A stretch of 40,015 nucleotides of DNA, taken from contig PLDK01000012.1 in NCBI GenBank assembly GCA_003135135.1, positions 1 through 40,015 on the forward strand, in the 5' to 3' direction. Source of the stretch: Deltaproteobacteria bacterium. GTDB lineage: Bacteria > Desulfobacterota > Binatia > Binatales > Binataceae. Numbering within the stretch: position 1 is the first letter of the stretch; each line of letters starts with the position of its first letter. This document shows, in pieces, positions 1 through 40,015 of this stretch. A model generated the notes under the pieces. That model was not told where the DNA came from, made no database searches, and worked only from the letters and a program-made list of their open reading frames with translations. A program made the translations under genes and the position numbers.

Positions 1-91
1 CGATCGATCGCGCCCGACCCGCCAACAGATCGTTGGACCATCGATACGCACGGGCGGTCGCGTCGAGCAGCGGCAGATCGACGCGGGGCGC
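1..91 (-). pseudogene. Serine-recombinase C-terminal fragment (upstream half)
   Basis: Read on the minus strand this gives about 30 codons with no stop, including the pieces DLPLLDATARAYRW and LLAGRARS. These resemble the C-terminal region of resolvase/invertase-type recombinases common in soil bacteria. The frame runs off the window at base 1. Because bases 1-22 equal bases 39994-40015, it continues without a break into the fragment at 39797-40015. The 5' side is cut at about base 92 by an IS3/IS481-type element, so the catalytic serine domain is missing. Family assignment rests on remembered C-terminal motifs and is moderately sure; loss of function follows from the missing N-terminus. Confidence 0.6.
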
Positions 92-92
92 C

Positions 93-1290
93 TGTCTGTG
101 TCGAATTCCAACTCACGCGGCGGCAGGGGTCTGAAATAGTCCATTGCAATGCTGTTGCCACCGGTAGGAGTCGAAGCACGCGTGCGGTAGCGCGGGCGCA
201 CCGCTGCGCTGCGCCGGTGTCGCCCCTGTCAGTCCGGTGTGACAGCGATATTGGTTGTAGAACACCTTGTAGTCCTCGAGCTTGCGTTCGAGGTCGCTCT
301 GGTTCCAAAACCAGATCCGATCCAGATACTCGCGCCGGATGGTTCCGATCAGCCGCTCGACGAAAGCATGCGAACGGGGCGTTGCGGGAATGGTCTTGAT
401 CTCATCGACTTCGAGTATCCGAAGGTTCGCTCGCCAGCGATGAAAGCGAAACAGCGGATCATGGTCCGAGGATAGATGCCTCGGCAGAGTCTGCCGCGCG
501 ATCGCGCGATTGAACATCCGGCAGACTCGGATGCCATCGAGATTGGCAGGCGCGACGCCGAAGCCAATGATCCGACGGGTGTATACGTCCATCACCACCA
601 TGACCCAATAACTCTTGAGCAGAATTGATTCAGTTCGGAAGAGATCGACACTCCACAGACGGTCTCTGGCGTGTCCGATTACCGAGAGCCAGGACGGGCC
701 ACCGCCGTCAGGTCCCGGTCGATTGTAGCGGATGAGGATGCGCCGGACGACATCCTTGTTGAGCTCGATGCCAAAGGCATTCGAGATTTGCTCGGCGATC
801 TTGCGGCAGCCGAAGTATGGGTTGCGCCGTTTCATCTCGACCACCGCGTCGATCAGCTCTCGTGACGGGCCTCTCGGTCCTGGGCGACGGCGTGGTCTGG
901 AGCTGTAGAGCAGACGATATTTGCCCTTGACCAAAACTCGATGAAGACGCAGGAGAGTCGAGGTCTTCAGCACCTCGGCTATCTTGCCCAAGCGTCTGGG
1001 CGACACCAACAATGTACAAAATCCCAGAATCAGCCGATCCCACGCGGTCAGATTCGGACTCCGGCGCTGCGAACGCTTCATGATGAGCAATTGGTGCTTG
1101 ACCGCCAGCGACTCGGCCGCGACCGCACGAACCCCGCCGGGACGGGCCAGCCGCGCCAGGGTCACCAGCAGGTGAGCAATCAGCCTGAACCACAACGTCA
1201 TGCCGCGCCGGAGTTTAACGCTCTCCCACCGATTCGCAAGCCTGCGCTTCGCGACCGTCCTGTGCCAGAATTAGCAATTCGCCACACACA
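93..1290 (-). mobile_element. IS3/IS481-type insertion sequence, about 1.2 kb
   Basis: One transposase gene is bracketed by imperfect inverted ends. The left end reads TGTCTGTGTCGAATT and the complement of the right end reads TGTGTGTGGCGAATT, so the element starts TG and ends CA as in the IS3 superfamily. The bases GCC flank both sides and could be a 3-bp target duplication. The element interrupts the recombinase gene that spans the window ends. The same terminal sequence recurs as the palindrome at 2654-2708. Confidence 0.7.
113..1201 (-). CDS. rve-type DDE transposase (IS3/IS481-like)
   Basis: This 362-residue protein would cut and join the element's own ends. The N-terminal third is basic and helical. 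The integrase core carries the three acidic residues in their usual settings: Asp in WSVDLF, Asp in SSDHDPLF, and Glu in HAFVERLIGTIRREYLD, so it looks catalytically intact. The C-terminus has the NQYRCHTGLTGATPAQ segment typical of this clade. The start ATG at 1201 lies 90 bp inside the right inverted end. No frameshift is visible, unlike classical two-ORF IS3 members. The exact IS family could not be fixed by eye. Confidence 0.85.
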   Translation of the reverse strand: MTLWFRLIAHLLVTLARLARPGGVRAVAAESLAVKHQLLIMKRSQRRSPNLTAWDRLILGFCTLLVSPRRLGKIAEVLKTSTLLRLHRVLVKGKYRLLYSSRPRRRPGPRGPSRELIDAVVEMKRRNPYFGCRKIAEQISNAFGIELNKDVVRRILIRYNRPGPDGGGPSWLSVIGHARDRLWSVDLFRTESILLKSYWVMVVMDVYTRRIIGFGVAPANLDGIRVCRMFNRAIARQTLPRHLSSDHDPLFRFHRWRANLRILEVDEIKTIPATPRSHAFVERLIGTIRREYLDRIWFWNQSDLERKLEDYKVFYNQYRCHTGLTGATPAQRSGAPALPHACFDSYRWQQHCNGLFQTPAAA

Positions 1291-1291
1291 G

Positions 1292-1469
1292 CCTCGTTGA
1301 ACTCCCGGAGTGGAAGGCCAACGATGCCTTCCGCTAGCTCCCTCGGACCTATCAACCCGATTTAATTCCGCTTCAGTGCTCGAGGGCACCGCTCAGTTCG
1401 AAATGCGAGCCCCTTCCGCTTTGCTTGCGGCTTTTACGCGCTCAAGATAGTAGAAGCAAGTGTAGGAAA
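1292..1469. other. Intergenic stretch with no gene seen
   Basis: Between the IS right end and the small Cys-rich gene I see no supported ORF. The sequence does not continue the recombinase frame recognisably, so the material left of the IS insertion may have been rearranged. Confidence 0.4.
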
Positions 1470-1722
1470 ATGCGCGCAAAGACTATTTTCGCGGCGACGT
1501 TGGGGCTCGCAATACTCAGTTTACAAGCCTTTTTTTTTTGAATCGCCATACGGAAGCCAACCACAATATGGGCAGTATGGATCGGGGCATACGATATGTG
1601 ATGCTCAGGGCAACAACTGCCTGGCCTGCGATTCGGGCAACAACAATTGTCAACGCACCGACGGGCAGTATGGAGCGAGCGGGCAATCTGGATCGGGGCA
1701 TAGTTGGGGATTCTTTTTCTAA
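1470..1722 (+). pseudogene. Small secreted Cys-rich protein, frameshifted at a T10 run
   Basis: ATG 1470 opens a signal-peptide-like start, MRAKTIFAATLGLAILSLQA, that stops at TGA 1539 just after ten consecutive T (1530-1539). One reading frame over, bases 1540-1722 encode a Gly/Gln/Asn-rich tail containing a symmetric CX6CX2CX6C pattern and ending in GHSWGFFF then TAA. Removing one T would give one 83-residue secreted protein. The run may be a sequencing error, a mutation or a phase-variable tract. No family is recognised. A weak GGA lies a few bases before the ATG. The region sits between an IS and the BON gene. Confidence 0.55.
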
Positions 1723-1895
1723 ACGTTGATACCAAGCGCTGGCCATACCTTGCCGCAGGTCCGGCGCGCTTGGCTAAGCAAAACCTCGTCCCGCGAGACG
1801 GGTAGACGTAACATCCACAACGCTGGAGCCCAAGGCCCCGCGAGGTAATCACTTAGGACTTTGTCCCACGGAAACTCAACAAGGAGATCAAGGCT

Positions 1896-2318
1896 ATGAG
1901 TAAAAAGAATAAAAAGAACAAGATACTGGCTATAGTACCGGCGATGGTTCTCGGAATTGGGCTGGCACTGCCGGCTCTCGCACAGGAAACGAGTGGCAGC
2001 TCTGGCGTTCCGGCCAGTACTTCGATGCATCAGGCAGGCGAAGACACCGAAAGCGCGGCGCAGAACGCGTATCACGGGACGGTTACCGCATTGGACGATA
2101 CGAGAATCACTACAGAAGTGAAAACGAATCTAGCTGCTGCCAAAGATTTGAGGTCCGGCCAGATTCACGTCACCACAGTAGCCGGCGTCGTGACGCTGGA
2201 GGGCCAGGTACACGATTCCAACGTCGTATCACGCGCTGAAGCTATCGCGAGAAATGCGAACGGCGTACGGGGTGTTACCAACGACCTGCGAGTGGACTCT
2301 TCAGTTCCTAAGGACTAG
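1896..2318 (+). CDS. Periplasmic BON-domain protein (OsmY-like)
   Basis: This 140-residue protein starts with a lysine-rich n-region, a hydrophobic stretch and an ALA-Q cleavage site near residue 30, so it is exported. Residues about 67-136 form one BON domain: TRITTEVKTNLAAAKDL, then the VTLEGQV strand, then AIARNANGVRGVTNDLRV. BON domains occur in OsmY-type envelope-stress proteins and are thought to contact phospholipids. Residues 31-60 are a Ser/Gly-rich linker. AAGGAG at 1881-1886 sits well placed before ATG 1896. It appears monocistronic. Stress association is a family inference. Confidence 0.88.
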   Translation: MSKKNKKNKILAIVPAMVLGIGLALPALAQETSGSSGVPASTSMHQAGEDTESAAQNAYHGTVTALDDTRITTEVKTNLAAAKDLRSGQIHVTTVAGVVTLEGQVHDSNVVSRAEAIARNANGVRGVTNDLRVDSSVPKD

Positions 2319-2906
2319 CAGGGAAGAGTACTCGTGCCTGTCCCTCCTCAAAACTCTAATTGCATGTGATACTCAAGCCTTGTCCTGACGGGGAGGGGTT
2401 TCGGGCGGGACCCAGATGTCCGGCGTGGTCGACTCAACGAATCGAGTCGGCAGGAAATTGGTTCGCAAGTGCTGACCATTCGCTGTACGCGCAAACGCCT
2501 CAAGCACTTCGACGCTGAGGTCGCTTCTGAGCGTATGCTTCCGACCAATCGCCTCGGCGACTGGTATGCCAATCTCCTCTTCACTCGGAGCGCGCGGCTG
2601 ATCATTTGCGTAAGCGAACGGTCCTTGCTTCCGGTGTTCGTTGAAGCCAGAGACCTGTGTGTGGCGAATTGCTGATTCTGGCGAAATCAGTAATTCGCCA
2701 CACACAGGGCTCCCGCGGGGCGGTTGACAGCCAGAATTGACAGCCACGGGCTCGGGGATTCGGACACATCGCGGACACGATCCTGAAATAACCTGCGCAG
2801 GTTCGCGGCAAATTACCGGCCACCAGTGAAGCGATCTGGTGGCAGAGCCGATTGCCGCGCGATTAGGGGCAGATGGCGGCCCTTCCAGTGTGAATCTTCT
2901 TCGGGG
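2319..2906. other. Unresolved stretch with possible degraded minus-strand ORF
   Basis: A minus-strand frame from 2747 to 2373 is open for 124 codons. Its C-terminal part, for example EVLEAFARTANGQHLRTNF and VESTTPDIWVPPET, reads like protein, but I do not recognise a family. The upstream part runs through the IS-end palindrome at 2654-2708, so any original start has been replaced. No good ribosome site is visible. I treat it as a possible remnant rather than a gene. Confidence 0.25.
2654..2708. repeat. Palindrome of two facing IS ends
   Basis: Two 24-bp arms starting CCTGTGTGTGGCGAATT face each other across a 7-bp spacer (CTGGCGA) with one mismatch. Each arm matches the right terminal repeat of the IS at 93-1290. 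It has no coding space. It may be a minimal MITE-like element or a scar left by the same IS family. Confidence 0.75.
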
Positions 2907-3977
2907 CTAGCGTGCAGGAGCTGGCCCCTGCCTACTGCTCACCACCAAGATCCTGAACGTCCCCGCAACCGGCTTCGGCCGTGGAGGTTGCCCGCTCGCG
3001 CTCGGCACCGGAAACGTCAGGTCCGCTGTCGGCAGATAAACCGTCCCGCTCCGTGCATCCACAGCCATCGTCCGCGCGCCCAACTCGGTCTTCACCACCT
3101 GCGCAAGCTCGAACTTGTCCGCTGACACTTCGCGAATAATCGTCAACGTTCCATCGCCGCAACTGGCCAATGCCAGCCCGTTGTAGAAGGCGGTCGCGTC
3201 GACGAACGCGCCAATCGGAAAATCCGCCACGATCTTTCCGTCGTCGGCGTTCATCACAATCAGTTTGTTATTTCGACAACCCACGAACAGGCGGCGCGTC
3301 GCGCGATCCATCGACATCCCGGTCGGCCGGCGACCCGGCCCAGTCGGCCATCGCGCGACGACTTTCATCGCCTTCGTATCGACCACCGCCACTTCGTCTT
3401 TGTCTGCGATATTGACGTACACCTTGCCGTTCCCGTCCGCGACCGCGAACTCCGGCGAACCGCCCAAATCGATCGTCGCCGCCGCCTGCCCGCCGGCTGG
3501 ATTCACGTCGGGCGCTATCGCAACCATCTGATGCGCATCGCCGCAGAAGACCAGCACGCGCTCGCTGGCGGGGTCATAGATTATTGAGTCGGCGTCATCC
3601 GACGCCGCCACTTTGCCAATGGTCGCGTTGGTCTTCAGATCGAAGATCACCACCGAGGCCCCCTTGCCATCGCTGATAAATCCGCGCCCCGCATCCGGCA
3701 CGAGAGCTACGCCGTGAGATCTTTGCTGCCCCCCGATATCCGCGACGATCTTGTCCGTCGATACGTCCAACGCCATCGTATGCGTCGTGCGCGTGACGTA
3801 TAGCAGTCGGCCGTCAGCGCTGAGGGTAGCGAAGTCCCATCCGCCGTCGCCGCCGACCTTCAAAGTCGACGTCAACTTATATGCGGCCGCCCCCGCATCC
3901 GCCGCAAACGCCGGACCAGCCGCGAAAGCCACACCAACAATCGCGAGAACAAAAACTCGAAACAAACTCTTTTTCAT
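2907..3977 (-). CDS. Secreted YncE-like beta-propeller protein
   Basis: This 356-residue protein begins with a clear sec signal, MKKSLFRVFVLAIVGVAFAA, cleaved after AFA. The mature part is a chain of about seven short beta repeats with the YVTN/YncE pattern: LSADGRLLYVTR, DVSTDKIVADI, VVIFDLKTNATIGKV, KVYVNIADKDEVAVVDTKAMKVVARW and MDRATRRLFVGCRNN, each kept here as a short fragment. Such propellers are periplasmic or extracellular, often of unknown ligand. GGGGAAG precedes ATG 3977. It is flanked by mobile DNA on both sides and has no operon partner. The fold is fairly sure; the function is not. Confidence 0.85.
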   Translation of the reverse strand: MKKSLFRVFVLAIVGVAFAAGPAFAADAGAAAYKLTSTLKVGGDGGWDFATLSADGRLLYVTRTTHTMALDVSTDKIVADIGGQQRSHGVALVPDAGRGFISDGKGASVVIFDLKTNATIGKVAASDDADSIIYDPASERVLVFCGDAHQMVAIAPDVNPAGGQAAATIDLGGSPEFAVADGNGKVYVNIADKDEVAVVDTKAMKVVARWPTGPGRRPTGMSMDRATRRLFVGCRNNKLIVMNADDGKIVADFPIGAFVDATAFYNGLALASCGDGTLTIIREVSADKFELAQVVKTELGARTMAVDARSGTVYLPTADLTFPVPSASGQPPRPKPVAGTFRILVVSSRQGPAPAR

Positions 3978-4076
3978 ATCTTCCCCACAGAAGCGAAACC
4001 GCAGGGGGCCAGACCCTGCACCCTGGCCAGCAAAAAATCACCGACCTATTCTAACAGGGTCTCTCACTTTTTTGTG

Positions 4077-4106
4077 TCGTCCCGAGCGCAGCCGAGGGAC
4101 CCCGGA
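4077..4106. repeat. REP-like palindromic repeat unit
   Basis: The core GTCCCGAGCGCAGCCGAGGGAC is an imperfect palindrome in a short T-rich context. Similar dispersed units with the theme 'cccgagcg-aGC-cgaggga' are common between genes in many environmental genomes. Only one copy is seen in this window, so repeat status is inferred from that resemblance. Confidence 0.45.
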
Positions 4107-4157
4107 TCTTTTTTTCCACCCATTCGTATTTTTTTCTCTCCTGAACTAAAAAAGTAT

Positions 4158-4978
4158 GGCTGTGTTGCAACTTTGGCGGGGGGTAGCCTGAAAAGATCGT
4201 GAAGAACGTAACCCGACCGGCAATCTTCAAGTGGCGGCAGACGGCGCCGGAGCTGATTCTGTGTGCCGTGCGCTGGTATCTTCGGTACTCGCTGTCGCTC
4301 CGCGATGTCGAAGAGTTGTTCGCCGAACGCGGTCTGGAGGCGGATCACACGACGATCTGGCGTTGGGTTCAACGTTACGGTCCCGAACTGGAGCAGCGGC
4401 TACGCCGTCATCTCAAGCCGACCAACAAATCCTGGCGTGTCGATAAGACGTATATTCGAGTGAAGGGCCGTTGGTGTTACCTCTATCGGGCCATCGATTC
4501 CACCGGTGCCACTATCGACTTCCTGCTGTCGGCGTTGCGCGATGCTGCGGCGGCCAAACGCCTGTTCCGCAAGGCTCTCAGCGATCCATCGCACCCCCAG
4601 CCCCGCGTCATCAATACTGATCAGGCCCGCCTCTACGGCTCGGCGATTGCAGCAGTGAAAGAGGAAGGAACCCTGCGCCGCCGCTGCCGACATCGACCGG
4701 TCCAATACTTGAACAACATCCTGGAGCAGGATCATCGAGCGATCAAACGACGAGTGAAGGCCAAGCAGAGCTTTCGTGAGTTCCAAGCAGCCCGGCGAAC
4801 GATTGAGGGATACGAGGCGATGCACATGATCCGAAAGGGGCAGGCGCGGTGGGTCAGCGACGCTGATGTTCGCAACCAGAATCAGTTCATCGACCAGCTG
4901 TTCGATCTGGCTGCCTGAGACCTCGCCGCCCAGTTCCGCTCGGGGCCTCCTCCGTCACCGTTTTCAAAGTTGCAACAC
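4158..4978 (+). mobile_element. IS6-family insertion sequence
   Basis: The element is about 820 bp, the usual IS6/IS26 size. The left end GGCTGTGTTGCAACTTTG and the complement of the right end AGTGTTGCAACTTTG form the inverted repeats. It cuts the last codons of the IS481-like transposase copy 1. The flanking 8 bp (AAAGTATG left, TTCCGTTC right) do not match, so no target duplication is visible. This suggests an IS6-mediated adjacent deletion or rearrangement rather than a simple insertion. Confidence 0.85.
4199..4918 (+). CDS. IS6-family DDE transposase
   Basis: This 239-residue protein has an N-terminal helix-turn-helix (about residues 20-65, ending HTTIWRWVQRYGPELE) and a DDE core. The core has Asp in WRVDKTYIRVKG, Asp in INTDQARLYGSA, and Glu in ILEQDHRAIKRR. 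Length and motifs match IS26/IS6 relatives, which move by copy-in and form cointegrates. The start is GTG at 4199, inside the left inverted repeat region. Nothing suggests inactivation. Confidence 0.92.
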   Translation: MKNVTRPAIFKWRQTAPELILCAVRWYLRYSLSLRDVEELFAERGLEADHTTIWRWVQRYGPELEQRLRRHLKPTNKSWRVDKTYIRVKGRWCYLYRAIDSTGATIDFLLSALRDAAAAKRLFRKALSDPSHPQPRVINTDQARLYGSAIAAVKEEGTLRRRCRHRPVQYLNNILEQDHRAIKRRVKAKQSFREFQAARRTIEGYEAMHMIRKGQARWVSDADVRNQNQFIDQLFDLAA

Positions 4979-5991
4979 TTCCGTTCGTAGCGATGATGCA
5001 AGCCGCCGACCTTAGGGATAGCGATCACCTTTGCGATCCTGCGTGGAATGATCGGGCGCGGGTGCGGACAATCCTTGTTGAGCGAAAGATGTGTGCGGGT
5101 GCGTTGGTAGTAGTTGATGTACGAGGACAGGACTTGGCGCAAATGGCGCTCGTTGAAGATCACGATGTGATCCAGACACTCGCGGCGAATCGAACCGATC
5201 ACGCGCTCGACGTATGCGTTCTGCCAAGGTGAGCGCGGTGCCGTGATGACTTCCGTGATGCCCATCGCTTCGACCCGGCCGCGGAAGCCTGAGTCATACG
5301 ATGCGTCACGGTCGCGCAGCAGATACCGGGGCGCCGTGTCCCACGGGAATGCTTCGGTTACCTGGCGCGAGAGCCAGGCTGCGGTCGGATGCTCGGTGAC
5401 AGCTGTGCGCATGAACTTCCTGCGATCGTGCGCCAGAATGACCATCACGTAGAGCAGCCGAAACGATGCGGACGCCACAACGAACATATCGATCGCAGCG
5501 ATGCCTTGGGCGTGATTCCGCAGGAAGCTGCGCCAGGTCGAGGAAGGCACACCTCGTCTTCGCACCATGTACTTCGCGACGGTCGCTTGGCTGACCTCGA
5601 TGCCGAGCTTGAGCAGCTCACCGTGGATCCGGGGCGCACCCCAGAGCGGGTTGGCGCTGCTCATCTGCCGAATCAGGTCACGAATCTCGCGATCCACTGA
5701 CGGCCGCCCGGATCTGGAGCGCCAACGCCAAAACAGACGGAATCCCTGACGGTGCCATTGGATCACCGTTGCTGGCTTGACCAACACCATCACCTCCAGA
5801 CAGCGTGGCCACAGTCGGTAGAGCAAGACCCAGAGCAAGCGGTCGATCGCGAACAGTCGCAGCCGACCCGGCCGCTGGCGGCGAAGAACGTGCAGCTGAT
5901 GACGGAGCGCGAGGTTCTCCAGCTCCACAACCGCCCGACTACGGAATCGGCATACAAGCCGAGAAACGATCGATCGCACGAGCGTAAGCAT
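4979..5991 (-). pseudogene. rve DDE transposase, last codons lost (copy 1)
   Basis: The protein is near-identical to copy 2. The start ATG at 5991 aligns with the ATG of copy 2 (10229). The core carries Asp in IAAIDMFVV, Asp in LLRDRDASY and Glu in NAYVERVIGSIRREC. The C-terminal HHRYER is followed not by LAA-stop but by read-through into the IS6 sequence, extending the frame to 4882. Because only three native residues are lost, the enzyme could still work. The missing IS end makes this copy unable to mobilise itself in the usual way. Confidence 0.75.
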
Positions 5992-6060
5992 GCCGGCGAT
6001 ATTGCGTCGGTGAATCCAAAAACTCCAGACTTTTCGACGCATTCGGAGTTTTTAGTAGCC
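4979..6060 (-). mobile_element. IS481-like element copy 1, left end removed
   Basis: The right end near 6060 (GAGTTTTTAGTAGCCAC) matches the corresponding end of copy 2 near 10300. The opposite end, roughly 200 bp present in copies 2 and 3 downstream of the transposase stop, is missing because the IS6 element abuts at 4978. It lies in the same orientation as copy 2 and together they bracket the antiporter gene. Confidence 0.75.
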
Positions 6061-6115
6061 ACAACGGGCAACTCCTCAGCGGCGACCACTTACACCACGG
6101 GCTGCTAGCGCCAGA

Positions 6116-6511
6116 GTGGAACCTACTGCCTCCGAACCTGCTCCGCCATCAACTTATCCTAGTCACGCAGAAGACCATCCGAACTTTAAGGTGCAGCTAA
6201 TCGACCACCCGGGCACGTCACCACAACGAGAGCCATACTTTGCGTGGGATACAATTAATGGCCGCCATCTGGAATATGAGAACATACCGGGCAGTCCGGC
6301 CTACCCAGAGGTAAAGATTACTTTCATGGATTCGCAGCCTACGGATGTCCAGCATGTCGTCTTCAATGGGCGGGTCGGCAAAAAGGGATGCGATCTGACT
6401 CGCGGCAAACCCAAACACTTTGAGCTTGGGGATACGCAGTCGCTTCTTCAAGACGAACCCGAGCCGGGTGAAGTGAGACTGCCGCGTGGGCGCCGCGACG
6501 GCCTTGTATGA
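6116..6511 (+). CDS. Uncharacterised ORF, strand uncertain
   Basis: A 131-codon plus-strand frame is open. Its middle (FKVQLIDHPGTSPQ, YFAWDTINGRHLEYENIPG, YPEVKITFMDSQPTDVQ) has protein-like composition, but no family is recognised and no convincing ribosome site precedes ATG 6116. A minus-strand frame (6619 to 6218) overlaps it, containing HFTRLGFVLKKRLRIPKLKVFGF, which also looks protein-like. One of the two may be a decayed gene. The region up to 6761 holds nothing else I can support. Confidence 0.25.
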   Translation: MEPTASEPAPPSTYPSHAEDHPNFKVQLIDHPGTSPQREPYFAWDTINGRHLEYENIPGSPAYPEVKITFMDSQPTDVQHVVFNGRVGKKGCDLTRGKPKHFELGDTQSLLQDEPEPGEVRLPRGRRDGLV

Positions 6512-6761
6512 AACGACCTGGACAATAGGCGGTTCGACGGCCGAACCCAATGTTTCGCTCTTGGCCGGAGCGGCATAGCCCATTAATCGAGCTTGATGTG
6601 TCAAGACCTTGGGACCCACTTCGATCGCTCGCTGGTCGCCGTCTCACGATGTGGCCGTGATGCGCATCCGCGGCCATCAGGGTATTTGGTTTCGTGGCGA
6701 GCGCGGACTGGGGAAGAAGTCGCTAAGGAGCTGGGCACACGCGTACGCGGGGCGACGGGCA

Positions 6762-8903
6762 CTACGCGCGCGACGGTTTTTCCGGCGTCACCACCACCGC
6801 GAAGGCGCAGCGCGCGTTGCGCAATACGTACTCGACCTTGGGGCCGAAGTAGAGGCCTCGTTCCGACGGCCGGAACATCACGCCCATCACCAGCAAGTCG
6901 AAACCGCTTTTTTCGGCCGCGGTCAGGATGGTGCTTTCGGGTTTGCCGCCGGATTCGATTCGCGCCTCGAGTTTGATGCCGACCTGCTGGCCGAGCTGCC
7001 GCAATTCCTCCACGATCGGGACGCCATCCTCGGGCGTCGCGCGGCGTCGGTAGAAATTGCGCAGCGTGAGCGTCGGGCCGTCCTTGACGTACAGGGCCGT
7101 CATCTGCGCGTCGGTGGCGTTCGCATAGAGCATCGCCAGGGTCGCGCCGAGGCGTGAAAACGGGGCTCCGGTGGTCGGCGCGAGGATCTTCCTGAGCGGC
7201 ACCTGCGCGCCGACATTACGCACGATCACAATCGGCGTCTGCGCGCGATCGACCAGTTCGCGTAGCACCTCCCCGCCGAGTGCGTAGTCGCCCTCCATCA
7301 ACGAGGCTCCCGCGAAGATCGCGTCATAGCCGCGTTCGCTTTCCTTAACGATCGCCTGCGCGATGGAATCGGCCGATCCGGTGCGTTGCAAGATATTGTG
7401 CGCGCCACTCAGCTCGGCGATTGCTTTGATGCGCGCGAACTCGGCTTCGTCAAGTGCGGCCGACGCCGCTACGTCGGCGGCCGTGGTCGCATGGAAGACC
7501 GTGATGCTGGCGTCGTGATGGTTGCCGAGGGCGGCCGCCAGATGGGCCGCGAGCTGCGCATGCGGACCGCTGCCGCTGAGCACCAGCAGTTTCGCGCCCT
7601 CGCGGGTGAACGGCAGCCGTGCGAGTAGCTTTTCGCGCTCCAGTCGCGCGGTCTCTTCGGGCTTCGGTTCGACCCCGGAGAGCATCCAGCTCAAGAGCGG
7701 CGGCGTCATCAGCGAAGTTATGATCGCGACCATGACGATGATCGCGTACATCTCCTGCGTCAGTACCCCGAGGCTCAGGCCGATCAGCGCGACGATGATT
7801 TCCATCCCGCCGCGCGCGTTCATTCCGATCGCCACTGCGAGCGATTCGCGCGGCTTGAGCCCGAAGAGCAGGGCGCCCGTCGAGCAGCCGATCACTTTGC
7901 CGGCGATCGCGATTCCCACCACCAGCGCCAGCAGGCCAAGCCCGTGCAGGGCGAAGAGATCGACCTTGAGTCCCGAATAGGCGAAGAAGACCGGCGCGAA
8001 AACCCCGATGGTGATCGCCTCGAGTTCGCTGCGATCCGACCGCCGCAGCCGCGCCGACCGTCCCAGCATTACGCCCGCGATAAACGCGCCGAACACCGCA
8101 TGGATGCCGATTGCCTGCGTGATAATCGCGCAGACCATCGCGATACCGACCATCGCGCTCATGCCGGCGTGCTCGGCGCGCGCGCGATCGTCGACCCAGC
8201 GCATGATGCGGACGATCAGATTGCCGCCCACGAAGTAGCAGAAACCGACGAACGCAATGACCGCAAACAGGATCGAGGCGAACGTGCGCATGTCCAAAAC
8301 GCCATGCGCTGCGAGCCCCGCGAGGATCGAGAGCATCAGCCATCCGACGGTGTCGTCGAGGATCCCGGCGCCGAGAATCAGCAGTCCGAGATCGCGCCGC
8401 ATGAGGTCGAGGTCGATTAGAATTTTGGCGATTACAGGCACCGCCGAGATCGACATCGCGACCGCCATAAAGAGGCTGAAGATCAGCCGCTCGTTTGGCG
8501 CGGCGAGGTATTCTGCCGGCAGGCGCCAGCCGAGCGTGAAGCCGGTCGCCGCCGGCACGATTACTCCGAGCAGCGAAACCGCGACGGCGGCGCCGCCGAC
8601 CCTGCGCAAAATCCCGAGGTCGGTCTCGAGGCCGGTATAAAGCAGCAGCATGATCACGCCGATCCACGCCACCGCCTCGAGCAGATGGTCCGCGATCGCG
8701 TCGGGCGGAAAGATCATCGCGTGCAGACCGGGGGCGAAGTGTCCCAGGATGGTCGGACCCAGTACGATTCCAGCCAGCAACTCGCCGATAACGGTCGCCT
8801 GACCAAGGTGCTTCGCGGCGTCGGCAAGTGCACGCGCGATCACGAACAGCAGCGTGAACTGGATCAGGAAGCGCAGGACCTGGACTTCACTCAGGTGAGG
8901 CAT
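6762..8903 (-). CDS. CPA2 cation/proton antiporter with C-terminal universal-stress tail
   Basis: This 713-residue inner-membrane protein would exchange Na+ or K+ for H+. Residues about 1-415 are a Kef/NapA-type exchanger with about twelve membrane segments, including TVIGELLAGIVLGPTILG, the conserved LILGAGILDDTVGWLML acidic motif, and a regular GMNARGGMEIIVALIGLS segment. Residues about 440-710 carry universal-stress-protein-like alpha/beta repeats (LLVLSGSGPHAQLAAHLA, DLLVMGVM) in place of a TrkA-N domain. ATG 8903 follows AAGGCGGC and is preferred to the TTG one codon earlier. The gene sits between two same-orientation IS481-like copies. Confidence 0.88.
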   Translation of the reverse strand: MPHLSEVQVLRFLIQFTLLFVIARALADAAKHLGQATVIGELLAGIVLGPTILGHFAPGLHAMIFPPDAIADHLLEAVAWIGVIMLLLYTGLETDLGILRRVGGAAVAVSLLGVIVPAATGFTLGWRLPAEYLAAPNERLIFSLFMAVAMSISAVPVIAKILIDLDLMRRDLGLLILGAGILDDTVGWLMLSILAGLAAHGVLDMRTFASILFAVIAFVGFCYFVGGNLIVRIMRWVDDRARAEHAGMSAMVGIAMVCAIITQAIGIHAVFGAFIAGVMLGRSARLRRSDRSELEAITIGVFAPVFFAYSGLKVDLFALHGLGLLALVVGIAIAGKVIGCSTGALLFGLKPRESLAVAIGMNARGGMEIIVALIGLSLGVLTQEMYAIIVMVAIITSLMTPPLLSWMLSGVEPKPEETARLEREKLLARLPFTREGAKLLVLSGSGPHAQLAAHLAAALGNHHDASITVFHATTAADVAASAALDEAEFARIKAIAELSGAHNILQRTGSADSIAQAIVKESERGYDAIFAGASLMEGDYALGGEVLRELVDRAQTPIVIVRNVGAQVPLRKILAPTTGAPFSRLGATLAMLYANATDAQMTALYVKDGPTLTLRNFYRRRATPEDGVPIVEELRQLGQQVGIKLEARIESGGKPESTILTAAEKSGFDLLVMGVMFRPSERGLYFGPKVEYVLRNARCAFAVVVTPEKPSRA

Positions 8904-9006
8904 CAAGCCGCCTTGCGGACGTTTCGAAGATCAGTCGGATGTGGAGATCATGACAGAGCATCGCCCGCAGTGTTAGTCGGGATTTCCATTTTGAATCCTT
9001 GTCGTT

Positions 9007-10300
9007 ACTAAAAATTCCATATGAACCGGAATTCGAACGGCTGCGAGAATTGCTATCGAATTGATGGGCCTAAGTGAGACGGGTTGCGATCTGAACCACA
9101 AGCGGCTCACCTTGATCGAGATCGAAAGACCTCCGAATACAGGGATCTTCAGACGACGGAGTACCGGCCGCCGCGCAGCCATTGGTGAGCCGGAATCCGG
9201 GACGAATCAGGCGGCGAGGCGTTCGTAGCGATGATGCAGGGCGCCGACCTGCGGGAGCGCGACGGCTCTTCCTACCCCGCGTGGCTGGATCGGGCGCGGG
9301 TCCGGACAATCCTTGTCAAGCGAAAGATGCGTGCGGGTGCGTTGGTAATAGTCGACGTACGAGTGGAGAACTCGGCGCAGATGGCGCTCATTGAAGATCA
9401 GGATGTGATCCAAGCACTCGCGGCGAATCGAACCGATCGCGCGCTCGACGTAAGCGTTCTGCCAAGGTGAGCGTGGTGCCGTAACGACCTCCGTGATGCC
9501 CATCGCTTCCACTCGGTTGCAGAAGTACGAGCCATACGACGTGTCGCGATCGCGCAGCAGGTAGCACGGAGCCGTGTCCCAAGGGAACGCTTCGGTTACC
9601 TGGCGCGAGAGCCACGCTGCGGTCGGATGCTCGGTGACCGCTGTGCGCATGATCGTCCTTCGATCGTGGGCCAGAATGATCATCACGTAAAGCAGCCGAA
9701 ACGATGCGGACGCCACAACGAACATATCGATCGCAGCGATGCCTTGGGCGTGATTCCGCAGGAAGCTGCGCCAGGTCGAGGAAGGCACACCTCGTCTTCG
9801 CACCATGTACTTCGCGACGGTCGCTTGGCTCACCTCGATGCCGAGCTTGAGCAGCTCGCCGTGGATCCGGGGCGCACCCCAGAGCGGGTTGGCGCTGCTC
9901 ATCTGCCGAATCAGATCGCGGATCTCGCGCTCCACTGACGGCCGCCCGGATCTGGAGCGCCAATGCCAAAACAGGCGGAATCCCTGACGGTGCCATTGGA
10001 TCACCGTTGCTGGCTTGACCAACACCATCACCTCCAGACAGCGTGGCCACAGTCGGTAGAGCAAGACCCAGAGCAAGCGGTCGATCGCGAACAGTCGCAG
10101 CCGACCCGGCCGCTGGCGGCGAAGAACGTGCAGCTGATGACGGAGCGCGAGGTTCTCCAGCTCCACAACCGCCCGACTACGGAATCGGCATACAAGCCGA
10201 GAAACGATCGATCGCTTGAGCTCATCCATGCCGGCGAGACTAGGGCGGCCAATGCCAAAACTCTAGACTTTTCGCCGCTTTCCAAATTTTCAGTAGCCAC
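9007..10300 (-). mobile_element. IS481-like element copy 2, apparently complete
   Basis: The left end near 9007 (TTACTAAAAATTCC) and the complement of the right end near 10300 (CTACTGAAAATTTGG) form weak inverted ends. They enclose about 200 bp downstream of the transposase plus the gene. The same downstream 200 bp recurs in copy 3 (23215-23440). Exact termini and target duplication could not be set by eye. Confidence 0.7.
9207..10229 (-). CDS. rve DDE transposase (copy 2, intact)
   Basis: This is a full 340-residue transposase ending HHRYERLAA. It contains an N-terminal helical DNA-binding part with LENLALRHQLHVLRRQRPG, a linker with RSGRPSVEREIRDLIRQM, and the integrase core: Asp in IAAIDMFVV, Asp in LLRDRDTSYG and Glu in NAYVERAIGSIRREC. 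All catalytic residues are present. It is the best candidate source for copies 1 and 3 and for the remnant at 13159. Family is IS481/IS3-like; finer placement needs alignment. Confidence 0.88.
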   Translation of the reverse strand: MDELKRSIVSRLVCRFRSRAVVELENLALRHQLHVLRRQRPGRLRLFAIDRLLWVLLYRLWPRCLEVMVLVKPATVIQWHRQGFRLFWHWRSRSGRPSVEREIRDLIRQMSSANPLWGAPRIHGELLKLGIEVSQATVAKYMVRRRGVPSSTWRSFLRNHAQGIAAIDMFVVASASFRLLYVMIILAHDRRTIMRTAVTEHPTAAWLSRQVTEAFPWDTAPCYLLRDRDTSYGSYFCNRVEAMGITEVVTAPRSPWQNAYVERAIGSIRRECLDHILIFNERHLRRVLHSYVDYYQRTRTHLSLDKDCPDPRPIQPRGVGRAVALPQVGALHHRYERLAA

Positions 10301-10782
10301 AACCTCCTGTGGCGTGGAGGAAGGCATATTGCATCAATATCCCATTCGGATATGAGCATTGGCAACTGGGTCGTGCCTGAGTCTCAGCAGGACCTTACCG
10401 GGAAAGGCGTGAGAAATGGCGGAACAAAAGGCGAGGCTCCCCTTTCACATTTCCATCGATCGCCTGCGGATCAAGTATTGACGAGAGACATCCCCCACTA
10501 CGTGCTCCGCGTGTGGTGCCGTTTACCTTCCAAAAAGGCCGCCGCCAACGGGCATCCGACGCTATTGCGCGGCGTGCCGGCGCTCTGGAGCGCTTGCCCG
10601 CGACGCCTCGCGCGACTATTGGCGTCGCAGAACCGGTCGACCATCATGACGCTCCGCGTAAAGGCTGAGAGATTCGCTTCATCGCCCGCGTGGATCAGGC
10701 TTTAAAATACGTTGAAGAAATAACCGTGGAGAATCTTCAACTTTTTGCTGGGACATATGCTGCGGCTTTCTAACTGAGAACA
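10301..10782. other. Gap between IS copy 2 and the MaoC gene
   Basis: A 117-codon plus-strand frame at 10352-10705 exists, but it is rich in Arg, Ser and Pro, shows no domain pattern and has no ribosome site, so I do not call it a gene. No terminator or RNA gene was seen. Confidence 0.4.
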
Positions 10783-11781
10783 CTAGCGCGGGCGGATAGT
10801 CCAGCCACGGCCCGAGCAGATCACCTCGCCCGCCTGGTTGTAAAAAACGTTGTCATGGACCACGAACAGGCGTCCCTTCCTGATGAAGCGGTCGAGCGCC
10901 CGCGCCACCATCCTGACCGTATCCCCGGGACGCGCCGGGACGTGGTAGAACCATGACTGCCCCGCGTTGATCGTTCCCGGCGTGCGCATCCAGTCGTCGT
11001 CCGGCGTGCATGCGAACATCAGCAGGATATGGATGCTCGGAGGCGCGATGAGCCCGCACCAGGGCGATTGCGCGGCGTAATCCTCGTCGAAATAGAGCGG
11101 GTTCAGGTCGCCCACCGAACGTGCAAGGCGCTGGATCGCCTCTCTGGTCAACGTGACCGGAAAGGTTTTGCGCAGTTCGCCCGGGACAATCTCATCCCAG
11201 GTCCTGCGTTTGTCCGCGTTTTTCCAGAAGTCGCGCTCGAAGGCGGCCGGATCGAAAACGCTCTCAGTGCCGGTCGGTGCGCGGCTTGCACCACTCACGC
11301 CGGCGGCCGGCCCGCCACCTTCTGCCGCTAAACGCGGCGTCCCGCGAAACTCCGCCATCGCATCGCCCGTGGCAGTGGTCTCGCCGCGATGGTTTTTGAC
11401 CTCGACTTCGAACTGGAGCCAGCGGCCCTTGTCGGTCGCGACTTTCGCCGAGACGCGTGCATGCGCGGCGATTGCGTCGCCCACGCGCACCGGCCTTAGC
11501 CATCGCGTTTCGAGCCGCCGATGGATTGCGCCGCGTCGACCGAGCCAGTCGGTCATGGTGCGCGTGATGAGGGCGAAAGTCATCATCCCATGCGCGATAA
11601 TCCCGCCGAACTGGGTCTTGCCGAAGCTTCCCTCCATGTACTTGTCGTCGAGATGGAGCGGGTTGAAGTCGAGCGAGGCCTCCGCGAACTCGCGGATACT
11701 CTCGCGGGTGACCTCCAGTCTGGGGCCGCTTACGGCCTCACCTGGCGCAATTTGATCCCAAACGTCGTGACTGGCCATCAT
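10783..11781 (-). CDS. Tandem hotdog MaoC-like dehydratase family protein
   Basis: This 332-residue protein has two hotdog domains. Residues about 8-150 carry the hydratase-2 signature with catalytic-type Asp and His: ASLDFNPLHLDDKYM and GGIIAHGMM. Residues about 180-330 repeat it as SVGDLNPLYFDEDYA, but the His position reads CGLIAPPSI, so the second site is probably inactive and structural. Family members hydrate or dehydrate enoyl thioesters in fatty-acid, mesaconyl or polyketide chemistry; the substrate here is unknown. AGGAAAG precedes the paired ATG at 11781. It stands alone with no CoA-ligase neighbours. Confidence 0.85.
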   Translation of the reverse strand: MMASHDVWDQIAPGEAVSGPRLEVTRESIREFAEASLDFNPLHLDDKYMEGSFGKTQFGGIIAHGMMTFALITRTMTDWLGRRGAIHRRLETRWLRPVRVGDAIAAHARVSAKVATDKGRWLQFEVEVKNHRGETTATGDAMAEFRGTPRLAAEGGGPAAGVSGASRAPTGTESVFDPAAFERDFWKNADKRRTWDEIVPGELRKTFPVTLTREAIQRLARSVGDLNPLYFDEDYAAQSPWCGLIAPPSIHILLMFACTPDDDWMRTPGTINAGQSWFYHVPARPGDTVRMVARALDRFIRKGRLFVVHDNVFYNQAGEVICSGRGWTIRPR

Positions 11782-12149
11782 CTTTCCTGTTTGTGGTTAT
11801 ACCGGCGGCCCCAAGGTTCTCATCGCCAGATGCGAAACCGGTCCCTCCCGGCGCCGCTGGAAAACTCCGTGGACCAGAACCGGTTAAAGCCTCGCAGAGG
11901 AAGGCCGTTCGGTCTACAGGCGAGTTGGAATCGGAGAGTCAAAACTCACGAAGCGCCGCACGCACCGCGATTTCGTGCACTTTTTCAGAGATTTCAATAC
12001 ATCGAGGACTCGGGTGCGGAGCGCAGTCAATTCGAACTCTCAGGCGACTTTGTTAGCGTCTGCAAGTCATCAAATTTCGTCGGTCAGATGCGATTTTGGA
12101 ACCCATATCGCAAAGGGTGTCTGGTAAAGCTGAGCGCTCGCAGGGCTGC
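11782..12149. other. Gap downstream of the orphan antitoxin gene
   Basis: No frame here has a recognisable domain or ribosome site on either strand. The overlapping plus-strand frames are Arg/Ser/Ala-rich shadows of the MaoC gene extending out of it. No toxin gene was found next to the antitoxin-like gene. Confidence 0.4.
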
Positions 12150-12371
12150 CTACGCGGCACGAATCAGGGAGGAAACCTGTTCAGGCGCAAGGAGACTTCG
12201 GTGAGGGTCGAGAAACCCGTTCGTATGCGTCCGTCCGAGAAGATGCTCGTTGCGATCTAGAAATTCGACCAGCGCCCTCTTGACGTAATAATTCCTCTTG
12301 TGCCCCGTTTCGAGCGCGAGGTTCTCAAGGCGCCGGATCGCTTCTTTCTTCGTCATCTGAGCAACGATCAT
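12150..12371 (-). CDS. Ribbon-helix-helix antitoxin-like protein
   Basis: This is a protein of about 73 residues. Residues 6-40, with KEAIRRLENLALETGHKRN and YYVKRALVEFLDRNE, match the ribbon-helix-helix pattern of RelB/ParD/CopG-type antitoxins: helix, turn with TG, then a helix that packs as a dimer. A longer upstream frame exists to 12614 but is Pro/Arg/His-rich and unlike coding sequence, so I start at ATG 12371; ATG 12356 is also possible. No clear ribosome site is visible. No RelE/ParE/PIN partner is adjacent, so it is orphan or a transcription regulator. Confidence 0.6.
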   Translation of the reverse strand: MIVAQMTKKEAIRRLENLALETGHKRNYYVKRALVEFLDRNEHLLGRTHTNGFLDPHRSLLAPEQVSSLIRAA

Positions 12372-12635
12372 AATGCACGGAGCATCGAGTGCGAAGTTCT
12401 GAGGGCCTCTTTCGGTGAAAAAAATCAACCGATCTGTGGATAAATGAAATGCGCCGAGTTCCGACGAACCACCCAGAGAATCCGGCGGCGCCGGGTTGTC
12501 GCGCGCCCGATTGTGGTAATCCACGTGTGATTTCGGGACTGGCCTCTGCCGCGAGAGCCAGCCATGATATTGGTGAACGGGCCCGGGCGACGGGCGATGA
12601 TGCGACGCGGACACCGCTCGGAACGGAGGCGATCA

Positions 12636-13158
12636 ATGAAAAGGTTCGCGACACTTTCGATTCTCGCCGTCGCCACGGCGCTGACGATCTCGATTCTGAC
12701 CGCCGGACCGGCGGGGTGCGCGGGGTTCTCCGATCCCGAGCTCAAGGCCTTCGACCAGGCTACGACCGTTTATGTCGCGACTGTGCGCAAGGACGGCAAT
12801 CAGAGCACGCCGGCGCCCGTGTGGTTCACGATGAGCGCCGACCGCGCGCAGCTTTTGATCCAGGGCACACAAGGGCTCGTGGAAGGACAAGCGCATCAAG
12901 CGCGGTAGCCCGGTAATCGTGTGGATCGGAGGGCTCAACGGCCCCTCCTTCGTAGGCAAGGCGGAGATCACGAAGGATGCCGCAGTGGTGGACAAGATCC
13001 TGACCGATTATCCGAAGAAATATACGATGAAGGCCCTGGTCGGGCCGAGCCGCGAGAATTTCGAGAGCGGAGACCGGATCGCGATTCGGATCACGCCAGT
13101 CAAACACATGCCGGCAGACTTCTCGTCGGCGCCGGGGACCCCCGCGCCCGCGCTCTAG
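12636..13158 (+). pseudogene. Exported FMN split-barrel (PNPOx-like) gene, frameshifted
   Basis: ATG 12636 follows a strong GGAGG. The first frame gives a hydrophobic leader, then FDQATTVYVATVRKDGNQST and PAPVWFTMSADRAQLLIQ, the first strands of a pyridoxamine-phosphate-oxidase-like split barrel, and stops at 12908. One frame over, HKGSWKDKRIKRGSPVIVW and then VGKAEITKDAAVVDKILTDY continue the fold to the stop at 13158. A single extra base near 12862 would explain it. Such proteins bind flavin or haem. An exported form is uncommon; the leader contains PAGC, but not a canonical lipobox. Confidence 0.65.
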
Positions 13159-13238
13159 CGATCTTGATCCGGCCACGCAGGATCGGAAGAGTCGTCGCCA
13201 TCCCGCAAGTCGGCGGCCTGCATCATCGCTGCGAACGT
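13159..13238 (+). mobile_element. Remnant of an IS481-like 3' end
   Basis: The plus strand encodes VAIPQVGGLHHRCERLAA, matching the C-terminus of the IS481-like transposase copies. It is in the opposite orientation to copies 1-3. Only about 80 bp survive, directly joined to the truncated acetyl-CoA synthetase gene. The motif GGCGGCGAGACGTTCG at the junction could belong to either side. Confidence 0.7.
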
Positions 13239-13466
13239 CTCGCCGCCCTTGCCGATCCATCGCAGCGCCAGGTGATTGCGCATCGCACCGGCTGCGTGAC
13301 GATCGATCGCCTCGTGCGCGATATTCAGCCCGCGGCCGCCGGGCAAGCCGTCGAGTTCGCGCCGGGCCGCGTCCCACGAAAATCTCGCGCAGACTTTCTC
13401 GTAATCGAGCAGATTCGGGGCAACCGCCCATCCGCGCTTCGGCTTTTCGATAGTCTTGGCGATCAT
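13239..13466 (-). pseudogene. acsA: Truncated acetyl-CoA synthetase, N-terminal stub
   Basis: From ATG 13466 about 76 residues match the N-terminus of acetate-CoA ligases: NLLDYEKVCARFSWDAARRE, then LDGLPGGRGLNIAHEAIDRH and MRNHLALRWIGKGGE. A full enzyme is about 600-650 residues, so the adenylation and catalytic domains are gone. The coding sequence ends exactly where an IS481-like fragment begins, so loss by insertion followed by deletion is likely. It is divergent from the truncated nicotinate phosphoribosyltransferase. Confidence 0.75.
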
Positions 13467-13506
13467 TAAAGATTGACTCTCTAAGGAGATCTGATGCAGG
13501 ACCGAT

Positions 13507-13779
13507 ATGCCAATCGACCTGAGATTCGATCCAAACGAGATTCCCCGGCTCACTGATCTTTACGAGCTTACCATGGCGGCAAGCTATTTTGCTCTGGGAT
13601 TCAATCGACCGGCATGTTCCGGCATGAGCGTCCGCTGCCTGCCTCCACGCCGCGGCTTCCTTGTGGCAGCCGGCCTGCACCGCGTGCGTCCGTTAAGCTT
13701 TGCTTCCATCGGGATCGTTGCTGTATCCAGCGGCATCACCTCCAATGTTAAACTTCAGCACGCGCTTTGGCCACGTTAA
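13507..13779 (+). pseudogene. pncB: Truncated nicotinate phosphoribosyltransferase N-terminus
   Basis: ATG 13507 gives PRLTDLYELTMAASYFALGF and MSVRCLPPRRGFLVAAGL, a clear N-terminal match to nicotinate phosphoribosyltransferase, the PRPP-using NAD-salvage enzyme. After residue 58 the sequence diverges to HRVRPLSF and stops at 13779, whereas the family is 400-plus residues. It lies directly before prs, which makes the PRPP substrate, so an original pncB-prs operon is a reasonable inference. Confidence 0.75.
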
Positions 13780-13802
13780 GTCCCCGGCGCTGCTCGCGAG
13801 AT

Positions 13803-13817
13803 TGGCACGGCTGATGC
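13803..13817 (+). promoter_or_regulatory. Sigma-54-like -24/-12 promoter for prs-rtcB-archease
   Basis: TGGCACGGCTGATGC matches the sigma-54 consensus TGGCACG-N4-TTGC at every position except the first T of TTGC, with exact GG-N10-GC spacing. It lies 41 bp before the prs ATG. In E. coli rtcBA is transcribed by sigma-54 with RtcR; no RtcR-like gene is in this window. Confidence 0.7.
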
Positions 13818-13857
13818 TCATAACAAATGAACAATTCAGATTTGCGGATGGACTGAC

Positions 13858-14796
13858 ATGAATCTCGTTGTTGTAGCCGGCTCCGGAAACCCGTCGCTTG
13901 CCGACTCGATTGCCGAAAGGCTCGGAACCCGAGTCTGTCGCTCTGTTCTGAACCGTTTTCCCGACACCGAGTTGCACGCAGAGATAGAAGAAAGCGTGCG
14001 CGGCTGCGACGTCTACGTGGTTCAGCCGACCGGTCCTCCTGTCGACCGTCACTTGATGGAATTGCTCTTCCTCGCTGACGCCTGCCGGCGGGCAGGTGCA
14101 TCCCGTCTTACTGCCGTAGTTCCGTACTTCGGATATGCGCGTCAGGATCGCCGGGCAAACGGGCGGGAAGCGGTTGGCGGGCGGCTGATCGCGGACCTGC
14201 TGGTAGTTGCCGGCTTCGAGCGAATTGTCGCCCTCGATCTTCATACCGTTTCACTCGAGGGCTTCTTCAGCATCCCGCTCGAGCACCTGAGCGCGGTATC
14301 ACTATTTGCAAATGCGATCGGGGAATTGGTCACTGACAAGAGTGTGATCGTCGCGCCCGACCTGGGGGCCGTCAAACTCGCTGAACGGTATGGGGAACTG
14401 CTACGCCTGCCCATCGCAATTGCCCACAAGATCCGCCTCAGCGGTGAAGAAGTAAGAGTGCATGGCATCGTTGGCGAGGTCCGCGGACGTGCGCCCATCA
14501 TCGTGGATGACATGATATCGACCGGCGGCACCATAGAGGCTGCCGCGGCAGCCGTGATCGCCGCCGGTTGCATTCCCGAGATCACGGTAGTTGCCAGCCA
14601 TGCATTGCTGGTGGGCCCCGCGATCCGCCGGCTTTCAGCTTTGCCGCTGAAACGAATCGTGGTGACCGACAGTCTGCCAACTCCGGAGCACGGTTCGCTG
14701 ACGCTGCAGGTGGTGAGCGTGGCCCCTATGCTCGCCGAGACGGTGAGTCGCCTGAACGTTGGTGAGTCCATGACCGAACTCTTGAGCCACCGATAA
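13858..14796 (+). CDS. prs: Ribose-phosphate pyrophosphokinase
   Basis: This 312-residue cytosolic enzyme makes PRPP from ribose 5-phosphate and ATP. It has tandem phosphoribosyltransferase-fold halves, with the catalytic flexible-loop region VVPYFGYARQDRR near residue 85 and the PRPP-binding loop IIVDDMISTGGTI at about 214-226. Length is normal. It heads an operon with rtcB and archease behind a sigma-54-like promoter, an unusual setting for what is normally a housekeeping gene. A second housekeeping prs elsewhere in the genome would be expected, with this one serving stress metabolism or RNA repair; that is inference. Confidence 0.93.
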   Translation: MNLVVVAGSGNPSLADSIAERLGTRVCRSVLNRFPDTELHAEIEESVRGCDVYVVQPTGPPVDRHLMELLFLADACRRAGASRLTAVVPYFGYARQDRRANGREAVGGRLIADLLVVAGFERIVALDLHTVSLEGFFSIPLEHLSAVSLFANAIGELVTDKSVIVAPDLGAVKLAERYGELLRLPIAIAHKIRLSGEEVRVHGIVGEVRGRAPIIVDDMISTGGTIEAAAAAVIAAGCIPEITVVASHALLVGPAIRRLSALPLKRIVVTDSLPTPEHGSLTLQVVSVAPMLAETVSRLNVGESMTELLSHR

Positions 14797-14839
14797 TCGC
14801 GAACAAATCATGAACCGATGATTTGTCTGAGGCAGAAAC

Positions 14840-16276
14840 ATGGATCTGATCAAACTCAGAGATTATCTGTGGGAGATTCCGAAAACAGGCGCAATGCGGG
14901 TACCCGGTCGAGTCTACGCCAGCGCGAAGATGATCGCGGGAATGCGCGAAGACCCCTGCCTAACGCAGGTTGCCAACGTTGCCTGTCTGCCGGGGATCGT
15001 CGGCTACTCCCTCGCGATGCCCGACATCCACTGGGGCTACGGCTTCCCGATCGGCGGCGTGGCGGCTGTCGATGCCCGCGAAGGTGTCATATCGCCGGGA
15101 GGAGTCGGCTACGACATCAATTGTGGCGTGCGCCTGGCGCGCACGAACCTCCATTTCAACTTCGTCGAGCCGCGAATAGATCAGCTGGCCGACGCGCTTT
15201 TCGCCAAAATTCCGGCCGGAGTCGGCTCTTGGGGCGCGATACCGGGACTGTCGATCGAGCAACTCAAGCAAGTGGCCGGCGAAGGTGCGAAGTGGGCGCT
15301 GCGCAACGGATACGCCACCGAGCGCGACCTCGAACATACCGAAGAAGGCGGAATGCTCGCGGGCGCCGACCCCGACCGCATCAGCGAGCGCGCTTACCAG
15401 CGCGGTGCGAAGCAACTGGGCACCCTCGGTTCGGGCAATCACTTTCTCGAAGTCAGCCGCATCGACGAGATCTATGACTCGAAGCTTGCCGATGCGTTGG
15501 GACTCGAACTCGGCCAGGTCACGGTTCTGATCCACTCGGGGTCGCGCGGACTGGGCCACCAAACCTGTGATGACTATCTCAAACTTATCGGTGGCGCGAT
15601 GGCCCGTTACGGAATCAACCTGCCCGATCGACAGCTCGCCGCCGTTCCGATCAGCTCGCCGGAAGGGCAAGCCTATCTTGGCGCGATGGCCGCCGCCGCG
15701 AACTTTGCCTGGTGCAATCGGCAGGTAATGATGCACCTCGCCGAGCAGGCTTTCCTGGAAGCGCTCTCGATCGCGCCGAGGGAACTGGGCTTCGAGCTGG
15801 TGTACGACGTCTGCCACAACATCGCCAAATTCGAAGAGCACAGTGTCAATGGCCGGATGCGGCTCGTCTGTGTGCATCGCAAGGGCGCCACCCGCGCCTT
15901 CGGCCCCGGCCATCCCGCGTTGCCTGAGGCACTGCGTCCGCTGGGACAGCCCGTGCTGGTGCCCGGAGATATGGGCCGCTATTCGTTCGTCCTGGTGGGC
16001 CTTGAAACTGCCATGCGCGAGACCTTTGGCTCTTCGTGTCATGGCGCCGGGCGGTTAATGAGCAGAATGAAAGCAAAGAGAGAGGCCGACGGGCGCGACC
16101 TGCAGGCCGAATTAAAGGCGCTGGGTGTTACAGTCAGAGCCCACAGCCGCGCCGGCATTGCCGAGGAGATGCCGCACGCTTACAAGGACGTCGCCGAGGT
16201 GGTTGAGGTCATGGAAGCCGCGCGCATAACTCGACGGGTCGCCAGACTCAAGCCGTTTGCCGTCATCAAAGGCTGA
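14840..16276 (+). CDS. rtcB: RNA 3'-phosphate/cyclic-phosphate ligase RtcB
   Basis: This 478-residue GTP- and Mn2+-dependent ligase seals RNA 2',3'-cyclic phosphate ends to 5'-OH ends, in tRNA repair or splicing. Metal-site motifs are intact: GGVGYDINCGVR near residue 90, HSGSRGLGHQ in the middle, LVYDVCHNIAK, and CVHRKGATRAFGPG. The guanylate-accepting histidine lies in SSCHGAGRLMSR near residue 400. It follows prs by 43 bp. Its stop overlaps the archease start as TGATG, so the two are translationally coupled. Confidence 0.95.
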   Translation: MDLIKLRDYLWEIPKTGAMRVPGRVYASAKMIAGMREDPCLTQVANVACLPGIVGYSLAMPDIHWGYGFPIGGVAAVDAREGVISPGGVGYDINCGVRLARTNLHFNFVEPRIDQLADALFAKIPAGVGSWGAIPGLSIEQLKQVAGEGAKWALRNGYATERDLEHTEEGGMLAGADPDRISERAYQRGAKQLGTLGSGNHFLEVSRIDEIYDSKLADALGLELGQVTVLIHSGSRGLGHQTCDDYLKLIGGAMARYGINLPDRQLAAVPISSPEGQAYLGAMAAAANFAWCNRQVMMHLAEQAFLEALSIAPRELGFELVYDVCHNIAKFEEHSVNGRMRLVCVHRKGATRAFGPGHPALPEALRPLGQPVLVPGDMGRYSFVLVGLETAMRETFGSSCHGAGRLMSRMKAKREADGRDLQAELKALGVTVRAHSRAGIAEEMPHAYKDVAEVVEVMEAARITRRVARLKPFAVIKG

Positions 16277-16725
16277 TGCCGACGAAACCGACTGCGCCAC
16301 AGACCGAAGACGCCGCTCTATTTCGCGAGTTCGAGCACACCGGCGACCTCGGCATCGAGTTGGATGCTCCCACGCGCGGCGAGTTGTTTCGCCGCGCCGC
16401 CATTGCCATCGCTTCGCTGTTGGTCGAGATGGCAGGCGTCGCGGAGATCGAGCAGCGGGAGATCGTGGTCGAGGCCGAAGCCGATCTCGATCTCATGCAT
16501 GACTTGCTCACGGAGCTGCTTGCTCTTTTCACGGTGGAGGGGTTCATCTGGCGCGACGCTTCGGTCAAGGAGGCCGGCCGATCGCTCCGCGTGACGCTTC
16601 GAGGCGAGCCTTTCGATCCGGCCCGCCACACGTTTCGCGGTGAAATCAAAGCTGTGACCTACCATCAACTGATGGTTGAAAACTCACCCGGCGGATGGCG
16701 TTCACGCGTAATTTTTGATGTTTGA
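16276..16725 (+). CDS. Archease, RtcB activator
   Basis: This 149-residue small acidic protein has archease signatures: FEHTGDLGIEL near residue 19 and the C-terminal IKAVTYHQLMVE, with a conserved metal-binding Asp/His pattern. Archease speeds RtcB guanylylation and multiple turnover. Its ATG overlaps the rtcB TGA. Fusion of function with RtcB is well established in other organisms. Confidence 0.92.
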   Translation: MPTKPTAPQTEDAALFREFEHTGDLGIELDAPTRGELFRRAAIAIASLLVEMAGVAEIEQREIVVEAEADLDLMHDLLTELLALFTVEGFIWRDASVKEAGRSLRVTLRGEPFDPARHTFRGEIKAVTYHQLMVENSPGGWRSRVIFDV

Positions 16726-16763
16726 AACCGGACAGGAGCATCTACGCGGTCGTGAAACTATCG

Positions 16764-16970
16764 TCAGTCTTGAGTTCCAGAAGCGACCAGATAGACCGAG
16801 CCCTCAGGCAGGCGATACACGTGCGTGTAGGGAGGCCATCCTTCGATGGTCTCGATCAATTGGGGCTCTCCTTCGACCTCGTCCAGGATTTCCTCCCAAT
16901 CTTCAACTTCAGCCTCCGCAATTCTGTGGTACTTGCCATCTCGCTCATTCACCATGAGACATTGGATCAT
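16764..16970 (-). CDS. Small acidic hypothetical protein
   Basis: This 68-residue protein is rich in Glu/Asp (EAEVEDWEEILDEVEGE). ATG 16970 is preceded by GAGAGG at good spacing. No family is recognised and there is no signal peptide. It is the last minus-strand gene after the stress operon and convergent with archease, with its 3' end 39 bp from the archease stop. Confidence 0.55.
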   Translation of the reverse strand: MIQCLMVNERDGKYHRIAEAEVEDWEEILDEVEGEPQLIETIEGWPPYTHVYRLPEGSVYLVASGTQD

Positions 16971-17078
16971 CGATAGGACCTCTCTTAATCATCGGCATGG
17001 CTCGAATCCGCCTGTCAACCGAGGCGCATAGTATTTAAAACGCGTTCTTTTGGCGAACCAGTCAGCGCTTCAGCAGAA

Positions 17079-17675
17079 TCAGAATTTCCACTGCAGATTT
17101 TCCGCCAGATTCACCCCGAATCGCGCATACTTTGGCGGTATCCGGCCGCCCTTGGTCCACTGCGCGGGAAGCGATACCTCGTCAAGCACCGCGATATCGA
17201 CCTTGGTGCCGTCCTCACGCGTGAAGGTCCGCGTGCCGGAGTACTGCACTATCGTCGGGAGAATCATGCCGAACCCTTTGTACCGAGTCTTGGTGGTGAC
17301 GAGCACGGCGTCGGGTTTCTGAAGTTTGTTGCCGGCCCGAATGAGCAGCTCCTTATCCCCGAGTTTGCGAACGATCCATGACTCGCTGATTACGTAGTAG
17401 TCGCCTTTCTTCGGCTGATATTCAGGCGGCACCAGTTGTCCCGTTCCAAACCAGAAGGGAAGTTTGATGGAGCGATCAGCGCTCCAATTCAGCGCCCTCA
17501 CATCGGCGATATGGTTGTCATCGCCGAGAATGAAACTATGTTCGCGAAATGCGGACTCTACCTGCTGTGCGCTGGCGTAATTCGTTGTTGTTACTCGTTG
17601 AGCTTTGGCTGATGCGGCGCCAAAGCCGGCTGTCAGTAGCACGATTGCGAGCCAAAGATTTTTTCGATGAAGCAT
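17079..17675 (-). CDS. Exported hypothetical protein
   Basis: This 198-residue protein begins with a sec signal, MLHRKNLWLAIVLLTAGFGA, cleaved near AKA. The mature part has alternating short beta strands, for example DYYVISESWIVRKLGDKELL and TFTREDGTKVDIAVLDEVSL, suggesting a periplasmic beta-rich domain. I do not recognise the family. It lies 27 bp downstream of the hydrolase-phosphoribosyltransferase gene on the same strand, so it is probably co-transcribed with the stress operon. Confidence 0.65.
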   Translation of the reverse strand: MLHRKNLWLAIVLLTAGFGAASAKAQRVTTTNYASAQQVESAFREHSFILGDDNHIADVRALNWSADRSIKLPFWFGTGQLVPPEYQPKKGDYYVISESWIVRKLGDKELLIRAGNKLQKPDAVLVTTKTRYKGFGMILPTIVQYSGTRTFTREDGTKVDIAVLDEVSLPAQWTKGGRIPPKYARFGVNLAENLQWKF

Positions 17676-17702
17676 GACTTCCTCTCCTGCGGGCGCAGTC
17701 GC

Positions 17703-19064
17703 TTAATGATGCGCCTGGGCGGATGGCTGCTCTGGCCGTGCGAGTTCCAGCAGGCGGATAACTTCGCCGTCCGCCAACTGATGAAAATCACTGTAGAATT
17801 CGCCGATTCCAAAGAACGTCGGCGGCGTACTCAAGCATACAATTTCGTCCACTTCGCCGCGGAGCGACTCGATGGTATCGGCGGGTCCGACTGGAACTGC
17901 GAGCACGACTTTCTTGGGCGCCTGTTGCCGGATTCCGCGCAGCGCGGCGCGTATCGATCCGCCAGTCGCGATTCCATCGTCGACGACGATCACAGTGCGA
18001 TTCTTCAGTTCGATGCGCGCACGTCCAGCGCGGTACAGGCGGTTTCTCCGCTCGATTTCCTTCAGTTGGTTGTGAATCTCGCGTTCAAGATATGTGCGCG
18101 AAACCCGCAGCGCACTCATCACTTCGCGATTGAGAATCGTCTCAGGATGATCGCCGTCCACCACCGCTCCGACGCCCAACTCCGGCTGCCCGGGCGCACC
18201 GAGCTTGCGAACGATTATTACGTCGAGCGGTGCGTTGAGCGCGCGCGCGACCTCGAAGGCGACCGGTACGCCGCCGCGCGGCACACCTAAAACTACCGGC
18301 TGCTGATCCTTGTATTTCAGCAAGCGCGCGGCGAGTTTGCGGCCAGCCTCGACGCGGTCGGCGAACACGATGTCCTCATCGTCGTTGGGACAATCGGCTG
18401 ACGCCTCTTTCTCCGCCGCGTCACCGGTCAGATATTTCGCAAACCAATCGCGCGCCAACCTCACAACTTCCTCGAGAGTTCCCGGCTCTTCGAACAGATG
18501 AGTCGCGCCTGGAACGATCTTCATCTCCTTCTCGCATCTGAGTTGTTCGAACGCCTCCTGGTTCATTTCGATAACCGCGCTATCGTCGCCGCCAACGATG
18601 AGCAGAGTGGGAGCCTTCACTCGATGCAGGCATTTCATCGCCAGGTCCGGGCGGCCTCCTCGCGAAACGACGGCCCTGATCGAGGAATCACGTGCCGCGG
18701 CGACCAGCGCGGCGGCGGCGCCGGTACTCGCGCCGAAATATCCGATCGGATATTTCGCGAATTTTGCTTGCGAGCGGAGCCATCTGGTCGCGTCGACGAG
18801 GCGATGGCCGAGAAAATCGATATCGAAAACATTCTCGCGATCTGCCGCCTCATCCTCTGTGAGAAGATCGAAAAGCAGGGTGCCGATGCCCGCTTTCTGC
18901 AGCGCCTTCGCGACGTAGGTATTGCGCGGGCTCAGCCTGCTGCTGCCGCTTCCATGCGCGAAGAGCACGATGCCTTTGGCGCCTTGGGGTATGGTCAGCG
19001 TGCCTTCGAGCAGGATCGAATCAGAGGGAATCCTTACCTGCACCTCTGGATGTTGTCGCTCCAT
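17703..19064 (-). CDS. Dienelactone-type hydrolase fused to phosphoribosyltransferase
   Basis: This 453-residue two-domain protein has an alpha/beta hydrolase at residues about 8-225, with nucleophile Ser in GYFGASTGAAAAL, Asp in VGGDDSAVIE and His in GATHLFEEPG. Residues about 245-440 are a type-I phosphoribosyltransferase with VVLGVPRGGVPVAFEVAR and the PRPP loop VIVVDDGIATGGSI. Such fusions recur in stress clusters with Hsp20, CBS, BON and USP genes; the substrate is unknown. A longer frame to 19370 exists, but its first 102 codons cover the broken BON gene in another frame, so I start at ATG 19064. Confidence 0.85.
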   Translation of the reverse strand: MERQHPEVQVRIPSDSILLEGTLTIPQGAKGIVLFAHGSGSSRLSPRNTYVAKALQKAGIGTLLFDLLTEDEAADRENVFDIDFLGHRLVDATRWLRSQAKFAKYPIGYFGASTGAAAALVAAARDSSIRAVVSRGGRPDLAMKCLHRVKAPTLLIVGGDDSAVIEMNQEAFEQLRCEKEMKIVPGATHLFEEPGTLEEVVRLARDWFAKYLTGDAAEKEASADCPNDDEDIVFADRVEAGRKLAARLLKYKDQQPVVLGVPRGGVPVAFEVARALNAPLDVIIVRKLGAPGQPELGVGAVVDGDHPETILNREVMSALRVSRTYLEREIHNQLKEIERRNRLYRAGRARIELKNRTVIVVDDGIATGGSIRAALRGIRQQAPKKVVLAVPVGPADTIESLRGEVDEIVCLSTPPTFFGIGEFYSDFHQLADGEVIRLLELARPEQPSAQAHH

Positions 19065-19084
19065 GGTTGTCTTCCTGTATGCGG

Positions 19085-19374
19085 CTACTCTTGAGCGGCG
19101 CGCAGATGGTTGATGACGCCATCGACGCCGAAGATGTACCAGGCGTCTGCTTCGGCCATCTCCGCCTGGCGGCGGTTGGGCGCCACGCCCTCGAGAGTCA
19201 CCACCGAATTGCGCGTGCTGACCTTGATCGAGTCGGCACTTCGGTTTCGCCTTGAAGGACCAGGCTTCCGTCGGGTTGGTATTCGATAACAATCGGGTGC
19301 CGACGAAAGTCGACGCGCAAATCGCGTTCCAGAGCCGCATGAACCTCGCGTACGATTTCCGCTGATTCAAGCAT
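19085..19374 (-). pseudogene. BON-domain gene broken by frameshift or internal deletion
   Basis: From ATG 19374 the first frame gives SAEIVREVHAALERDLRVDF and PDGSLVLQGETEV, the start of a BON domain. It then loses sense and stops. From about 19240, a different minus-strand frame gives ADSIKVSTRNSVVTLEGVAP and AEADAWYIFGVDGVINHLRA, the end of a BON domain, stopping at TAG 19085. The two halves join too early for a normal repeat, so a deletion that also shifted frame is likely. Its position between DUF2267 and hydrolase genes fits a typical stress operon. Confidence 0.65.
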
Positions 19375-19383
19375 TGAAACCGC

Positions 19384-19821
19384 CTAGACCCCGGATGGAT
19401 TGACCGCCTGATGCTGGCGCTGCGCTTGCGCCCACAGCTTCTTCAGATCCTTGGGAAGCTGGCTCATCACGTCCCACGCCTCGCCTTCCTGGCCTGTCGG
19501 GCTGCTGAGCAACCTCTGCAATCCCGCGAAAACGGCCGACACCGCGAGTTCCGCTTCCGCATCATCACTGAGTCCGGCCATCCGGCGCACTTCCCATATG
19601 AACTGATCCCCGCTGACGCGACGGACCTTGCGATCGGGGTGCTCCAGCGACATCCACATCATCTTGAGGCGCTTGGGGAGTTGCGCGGCGACATGCAGCG
19701 CTTCATTCGGCGTGATCCGATCGCGCAGTTCCTGGAAAACCGCGAAGCTCAGCCCCTCCGCGCGACGCAGGTCGCATCCGATACGCCCCATCACATCTTT
19801 GAAAAATGCTTGATCTTGCAT
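19384..19821 (-). CDS. DUF2267-family protein
   Basis: This 145-residue soluble helical protein starts at ATG 19821, preceded by AAGGGAG. An upstream extension to 19869 has no ribosome site. Repeated motifs are typical of DUF2267: FAVFQELRDRITPNEALHVA, AQLPKRLKMMW, QFIWEVRRMAG, and MSQLPKDLKKLW. The family is of unknown function but sits in stress and dormancy clusters. It appears to be the first gene of the minus-strand operon DUF2267, BON, hydrolase-phosphoribosyltransferase, exported protein. Confidence 0.8.
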   Translation of the reverse strand: MQDQAFFKDVMGRIGCDLRRAEGLSFAVFQELRDRITPNEALHVAAQLPKRLKMMWMSLEHPDRKVRRVSGDQFIWEVRRMAGLSDDAEAELAVSAVFAGLQRLLSSPTGQEGEAWDVMSQLPKDLKKLWAQAQRQHQAVNPSGV

Positions 19822-20100
19822 GATGAATATCTCCCTTGGGCGCTCTTGTAATTCGGCGGAAAACGACACGTTTCCTCGACTGATTATACCACCCCCTGTC
19901 CGATTCGGGGGTGCCCGCAGTATCGGTTTTGGGGCAACTATCGCCGCAGTGGTTCCGCTGGTGACATTAGAGAACGATCATTCAGAAGCCACACTCGTAT
20001 AAGGGAGTATAATCCAATCAAGGATGGCTGTCGGCTGCTAAACCGAGCCACAACAGAGCGATTCCAGTCACACACTCTAGTCAAAACGGAGGACAGGAAA
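19822..20100. promoter_or_regulatory. Divergent promoter region between DUF2267 and Hsp20
   Basis: A perfect plus-strand TATAAT lies at 20008-20013, 88 bp before the Hsp20 ATG, and a minus-strand GGTATAAT at about 19883-19890 faces the DUF2267 gene. Neither has an obvious TTGACA at 17 bp. No CIRCE element was seen. A TGGC...TGC at about 20024 has one base too few for sigma-54. Confidence 0.4.
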
Positions 20101-20571
20101 ATGGGAGCACTATTACCATGGCGCCCCTTTCGGGAGCTCGAACGGATGGCGCGACGGTGGGAATCGCCGTTTCCGCGCCTGTTCGAGGACTTCGAGGATA
20201 ACTACGACGAGGAGTTCACGCCGGCGGTCGAGAGCTACGTCAAGAATGGCAATCTGGTCGTGCGCGCAGACGTGCCGGGTCTCGAGCTCAAGGACCTTGA
20301 CGTCTCCATTATCGGCAACGTCCTGTGCGTCAAAGGCGAACGCAAGAGCGAGCAGGAAGTGAAGAAAGAAGACTACTTGCGCCGCGAGGTCTCGTACGGG
20401 GCCTTTGAGCGGCGGATGACTCTGCCCGAAGGAGCAGCCGCCGACAAGGTCAAAGCCAGCTTTAAGAACGGGGTGATCGAGATCACTGTTCCGCTGGCGA
20501 AGGAGACGGTGTCCAAGAAGGTGCCGATCGAGGCCGAAGCGGAAAAGAAAGTCGAGATTTCCAAAAAGTAG
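20101..20571 (+). CDS. Hsp20 small heat-shock chaperone
   Basis: This 156-residue cytosolic ATP-independent chaperone holds unfolding proteins. The alpha-crystallin domain covers about residues 38-140, with LVVRADVPGLELKDLDVSI, VLCVKGERKSE, YGAFERRMTLPEGA and FKNGVIEITVPL, all in family order. The C-terminal tail is Lys/Glu-rich. GGAGGACAGG precedes ATG 20101. It is followed 67 bp later by the CBS-domain gene on the same strand. Confidence 0.93.
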   Translation: MGALLPWRPFRELERMARRWESPFPRLFEDFEDNYDEEFTPAVESYVKNGNLVVRADVPGLELKDLDVSIIGNVLCVKGERKSEQEVKKEDYLRREVSYGAFERRMTLPEGAAADKVKASFKNGVIEITVPLAKETVSKKVPIEAEAEKKVEISKK

Positions 20572-20638
20572 CTGCCGGCGGCGAGCCTGGCGATTCTCAA
20601 TCGCCGGGCCCTCTGGCCTCACGACGGAGGCGAGACCG

Positions 20639-21121
20639 ATGAACGTTAAAGATTTAATGACTACGGACGTCAAGTGCTGCACGGAGTGCAACACCCTCAA
20701 CACAGCCGCACAGATGATGTGGGAAAACGATATCGGATGTGTTCCAGTCGTCGACAAGGAAGGTCGCGCCATAGGCGTGCTGACCGATCGCGACATTTGC
20801 ATGGGCGCGTATCTCCAGGGAGTGCCTCTCACCGGCGCGCAGGTGACCAGCGCGATGTCAAAAGAGGTTTTTTCCTGCGCGGCCGAGGATGACGTCGCGG
20901 CGGCGGAAAAGTTGATGAAGCAAAATCAAATCCACCGCTTGCTGGTGCTCGATGCCGGGGGACACCCGGTTGGCGTGATTTCGCTCAACGATATCGCGCG
21001 CGAAGGCGCGCGCGAGGCGGAGATGAGAACGGCGCGCCAAGTCAGCGACGCCGAAATCACAGGCCTGCTGGCATCGGTCTGCGCTCCGCGCCACCGCATC
21101 ATTGAGGCGCAGGCCGCGTAA
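20639..21121 (+). CDS. Twin CBS-domain protein
   Basis: This 160-residue protein consists almost only of two CBS motifs, residues about 1-60 (MNVKDLMTTDVKCC, GVLTDRDICMGAY) and 70-130 (VTSAMSKEVFSC, IHRLLVLDAGGHPVGVISLND). Pairs of CBS motifs bind adenosyl ligands and sense energy charge. GGAGGCGAG precedes ATG 20639. It is probably co-transcribed with hsp20. A truncated groEL follows. Confidence 0.9.
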   Translation: MNVKDLMTTDVKCCTECNTLNTAAQMMWENDIGCVPVVDKEGRAIGVLTDRDICMGAYLQGVPLTGAQVTSAMSKEVFSCAAEDDVAAAEKLMKQNQIHRLLVLDAGGHPVGVISLNDIAREGAREAEMRTARQVSDAEITGLLASVCAPRHRIIEAQAA

Positions 21122-21158
21122 TTATCGCAGCCCATTGGTTCAGCTGCGAGGACGGCAA

Positions 21159-21245
21159 ATGGCGTACAAGGAACTGCATTTCCAGTCGGAGGCTCGGGAA
21201 AGGCTCCTTCGCGGCGCGAAGGCGCTGACAGACGCCGTCAGCTCT
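21159..21245 (+). pseudogene. groEL: GroEL N-terminal stub
   Basis: ATG 21159, behind a GAGGA ribosome site, gives AYKELHFQSEARERLLRGAK then ALTDAV, the conserved N-terminus of GroEL. After about 29 residues similarity ends and a short unrelated frame runs into the 3' end of the ABC permease. A full chaperonin is about 545 residues, so this is a breakpoint. The intact copy expected elsewhere would be the housekeeping one. Confidence 0.65.
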
Positions 21246-21282
21246 ACCCGCGCCGATGCCGAAAATCACTCGCGCAGGAGGT

Positions 21283-22077
21283 TCATTCGCCCATCCTCGG
21301 ATAAAGACGCGCCGCGATCGCAACGAAGCCGGTAAAGGTCGTGATCAGAACCAGAAAATCGAGCCCGATCCCAATCGTGCTGACGCCGTTGCGAAGCATG
21401 AAGGCGCGGAGTCCGTCAACCTCGTAGGTTAAAGGATTGAGGCGGGAGATAGCGCGCAGCCACAACGGCATCAAGCGTATCGGATAGATCGCGTTGCTGG
21501 CGAAGAAGATCGGCATCGTTAGCATCTGGCCGATACCCATGAAACGCTCACGGGTCCTCACGAGGCAGGCGACGATGAGTGACAAGGTACAGAAGAGCGC
21601 TGAGCCAAGTGCGATGAAGGCGATGATGCCGAGCACATGTCGTGGTTCCAGGCTGACCTGGATACCGAGTACAAAGGCGAGCCCATAAACCACAACCGCC
21701 TGTGACAGACCCCGCGCTCCCGATGAGAGCGCCTTGCCCAGGACCAGCGCGGTCCGGGGCGCCGGACTGACGAGATAGCGGTGAAGGACACCAAGGTCAC
21801 GTTCCCAGATGGCGGCGATGCCATAGAAGATGGCGACGAAGAGCACGCTTTGAGCGAGGATGCCGGGCGCTAGGAAGTCGAGATAATTTATGCCCGCACT
21901 GAGCCCCCGGACCTGAGCCATCACCTGTCCAAACAAAACAAGCCAAAGGGCCGGCTGGACGGCCCGAGACAGGAGTTCCATCGGATCGTGGCGGAGCTTG
22001 CGCAGCTCTGCATCCGCCACAGCTAGCACCTGAGTGGCGTAGTCGGTGACCGGGGAGATGTCAGAATACTTAGCCAT
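21283..22077 (-). CDS. ABC-2 type export permease
   Basis: This is an inner-membrane protein of 264 residues with six hydrophobic segments and the ABC-2 family pattern: LWLVLFGQVMAQV, APGILAQSVLFVAIF, the conserved RYLVSPAPRTALVLGKALSS motif, and NAIYPIRLMPLWLRAISRLN PLTYEVDGLR. It pairs with the upstream ATPase, whose stop it overlaps by 8 bp (start ATG 22077). Such DrrAB-like pairs export drugs, lipids or polysaccharides; the substrate cannot be told. The frame extends to 22260 in alternative starts overlapping the ATPase, which I reject. Confidence 0.88.
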   Translation of the reverse strand: MAKYSDISPVTDYATQVLAVADAELRKLRHDPMELLSRAVQPALWLVLFGQVMAQVRGLSAGINYLDFLAPGILAQSVLFVAIFYGIAAIWERDLGVLHRYLVSPAPRTALVLGKALSSGARGLSQAVVVYGLAFVLGIQVSLEPRHVLGIIAFIALGSALFCTLSLIVACLVRTRERFMGIGQMLTMPIFFASNAIYPIRLMPLWLRAISRLNPLTYEVDGLRAFMLRNGVSTIGIGLDFLVLITTFTGFVAIAARLYPRMGE

Positions 22078-22972
22078 GTTCACGCGCGCTCCGCCGCGCC
22101 TGTCGCGCTTGCTGATATCCGCCCTCGGGCTCGATGTCCACCCCGGTGTAGTGAGCGAAGACATCGTCGAGCGTGGCCTCCGGTCCAACTTGCCTCTTAA
22201 GTTCTGCGGGGGCGCCAATGATCTCGATTCGTCCGTGGCGCATGAGTGCGAGGCGGTCACAAAGCTCGTCCGCTTCTTCCATGTCGTGAGTCGTAATAAG
22301 GATTGTCATACGACGGGTTTCGCGCAGCGCGCGGATGGCATCCCAGACAGCGTGCCGGGCGAGAGGATCAAGCCCCACTGTGGGCTCGTCCATCACCAGG
22401 ATCTTTGGCCGATGCAGCATGCTCTGGGCGATTTCGAGGCGTCGGATCATTCCGCCCGAGTAATGCTGCACCAGGCGGTCTGCGTCGCGGGTCAGATTCA
22501 TCATCGCGAGCGCCTCGGCGATTCGCTGTGCGCGCTCCCGGCGGGGGATCACGTAGAGGCGCGCAGAAAGCAGCAGATTCTCGTAGCCCGTGAGTGCGCC
22601 GTCTGCGGACAGCATCTGCGGCACGTAACCGATGCTTCGGCGCACCTCGCCCGCCTGTGCGATGATGTCGAAGCCTGCTACCCGTGCGGCTCCCGACGAA
22701 GGCGGCAAGAGCGTCGTCAACATTTTGATGAGGGTGCTCTTGCCGGCGCCGTTCGAGCCGATGAGGCCGAAGATTTCGCCAGGCAAGACACTTAGCGACA
22801 CCTTGTCTACGGCAACGAGATCGCCGAAGTGGCGACTCAAAGCAGAGGTGCTGATAGCAGGGTCAGTGTCGGAGGAGGGAGTTAGGGTTGCACCAGGAGG
22901 CACAGCACCTGTATCGGCCTCAGGCGCGGACCGGGAAGACGGACTGGCAGTTGTACACGCGGATTTTCGCAT
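22070..22972 (-). CDS. ABC exporter ATP-binding protein (DrrA/CcmA-like)
   Basis: This cytosolic ATPase of about 300 residues drives the adjacent permease. Walker A is GSNGAGKST, the signature is HYSGGMIRRLEIAQ, Walker B is ILVMDEPTVGLDP, and the switch His lies in LITTHDMEEADEL. The C-terminal DDVFAHYTG is typical of the DrrA/NatA type. I start at ATG 22972. A TTG at 23050 would add an unlikely Arg/Ser/Pro-rich leader. The N-terminal 40 residues before the nucleotide-binding domain are low-complexity. Confidence 0.88.
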   Translation of the reverse strand: MRKSACTTASPSSRSAPEADTGAVPPGATLTPSSDTDPAISTSALSRHFGDLVAVDKVSLSVLPGEIFGLIGSNGAGKSTLIKMLTTLLPPSSGAARVAGFDIIAQAGEVRRSIGYVPQMLSADGALTGYENLLLSARLYVIPRRERAQRIAEALAMMNLTRDADRLVQHYSGGMIRRLEIAQSMLHRPKILVMDEPTVGLDPLARHAVWDAIRALRETRRMTILITTHDMEEADELCDRLALMRHGRIEIIGAPAELKRQVGPEATLDDVFAHYTGVDIEPEGGYQQARQARRSAREHG

Positions 22973-23074
22973 CGGCCTGCGGCTAACTGTGATGTTACAA
23001 TAGGTTGTCCTTCCGGGAGGACGCTGGGAAGGCGAAAGGTGCGAACTCAACGCCGACTCAGGAGGTCACCCCGG

Positions 23075-23180
23075 ATGGACATTCATCAGAATGCGCGCAC
23101 CACGGCGCATAGTCGAGCGGAACTGGTCAGGTGGGTGACTGCGGGAGAAGGGACAGCGGGCAAGTTCGGTGTAACAAAAG
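23075..23180 (+). pseudogene. IS481-family transposase N-terminal fragment
   Basis: AGGAGGTC precedes ATG 23075, and the frame reads MDIHQNARTTAHSRAELVRW followed by a fragment ending KFGV. This is the standard N-terminal helix-turn-helix opening of IS481 transposases. The sequence then loses similarity and runs into IS481-like copy 3 at about 23209. Only about 35 codons survive. Confidence 0.65.
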
Positions 23181-23208
23181 GGAGCAAATGCAAGCACCTC
23201 CGCGCTCT

Positions 23209-23785
23209 GTCCCTACTGAAAATTCCATCTGAAGCGGAATTCGAGCGGCTGCGAGAATCGGTATCGAATCGACGCTCCTAAGTGAGACGGGCTGCGATCT
23301 GAACCACAAGCGGCTCACCCCTGATCGAGATTGAAAAACCTCCGATACAGAGTCCTCAGACGACAGCGTACGGGCCGCGACGCTACCACTGGTGAGCAGG
23401 AATCCGGGAGGAATCAGGCGGCGAGACGTTCGTAGCGGTGATGCAGACCGCCGACCTGCGGGATGGCGACGACTCTTCCGACCCTGCGAGGCTGGATCAG
23501 GCGTGAGTCGGGGGCAATCCTTGTCGAGCGAAAGATGAGTGCGGGTGCGTTGGTAATAGTCAACATACGAGGACAGGACGCGGCACAGATGGCGCTCGTT
23601 GAAGATCACGATGTGGTCGAGACATTCGCGACGGATCGAACCGATCACGCGCTCGACGTACGCGTTCTGCCAGGGCGATCGCGGCGCCGTGATCACTTCC
23701 GCGATGTCCATCGCTTGGACCCGGTTGCTGAAATACGCGCCATACGACGAATCGCGATCGCGCACCAGATAGCGCGGAGCGGATT
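23209..23785 (-). mobile_element. IS481-like element copy 3, 5' truncated and decayed
   Basis: The left end (CTACTGAAAATTCC) and the following 200 bp match copy 2. The transposase part runs from LVRDRDSSYGAYF through NAYVERVIGSIRREC to THLSLDKDC, after which a frameshift diverts the C-terminus. The upstream two thirds of the gene, including the first catalytic Asp, are absent beyond about 23785. It cannot encode active transposase. Confidence 0.75.
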
Positions 23786-23789
23786 GAGT

Positions 23790-24056
23790 TCAATCCGCGG
23801 CAGCCACGCGAGCGAGTTCGTTTTTCCATTGCTCACGAAATCGCTCATTCGTTTTTTCCAGACTGCGCGAAAGAGGTTCGTAATCGCGTAGAACACCCGA
23901 ATGTTCGGGAAGATGAATGGCAGCTAGAGGTTCTTTGCAACATTGCAGCATCCATTGCAGCCAGACTGTCTTGCACGTCGTGCTTTCGACGCCGCCCATA
24001 GATTGCGCCCCAACCGGCCCGTCACCCCTGACGAGGTTTTCGGTAGCGACAGCCAT
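23790..24056 (-). CDS. Small hypothetical protein, possibly real
   Basis: The frame gives 88 residues from ATG 24056 and includes GGVESTTCKTVWLQWMLQCC and SLEKTNERFREQWKNELARV. The C-terminal half looks like an amphipathic helix. It ends cleanly at TGA 23790 beside the truncated IS. AGGA abuts the ATG too closely to be an ideal ribosome site, and the porin terminator lies just upstream. No family is recognised; it could be a remnant. Confidence 0.35.
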   Translation of the reverse strand: MAVATENLVRGDGPVGAQSMGGVESTTCKTVWLQWMLQCCKEPLAAIHLPEHSGVLRDYEPLSRSLEKTNERFREQWKNELARVAAAD

Positions 24057-24061
24057 TCCTG

Positions 24062-24099
24062 AAAAAGAAGCGGCGGGTCCGCTTGTTCGGACCCGCCGC
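24062..24099 (-). terminator. Rho-independent terminator of the porin gene
   Basis: On the minus strand a 12-bp perfect stem GCGGCGGGTCCG with a 6-nt loop is followed by TTCTTTTTC. It lies 40 bp past the porin stop. Confidence 0.85.
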
Positions 24100-24138
24100 C
24101 GGCGCATCGCTGCGCGATTGACTGGTTAAGCTCCTGGC

Positions 24139-25599
24139 TTAGAAGGCGTAGATAATGTTGGCGTCCAAGGTGTCCTGGCCGCGCCATAGATGCTGCTGGC
24201 CGGTCGCTGGGTCGACGAAATTGTTATTGGTGAACACGTTCTCATCCGAATTGTCATGCCGGTATTCCAGACGTGCGATCAGTCCCGTCACTTCGGGTAT
24301 CTTGTAGCTCAACGTCTGGGTGATCTCCCACACCGTCTGGCCGGTGCCCGTCGTGCGCGCTCCGTCCTTGTCCTGGAAGAATTCGCCGCGCGTGGCAGAC
24401 TCGAGCGAAGGCGTGAAGTCGTACACCAGGTACTGCGCCATTCCCTGCCACGACGCACTGTGACCGTTGATCACAGGACCTGACTCGGACGCGTACAGGT
24501 ATTCGGTCTGAAGCGTCAGGTTGGGTATGAACGACGGCTTCCAGGTCGCGATCCCATCGATCGTGCCCAGATTGGAATCGGACTTGCCTATCAGGTTCGG
24601 CCCCCACATGCTGTTGACCACGAAGCTCAGCGACTTGTCCTTGTTGTTGAGTGTCAACGCGCCTTCATAGTTGGGGCCGCCGTTGTTGGCTGCCGCGGGA
24701 TCATCCCATCCGTTGTTGAGGCCGGCCGTGGCAGAAACGTAATCGTTGAAGGTGTAGCCCGCGCGGATGCCGGTATGAGTCAGCGGTTCGCCCAGGGTAA
24801 AGAGCAGGCCGCGGCTCTCGTTGAAGTTCAGATTGTTGTACGTGTTGATCGTTTCCGCGCCCATCATCGTCACGAAACGCCCTGCCTGCAGGCTGATGCC
24901 CGATCCGATCGGCGCAGTATAGGTCAAGTAGTACTGCGTCGGATCGAACCATTGGGGACCAACGTGCGAGGTGTTCGAGTAGTGCGTGGCAGTCGAAATC
25001 GAGTTCGCGACCTGGCCGAAGTTGAGATCGGTCACGAATCCAACCGTTCCGTCGCGCTCGATGTGCAGGTTGCCCTGCGTCAGCTGAAAGCCATCCTCGT
25101 CCCAGGCGCGGTACACGTTGACGTTGGAGTTGGGCTGATTGAAGTTATGCTCATAGCCCGCATCAACCAGCCCGTGGACGCTGATACCAAGATTGTCCGA
25201 CAGATCTTTCTTGATGTCGCTGACATCCTTTTCGACCAGGCCCACGTGCTCGCCAATCGTGGCCGGCTTCGCGCCAGCCTGTGCCGGCACCGCGACCGTC
25301 ATCGCCGCCTCTATCTTTTTGACCTCGCTGGTTGTGTCGTCGGTCTGTTTCTGCAGATTGCTCACCTGGCCAGACAGCGCGTCGAGCCGCTGCTGCTCGC
25401 TAGTGTTGGCGGCGACAGTGGTTGTGGTCGTGGTGACCATGTGGTGGTGATGTTTCTTCGTGGTCGTTGTCGTTGTCGCTGGATCTGCGCTCGATGGATC
25501 TGCCGCCCAAGCATTCGCATTGCACAGCAATCCAATCACTGCGACGCCGGCAATCAGGTAAAGCCTGGCAGCGGCCCGGGTCGTTTTCCTTCTGTTCAC
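24139..25599 (-). CDS. OmpL-like outer-membrane beta-barrel porin
   Basis: This 486-residue protein has a signal peptide cleaved near AWA (residue 32) and a Thr/His-rich low-complexity linker (two runs of six Thr, KKHHHH) at about 40-62. A short coiled coil follows (QQRLDALSGQVSNLQKQ), then a long series of amphipathic beta strands ending in NIIYAF with terminal Phe, the outer-membrane insertion signal. The YYLTYTAPIGSGISLQAGRF block is typical of the OmpL-like porin-2 family. The start is GTG 25599 behind GGAGGAGGAG. It follows the NtrC-type regulator on the same strand and may be part of its regulon. Confidence 0.85.
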   Translation of the reverse strand: MNRRKTTRAAARLYLIAGVAVIGLLCNANAWAADPSSADPATTTTTTKKHHHHMVTTTTTTVAANTSEQQRLDALSGQVSNLQKQTDDTTSEVKKIEAAMTVAVPAQAGAKPATIGEHVGLVEKDVSDIKKDLSDNLGISVHGLVDAGYEHNFNQPNSNVNVYRAWDEDGFQLTQGNLHIERDGTVGFVTDLNFGQVANSISTATHYSNTSHVGPQWFDPTQYYLTYTAPIGSGISLQAGRFVTMMGAETINTYNNLNFNESRGLLFTLGEPLTHTGIRAGYTFNDYVSATAGLNNGWDDPAAANNGGPNYEGALTLNNKDKSLSFVVNSMWGPNLIGKSDSNLGTIDGIATWKPSFIPNLTLQTEYLYASESGPVINGHSASWQGMAQYLVYDFTPSLESATRGEFFQDKDGARTTGTGQTVWEITQTLSYKIPEVTGLIARLEYRHDNSDENVFTNNNFVDPATGQQHLWRGQDTLDANIIYAF

Positions 25600-25618
25600 T
25601 CTCTCCTCCTCCGAAATG

Positions 25619-25635
25619 CGCGGCCTCAGGCCGCG
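25619..25635 (-). promoter_or_regulatory. Stem-loop in the porin 5' leader
   Basis: CGCGGCC and GGCCGCG pair across a 3-nt loop, ending 19 bp before the porin start codon. There is no T-run, so it is not a standard terminator of the upstream regulator gene. It may stabilise the porin mRNA or hold a processing site. Confidence 0.5.
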
Positions 25636-25758
25636 ACTTCCTGCGCCCGCACCTAACGGGCTACGGTGATGAACCGGTAGGATTGGTTATAAGATTCATA
25701 CATAGGTCTTCATCGATGCCTCCCTGAAAGGTTTGAGTTAAGCCGCGCGATGCAGCGA

Positions 25759-27090
25759 TCAATCGAGATGATACCGTCTGCGCTTGCGCCACAACGTTGC
25801 GATGCCGATGCCAAGCGTTGCGGCGGCATCTTCGAGCGTTGGCGCCAACGCGAGCACGCGCCGGATGTGCTCCTGCTCGACCTGCTCGAGCGTCGATTGC
25901 TCAGGCAGGTTTCCGTGCGGCGCGCTCGATTGGAAAAGGATGTCCGGCAGATCTTCCTTGGAAAGCGTTGCGCCGCGGCTCAGCACGACTGCACGCTCGA
26001 CGGCATTGCGCAGTTCGCGGATGTTGCCAGGCCATGAATAGGCGAGCAGAGTTTTGCGAGCTTCGTCCGAAAACTGCAATCCGATGCGCCGATTACGTGC
26101 GGCAGCCTCGACGAGAAACATTTCGGCGAGCGGCAACACATCCTCGGGCCGTTCGCGCAAGGCGGGCATGCGGAGGTTGATGACATTTAGTCTATAGTAT
26201 AGGTCGCTGCGAAACCGCGCGGCGTTGATCTCCTGCGGAAGATTGCGGTTGGTTGCTGCGATGATACGGGCATCGACTGTGATGGTCTGCTCTCCACCGA
26301 CGCGCTCGAAACGCTCATCCTGCAAAAAGCGGAGGAACTTGGATTGCAACGCGGGCGATAGCTCCGAGATTTCGTCGAGGAATACCGAGCCGCCATTTGC
26401 CGCTTCCAGGCGCCCGGGCTTGTCTTTGATCGCCCCCGTAAAAGAACCCTTCATGTGCCCGAAGAGCTCGCTTTCCAGCAGATGCTCCGAAAGCGTCGTG
26501 CAATTGACGATGACGAACGGCCGATCTCGGCGTGAACTCCATGCGTGGATCTGCCGCGCGAGAACATTCTTGCCGGTGCCACTTTCGCCAGTCAGCAGGA
26601 TTGTCGCGTCGCTCGACGCCGCAGCATAAGAAGTCTCTATCAGGGAGCGAAATTCATGGCTCCCGGTTGTTAGCAGCGGTACGCCATCGATGGAATTGCG
26701 AAGGGCGCGATTCTCAGTACGCAGTTCCTTTACTTCGAGCGCGCGCTCGACCGCGTGCTGAATCTGATCGAGCGAGAATGGCTTGGTGATGTAGTCGTAA
26801 GCGCCGGCTTTCATCGCCGCAACAGCATTCTGGATCGTGCCGTACGCAGTCATCAGGATTACGATCGTGGTCGGAAATTTTGCTTTGATCGCGTTGAGCA
26901 GCTCGAGGCCGTTCATCTCGGCCATTCGCCAATCACTGAGAACGAGATCGAACGCTCCGTCGCGATCCATCACGGCGAGTGCCTCGCGTCCGCTTTCGGC
27001 TATGGCAATCTCGTGCTCCCGGGAACCCAAGAAGCGACCGAGGGTCTCGCGGATGTTTTTTTCATCGTCAACGACGAGGAGTTTTGCCAT
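25759..27090 (-). CDS. NtrC/AlgB-type sigma-54 response regulator
   Basis: This 443-residue protein has an N-terminal receiver with acidic pair DDE at 8-10, phosphoacceptor Asp53 in LSDWRM and Lys103. A central AAA+ domain has Walker A GESGTGKN at 168-175, sigma-54 contact loop GSFTGA at 215-220 (a common functional variant) and Walker B VFLDE at 236-240. The C-terminal Fis-type helix-turn-helix AAATLGIGIATLWRKRRRY resembles AlgB. It begins directly after the kinase stop. In other bacteria Kdp is controlled by the OmpR-type KdpE; an NtrC-type regulator here implies sigma-54 control, matching the -24/-12 sites upstream of the kdp genes. Confidence 0.92.
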   Translation of the reverse strand: MAKLLVVDDEKNIRETLGRFLGSREHEIAIAESGREALAVMDRDGAFDLVLSDWRMAEMNGLELLNAIKAKFPTTIVILMTAYGTIQNAVAAMKAGAYDYITKPFSLDQIQHAVERALEVKELRTENRALRNSIDGVPLLTTGSHEFRSLIETSYAAASSDATILLTGESGTGKNVLARQIHAWSSRRDRPFVIVNCTTLSEHLLESELFGHMKGSFTGAIKDKPGRLEAANGGSVFLDEISELSPALQSKFLRFLQDERFERVGGEQTITVDARIIAATNRNLPQEINAARFRSDLYYRLNVINLRMPALRERPEDVLPLAEMFLVEAAARNRRIGLQFSDEARKTLLAYSWPGNIRELRNAVERAVVLSRGATLSKEDLPDILFQSSAPHGNLPEQSTLEQVEQEHIRRVLALAPTLEDAAATLGIGIATLWRKRRRYHLD

Positions 27091-28155
27091 CTAGATGCAC
27101 CGCGAGTGAGGTAGCTGGATAACAAAGGTACTCCCTTTTGTGGAGGAATCCAGAAATATCCTGCCGCCGTGCGCTTCGACTATCTCTTTGGCTATGGCAA
27201 GGCTGAGTCCTGCGGACCCATCGTCAAGCCCTTCCGGCTTCCATTGGGGACCTTGTTCGAGAAGGACGTTGCGAAGCTCGAGCGGTACTCCGCGCCCTGA
27301 ATCGGAAACTGATATTCGTAGCGATTGTCCGTCCCGGTCAGCTGACACCTCGACTGATCCGCCCTCTGGAGTGAAGCTGATCGCATTGGCGATTAGCCTC
27401 GATAGCACCCACGAGAGCTTCACCGGATCCCCATAGCAGTCCAGCGCTCTCCCAACATGGGTCCTGAGCGCGACTTCCTTCGGCGCGGCCTGCAGCAAAA
27501 ACTTTTTCGTAACTGAAGTCACGAGCTTGGCGAAATCAAACGTGACGTTCCGGACCGCGATCGATGTGGTCTCATTGCGAGTGACGTTCAAAAGACCATC
27601 GGACAAATCGCGGATGCGAGCCAAATCCTCGACCACCGTCTCGATGATTTCGTTCTGCTTCGGATGGGACGTTTTTCTCTGAAGCAATTCGATTGCGAGC
27701 GACAGCGATGTGAGCGGCGTTTTGAGCTCACTCGAAAGCGTTGCGATCAGGTTCGCGCGTGCGCGCTCTTTATCACGAAGATAAGTCAAGTCATGAAGAG
27801 TGATCATCGTGCCGAACGGAGTGCCATCATCGAGCCGCAGCCGTGCAGGCTTGAGTAGGTACGTATGATCGCGGCCACGAACGTGCAGACTTACTTCTGC
27901 CTGCTGTTCGCCTCGTGGATAGCCAAGAGCGCGCCGAAGGGCGGCCCGGACATTCACGTAGTGGCTATTGTTGTCTTCGAGGTCGAAGAACGAACGGCCC
28001 AGGATTTCGTGCCGATCAATACCAAGTATCACTGCGGCTTGCTCATTGAGATGAATAACAACGTCGTCGAGGTCTATCAGAATCGCTGCGACGTCGAGGT
28101 TTTCGAGGATTGCCGCCGTCCTGCTGTTTTCATCATTAGCGGCTGTGGCTTCCAT
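27091..28155 (-). CDS. PAS sensor kinase lacking the phosphoacceptor histidine
   Basis: This 354-residue protein has a PAS domain at about 15-125 (VAAILIDLDDVVIHLNEQAA) and no membrane segment. The HisKA helix reads LIATLSSELKTPLTSLSLAI: Ser142 (codon AGT at 27730-27732) stands where histidine is expected in S-H-E-L-K-T-P-L-T. The HATPase part keeps the N-box Asn (LIANAISFTPEGG) and G1 (VSDSGRGVP), but G2 reads AGLSLAIAKE instead of GLGLAIAKE. The layout resembles KinB partners of AlgB. It may be a pseudokinase, an ATP-binding switch, or phosphorylated elsewhere. ATG 28155 follows GAGG. The frame extends to 28524 without support. Confidence 0.88.
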   Translation of the reverse strand: MEATAANDENSRTAAILENLDVAAILIDLDDVVIHLNEQAAVILGIDRHEILGRSFFDLEDNNSHYVNVRAALRRALGYPRGEQQAEVSLHVRGRDHTYLLKPARLRLDDGTPFGTMITLHDLTYLRDKERARANLIATLSSELKTPLTSLSLAIELLQRKTSHPKQNEIIETVVEDLARIRDLSDGLLNVTRNETTSIAVRNVTFDFAKLVTSVTKKFLLQAAPKEVALRTHVGRALDCYGDPVKLSWVLSRLIANAISFTPEGGSVEVSADRDGQSLRISVSDSGRGVPLELRNVLLEQGPQWKPEGLDDGSAGLSLAIAKEIVEAHGGRIFLDSSTKGSTFVIQLPHSRCI

Positions 28156-28183
28156 ATATTGGGAACCTCGCCAAAGTGTTGAG

Positions 28184-28217
28184 CGGACCCCGGGGCGTTC
28201 GCCGCACCCGAGGTCCG
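28184..28217 (-). promoter_or_regulatory. Stem-loop between kdpC and the sensor kinase gene
   Basis: CGGACCCCGGG pairs with CCCGAGGTCCG (one mismatch) across a 12-nt loop in the 71-bp gap. There is no T-tract after it. It may act as a partial terminator or RNA-processing site setting lower expression of the regulators than of the pump. Confidence 0.5.
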
Positions 28218-28226
28218 CGCTTCGGT

Positions 28227-29243
28227 CTATTGAGGCTGCCCGTACTTGTTTCTCAATGTGAGGTTGAGTTGCAGCACGTTGACGAACTTTTCGCCCGCGA
28301 GCCCGCCGAACGGCGCCCATGCGTCCGCCTCCACCATCTGCTCGATCTCGCTGCGAACCTGTTTTGGATCGCGCTTGGTATCGGAGGCCCATTTCTGGGA
28401 AATGCGACCCAATTGATACTCGGCGTTCTGCAAGCTGATATGAGGATCGAGGCCGGAACCCGACGCCATTACCATGTCGGCCGGGACATCCTGCAGGGGC
28501 GCATCGGCATGCTCCTGACGCCACATGTCGAAGAAAATCGACTGGATATCCGAACCCTGGTTAACGGGCTCAATTGCGGTGACTGGTTTCCCGTCTGCGC
28601 TCTGGTGAGAAACGGCCGAGGGGAACTTGCCCGGATTGTCTTTCGAGAACGTTTCGAAAAATAGCACCGCCAGATCAGCAGCCTTTGGATCCGGTGTGCC
28701 GGGATTGTCCTTCTTCCACTTAGATACTTCGTTCGGATGTTTCTTCGTCCAGTCGTCAACGTATGCGCCGTGTGTTGGATCGGCACTCACCCAGCCTTGC
28801 GCGAGTTCATTGTGAGCATCGTCCCACTGCGCAACGATGTGCGGCTGTCCGCCGAACTTGTCCTGCTGAAACCAGGCCTCAATATCCGGCGCCACCTGCT
28901 GACCCTTTTTCGGGCCGTCGCTGTATACAACGATCGGACCAAGCGAACGCGCGACACGATCGCGCAGAGCGTAGTTCGAAGCGGAAAGGTTCGAGGGTGC
29001 CGACGCCGAGGCGTCGTATGACGCTGCCGACGGCCTCGGTTGAAAATACTCGTCCTTGGTGAACGGCTGCGCGATTAGCAGCGAGCCGACCGGCTTGCCG
29101 TCCGGGCCATTGACGATGCTGCCGTTGGCCTGGAAGGGGAAGAACACCTGGCCAATTACCCACAGCACAGATGGATATATTATGCAGATTATCGGGATGA
29201 CGAACAGGAAGAGCAGAAAACTCTTTGAAAAATAGCGTGACAT
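28227..29243 (-). CDS. kdpC: Potassium-ATPase subunit C, long form
   Basis: The protein has one N-terminal membrane helix (SFLLFLFVIPIICIIYPSVL) and then a periplasmic domain. Canonical motifs are present: ANGSIV, SLLIAQPF, YFQPRPSAASYDA, DMVMASGSGLDPHISLQNA, and the C-terminal VNVLQLNLTL. It is 338 residues, against about 190 in E. coli. The extra segment, about residues 115-250 between the Asn/Leu-rich region and DVPADMV, is hydrophilic and contains DIEAWFQQDKFGGQP and WTKKHPNEVSKWKKDNPGTP. KdpC stabilises the pump and aids ATP binding; the insert's role is unknown. It lies 24 bp after kdpB. Confidence 0.92.
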   Translation of the reverse strand: MSRYFSKSFLLFLFVIPIICIIYPSVLWVIGQVFFPFQANGSIVNGPDGKPVGSLLIAQPFTKDEYFQPRPSAASYDASASAPSNLSASNYALRDRVARSLGPIVVYSDGPKKGQQVAPDIEAWFQQDKFGGQPHIVAQWDDAHNELAQGWVSADPTHGAYVDDWTKKHPNEVSKWKKDNPGTPDPKAADLAVLFFETFSKDNPGKFPSAVSHQSADGKPVTAIEPVNQGSDIQSIFFDMWRQEHADAPLQDVPADMVMASGSGLDPHISLQNAEYQLGRISQKWASDTKRDPKQVRSEIEQMVEADAWAPFGGLAGEKFVNVLQLNLTLRNKYGQPQ

Positions 29244-29267
29244 GGCTTTGCCTCTCGATGCCTCCCG

Positions 29268-31433
29268 TTAAGAAATCAGGTGTGCCGCGACCATGATCAT
29301 GTCGATCAGCTTGATTCCGGCGAACGGCAGAATGACACCGCCCAAACCCCAAACCAGCAGGTTTCGACGCAGCAGCGCATCGGCACCCAGCGGGCGATAC
29401 CGCACTCCGCGCAGAGCGACCGGAATGAGTAGTGGAATGACTATCGCGTTGAAGATAACCGCCGAGAGAATAGCTGACGTTGGCGAGTGAAGGTGCATGA
29501 CGTCCATCACCTTCAGCCACGGCAATGTGCCGGCGAACAGCGCAGGCACGATCGCGAAGTATTTCGCGACATCGTTGGCGATCGAGAATGTCGTCAGCGC
29601 GCCGCGGGTCATCAGCAACTGCTTGCCGATTTCAACGACCTCGAGCAACTTGGTCGGGTTGCTGTCGAGGTCGACCATGTTGCCAGCTTCTTTGGCGGCC
29701 TGGGTGCCCGAGTTCATCGCGAGACCAACGTCGGCTTGCGCCAGCGCCGGGGCATCATTGGTGCCATCACCGATCATCGCGACGAGCTTGCCGTCGGCCT
29801 GCTCCTTGCGGATGTAAGCGAGCTTCGCCTCGGGCGTGCACTGCGCGACGAAGTCATCGACGCCCGCTTTTTTCGCGATCGTCGCGGCGGTGAGCGGATT
29901 GTCGCCGGTTATCATAACGCTGCGCACGCCCATCCTGCGCAGACGCTCCAAGCGCTCGCTGATGCCGGTTTTCAGAATATCGGACAGTACGACGACACCG
30001 ACGATATCGGCCCCATCGGCGACGGCGAGCGGGGTAGCCCCCTGAGAACCGATCGCTTCTACCGTTGATTCAAGTTGCGCTGGAACGGTCCCGCCCAGAC
30101 GCTCGACGAAGCGTATTATGGCCTCCGGTGCACCCTTGCGAATTTGGCGGCCATCCGGAAGATCAATGCCGCTCATGCGAGTTTGCGCGGAAAATGCGAC
30201 GAACGCCGCGCCGTTTGGAGCGGTTACGTCGGCCGGAGTTCCACCCCGATCGAACTGGAGTTTGACTATAGTCTTTCCTTCGGGGGTTTCATCGGCGATA
30301 GAGGCAAGCGCGGCGAGACGTCCGAGCTGTGCAGCAGTATATTTTCCGACCGGCAGAAAATCAGTCGCGTGCCGATTACCCATTGTGATCGTGCCGGTCT
30401 TGTCGAGCAGCACGACATCGATATCACCCGCGGTCTCAACCGCTTTGCCGCTCTTGGCGAGAATGTTCGCCTGAAGGGCACGGTCCATGCCGGCGATACC
30501 GATCGCGGCTAGCAACGCACCGATCGTCGTCGGAATCAGGCATACAAGCAGCGCCACCAGGGTAGGAACGTCCGTGCCGAGGCTCTTCAACGGTTCAGTG
30601 ATTCCGAGATAGCCCATCATGTAGATCTCGGCGTTGAGAGACATCGGCCATAGCGGCACGACAACGATTAGAAAGATTAGCGTGAAAGCAGTGAGCACGA
30701 GGCTCAGTGCGATTTCGTTCGGAGTGCGTTGACGAACCGCACCTTCGACGAGAGCAATCATGCGATCGAGGAACGACTCGCCGGTGGCAGCCGTGATTTT
30801 CACAATGATGCGATCCGAGAGGACCCGCGTCCCGCCCGTCACGCCCGAACGGTCGCCACCCGACTCGCGGATGACGGGGGCTGACTCGCCGGTTATCGCG
30901 GACTCATCGACCGACGCGAGGCCTTCAATAATCTCGCCGTCGCCGGGTATGATCTGGCCGGCTTCGACCGCGACCCGGTCACCGGGTTTCAGATCGGCGG
31001 ACGAAACCTCCTCGATAATATCCTTACCCTTGAGCCGGTATGCCGGTGTGTCCTTGCGCGTCTTACGGAGCGATTCAGTTTGGGCACGTCCGCGAGCTTC
31101 TGCGAGTGCAGTGGCAAAGTTGGCGAATAGCACCGTCAACCAGAGCCAGAAATCGAGTGCGATGAAGTAGGTAATCGGAACCTGGCTCGCTGACTGGCTA
31201 AGAGCCGCCTGTATAACGAACAGGAACGTCAATACCGCGCTGATTTCCACTACAAACATGACAGGGTTGCGCCACTGAACGTCGGGCCGCAGCATCAGGA
31301 ACGCTTCCTTGATCGCCGGACCCACCAGCTCCGGCGCGAACAGCGCCCGGGCTCGCGATCGCCGCGGCGGCACCGGTGCCTGGGGCGTGATTTTCAGTTC
31401 AGATGGCATAGGTATGTTCTTTACAGCTTCCAT
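29268..31433 (-). CDS. kdpB: Potassium-ATPase subunit B (P-type ATPase)
   Basis: This 721-residue membrane protein hydrolyses ATP to drive potassium uptake. The phosphorylated Asp lies in DKTGTIT near residue 345. The TGES loop reads [17 protein letters not shown], and the hinge motif is [19 protein letters not shown]. Seven or so membrane segments fall at expected places. All catalytic motifs are intact. It lies between kdpA copy 1 and kdpC with short gaps, so it is co-transcribed. Confidence 0.97.
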
Positions 31434-31475
31434 TCTCGAAGCTCCCTCGACTAGTTCATCTCGTTTGCGATTGAC

Positions 31476-33299
31476 CTATCCGCCGAACGGCATCGGACCC
31501 AAGTGATCCGCGACCGGGCCGAGGAAGGCCACAGGTAAGAACAGCAGCGCCCCGATGATCACGATGGTACCGAGCAAGAGCCAGTAGAAGGTCATAGTGT
31601 CATCGCGCATTGTACCGAGCCCATATGGCGCCTCCTTCTTCATTCCAAGGAAGGCGGCCATCGCAATCGGTGCCACTATTGGTAGGTAGCGACTGAACAG
31701 CATGACCAACCCCGCCGCGATATCCAATTGCCGGCTGGTTGGAGCGGGGGTGGGATTTGCATTAAAGCCCCACGTATCGCCCAAGCCTTCGAAACCCGAG
31801 CCATTGTTCGCGGATGCCGAGCTGAACTGATACATAACCTCGGAGAAGCCGTGCGCGGCGGGATTGAACTCCGCCTTGGTGCCCCAGCTTGTGGCCGCGA
31901 ATAAACCGGTCGGTCCAAGAATCATCAGCGGATGCACGAGAAGTGCGATAACCGCCAGCTTGACTTCACGCGCACCGACCTTGCGGCCGAGATATTCCGG
32001 CGAGCGCCCCACCATCTGGCCTGCTATGAATACGCCAATGATGAGGAAGAGCAGCAGATTAATCATGCCGACGCCCTTGCCGCCGAATACACAGTTCAGC
32101 CACATGCCCACCATCGGCGATAGCCCGGTGAGAGGATTGAGGCTATCGTGGGCGCAGTTCACAGCACCGCAAGTGACTGCGGTAGTGAGTGCGGCAAAGG
32201 TGGGACCGGCAACGGTGCCGAATCGCAGTTCCTTGCCTTCGAGGTTACCCAGATGTTGCTCAATCGGCAGACCCGCGACTTGAGGAATCGTCAATTCGCG
32301 GAAACCACCCTTTGCGGTTGCACTCGGAATCTTGTAGGTGACACTGGGCGGATGGGCGGTTAGTCCAGGATTCGGCTTTAACTCGAAATAGATAGACCAC
32401 GCGATCATGCCGATCATGAGCGTCAGCATGACTCCGTAGATCACAATCGCGTGCCTCATTTTTCGCAGCATCCGGCCGAACATCAGAACAAGGGTGAACG
32501 GAAACATCATCATGTCGAAGCAGGTGATGAAGTTCGTCCACGCGCTCGGATTCTCATACGGATGCGCGGAGTTGGCGCCAAAGAATCCACCGCCATTGGT
32601 GCCGATCTGCTTGATTGGAATCATTGCGGCGACCGGGCCAAACACGATGGTCTGTTCCTTGGCCACACCCTTGTCGTCAGTCCCCATCGCCCCCGGTTCA
32701 AGAGTGGCGACCTGAATTGTGCTCTTAAACGTCATCGGCATGCCCTGCTGGATGAAGAGCACGCCGGACAGGATCGCGGCCGGCACAAACATGTAAATCA
32801 GCACGCGCCACATATCGATGAAGAAGTTGCCGACCTTCTTCTCGCCACGGAAAGCGCGGATGATTGCTGCAAGTGCACAAAACCCAACCGCGGCGGATAT
32901 GTACTGGTTGGAAATGGTGAAGAAGATCTGGCTGAAATTTGAGAAGTGAACGTCGCCCGAATAGTCCTGCAGGTTTGTATTGGTCATGAAGGACGCGACG
33001 GAATTGAATATTGTCGTCGGCGCCAACATGCCGAGCTGACGCGGATTTAGCGGCATAATCGGTTGAAGCGCCAGCACCACGTAGCCCCAGACGAACAGTA
33101 TCACGTTGAAAATCAGGAGTGCGGCCGTGTACTGCTTCCAGTCTTGAGGACCGCTGTCGATCTTGCGCTCGATCCAGCCAAATCCTGGCAGCGGCCGATA
33201 CCGCCCCTCCATGATCCAAACAGCGAATTTGCTAAGTGGAATGGATACTAAAACCGCAGCGACGATCAGAGCCGCCGGTAGGAGCCAAAGATGCAACAT
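31476..33299 (-). CDS. kdpA: Potassium-ATPase subunit A, copy 1
   Basis: This 607-residue channel-like subunit selects potassium. Filter segments are intact: TNTNLQDYSGD, GTNGGGFFGANSAHPYENP, CGAVNCAHDSLNPLTG and SANNGSGFEGLGDTWG. About ten hydrophobic helices are visible. It is about 50 residues longer than the 557-residue E. coli protein, mainly in the periplasmic loop around residues 190-230 and 300-350. It directly precedes kdpB. Compared with copy 2 it shares most filter sequences but differs in loops, so the duplication is old. Confidence 0.96.
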   Translation of the reverse strand: MLHLWLLPAALIVAAVLVSIPLSKFAVWIMEGRYRPLPGFGWIERKIDSGPQDWKQYTAALLIFNVILFVWGYVVLALQPIMPLNPRQLGMLAPTTIFNSVASFMTNTNLQDYSGDVHFSNFSQIFFTISNQYISAAVGFCALAAIIRAFRGEKKVGNFFIDMWRVLIYMFVPAAILSGVLFIQQGMPMTFKSTIQVATLEPGAMGTDDKGVAKEQTIVFGPVAAMIPIKQIGTNGGGFFGANSAHPYENPSAWTNFITCFDMMMFPFTLVLMFGRMLRKMRHAIVIYGVMLTLMIGMIAWSIYFELKPNPGLTAHPPSVTYKIPSATAKGGFRELTIPQVAGLPIEQHLGNLEGKELRFGTVAGPTFAALTTAVTCGAVNCAHDSLNPLTGLSPMVGMWLNCVFGGKGVGMINLLLFLIIGVFIAGQMVGRSPEYLGRKVGAREVKLAVIALLVHPLMILGPTGLFAATSWGTKAEFNPAAHGFSEVMYQFSSASANNGSGFEGLGDTWGFNANPTPAPTSRQLDIAAGLVMLFSRYLPIVAPIAMAAFLGMKKEAPYGLGTMRDDTMTFYWLLLGTIVIIGALLFLPVAFLGPVADHLGPMPFGG

Positions 33300-33330
33300 C
33301 GTTAGGTACCTCGGGTAAAGAGTCTGTCGC

Positions 33331-33411
33331 TTAGAACCATTCCGGGCGCACCAGCGCTACGGTCAGATAGACAAAAAGAAAGACGCAGACAGCGGCGGTA
33401 ACGTAAATCAT
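33331..33411 (-). CDS. kdpF: KdpF membrane peptide
   Basis: This 26-residue peptide, a single hydrophobic helix, has the KdpF pattern LFVYLTVALVRPEWF at its C-terminus. It lies 32 bp before kdpA copy 1. KdpF stabilises the KdpABC complex in E. coli. It is too short for ordinary gene callers. Confidence 0.85.
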   Translation of the reverse strand: MIYVTAAVCVFLFVYLTVALVRPEWF

Positions 33412-33427
33412 GACTAACCTCGTAGAT

Positions 33428-33523
33428 TTAGATTCGCTCGCAGCCGTAGAGGAAGGCGAAGCACAGTCCCATCACCGCGATGCCGAGCCCGAAGGTAAGT
33501 GGTATCCAAGTCCAAAGGTCCAT
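33428..33523 (-). CDS. 31-residue membrane peptide upstream of kdpF
   Basis: ATG 33523 follows GGAGGC at about 7 bp. The product is one hydrophobic helix, WIPLTFGLGIAVMGLCFAFL, ending YGCERI. Very short membrane peptides ending in a Cys-Glu-Arg motif often sit beside kdpF in other bacteria, as far as I recall, but have no established function. It is first in the second transcription unit, about 60 bp downstream of a sigma-54-like promoter. An accessory subunit of the pump is a reasonable guess. Confidence 0.7.
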   Translation of the reverse strand: MDLWTWIPLTFGLGIAVMGLCFAFLYGCERI

Positions 33524-33595
33524 AGTTCGTGCCTCCACCGATCATCAAATCATCCGTCCGTCCAGATGAGACGGCAGTGATCACCTGCCCCTATC

Positions 33596-33610
33596 GCAAG
33601 GAGTATGCCC
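33596..33610 (-). promoter_or_regulatory. Sigma-54-like promoter for kdpF-kdpA1-kdpBC
   Basis: On the minus strand GGGCATACTCCTTGC matches the -24 GG and the whole -12 TTGC with exact GG-N10-GC spacing. It lies 72 bp upstream of the 31-residue peptide ATG. Confidence 0.65.
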
Positions 33611-33685
33611 GGCGAAAATAGGCAAGAATCAGACGGATATCCTCGTAACGCTTCGCTAGTCGTACAATTTGCATGCTTCATCGGG

Positions 33686-33700
33686 TTTCAATTTGAACGA
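33686..33700. promoter_or_regulatory. TTTCAATTTGAA element upstream of the kdpF promoter
   Basis: TTTCAATTTGAACGA is a near-palindrome 76 bp upstream of the -24 box. Related elements lie upstream of the other sigma-54-like sites of this locus (35869, 36696, 37572, 37603), suggesting a shared activator site. Confidence 0.45.
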
Positions 33701-33785
33701 CACTCATTACAACACGAGACCAACTCTACGGACTTGTAAAAAGTGCGTGAAACATCGCGGGTCTTTCTTAGATTGAGGAATACAG

Positions 33786-33811
33786 GCGATCGCGCCACAT
33801 ATCGCGATCGC
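33786..33811. promoter_or_regulatory. Perfect 9-8-9 inverted repeat after kdpA copy 2
   Basis: GCGATCGCG and CGCGATCGC face each other across 8 bp, 70 bp past the kdpA copy 2 stop and about 175 bp upstream of the kdpF promoter. No T-run follows on either strand, so an operator or enhancer site is as likely as a transcript stem. Confidence 0.5.
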
Positions 33812-33880
33812 GCAAAGGAACCAGCGATGCATCCGTCCGCATCAATTGTTTGGAACGGAATTGCCAAGCCGAGAGGTTGG

Positions 33881-35692
33881 CTAGCCGCCAAAGGGCAGCG
33901 GTCCGAGATGTTCCGCGACGGGGCCAAGTGCCGCGACAGGCAGAAACAGCAGCGCGCCGATAATCACGATCGTACCCATCAAAAGAAAGGCGAATGTCGG
34001 AGTGTCGTCGCGCATGGTCCCTAATCCGAACGGCGCGGCCTTCTTTGCGCCCATGCCCGCGGCGAGGGCGATGGGAGCGATAATCGGAATGAAACGGCTG
34101 AGGCAGATGACTATGACTGTCGCGATATCCCATGGACGGCTCGTCGGGGCCGGACTGGGATTGTCGTTAAGACCCCAGGTATCGCCGAGACCTTCGAAGC
34201 CCGAACCGTTGTTGGCGGACGCCGATGAGAACTCGTACATTATCTCGGAGAATCCGTGGGGTCCCGGATTGAACTCGGCCTTCTGCCCCCAGCTAGTAGC
34301 CGCAAAAATACCGGTCGGCCACAGAATCATGATCGGATGAATGAGTAGGCCGATCATCGCGAGCTTCATCTCCCGGGCGCCGATCTTTTTGCCTAGATAC
34401 TCCGGCGTGCGACCGACCATCTGCCCCGCGACGAACACACCGATGATCAGAAAGACGAGCATGTTGATCATGCCGACGCCCTTGCCGCCATAGATGCAGT
34501 TCACCCACATGCCTGCCATAGGCGAGATAGCGGCCATCGGGTTGAGGCTGTCGTGAGCGCAGTTGACGGCGCCGCAGGTGACGTCCACGGTCATTGCGGC
34601 AAACGTCGCGCCTGCCGAGGTTCCGAAGCGCAGCTCTTTGCTTTCGAGGTTTCCGAGATGTTGATCGACCGGGAGTCCCGCGACCGCCGGCAGGATCACA
34701 GGTTTCTTCCCACTAGCAGTGGCGATCTCGAAATGTCGTTCCTGCGGATGCGCGGTGAGGCCTGGATTGGGCTTGTAGGTGTCGAAATAGATCGACCAGA
34801 CTATCGTGCCGATCATCAACCCCATCATGACAGAGAATATGACCCAAGCGTGTTTCAATTTGTGGAGCATTCGCCCGTACATCAGGACGAGCGCCATTGG
34901 GAACAGCATCATTCCAACGCTTGAGAGGAAGTTCGTCAGCGCGGTTGGATTCTCGAAGGGATGTGCTGAGTTAGCGCCGTAGAAACCGCCTCCATTCGTC
35001 CCGAGCTGTTTCATTGGAATAAAGGCGGCGAGCGGACCGACGACGATTGTCTGCTGCCTCGCCTGGCCACTATCAGTTGTTCCCATCGCCGCGGGTTCCA
35101 GAGTGGGGACGACGTTCGCAGACTTGAAGGTCATCGGCATGCCCTGCTGGAGGCAGATCAACGAAAAGACAAAGCCGATAGGCAGGAACATGTAGATCAT
35201 GACGCGCCACATGTCGAGAAAGAACGAGCCGACCTTGTCAGGACCAAAGCGAAGGGCCCTTATGATCGCGGCGAGTGCACAGAAGCCGATCGATGCCGAG
35301 AAAAAGAAATTCGCGATCATCACGAAGATCTGCGTGAAGTTGGAGAAATGGACGTCACCGGACCAGTGCTGGAGATCGGTATTGGTACTCAACGACATCG
35401 CGGCGTGAGCCATTGTCGTCGGCGCCAACATCCCACGGTGCAATTCATTGAGCGGCATCCACGGCTGAATCGCCATGATCACATAGCTGTAAGTGAAAAG
35501 GAGCAGGTTGAAGACGAGCAATGCTACTGTGTACTGCTTCCAATTCTGATTGCCGGTGTTGAGCCGATCCTCGAACCACCTCAGGAAGCCTGGAGCCTTG
35601 TACTCGCCGTTCATGATCCAGGCGAGATAGCGGCTGAGCGGAACCGCAAGGAGAGCGGTTGTTAGAAGCATCGAGATGGGGAGCAGCCACAT
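33881..35692 (-). CDS. kdpA: Potassium-ATPase subunit A, copy 2
   Basis: This 603-residue paralog of copy 1 keeps all filter segments: STNTDLQHWSGD, GTNGGGFYGANSAHPFENP, CGAVNCAHDSLNPMAA and SANNGSGFEGLGDTWG. It has its own upstream sigma-54-like promoter and no kdpB of its own. It is separated from the main kdp operon by 360 bp. It may swap with copy 1 on the same KdpBC, giving a pump with different affinity, or be induced under other conditions. Both copies share the same extra length over E. coli KdpA. Confidence 0.95.
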   Translation of the reverse strand: MWLLPISMLLTTALLAVPLSRYLAWIMNGEYKAPGFLRWFEDRLNTGNQNWKQYTVALLVFNLLLFTYSYVIMAIQPWMPLNELHRGMLAPTTMAHAAMSLSTNTDLQHWSGDVHFSNFTQIFVMIANFFFSASIGFCALAAIIRALRFGPDKVGSFFLDMWRVMIYMFLPIGFVFSLICLQQGMPMTFKSANVVPTLEPAAMGTTDSGQARQQTIVVGPLAAFIPMKQLGTNGGGFYGANSAHPFENPTALTNFLSSVGMMLFPMALVLMYGRMLHKLKHAWVIFSVMMGLMIGTIVWSIYFDTYKPNPGLTAHPQERHFEIATASGKKPVILPAVAGLPVDQHLGNLESKELRFGTSAGATFAAMTVDVTCGAVNCAHDSLNPMAAISPMAGMWVNCIYGGKGVGMINMLVFLIIGVFVAGQMVGRTPEYLGKKIGAREMKLAMIGLLIHPIMILWPTGIFAATSWGQKAEFNPGPHGFSEIMYEFSSASANNGSGFEGLGDTWGLNDNPSPAPTSRPWDIATVIVICLSRFIPIIAPIALAAGMGAKKAAPFGLGTMRDDTPTFAFLLMGTIVIIGALLFLPVAALGPVAEHLGPLPFGG

Positions 35693-35746
35693 GCGCGTTC
35701 TTTCCTCTCGTGGGCAGGCCTATTAGCCCAGTCTCGATCCGCTGAA

Positions 35747-35761
35747 GCAAGTTTGGTGCTC
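35747..35761 (-). promoter_or_regulatory. Sigma-54-like promoter for kdpA copy 2
   Basis: On the minus strand GAGCACCAAACTTGC has the full TTGC at -12 and GCAC at -24 with exact spacing; one G of the -24 GG is A. It lies 55 bp before the kdpA copy 2 ATG. Confidence 0.55.
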
Positions 35762-35868
35762 GTTAAGAAGTCAAATAGAGATGGACATTAAGTAATCTCA
35801 ATGGCCGAAGGTGATGCCCCGATCGCACGCGAGTGCATAACTACAGGACACCTTTGCGTGAGCATAAA

Positions 35869-35881
35869 TCAATTTGAAATG
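35869..35881. promoter_or_regulatory. TCAATTTGAAATG element upstream of kdpA copy 2
   Basis: TCAATTTGAAATG followed by TC shares a 12-base core, ATTTGAAATGTC, with the element at 37603 upstream of the KdpD-type gene. It is 108 bp upstream of the sigma-54-like site. A second inverted repeat, CTGTCG-N7-CGACAG, lies at 35951-35969. Confidence 0.45.
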
Positions 35882-35950
35882 TCCATAGAACGGGCGACAC
35901 GAATGCTATGCCGCGTTCCCGCGTCTGGAAGGCTATGGCAGGGTCGGTAT

Positions 35951-35969
35951 CTGTCGCAGATGTCGACAG
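35951..35969. promoter_or_regulatory. CTGTCG-N7-CGACAG inverted repeat
   Basis: Perfect 6-bp arms around 7 bp, about 190 bp upstream of the kdpA copy 2 promoter-like site. The distance suits an enhancer-binding protein, but a short repeat like this can arise by chance. Confidence 0.35.
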
Positions 35970-35997
35970 GAAATGTCGGTGCGCTCGCGGACGTCGA

Positions 35998-36117
35998 TCA
36001 GGTGAGACGATGTGAGTTTGGATCGATATCGTTCACCTTATCGTGGTCACTCGCATCTCGATCCAGCAAGAGCGCAAGCGCAACCAAGACAGCTAGCAGT
36101 AATAGGCCAACTGGCAT
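35998..36117 (-). CDS. 39-residue single-helix membrane peptide
   Basis: ATG 36117 follows AAGTGGTGAT. The product starts with a helix of about 15 residues, VGLLLLAVLVALALLL, and ends with a polar Asp/His-rich tail, DRDASDHDKVNDID. It lies between the PII-like gene (62 bp gap) and kdpA copy 2 on the same strand. Not recognised; a regulatory or accessory peptide of the potassium system is possible. Confidence 0.5.
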   Translation of the reverse strand: MPVGLLLLAVLVALALLLDRDASDHDKVNDIDPNSHRLT

Positions 36118-36179
36118 AGATCACCACTTACCGTCGATCGCTGGTGCGGTCCATATTCGCTCGGTCCGAGCTAGAGCAA

Positions 36180-36551
36180 TCAGTGCGCGGCGACCAATAC
36201 CGGCGTCATTGGAATGGAAGTGGCATGAGTCGAGCGGACGATAGCCGTATCAGTGACAGCCGCCGTATGGTCGAGCCTCAAGATGGCGATGCTTTCTGGC
36301 CGAACGCTTTTGATCAATTCGTGCACGATTCGCGTAGCGGCATCGTCGGCGACGGTGAGGTCGAGCTTGAGGCGCTCGACCAGGTCCAGGACAAACTCGC
36401 TACCGCAGTAGAACCGTTGGCTCTCACGCCTGCTCGAGCCGGGTGTCCGACGAACTTCGGTCACGTCAAAATCGGACAAATTCAAGCCTTCGGCGGCTTC
36501 GGTAAAACGGTCGAGGGCGGATGGTTCGATTATTAATTCGATTCTCTTCAT
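36180..36551 (-). CDS. PII-like signalling protein beside kdpA
   Basis: This 123-residue protein opens with KRIELIIEPSALDRFTEAAE and DVTEVRRTP, the PII ferredoxin-like core. The T-loop is short: RRESQRFYCGSEFVLDLVER aligns with ELYRGAEYMVDF of GlnB, with Tyr46 kept and the uridylylated Tyr51 replaced by Phe. The B-loop TGxxGDGKI is absent, so classical ATP/2-oxoglutarate binding and uridylylation are unlikely. The start is ATG 36551 with AGGTGAAG. PII-like proteins often gate the transporter encoded next to them, so control of Kdp is a plausible inference. Confidence 0.75.
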   Translation of the reverse strand: MKRIELIIEPSALDRFTEAAEGLNLSDFDVTEVRRTPGSSRRESQRFYCGSEFVLDLVERLKLDLTVADDAATRIVHELIKSVRPESIAILRLDHTAAVTDTAIVRSTHATSIPMTPVLVAAH

Positions 36552-36605
36552 TTCTTCACCTAGAGTTGGCCGATGCTGGGTCGGCACGCTATGCATGGGG
36601 AATCT

Positions 36606-36620
36606 GCATGGCTCATGCCG
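36606..36620 (-). promoter_or_regulatory. Sigma-54-like promoter for the PII-like gene
   Basis: On the minus strand CGGCATGAGCCATGC keeps GG at -24 and GC at -12 with exact spacing, but -12 is ATGC. It lies 55 bp before the PII-like ATG. Confidence 0.45.
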
Positions 36621-36695
36621 ACGAAAAAGCTGTGTTCTCAAATGACTTCTTTATGCCATCGGCGTGCAGAACAGTTCCTTTTGAATTGAGGCGAG

Positions 36696-36711
36696 TTTTC
36701 ATTTTGAAACG
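36696..36711. promoter_or_regulatory. TTTTCATTTTGAAACG element in the divergent region
   Basis: It resembles the TTTCAATTTGAAA elements of the locus and lies between the divergent sigma-54-like sites at 36606 and 36824. A second weaker version, CTTTTGAATTGAGG, is at 36678-36691. Confidence 0.35.
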
Positions 36712-36823
36712 TTCCGCCACTGACCAATCCGAATACAGCGCGACGTAACGCGCAAGGACGGAAATCCTGAAGAGTTGCGCGCCTTTCGATCGACCAATCT
36801 GGCGCCCCCGTCGAAACCGCGCC

Positions 36824-36838
36824 TGGCGCGGCGGTTGC
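36824..36838 (+). promoter_or_regulatory. Strong sigma-54-like promoter
   Basis: TGGCGCGGCGGTTGC is the best -12 match in the window, with full TGGC, TTGC and exact spacing. It reads toward the short ORF at 36892 and the CxxC protein at 36960. Confidence 0.65.
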
Positions 36839-36891
36839 TTTAACACGATGTCAATGAGCTTAGGTGTGTGAGCAAAAACCCGGAAGCAACC

Positions 36892-36963
36892 ATGACACAG
36901 CGTCGTAAGTTCTCTTCTATTGACGGGCGAAGCTTCGTCGCGCTCGACGAAGCCCAACGATGA
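36892..36963 (+). CDS. 23-codon leader ORF coupled to the CxxC protein
   Basis: ATG 36892 follows CGGAAG. The 23-residue product (RRKFSSIDGRSFVALDEAQ) ends at TGA 36961-36963, overlapping the ATG of the next gene as ATGA. Translation of the leader may control the downstream gene; the peptide itself may have no function. Confidence 0.45.
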   Translation: MTQRRKFSSIDGRSFVALDEAQR

Positions 36964-37517
36964 AATCAAATCGAGAAATTCAGCCACGCCCTTTGACTGC
37001 CTTCTTTGGCACAAAGGTGGACGAGATCTCATTTATGCAGCTGCATCAAATGGACCTGTTTGCTGCGCTGGGCAACCCCGTGCATGGAGGCGCCCTATTT
37101 TCGGCGACGCAGGAAGGCGCAGCCCGCACCAGGCGGAAGATGGCCTTCATTGCGGAGGAAATGCGCCACCAGTTCGCGATTGAGACTCTTGACAGACCAG
37201 GACCCCTTCGCCCACAGCCGTATTTATATACTTGTGTCCATTGCAAATGGATTTTTAGGGTCAATGATTCGCGCGGCTCGATCATAGCCTTGGACGGGTT
37301 GGGCAGGCGTTTACCCGAACCCGAAAATTCCAAACGCATCGTGACCTTCCGCCGAGGACAATGTGCTGCCTTTTCAGTTTTCGAGTACCCAGCGCCAGAG
37401 ATTCAGGGCGAAAGGCGCCTTCTTGGCTATCTCTCGATATTTGTGGATGCGTTACGCAGTCTCGCTAAAGGCAGAGGTCGAGGCCATCGTCGCGCGGAAC
37501 AAACAGCGGCTTCTTAG
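36960..37517 (+). CDS. Hypothetical CxxC protein behind a sigma-54-like promoter
   Basis: This 185-residue protein has a helical N-terminal half (AFIAEEMRHQFAIETLD) and a conserved-looking centre YLYTCVHCKWIFRVNDSRG then SIIALDGLGRRLPEPENSKR, followed by RRGQCAAF. CVHC is half a zinc ribbon or a redox pair. The C-terminal basic tail RGRGHRRAEQTAAS is loose. I do not recognise the family. ATG 36960 overlaps the leader stop. The context with the potassium regulators suggests a shared regulon. Confidence 0.6.
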   Translation: MKSNREIQPRPLTAFFGTKVDEISFMQLHQMDLFAALGNPVHGGALFSATQEGAARTRRKMAFIAEEMRHQFAIETLDRPGPLRPQPYLYTCVHCKWIFRVNDSRGSIIALDGLGRRLPEPENSKRIVTFRRGQCAAFSVFEYPAPEIQGERRLLGYLSIFVDALRSLAKGRGRGHRRAEQTAAS

Positions 37518-37571
37518 CGCTTGTCAAATTCAAGAAGGAAAATGCGCCAGCCGAGTGTCGCGGTCAGGCGT

Positions 37572-37612
37572 CATTTCAAATTGAAGTGAGCTGAATCGGG
37601 CGATTTGAAATG
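37572..37612. promoter_or_regulatory. 10-21-10 inverted repeat upstream of the KdpD-type gene
   Basis: CATTTCAAAT at 37572-37581 and ATTTGAAATG at 37603-37612 are perfect inverse copies with starts 31 bp apart, about three helical turns. They end 50 bp before the sigma-54-like site at 37662. This is the clearest enhancer-site candidate of the locus. Confidence 0.6.
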
Positions 37613-37661
37613 TCGGTGCTGTCCGCTCAGAAAACTCCTTGGCAGCTTTGATGATTGCAGG

Positions 37662-37676
37662 TGGCACGCTTGATGC
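37662..37676 (+). promoter_or_regulatory. Sigma-54-like promoter for the KdpD-type gene
   Basis: TGGCACGCTTGATGC matches consensus except the first T of TTGC and closely matches the prs-rtcB promoter at 13803. It lies 59 bp before ATG 37735. Confidence 0.65.
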
Positions 37677-37734
37677 TGACTTGGAAGGTATGTCCGGCAG
37701 CATCCCATCCCAATCGCGTTTACGAGCCGACTCG

Positions 37735-38214
37735 ATGGCGCAGCCGAATCTGAGGCTGGCCGAGGGTGACCACAGAAATCACCTCCGGGCGATCGTTCAA
37801 ACTCCGGATGAATCACCGAAGACGGCGGTGATGGCCTGCCTAACTGCCCGTAGCTCCGGTAACAGCGAACTGTTGCGCAAGGCCTCCGCGGCGGCGCGCG
37901 AACATGGCGCCGAGTTCTACGCGGTCATAGCCAATTCGCCGCACACCCGATTTGGAAAGGCTCGGGTTCGTGAGCTGATCGACGACATAATCCTCGCCAG
38001 CTACTTCGGCGCGAAGATCGTACGGCTCGAGTCGTCCGACGTGGTCGGCGAGCTACTGCAGTTAGCAGGGCAATCAAACGTGGGCCGGATTTTCATTACT
38101 CGAAACCGGCCGGCGCGGTTCTCTCAACTACTTGGGCGCTCTGTTTATTCCGACCTGTTGGTCCGTGGCAAGGGCTTCCGCATCGACGTTGTCGGGTTTG
38201 AACGCAGGAATTGA
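37735..38214 (+). CDS. Free-standing KdpD-type universal-stress domain protein
   Basis: This 159-residue protein matches the USP-like domain of KdpD: KTAVMACLTARSSGNSELLR, AREHGAEFYAVIA, DDIILASYFGAKIVRLESSD, VGRIFITRNRPARFSQLLGR, and a final SDLLVRG strand. The kinase, membrane and N-terminal KdpD portions are absent. In KdpD this region binds the second messenger c-di-AMP in some Gram-positives or senses ion state. The start is uncertain: an earlier frame to 37639 overlaps the promoter-like site. It is followed 3 bp later by the activator gene, so they are co-transcribed. Confidence 0.75.
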   Translation: MAQPNLRLAEGDHRNHLRAIVQTPDESPKTAVMACLTARSSGNSELLRKASAAAREHGAEFYAVIANSPHTRFGKARVRELIDDIILASYFGAKIVRLESSDVVGELLQLAGQSNVGRIFITRNRPARFSQLLGRSVYSDLLVRGKGFRIDVVGFERRN

Positions 38215-38217
38215 CTT

Positions 38218-39234
38218 TTGAGTAAGGGGCCGACGGTGGACAAAGCACGCGAAGATCCGAATCGTCTGATGTCGCGCCCCGCTGATGATTTCGTTCCCCT
38301 GCTCGAATCGAACGATCCCGTGATGCAGCGACTGCTGGAGAAGGCAAAGCGCGCAGCCGCGAGCGACGCGACGATTCTCCTCACCGGCGAGAGCGGCACG
38401 GGCAAGGATGTTCTGGCGCATCAGATCCATCGATGGAGCCCTCGCGCCGAATGTCCTTTCGTGACCGTCAACTGCAGCACTCATTCTGAACATCTTATCG
38501 AGAGCGAGTTGTTCGGCCATACGCGCGGTGCTTTCGACGGCGCAATCAAGGATGAGCCCGGACTCCTCGAAGCCGCCCACGGCGGATCCATCTTCCTCGA
38601 GGAAATTGCAGATCTGACTGCACCCCTTCAGACCAAACTTTTGCACTTCATCAAGGAACAGACGTTCGAAAGGATGGGGAGTGAAAACACGATAACAGTT
38701 GACACTCGAATCATCGCCGCGTCGAACCATGACCTGGTTTCGGAAGTTGCGGCACGACGATTCCGCGAGGATCTATACTATCGACTTGGCGTGATCACTT
38801 TGCGAGTTCCCGCCTTGCGGGAGCGTCCGGGCGACGTTCTTCCCTTGACGATTCGAATGCTTGCCGGCTCCACCGTCCGTAACCACCGTCCGGGTCTGCG
38901 TCTTTCTTCCGAAACATCATCGGCACTGATGCGTTATCGATGGCCAGGAAATATCCGTGAGTTGCGCAATGTCATCGAGCGCGCGGTCGTTCTGTGCCCG
39001 AGCGAGGTTGTGACACCTGAGTATCTGCCTGACCTGCTTTATAACGACCCATGCTCGACCGCTGCCCCATCGACAAGTCTCGATGACATCGAGCGCGAAC
39101 ATATCATCCGCGTTATGGCGGAAAGCCCGACGCTTGAAATCGCCGCAAACAAGCTGCGAATCAATGTCTCCACGCTGTGGCGCAGGCGCAAATGCTACGG
39201 ACTTGATTCAACTCCCGATGTCCCGAGAGATTAG
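38218..39234 (+). CDS. Orphan sigma-54 activator with altered GAFTGA and Walker B
   Basis: This 338-residue protein is an AAA+ plus Fis-type protein without a receiver. Walker A GESGTGKD at 57-64 and the arginine-finger region RFREDLYYRL are intact. The sigma-54 contact loop reads GAFDGA at 104-109 (Thr to Asp), and Walker B reads IFLEE at 125-129 (first acidic residue Glu instead of Asp). The HTH AANKLRINVSTLWRRRKCYG resembles AlgB and the paired regulator at 25759. The GAFTGA threonine is needed for sigma-54 contact in characterised activators, so it may bind DNA without activating, as a repressor or co-regulator. It starts at TTG 38218 behind AGGA. Confidence 0.85.
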   Translation: MSKGPTVDKAREDPNRLMSRPADDFVPLLESNDPVMQRLLEKAKRAAASDATILLTGESGTGKDVLAHQIHRWSPRAECPFVTVNCSTHSEHLIESELFGHTRGAFDGAIKDEPGLLEAAHGGSIFLEEIADLTAPLQTKLLHFIKEQTFERMGSENTITVDTRIIAASNHDLVSEVAARRFREDLYYRLGVITLRVPALRERPGDVLPLTIRMLAGSTVRNHRPGLRLSSETSSALMRYRWPGNIRELRNVIERAVVLCPSEVVTPEYLPDLLYNDPCSTAAPSTSLDDIEREHIIRVMAESPTLEIAANKLRINVSTLWRRRKCYGLDSTPDVPRD

Positions 39235-39261
39235 CGAACCTCGGCGACGGATTTTAGCCTG

Positions 39262-39305
39262 TAACTAACCAAAAACTCCGAAAGCAGTAATAAATCTAGA
39301 TTTTC
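39262..39305. mobile_element. Possible IS481-like end remnant
   Basis: AAAAACTCCGAAAGC and a later TAAATCTAGATTTT resemble the complement of the right end of IS481-like copies 1 and 2 (AAAACTCCGAATGC ... GTCTGGAGTTTT). Only about 40 bp match imperfectly. Confidence 0.35.
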
Positions 39306-39348
39306 CGTGGCCTATAGAACGCAGAGGCTTCCCCTGTTGTCCGAAAAT

Positions 39349-39523
39349 AATTCCCTGTTCCGCCGAAATAATTCCCTGCTCGCGTTTCAAAATTCCCTGT
39401 TCCGTTGAGTAGGGAATTCGGACAGAAAGCCAAGAGAAAGTAAGGCTTTTTCGGCCGTGAGTTGGCCCCCGGGTGGCTGAAATCGCGAAAATTCCCTGTA
39501 TTTTCCCTGATGATCAGGGAATT
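39349..39523. repeat. AATTCCCTG repeat cluster
   Basis: AATTCCCTG occurs at 39349, 39370, 39391 and 39490, spaced 21, 21 and 99 bp, with an inverted CAGGGAATT at 39515 and near copies at 39410 and 39501. Two spacings of exactly 21 bp are two helical turns. The cluster lies 3' of the recombinase gene. It may be a recombinase or replication-protein binding array. Confidence 0.6.
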
Positions 39524-39796
39524 TGACGCGGAGAGCAGTTCGCATCAGACTGCGTCATCCGCCACACAGTCTGGCATGTTTCCCTACTTTTTGGAGAAGC
39601 AATGAAATCGGCGCGTGGGGCGCGATTCACGCGCAGCCGCGGACCCGGAGAATGCCAACGGCCGCGGCTGACGGCAAAAATCGCTCAAAATTCTCTGTTC
39701 GCGATTTTGGCATGTCCATCTGCGAACCGGCCGACATTTTGCGGGGAAGCGTCCTCGGGAAGAACGCCTGACGCAAGCAACTACGCCCGCGTGAGT

Positions 39797-40015
39797 CTAT
39801 CGGGGTTCCAGAGCTTGCTGTTGCGCGCTCCAGAGCGGGGGCAGATCGATTCTTTGGGTCATCGCCAGGGTGGTAAGGTCCGCAGGCTGGCGGCCTTCGG
39901 CGATCGCCTTGACGATCCGGGGCGCGAGAAACGCCAGCCGCATCACGCGCCGCACGTGACGGGCCGTAAGATGTTCTCGCCTGGCGATCTCGGCGATCGA
40001 TCGCGCCCGACCCGC
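39797..40015 (-). pseudogene. Serine-recombinase C-terminal fragment (downstream half)
   Basis: The minus strand encodes SIAEIARREHLTARHVRRVM, RLAFLAPRIVKAIAEGRQPA and DLTTLAMTQRIDLPPLWS then stops at TAG 39797. This is the typical tail of resolvase-type recombinases, with a helix-turn-helix (IAEIARREHLTARHVRR). The frame continues through the 22-bp terminal overlap into bases 1-91. Upstream it is cut by the IS at 93-1290, so the recombinase is inactive. Confidence 0.75.

Follow-up and report, generated by a model that had tools for sequence, protein, structure and literature searches.

A putative pseudo-histidine kinase lacking the phosphoacceptor His, encoded in a kdp operon of a Binataceae bacterium

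The regulatory pair described for kdp operons is KdpD/KdpE, and KdpE of E. coli is an OmpR-type regulator. NtrB, whose partner is a sigma-54 regulator of the receiver-AAA-HTH type, has itself a PAS-HisKA-HATPase architecture. Natural pseudo-histidine kinases are exemplified in the papers cited here by DivL of Caulobacter, which has a HisKA-type core with the His replaced, binds phosphorylated DivK, binds an ATP analogue weakly and has neither kinase nor phosphatase activity (PMC4211667). In evolved C. glutamicum, ChrS carries a laboratory frameshift in its ATP domain, such that one of two paralogous systems has lost its kinase while the other keeps it (PMC9491836). As for the residues that matter in HisKA kinases, work on CrdS shows that H+1 is needed for kinase but not for phosphatase activity, and H+4 for phosphatase but not for kinase activity (PMC3510030).

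We analysed a stretch of 40,015 nucleotides (contig PLDK01000012.1 of assembly GCA_003135135.1, hereafter called the window) from a member of the Binataceae. The original prediction placed at positions 27091-28155 a sensor kinase with Ser instead of the phosphoacceptor His, followed by a well-preserved regulator. These coordinates are correct and the gene is on the minus strand, since the plus-strand reading is full of stops and the minus-strand reading gives 354 residues and then a stop. The ATG start matches that of the orthologues in two other genomes (G034 and G025). The relevant features are as follows.

27091..28155, minus strand: pseudo-histidine kinase, 354 residues (PAS 17-126, DHp/HisKA 133-196, HATPase_c 242-350)
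27730..27732, minus strand: codon 142, AGT, Ser replacing the phosphoacceptor His (His in 43 of 43 alignment rows of the His-bearing group)
27727..27729, minus strand: Glu143 (H+1), retained in the alignment with relatives
27718..27720, minus strand: Thr146 (H+4), retained, the residue used by HisKA phosphatases (PMC3510030)
27397..27399, minus strand: codon 253, Arg replacing the first N-box Asn, from the alignment
27250..27261, minus strand: F-box remnant LEQG (residues 299-302), FERF or similar in most relatives
27202..27204, minus strand: codon 318, Ser replacing a G2-box Gly, from the alignment
25759..27090, minus strand: response regulator, 443 residues (receiver, sigma-54 AAA+, Fis-type HTH), starting directly after the stop of the pseudokinase gene

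Pfam analyses assigned HisKA (42.5 bits, cut-off 26.9), HATPase_c (71.6 bits, cut-off 26.4) and PAS domains to the protein, the latter also above cut-off and confined to a single stretch. The H-box, TLSSELKTPLTSLS (LSSELKTPLTS), carries the predicted Ser (codon 142, AGT, at 27732-27730). In the G2 box, GSAGLSLAI, Ser318 stands for Gly, as had been claimed. The ATPase is otherwise less intact than predicted: G1 (DSGRG) and the second N-box Asn, Asn257, are retained, but N-box residue 253, Asn in 41 of 43 His-bearing relatives, is Arg, and the second aromatic position of the F-box, residue 302, Phe or Tyr in 42 of the 43, is Gly. The protein thus has the domains of a functional HisKA kinase but neither its phosphoacceptor His nor an intact set of N, G1, F and G2 boxes, and it has at H+4 (T146) one of the two residues, Thr or Asn, of HisKA phosphatases. 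Chance as the reason for the missing His was rejected, as 17 of 18 HisKA matches in this genome have it and the pseudokinase is the sole exception. Fold prediction with five sequences yielded a mean pLDDT of 52 (65-84 for the PAS domain alone), the model of the ATP domain being uninformative. DivL (4q20) is among the matches with solved structures.

The pseudokinase gene lies behind two kdpA genes, kdpB and a long kdpC, and the regulator gene follows it without a gap.

28227..29243, minus strand: kdpC, long form, 338 residues, of which the C-terminal 188 were subjected to the Pfam scan
29268..31433, minus strand: kdpB (TIGR01497 above cut-off)
31476..33299, minus strand: kdpA beside kdpB (TIGR00680 above cut-off)
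33331..33411, minus strand: small membrane-like ORF, 26 residues
33428..33523, minus strand: small hydrophobic ORF, 31 residues, with similar ORFs in G002, G006 and G025
33595..33610, minus strand: sigma-54-like -24/-12 element, GGGCATACTCCTTGCG, weak when taken alone (equalled in 16 of 300 shuffles), with a similar site in G002
33881..35692, minus strand: second kdpA, sharing 66% identity with the copy beside kdpB

Resemblances to the described systems are partial. As in NtrB/NtrC, a PAS-HisKA-HATPase protein is encoded beside a sigma-54 receiver-AAA-HTH regulator, but NtrB (GlnL) is a His-bearing kinase, while the present protein has no His and its gene belongs to a kdp operon; no NtrB model is among the 25 NCBIfam families listed out of 77. 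As with KdpD/KdpE, the pair is encoded in a kdp operon, but the KdpD sensor domain (PF02702), which is fused to the kinase in KdpD, is absent from the pseudokinase and stands alone in a second kdp locus, the His is missing, and the regulator is a sigma-54 activator of the NtrC type rather than of the OmpR type. In DivL, an alphaproteobacterial protein with several PAS domains that acts on DivK and CckA, a conserved Tyr takes the place of the His (Ala in Magnetospirillum), whereas the pseudokinase and its orthologues have Ser, Asn, Asn or Glu, with a single PAS stretch in the former, and the gene is in a kdp operon. Unlike evolved ChrS, it is natural, present in four genomes and devoid of the His itself. 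A literature search over titles and abstract openings, in which subscription journals are thinly covered, yielded no paper on such a protein in a kdp operon.

To place the protein, we used a family sample of 41 genomes, in which 44 matches were collected at E<=1e-85 and the H-box could be read in all of them. It contains His in 40 proteins and lacks it in four, namely those of the window (Ser), G002 (Asn), G034 (Asn) and G025 (Glu). Thirty-eight of the 40 His-bearing proteins are in open frames of at least 464 residues, and the shorter two (G059 and G062) reach contig ends. A scan with two peptide patterns confirmed five loci, comprising the three orthologues, one relative at 49% identity and one remote kinase. 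Among 395 genomes drawn evenly from the phylum, with at most five candidates scored in each, nine matches at E<=1e-50 were found in seven genomes, all of the same family, and the eight besides that of the window have His. Matches at 1e-64 and 1e-77 in two genomes from a different family within the class likewise have His.

In a tree of 47 rows, from which hits containing stops, spans shorter than 290 residues, rows contained in another and five named records (L082, L084, L086, L087 and L088: a 10-base stretch, three duplicate orthologue records and one remote kinase) had been removed, the four His-less proteins form one clade with a support of 100/100 for the whole protein. They do so again, at 100/100, with the PAS and linker alone, which indicates that the grouping is not due to shared decay of the ATP domain. 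The trees conflict on the nearest relative of the window proteins, which is the G034/G025 pair for the kinase (94/75) and G002 for the regulator (86, quick tree).

A check proposed with the original prediction was whether homologues in the same locus have His and an intact G2 box. In G002 and G025 the gene lies behind kdpA, kdpB and kdpC, and in G034 the contig ends upstream of it in what appear, by eye, to be the last codons of kdpC; all three orthologues lack His, and none retains the full set of G2 glycines. Ser itself is not conserved at these other kdp loci. The possibility of a sequencing error or a recent single mutation, which the draft status of the window genome (51 contigs) might have favoured, is in our view negligible, given that the His is missing at the same place in three more genomes, with the codons AAT, AAT and GAG, within one clade. 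These are drafts as well, with completeness and contamination of 85 and 4 (G002), 88 and 8 (G034) and 93 and 5 (G025), and the G002 kdpB is found in three pieces in different frames, indicating that this draft has frameshifts, real or not.

The frame is open in all four pseudokinases and is under purifying selection. For the window/G002 pair, dN/dS is 0.170 (bootstrap 0.123-0.226), an overall value that mixes segments of different history because dS is uneven along the gene (PAS 0.50, DHp 0.29, ATP domain 2.4), every segment alone being below 1; for the G034/G025 pair it is 0.253 (0.182-0.337). The core of the His-bearing kinase has a dN/dS of 0.114 in the window/G002 species pair. That the protein might be a decaying duplicate without function is improbable: its ATP-site motifs are lost stepwise and it changes faster than the regulator (76% as opposed to 88% identity between the window and G002), but the four open frames and the values well below 1 in two independent pairs argue for maintenance. 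On the evidence of the sequences, the His-less form is old and selected rather than a sequencing error or a recent mutation, and with the His replaced here and absent across orthologues under selection, the protein qualifies as a pseudo-histidine kinase, an identity that we regard as well supported. Silent-site divergence from G002 across 25759-33299 (minus strand, compared with L033) is far greater in kdpA, kdpB, kdpC and the pseudokinase ATP domain than in PAS, DHp and the regulator, and this unevenness looks like recombination within the locus.

Alignment of the four proteins with the 43 His-bearing rows revealed unequal losses, given below in the order window, G002, G034, G025.

Position 142 (His in all 43 others): S, N, N, E
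H+1: E, E, E, A
H+4: T, T, L, T
First N-box Asn: R, T, S, T
Asn257: N, N, N, I
G1 glycines: GG, GG, GA, AA
F302: G, gap, N, D
G2 (316-318): GLS, ALG, ALD, GFE

The absence of the His from all four, together with an ATP site eroded to different degrees, fits a scenario in which the His was lost first, probably in the common ancestor of the four genomes, and ATP binding slowly and unequally afterwards. The codons at position 142 in three of the four (AGT in the window, AAT in the two orthologues with Asn) would allow a path from His through Asn to Ser by single steps. Retention of G1 and Asn257 in the window and G002 could be taken to mean that the protein is still a kinase in another way, using a different phosphoacceptor or supplying ATP binding as one half of a mixed dimer. 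We consider this very improbable, as position 142 is not constant (S, N, N, E), none of the four proteins retains the first N-box Asn or F302, and G025 has neither G1 nor Asn257.

The regulator was predicted to have an intact Asp53, and it does, along with D8, D9, T81 and K103. An orthologue with 77-88% identity occurs in exactly the four of 41 genomes that have the pseudokinase, some of these genomes being incomplete, and among the other regulator matches listed none exceeds 67% identity. In a quick tree the four regulators group together as a clade (SH-aLRT 95), which a long-branched regulator of G025 (L047) joins (SH-aLRT 98). This co-occurrence spans two genera and draft genomes, and the regulator adjoins the pseudokinase in the window and G002 only. 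In G034 the pseudokinase gene is followed by a gene on the opposite strand, and in G025 by 377 bases without a regulator up to the contig end. The G034 regulator follows instead a kinase-gene remnant (L109 1909-2037; 37 residues matched in a 73-codon frame, no G2 glycine pair), and that of G025 a C-terminal kinase end at a contig start (L110 1-123; 39 residues matched, intact GLGLAI). Searches of the G025 and G034 genomes did not reveal the remaining front part of a regulator-linked kinase. In G025, where the contig end truncates this kinase gene, the regulator may be preceded by a linked kinase that perhaps has His. The presence of another kinase gene in front of the regulator in both genomes makes the co-occurrence weaker evidence than it seemed at first.

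A second kdp locus of the window genome, on contig C38, offers a comparison. There, kdpA, kdpB and kdpC are accompanied by genes for a free-standing KdpD sensor protein (PF02702, 314 bits), a His-bearing kinase of HAMP-PAS-HisKA-HATPase architecture (HAMP at 22.7 bits, below the Pfam cut-off of 25) and a regulator that shares 63% identity with the one in the window. The DHp domains of its kinase and of the pseudokinase share 38 of 71 residues. In this locus (L034 6394-9338) KdpD is split, with a separate sensor protein and a HAMP-PAS kinase paired with a sigma-54 regulator. In G006, of the same genus, kdpA, kdpB and kdpC are 93-96% identical to those of the window and are followed by a kinase of the His-bearing type and a regulator, and the pseudokinase was not found in that genome. 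This type of pump thus occurs with either kind of sensor.

Two features suggest that the pseudokinase and its regulator have diverged from the sister system. The first is the interhelical DHp stretch (157-176), which is 20 residues long in all four pseudokinases; of the 43 His-bearing relatives, 42 have 21-24 residues there and one has 19. The second is an acidic receiver residue 15, present in the four regulators and in one of 35 others.

Our preferred reading, held tentatively, is that of a selected pseudo-histidine kinase, of the DivL kind by function, that acts on the regulator without phosphorylating it, perhaps holding or dephosphorylating the regulator-phosphate. The protein is related to the family's longer kdp sensor kinase with His, lacks the part that the latter has before the PAS domain, and probably arose by duplication. 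The DHp bundle would dock on the receiver of the regulator. This docking would lower the pool of active regulator by dephosphorylating or holding its phosphorylated form, a direction that we infer. The phosphate may come from another donor, such as a small phosphodonor or the second-locus kinase with its His, and the PAS domain may tune the strength of the effect. The regulator would in turn drive the extra kdp operon from a putative sigma-54 promoter. Of the original prediction, the pseudokinase part is supported by the His-less orthologues and the dN/dS of 0.170, and the suggested signalling by binding or as a phosphatase is compatible with the data.

Published work bears on this mechanism in both directions. 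The H371A variant of CrdS loses kinase and only part of its phosphatase activity (PMC3510030), and the DHp domain alone suffices as a phosphatase in NtrB and EnvZ, as cited in the same paper. The Thr needed by HisKA phosphatases (PMC3510030) is kept in three of the four His-less proteins. Against our preferred reading count the loss of both activities in PleC H610A (PMC3510030), the absence of phosphatase activity in DivL as reported (PMC4211667), the distance of the regulator gene from that of the pseudokinase in both G034 and G025, and the promoter, weak in the window and not found in G025. Leu at H+4 in G034 also means that not every member of the clade can use the usual phosphatase chemistry.

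We rank holding or dephosphorylation of the regulator-phosphate first, as the likeliest candidate. Next would come a helper role akin to those of DivL or ChrS, which we see as possible but unlikely, in which the pseudokinase pairs with, or brings the regulator to, the His-bearing kinase of the second locus, raising or steering cross-phosphorylation. That kinase, with its His and the 38 of 71 identical DHp residues, is present in the same genome, and the pseudokinase persists in G025 and G034 without an adjacent regulator, both genomes having a His-bearing relative. In evolved C. glutamicum, phosphotransfer from HrrS to ChrA is promoted by the pseudokinase ChrS, a paralogue of HrrS; the two proteins heterodimerise in their native forms, but truncated ChrS showed no interaction (PMC9491836). 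The DHp interhelical length (20 as opposed to 21-24) and receiver residue 15 also point to insulation rather than assistance. Third would stand phosphate-free binding, in which an anti-activator grips the regulator depending on a PAS ligand, irrespective of receiver phosphate. Losses of G1 and Asn257 in G025 and partial loss of G1 in G034 make a need for ATP across the clade unlikely, and a receiver-less paralogous activator (38218-39234) shows that such activators occur in the locus. This version is nonetheless distinctly unlikely, because D8, D9, D53, T81 and K103, retained in all four regulators, would be free to drift if phosphate were irrelevant.

Regarding the promoter, the sigma-54-like element is upstream of two small membrane-like ORFs that precede kdpA, as is a similar one in G002; by its position and look, the 26-residue ORF (33331..33411) may be KdpF-like. 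Scanning 19 upstream stretches, with single-base shuffles as a control, revealed sites scoring 11 of 12 in nine of them, including those of the G002 kdp operon and of the receiver-less activator of the window, and the best site of the window kdp operon scores 10 of 12. The same scan found none in G025. When the entire window was scanned at slightly lower stringency, 18 sites reached a score of at least 10. The genome has an RpoN gene.

The window system offers orthologues at unequal stages of ATP-site loss, an adjacent regulator whose phosphorylation residues are intact and a His-bearing sister system, which makes the order of losses and the role of a His-less DHp domain directly testable.

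The gene at 37639-38214 (plus strand) encodes a protein that resembles, over its residues 64-190, the Usp-like end of the family's stand-alone KdpD protein (27-41% identity); a Pfam scan gave no match for it, and its orthologue is on G002:C149 (62%, dN/dS 0.39). It directly precedes the gene at 38218-39234 (plus strand), a sigma-54 activator without a receiver that is 57% identical to the regulator over AAA and HTH and has an orthologue on the same G002 contig (G002:C149; 79-80%, dN/dS 0.18). Pieces of such activators are also found behind the long kdpC in G016:C37 and G002:C352, their far sides being cut by contig ends. It is conceivable, if doubtful, that a dismantled KdpD/E system runs the extra kdp operon, made of a His-less, ATP-losing, receiver-binding core, the lone Usp-like part of KdpD and the second, receiver-less sigma-54 activator, in which case pump expression would be set by protein binding and dephosphorylation with no dedicated kinase.

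The window has two kdpA genes in tandem for a single kdpB and a single kdpC. A P-II-like protein (36180-36551, minus strand; PF00543, 26.6 bits, cut-off 25) adjoins the operon, with relatives on G002:C149 and on the G002 contig that bears the pseudokinase. Behind the regulator, a BBP2-type porin (PF07642) is encoded at 24139-25599 (minus strand), and in G009, G021 and G032 genes for related porins separate kdpC from the kinase gene.
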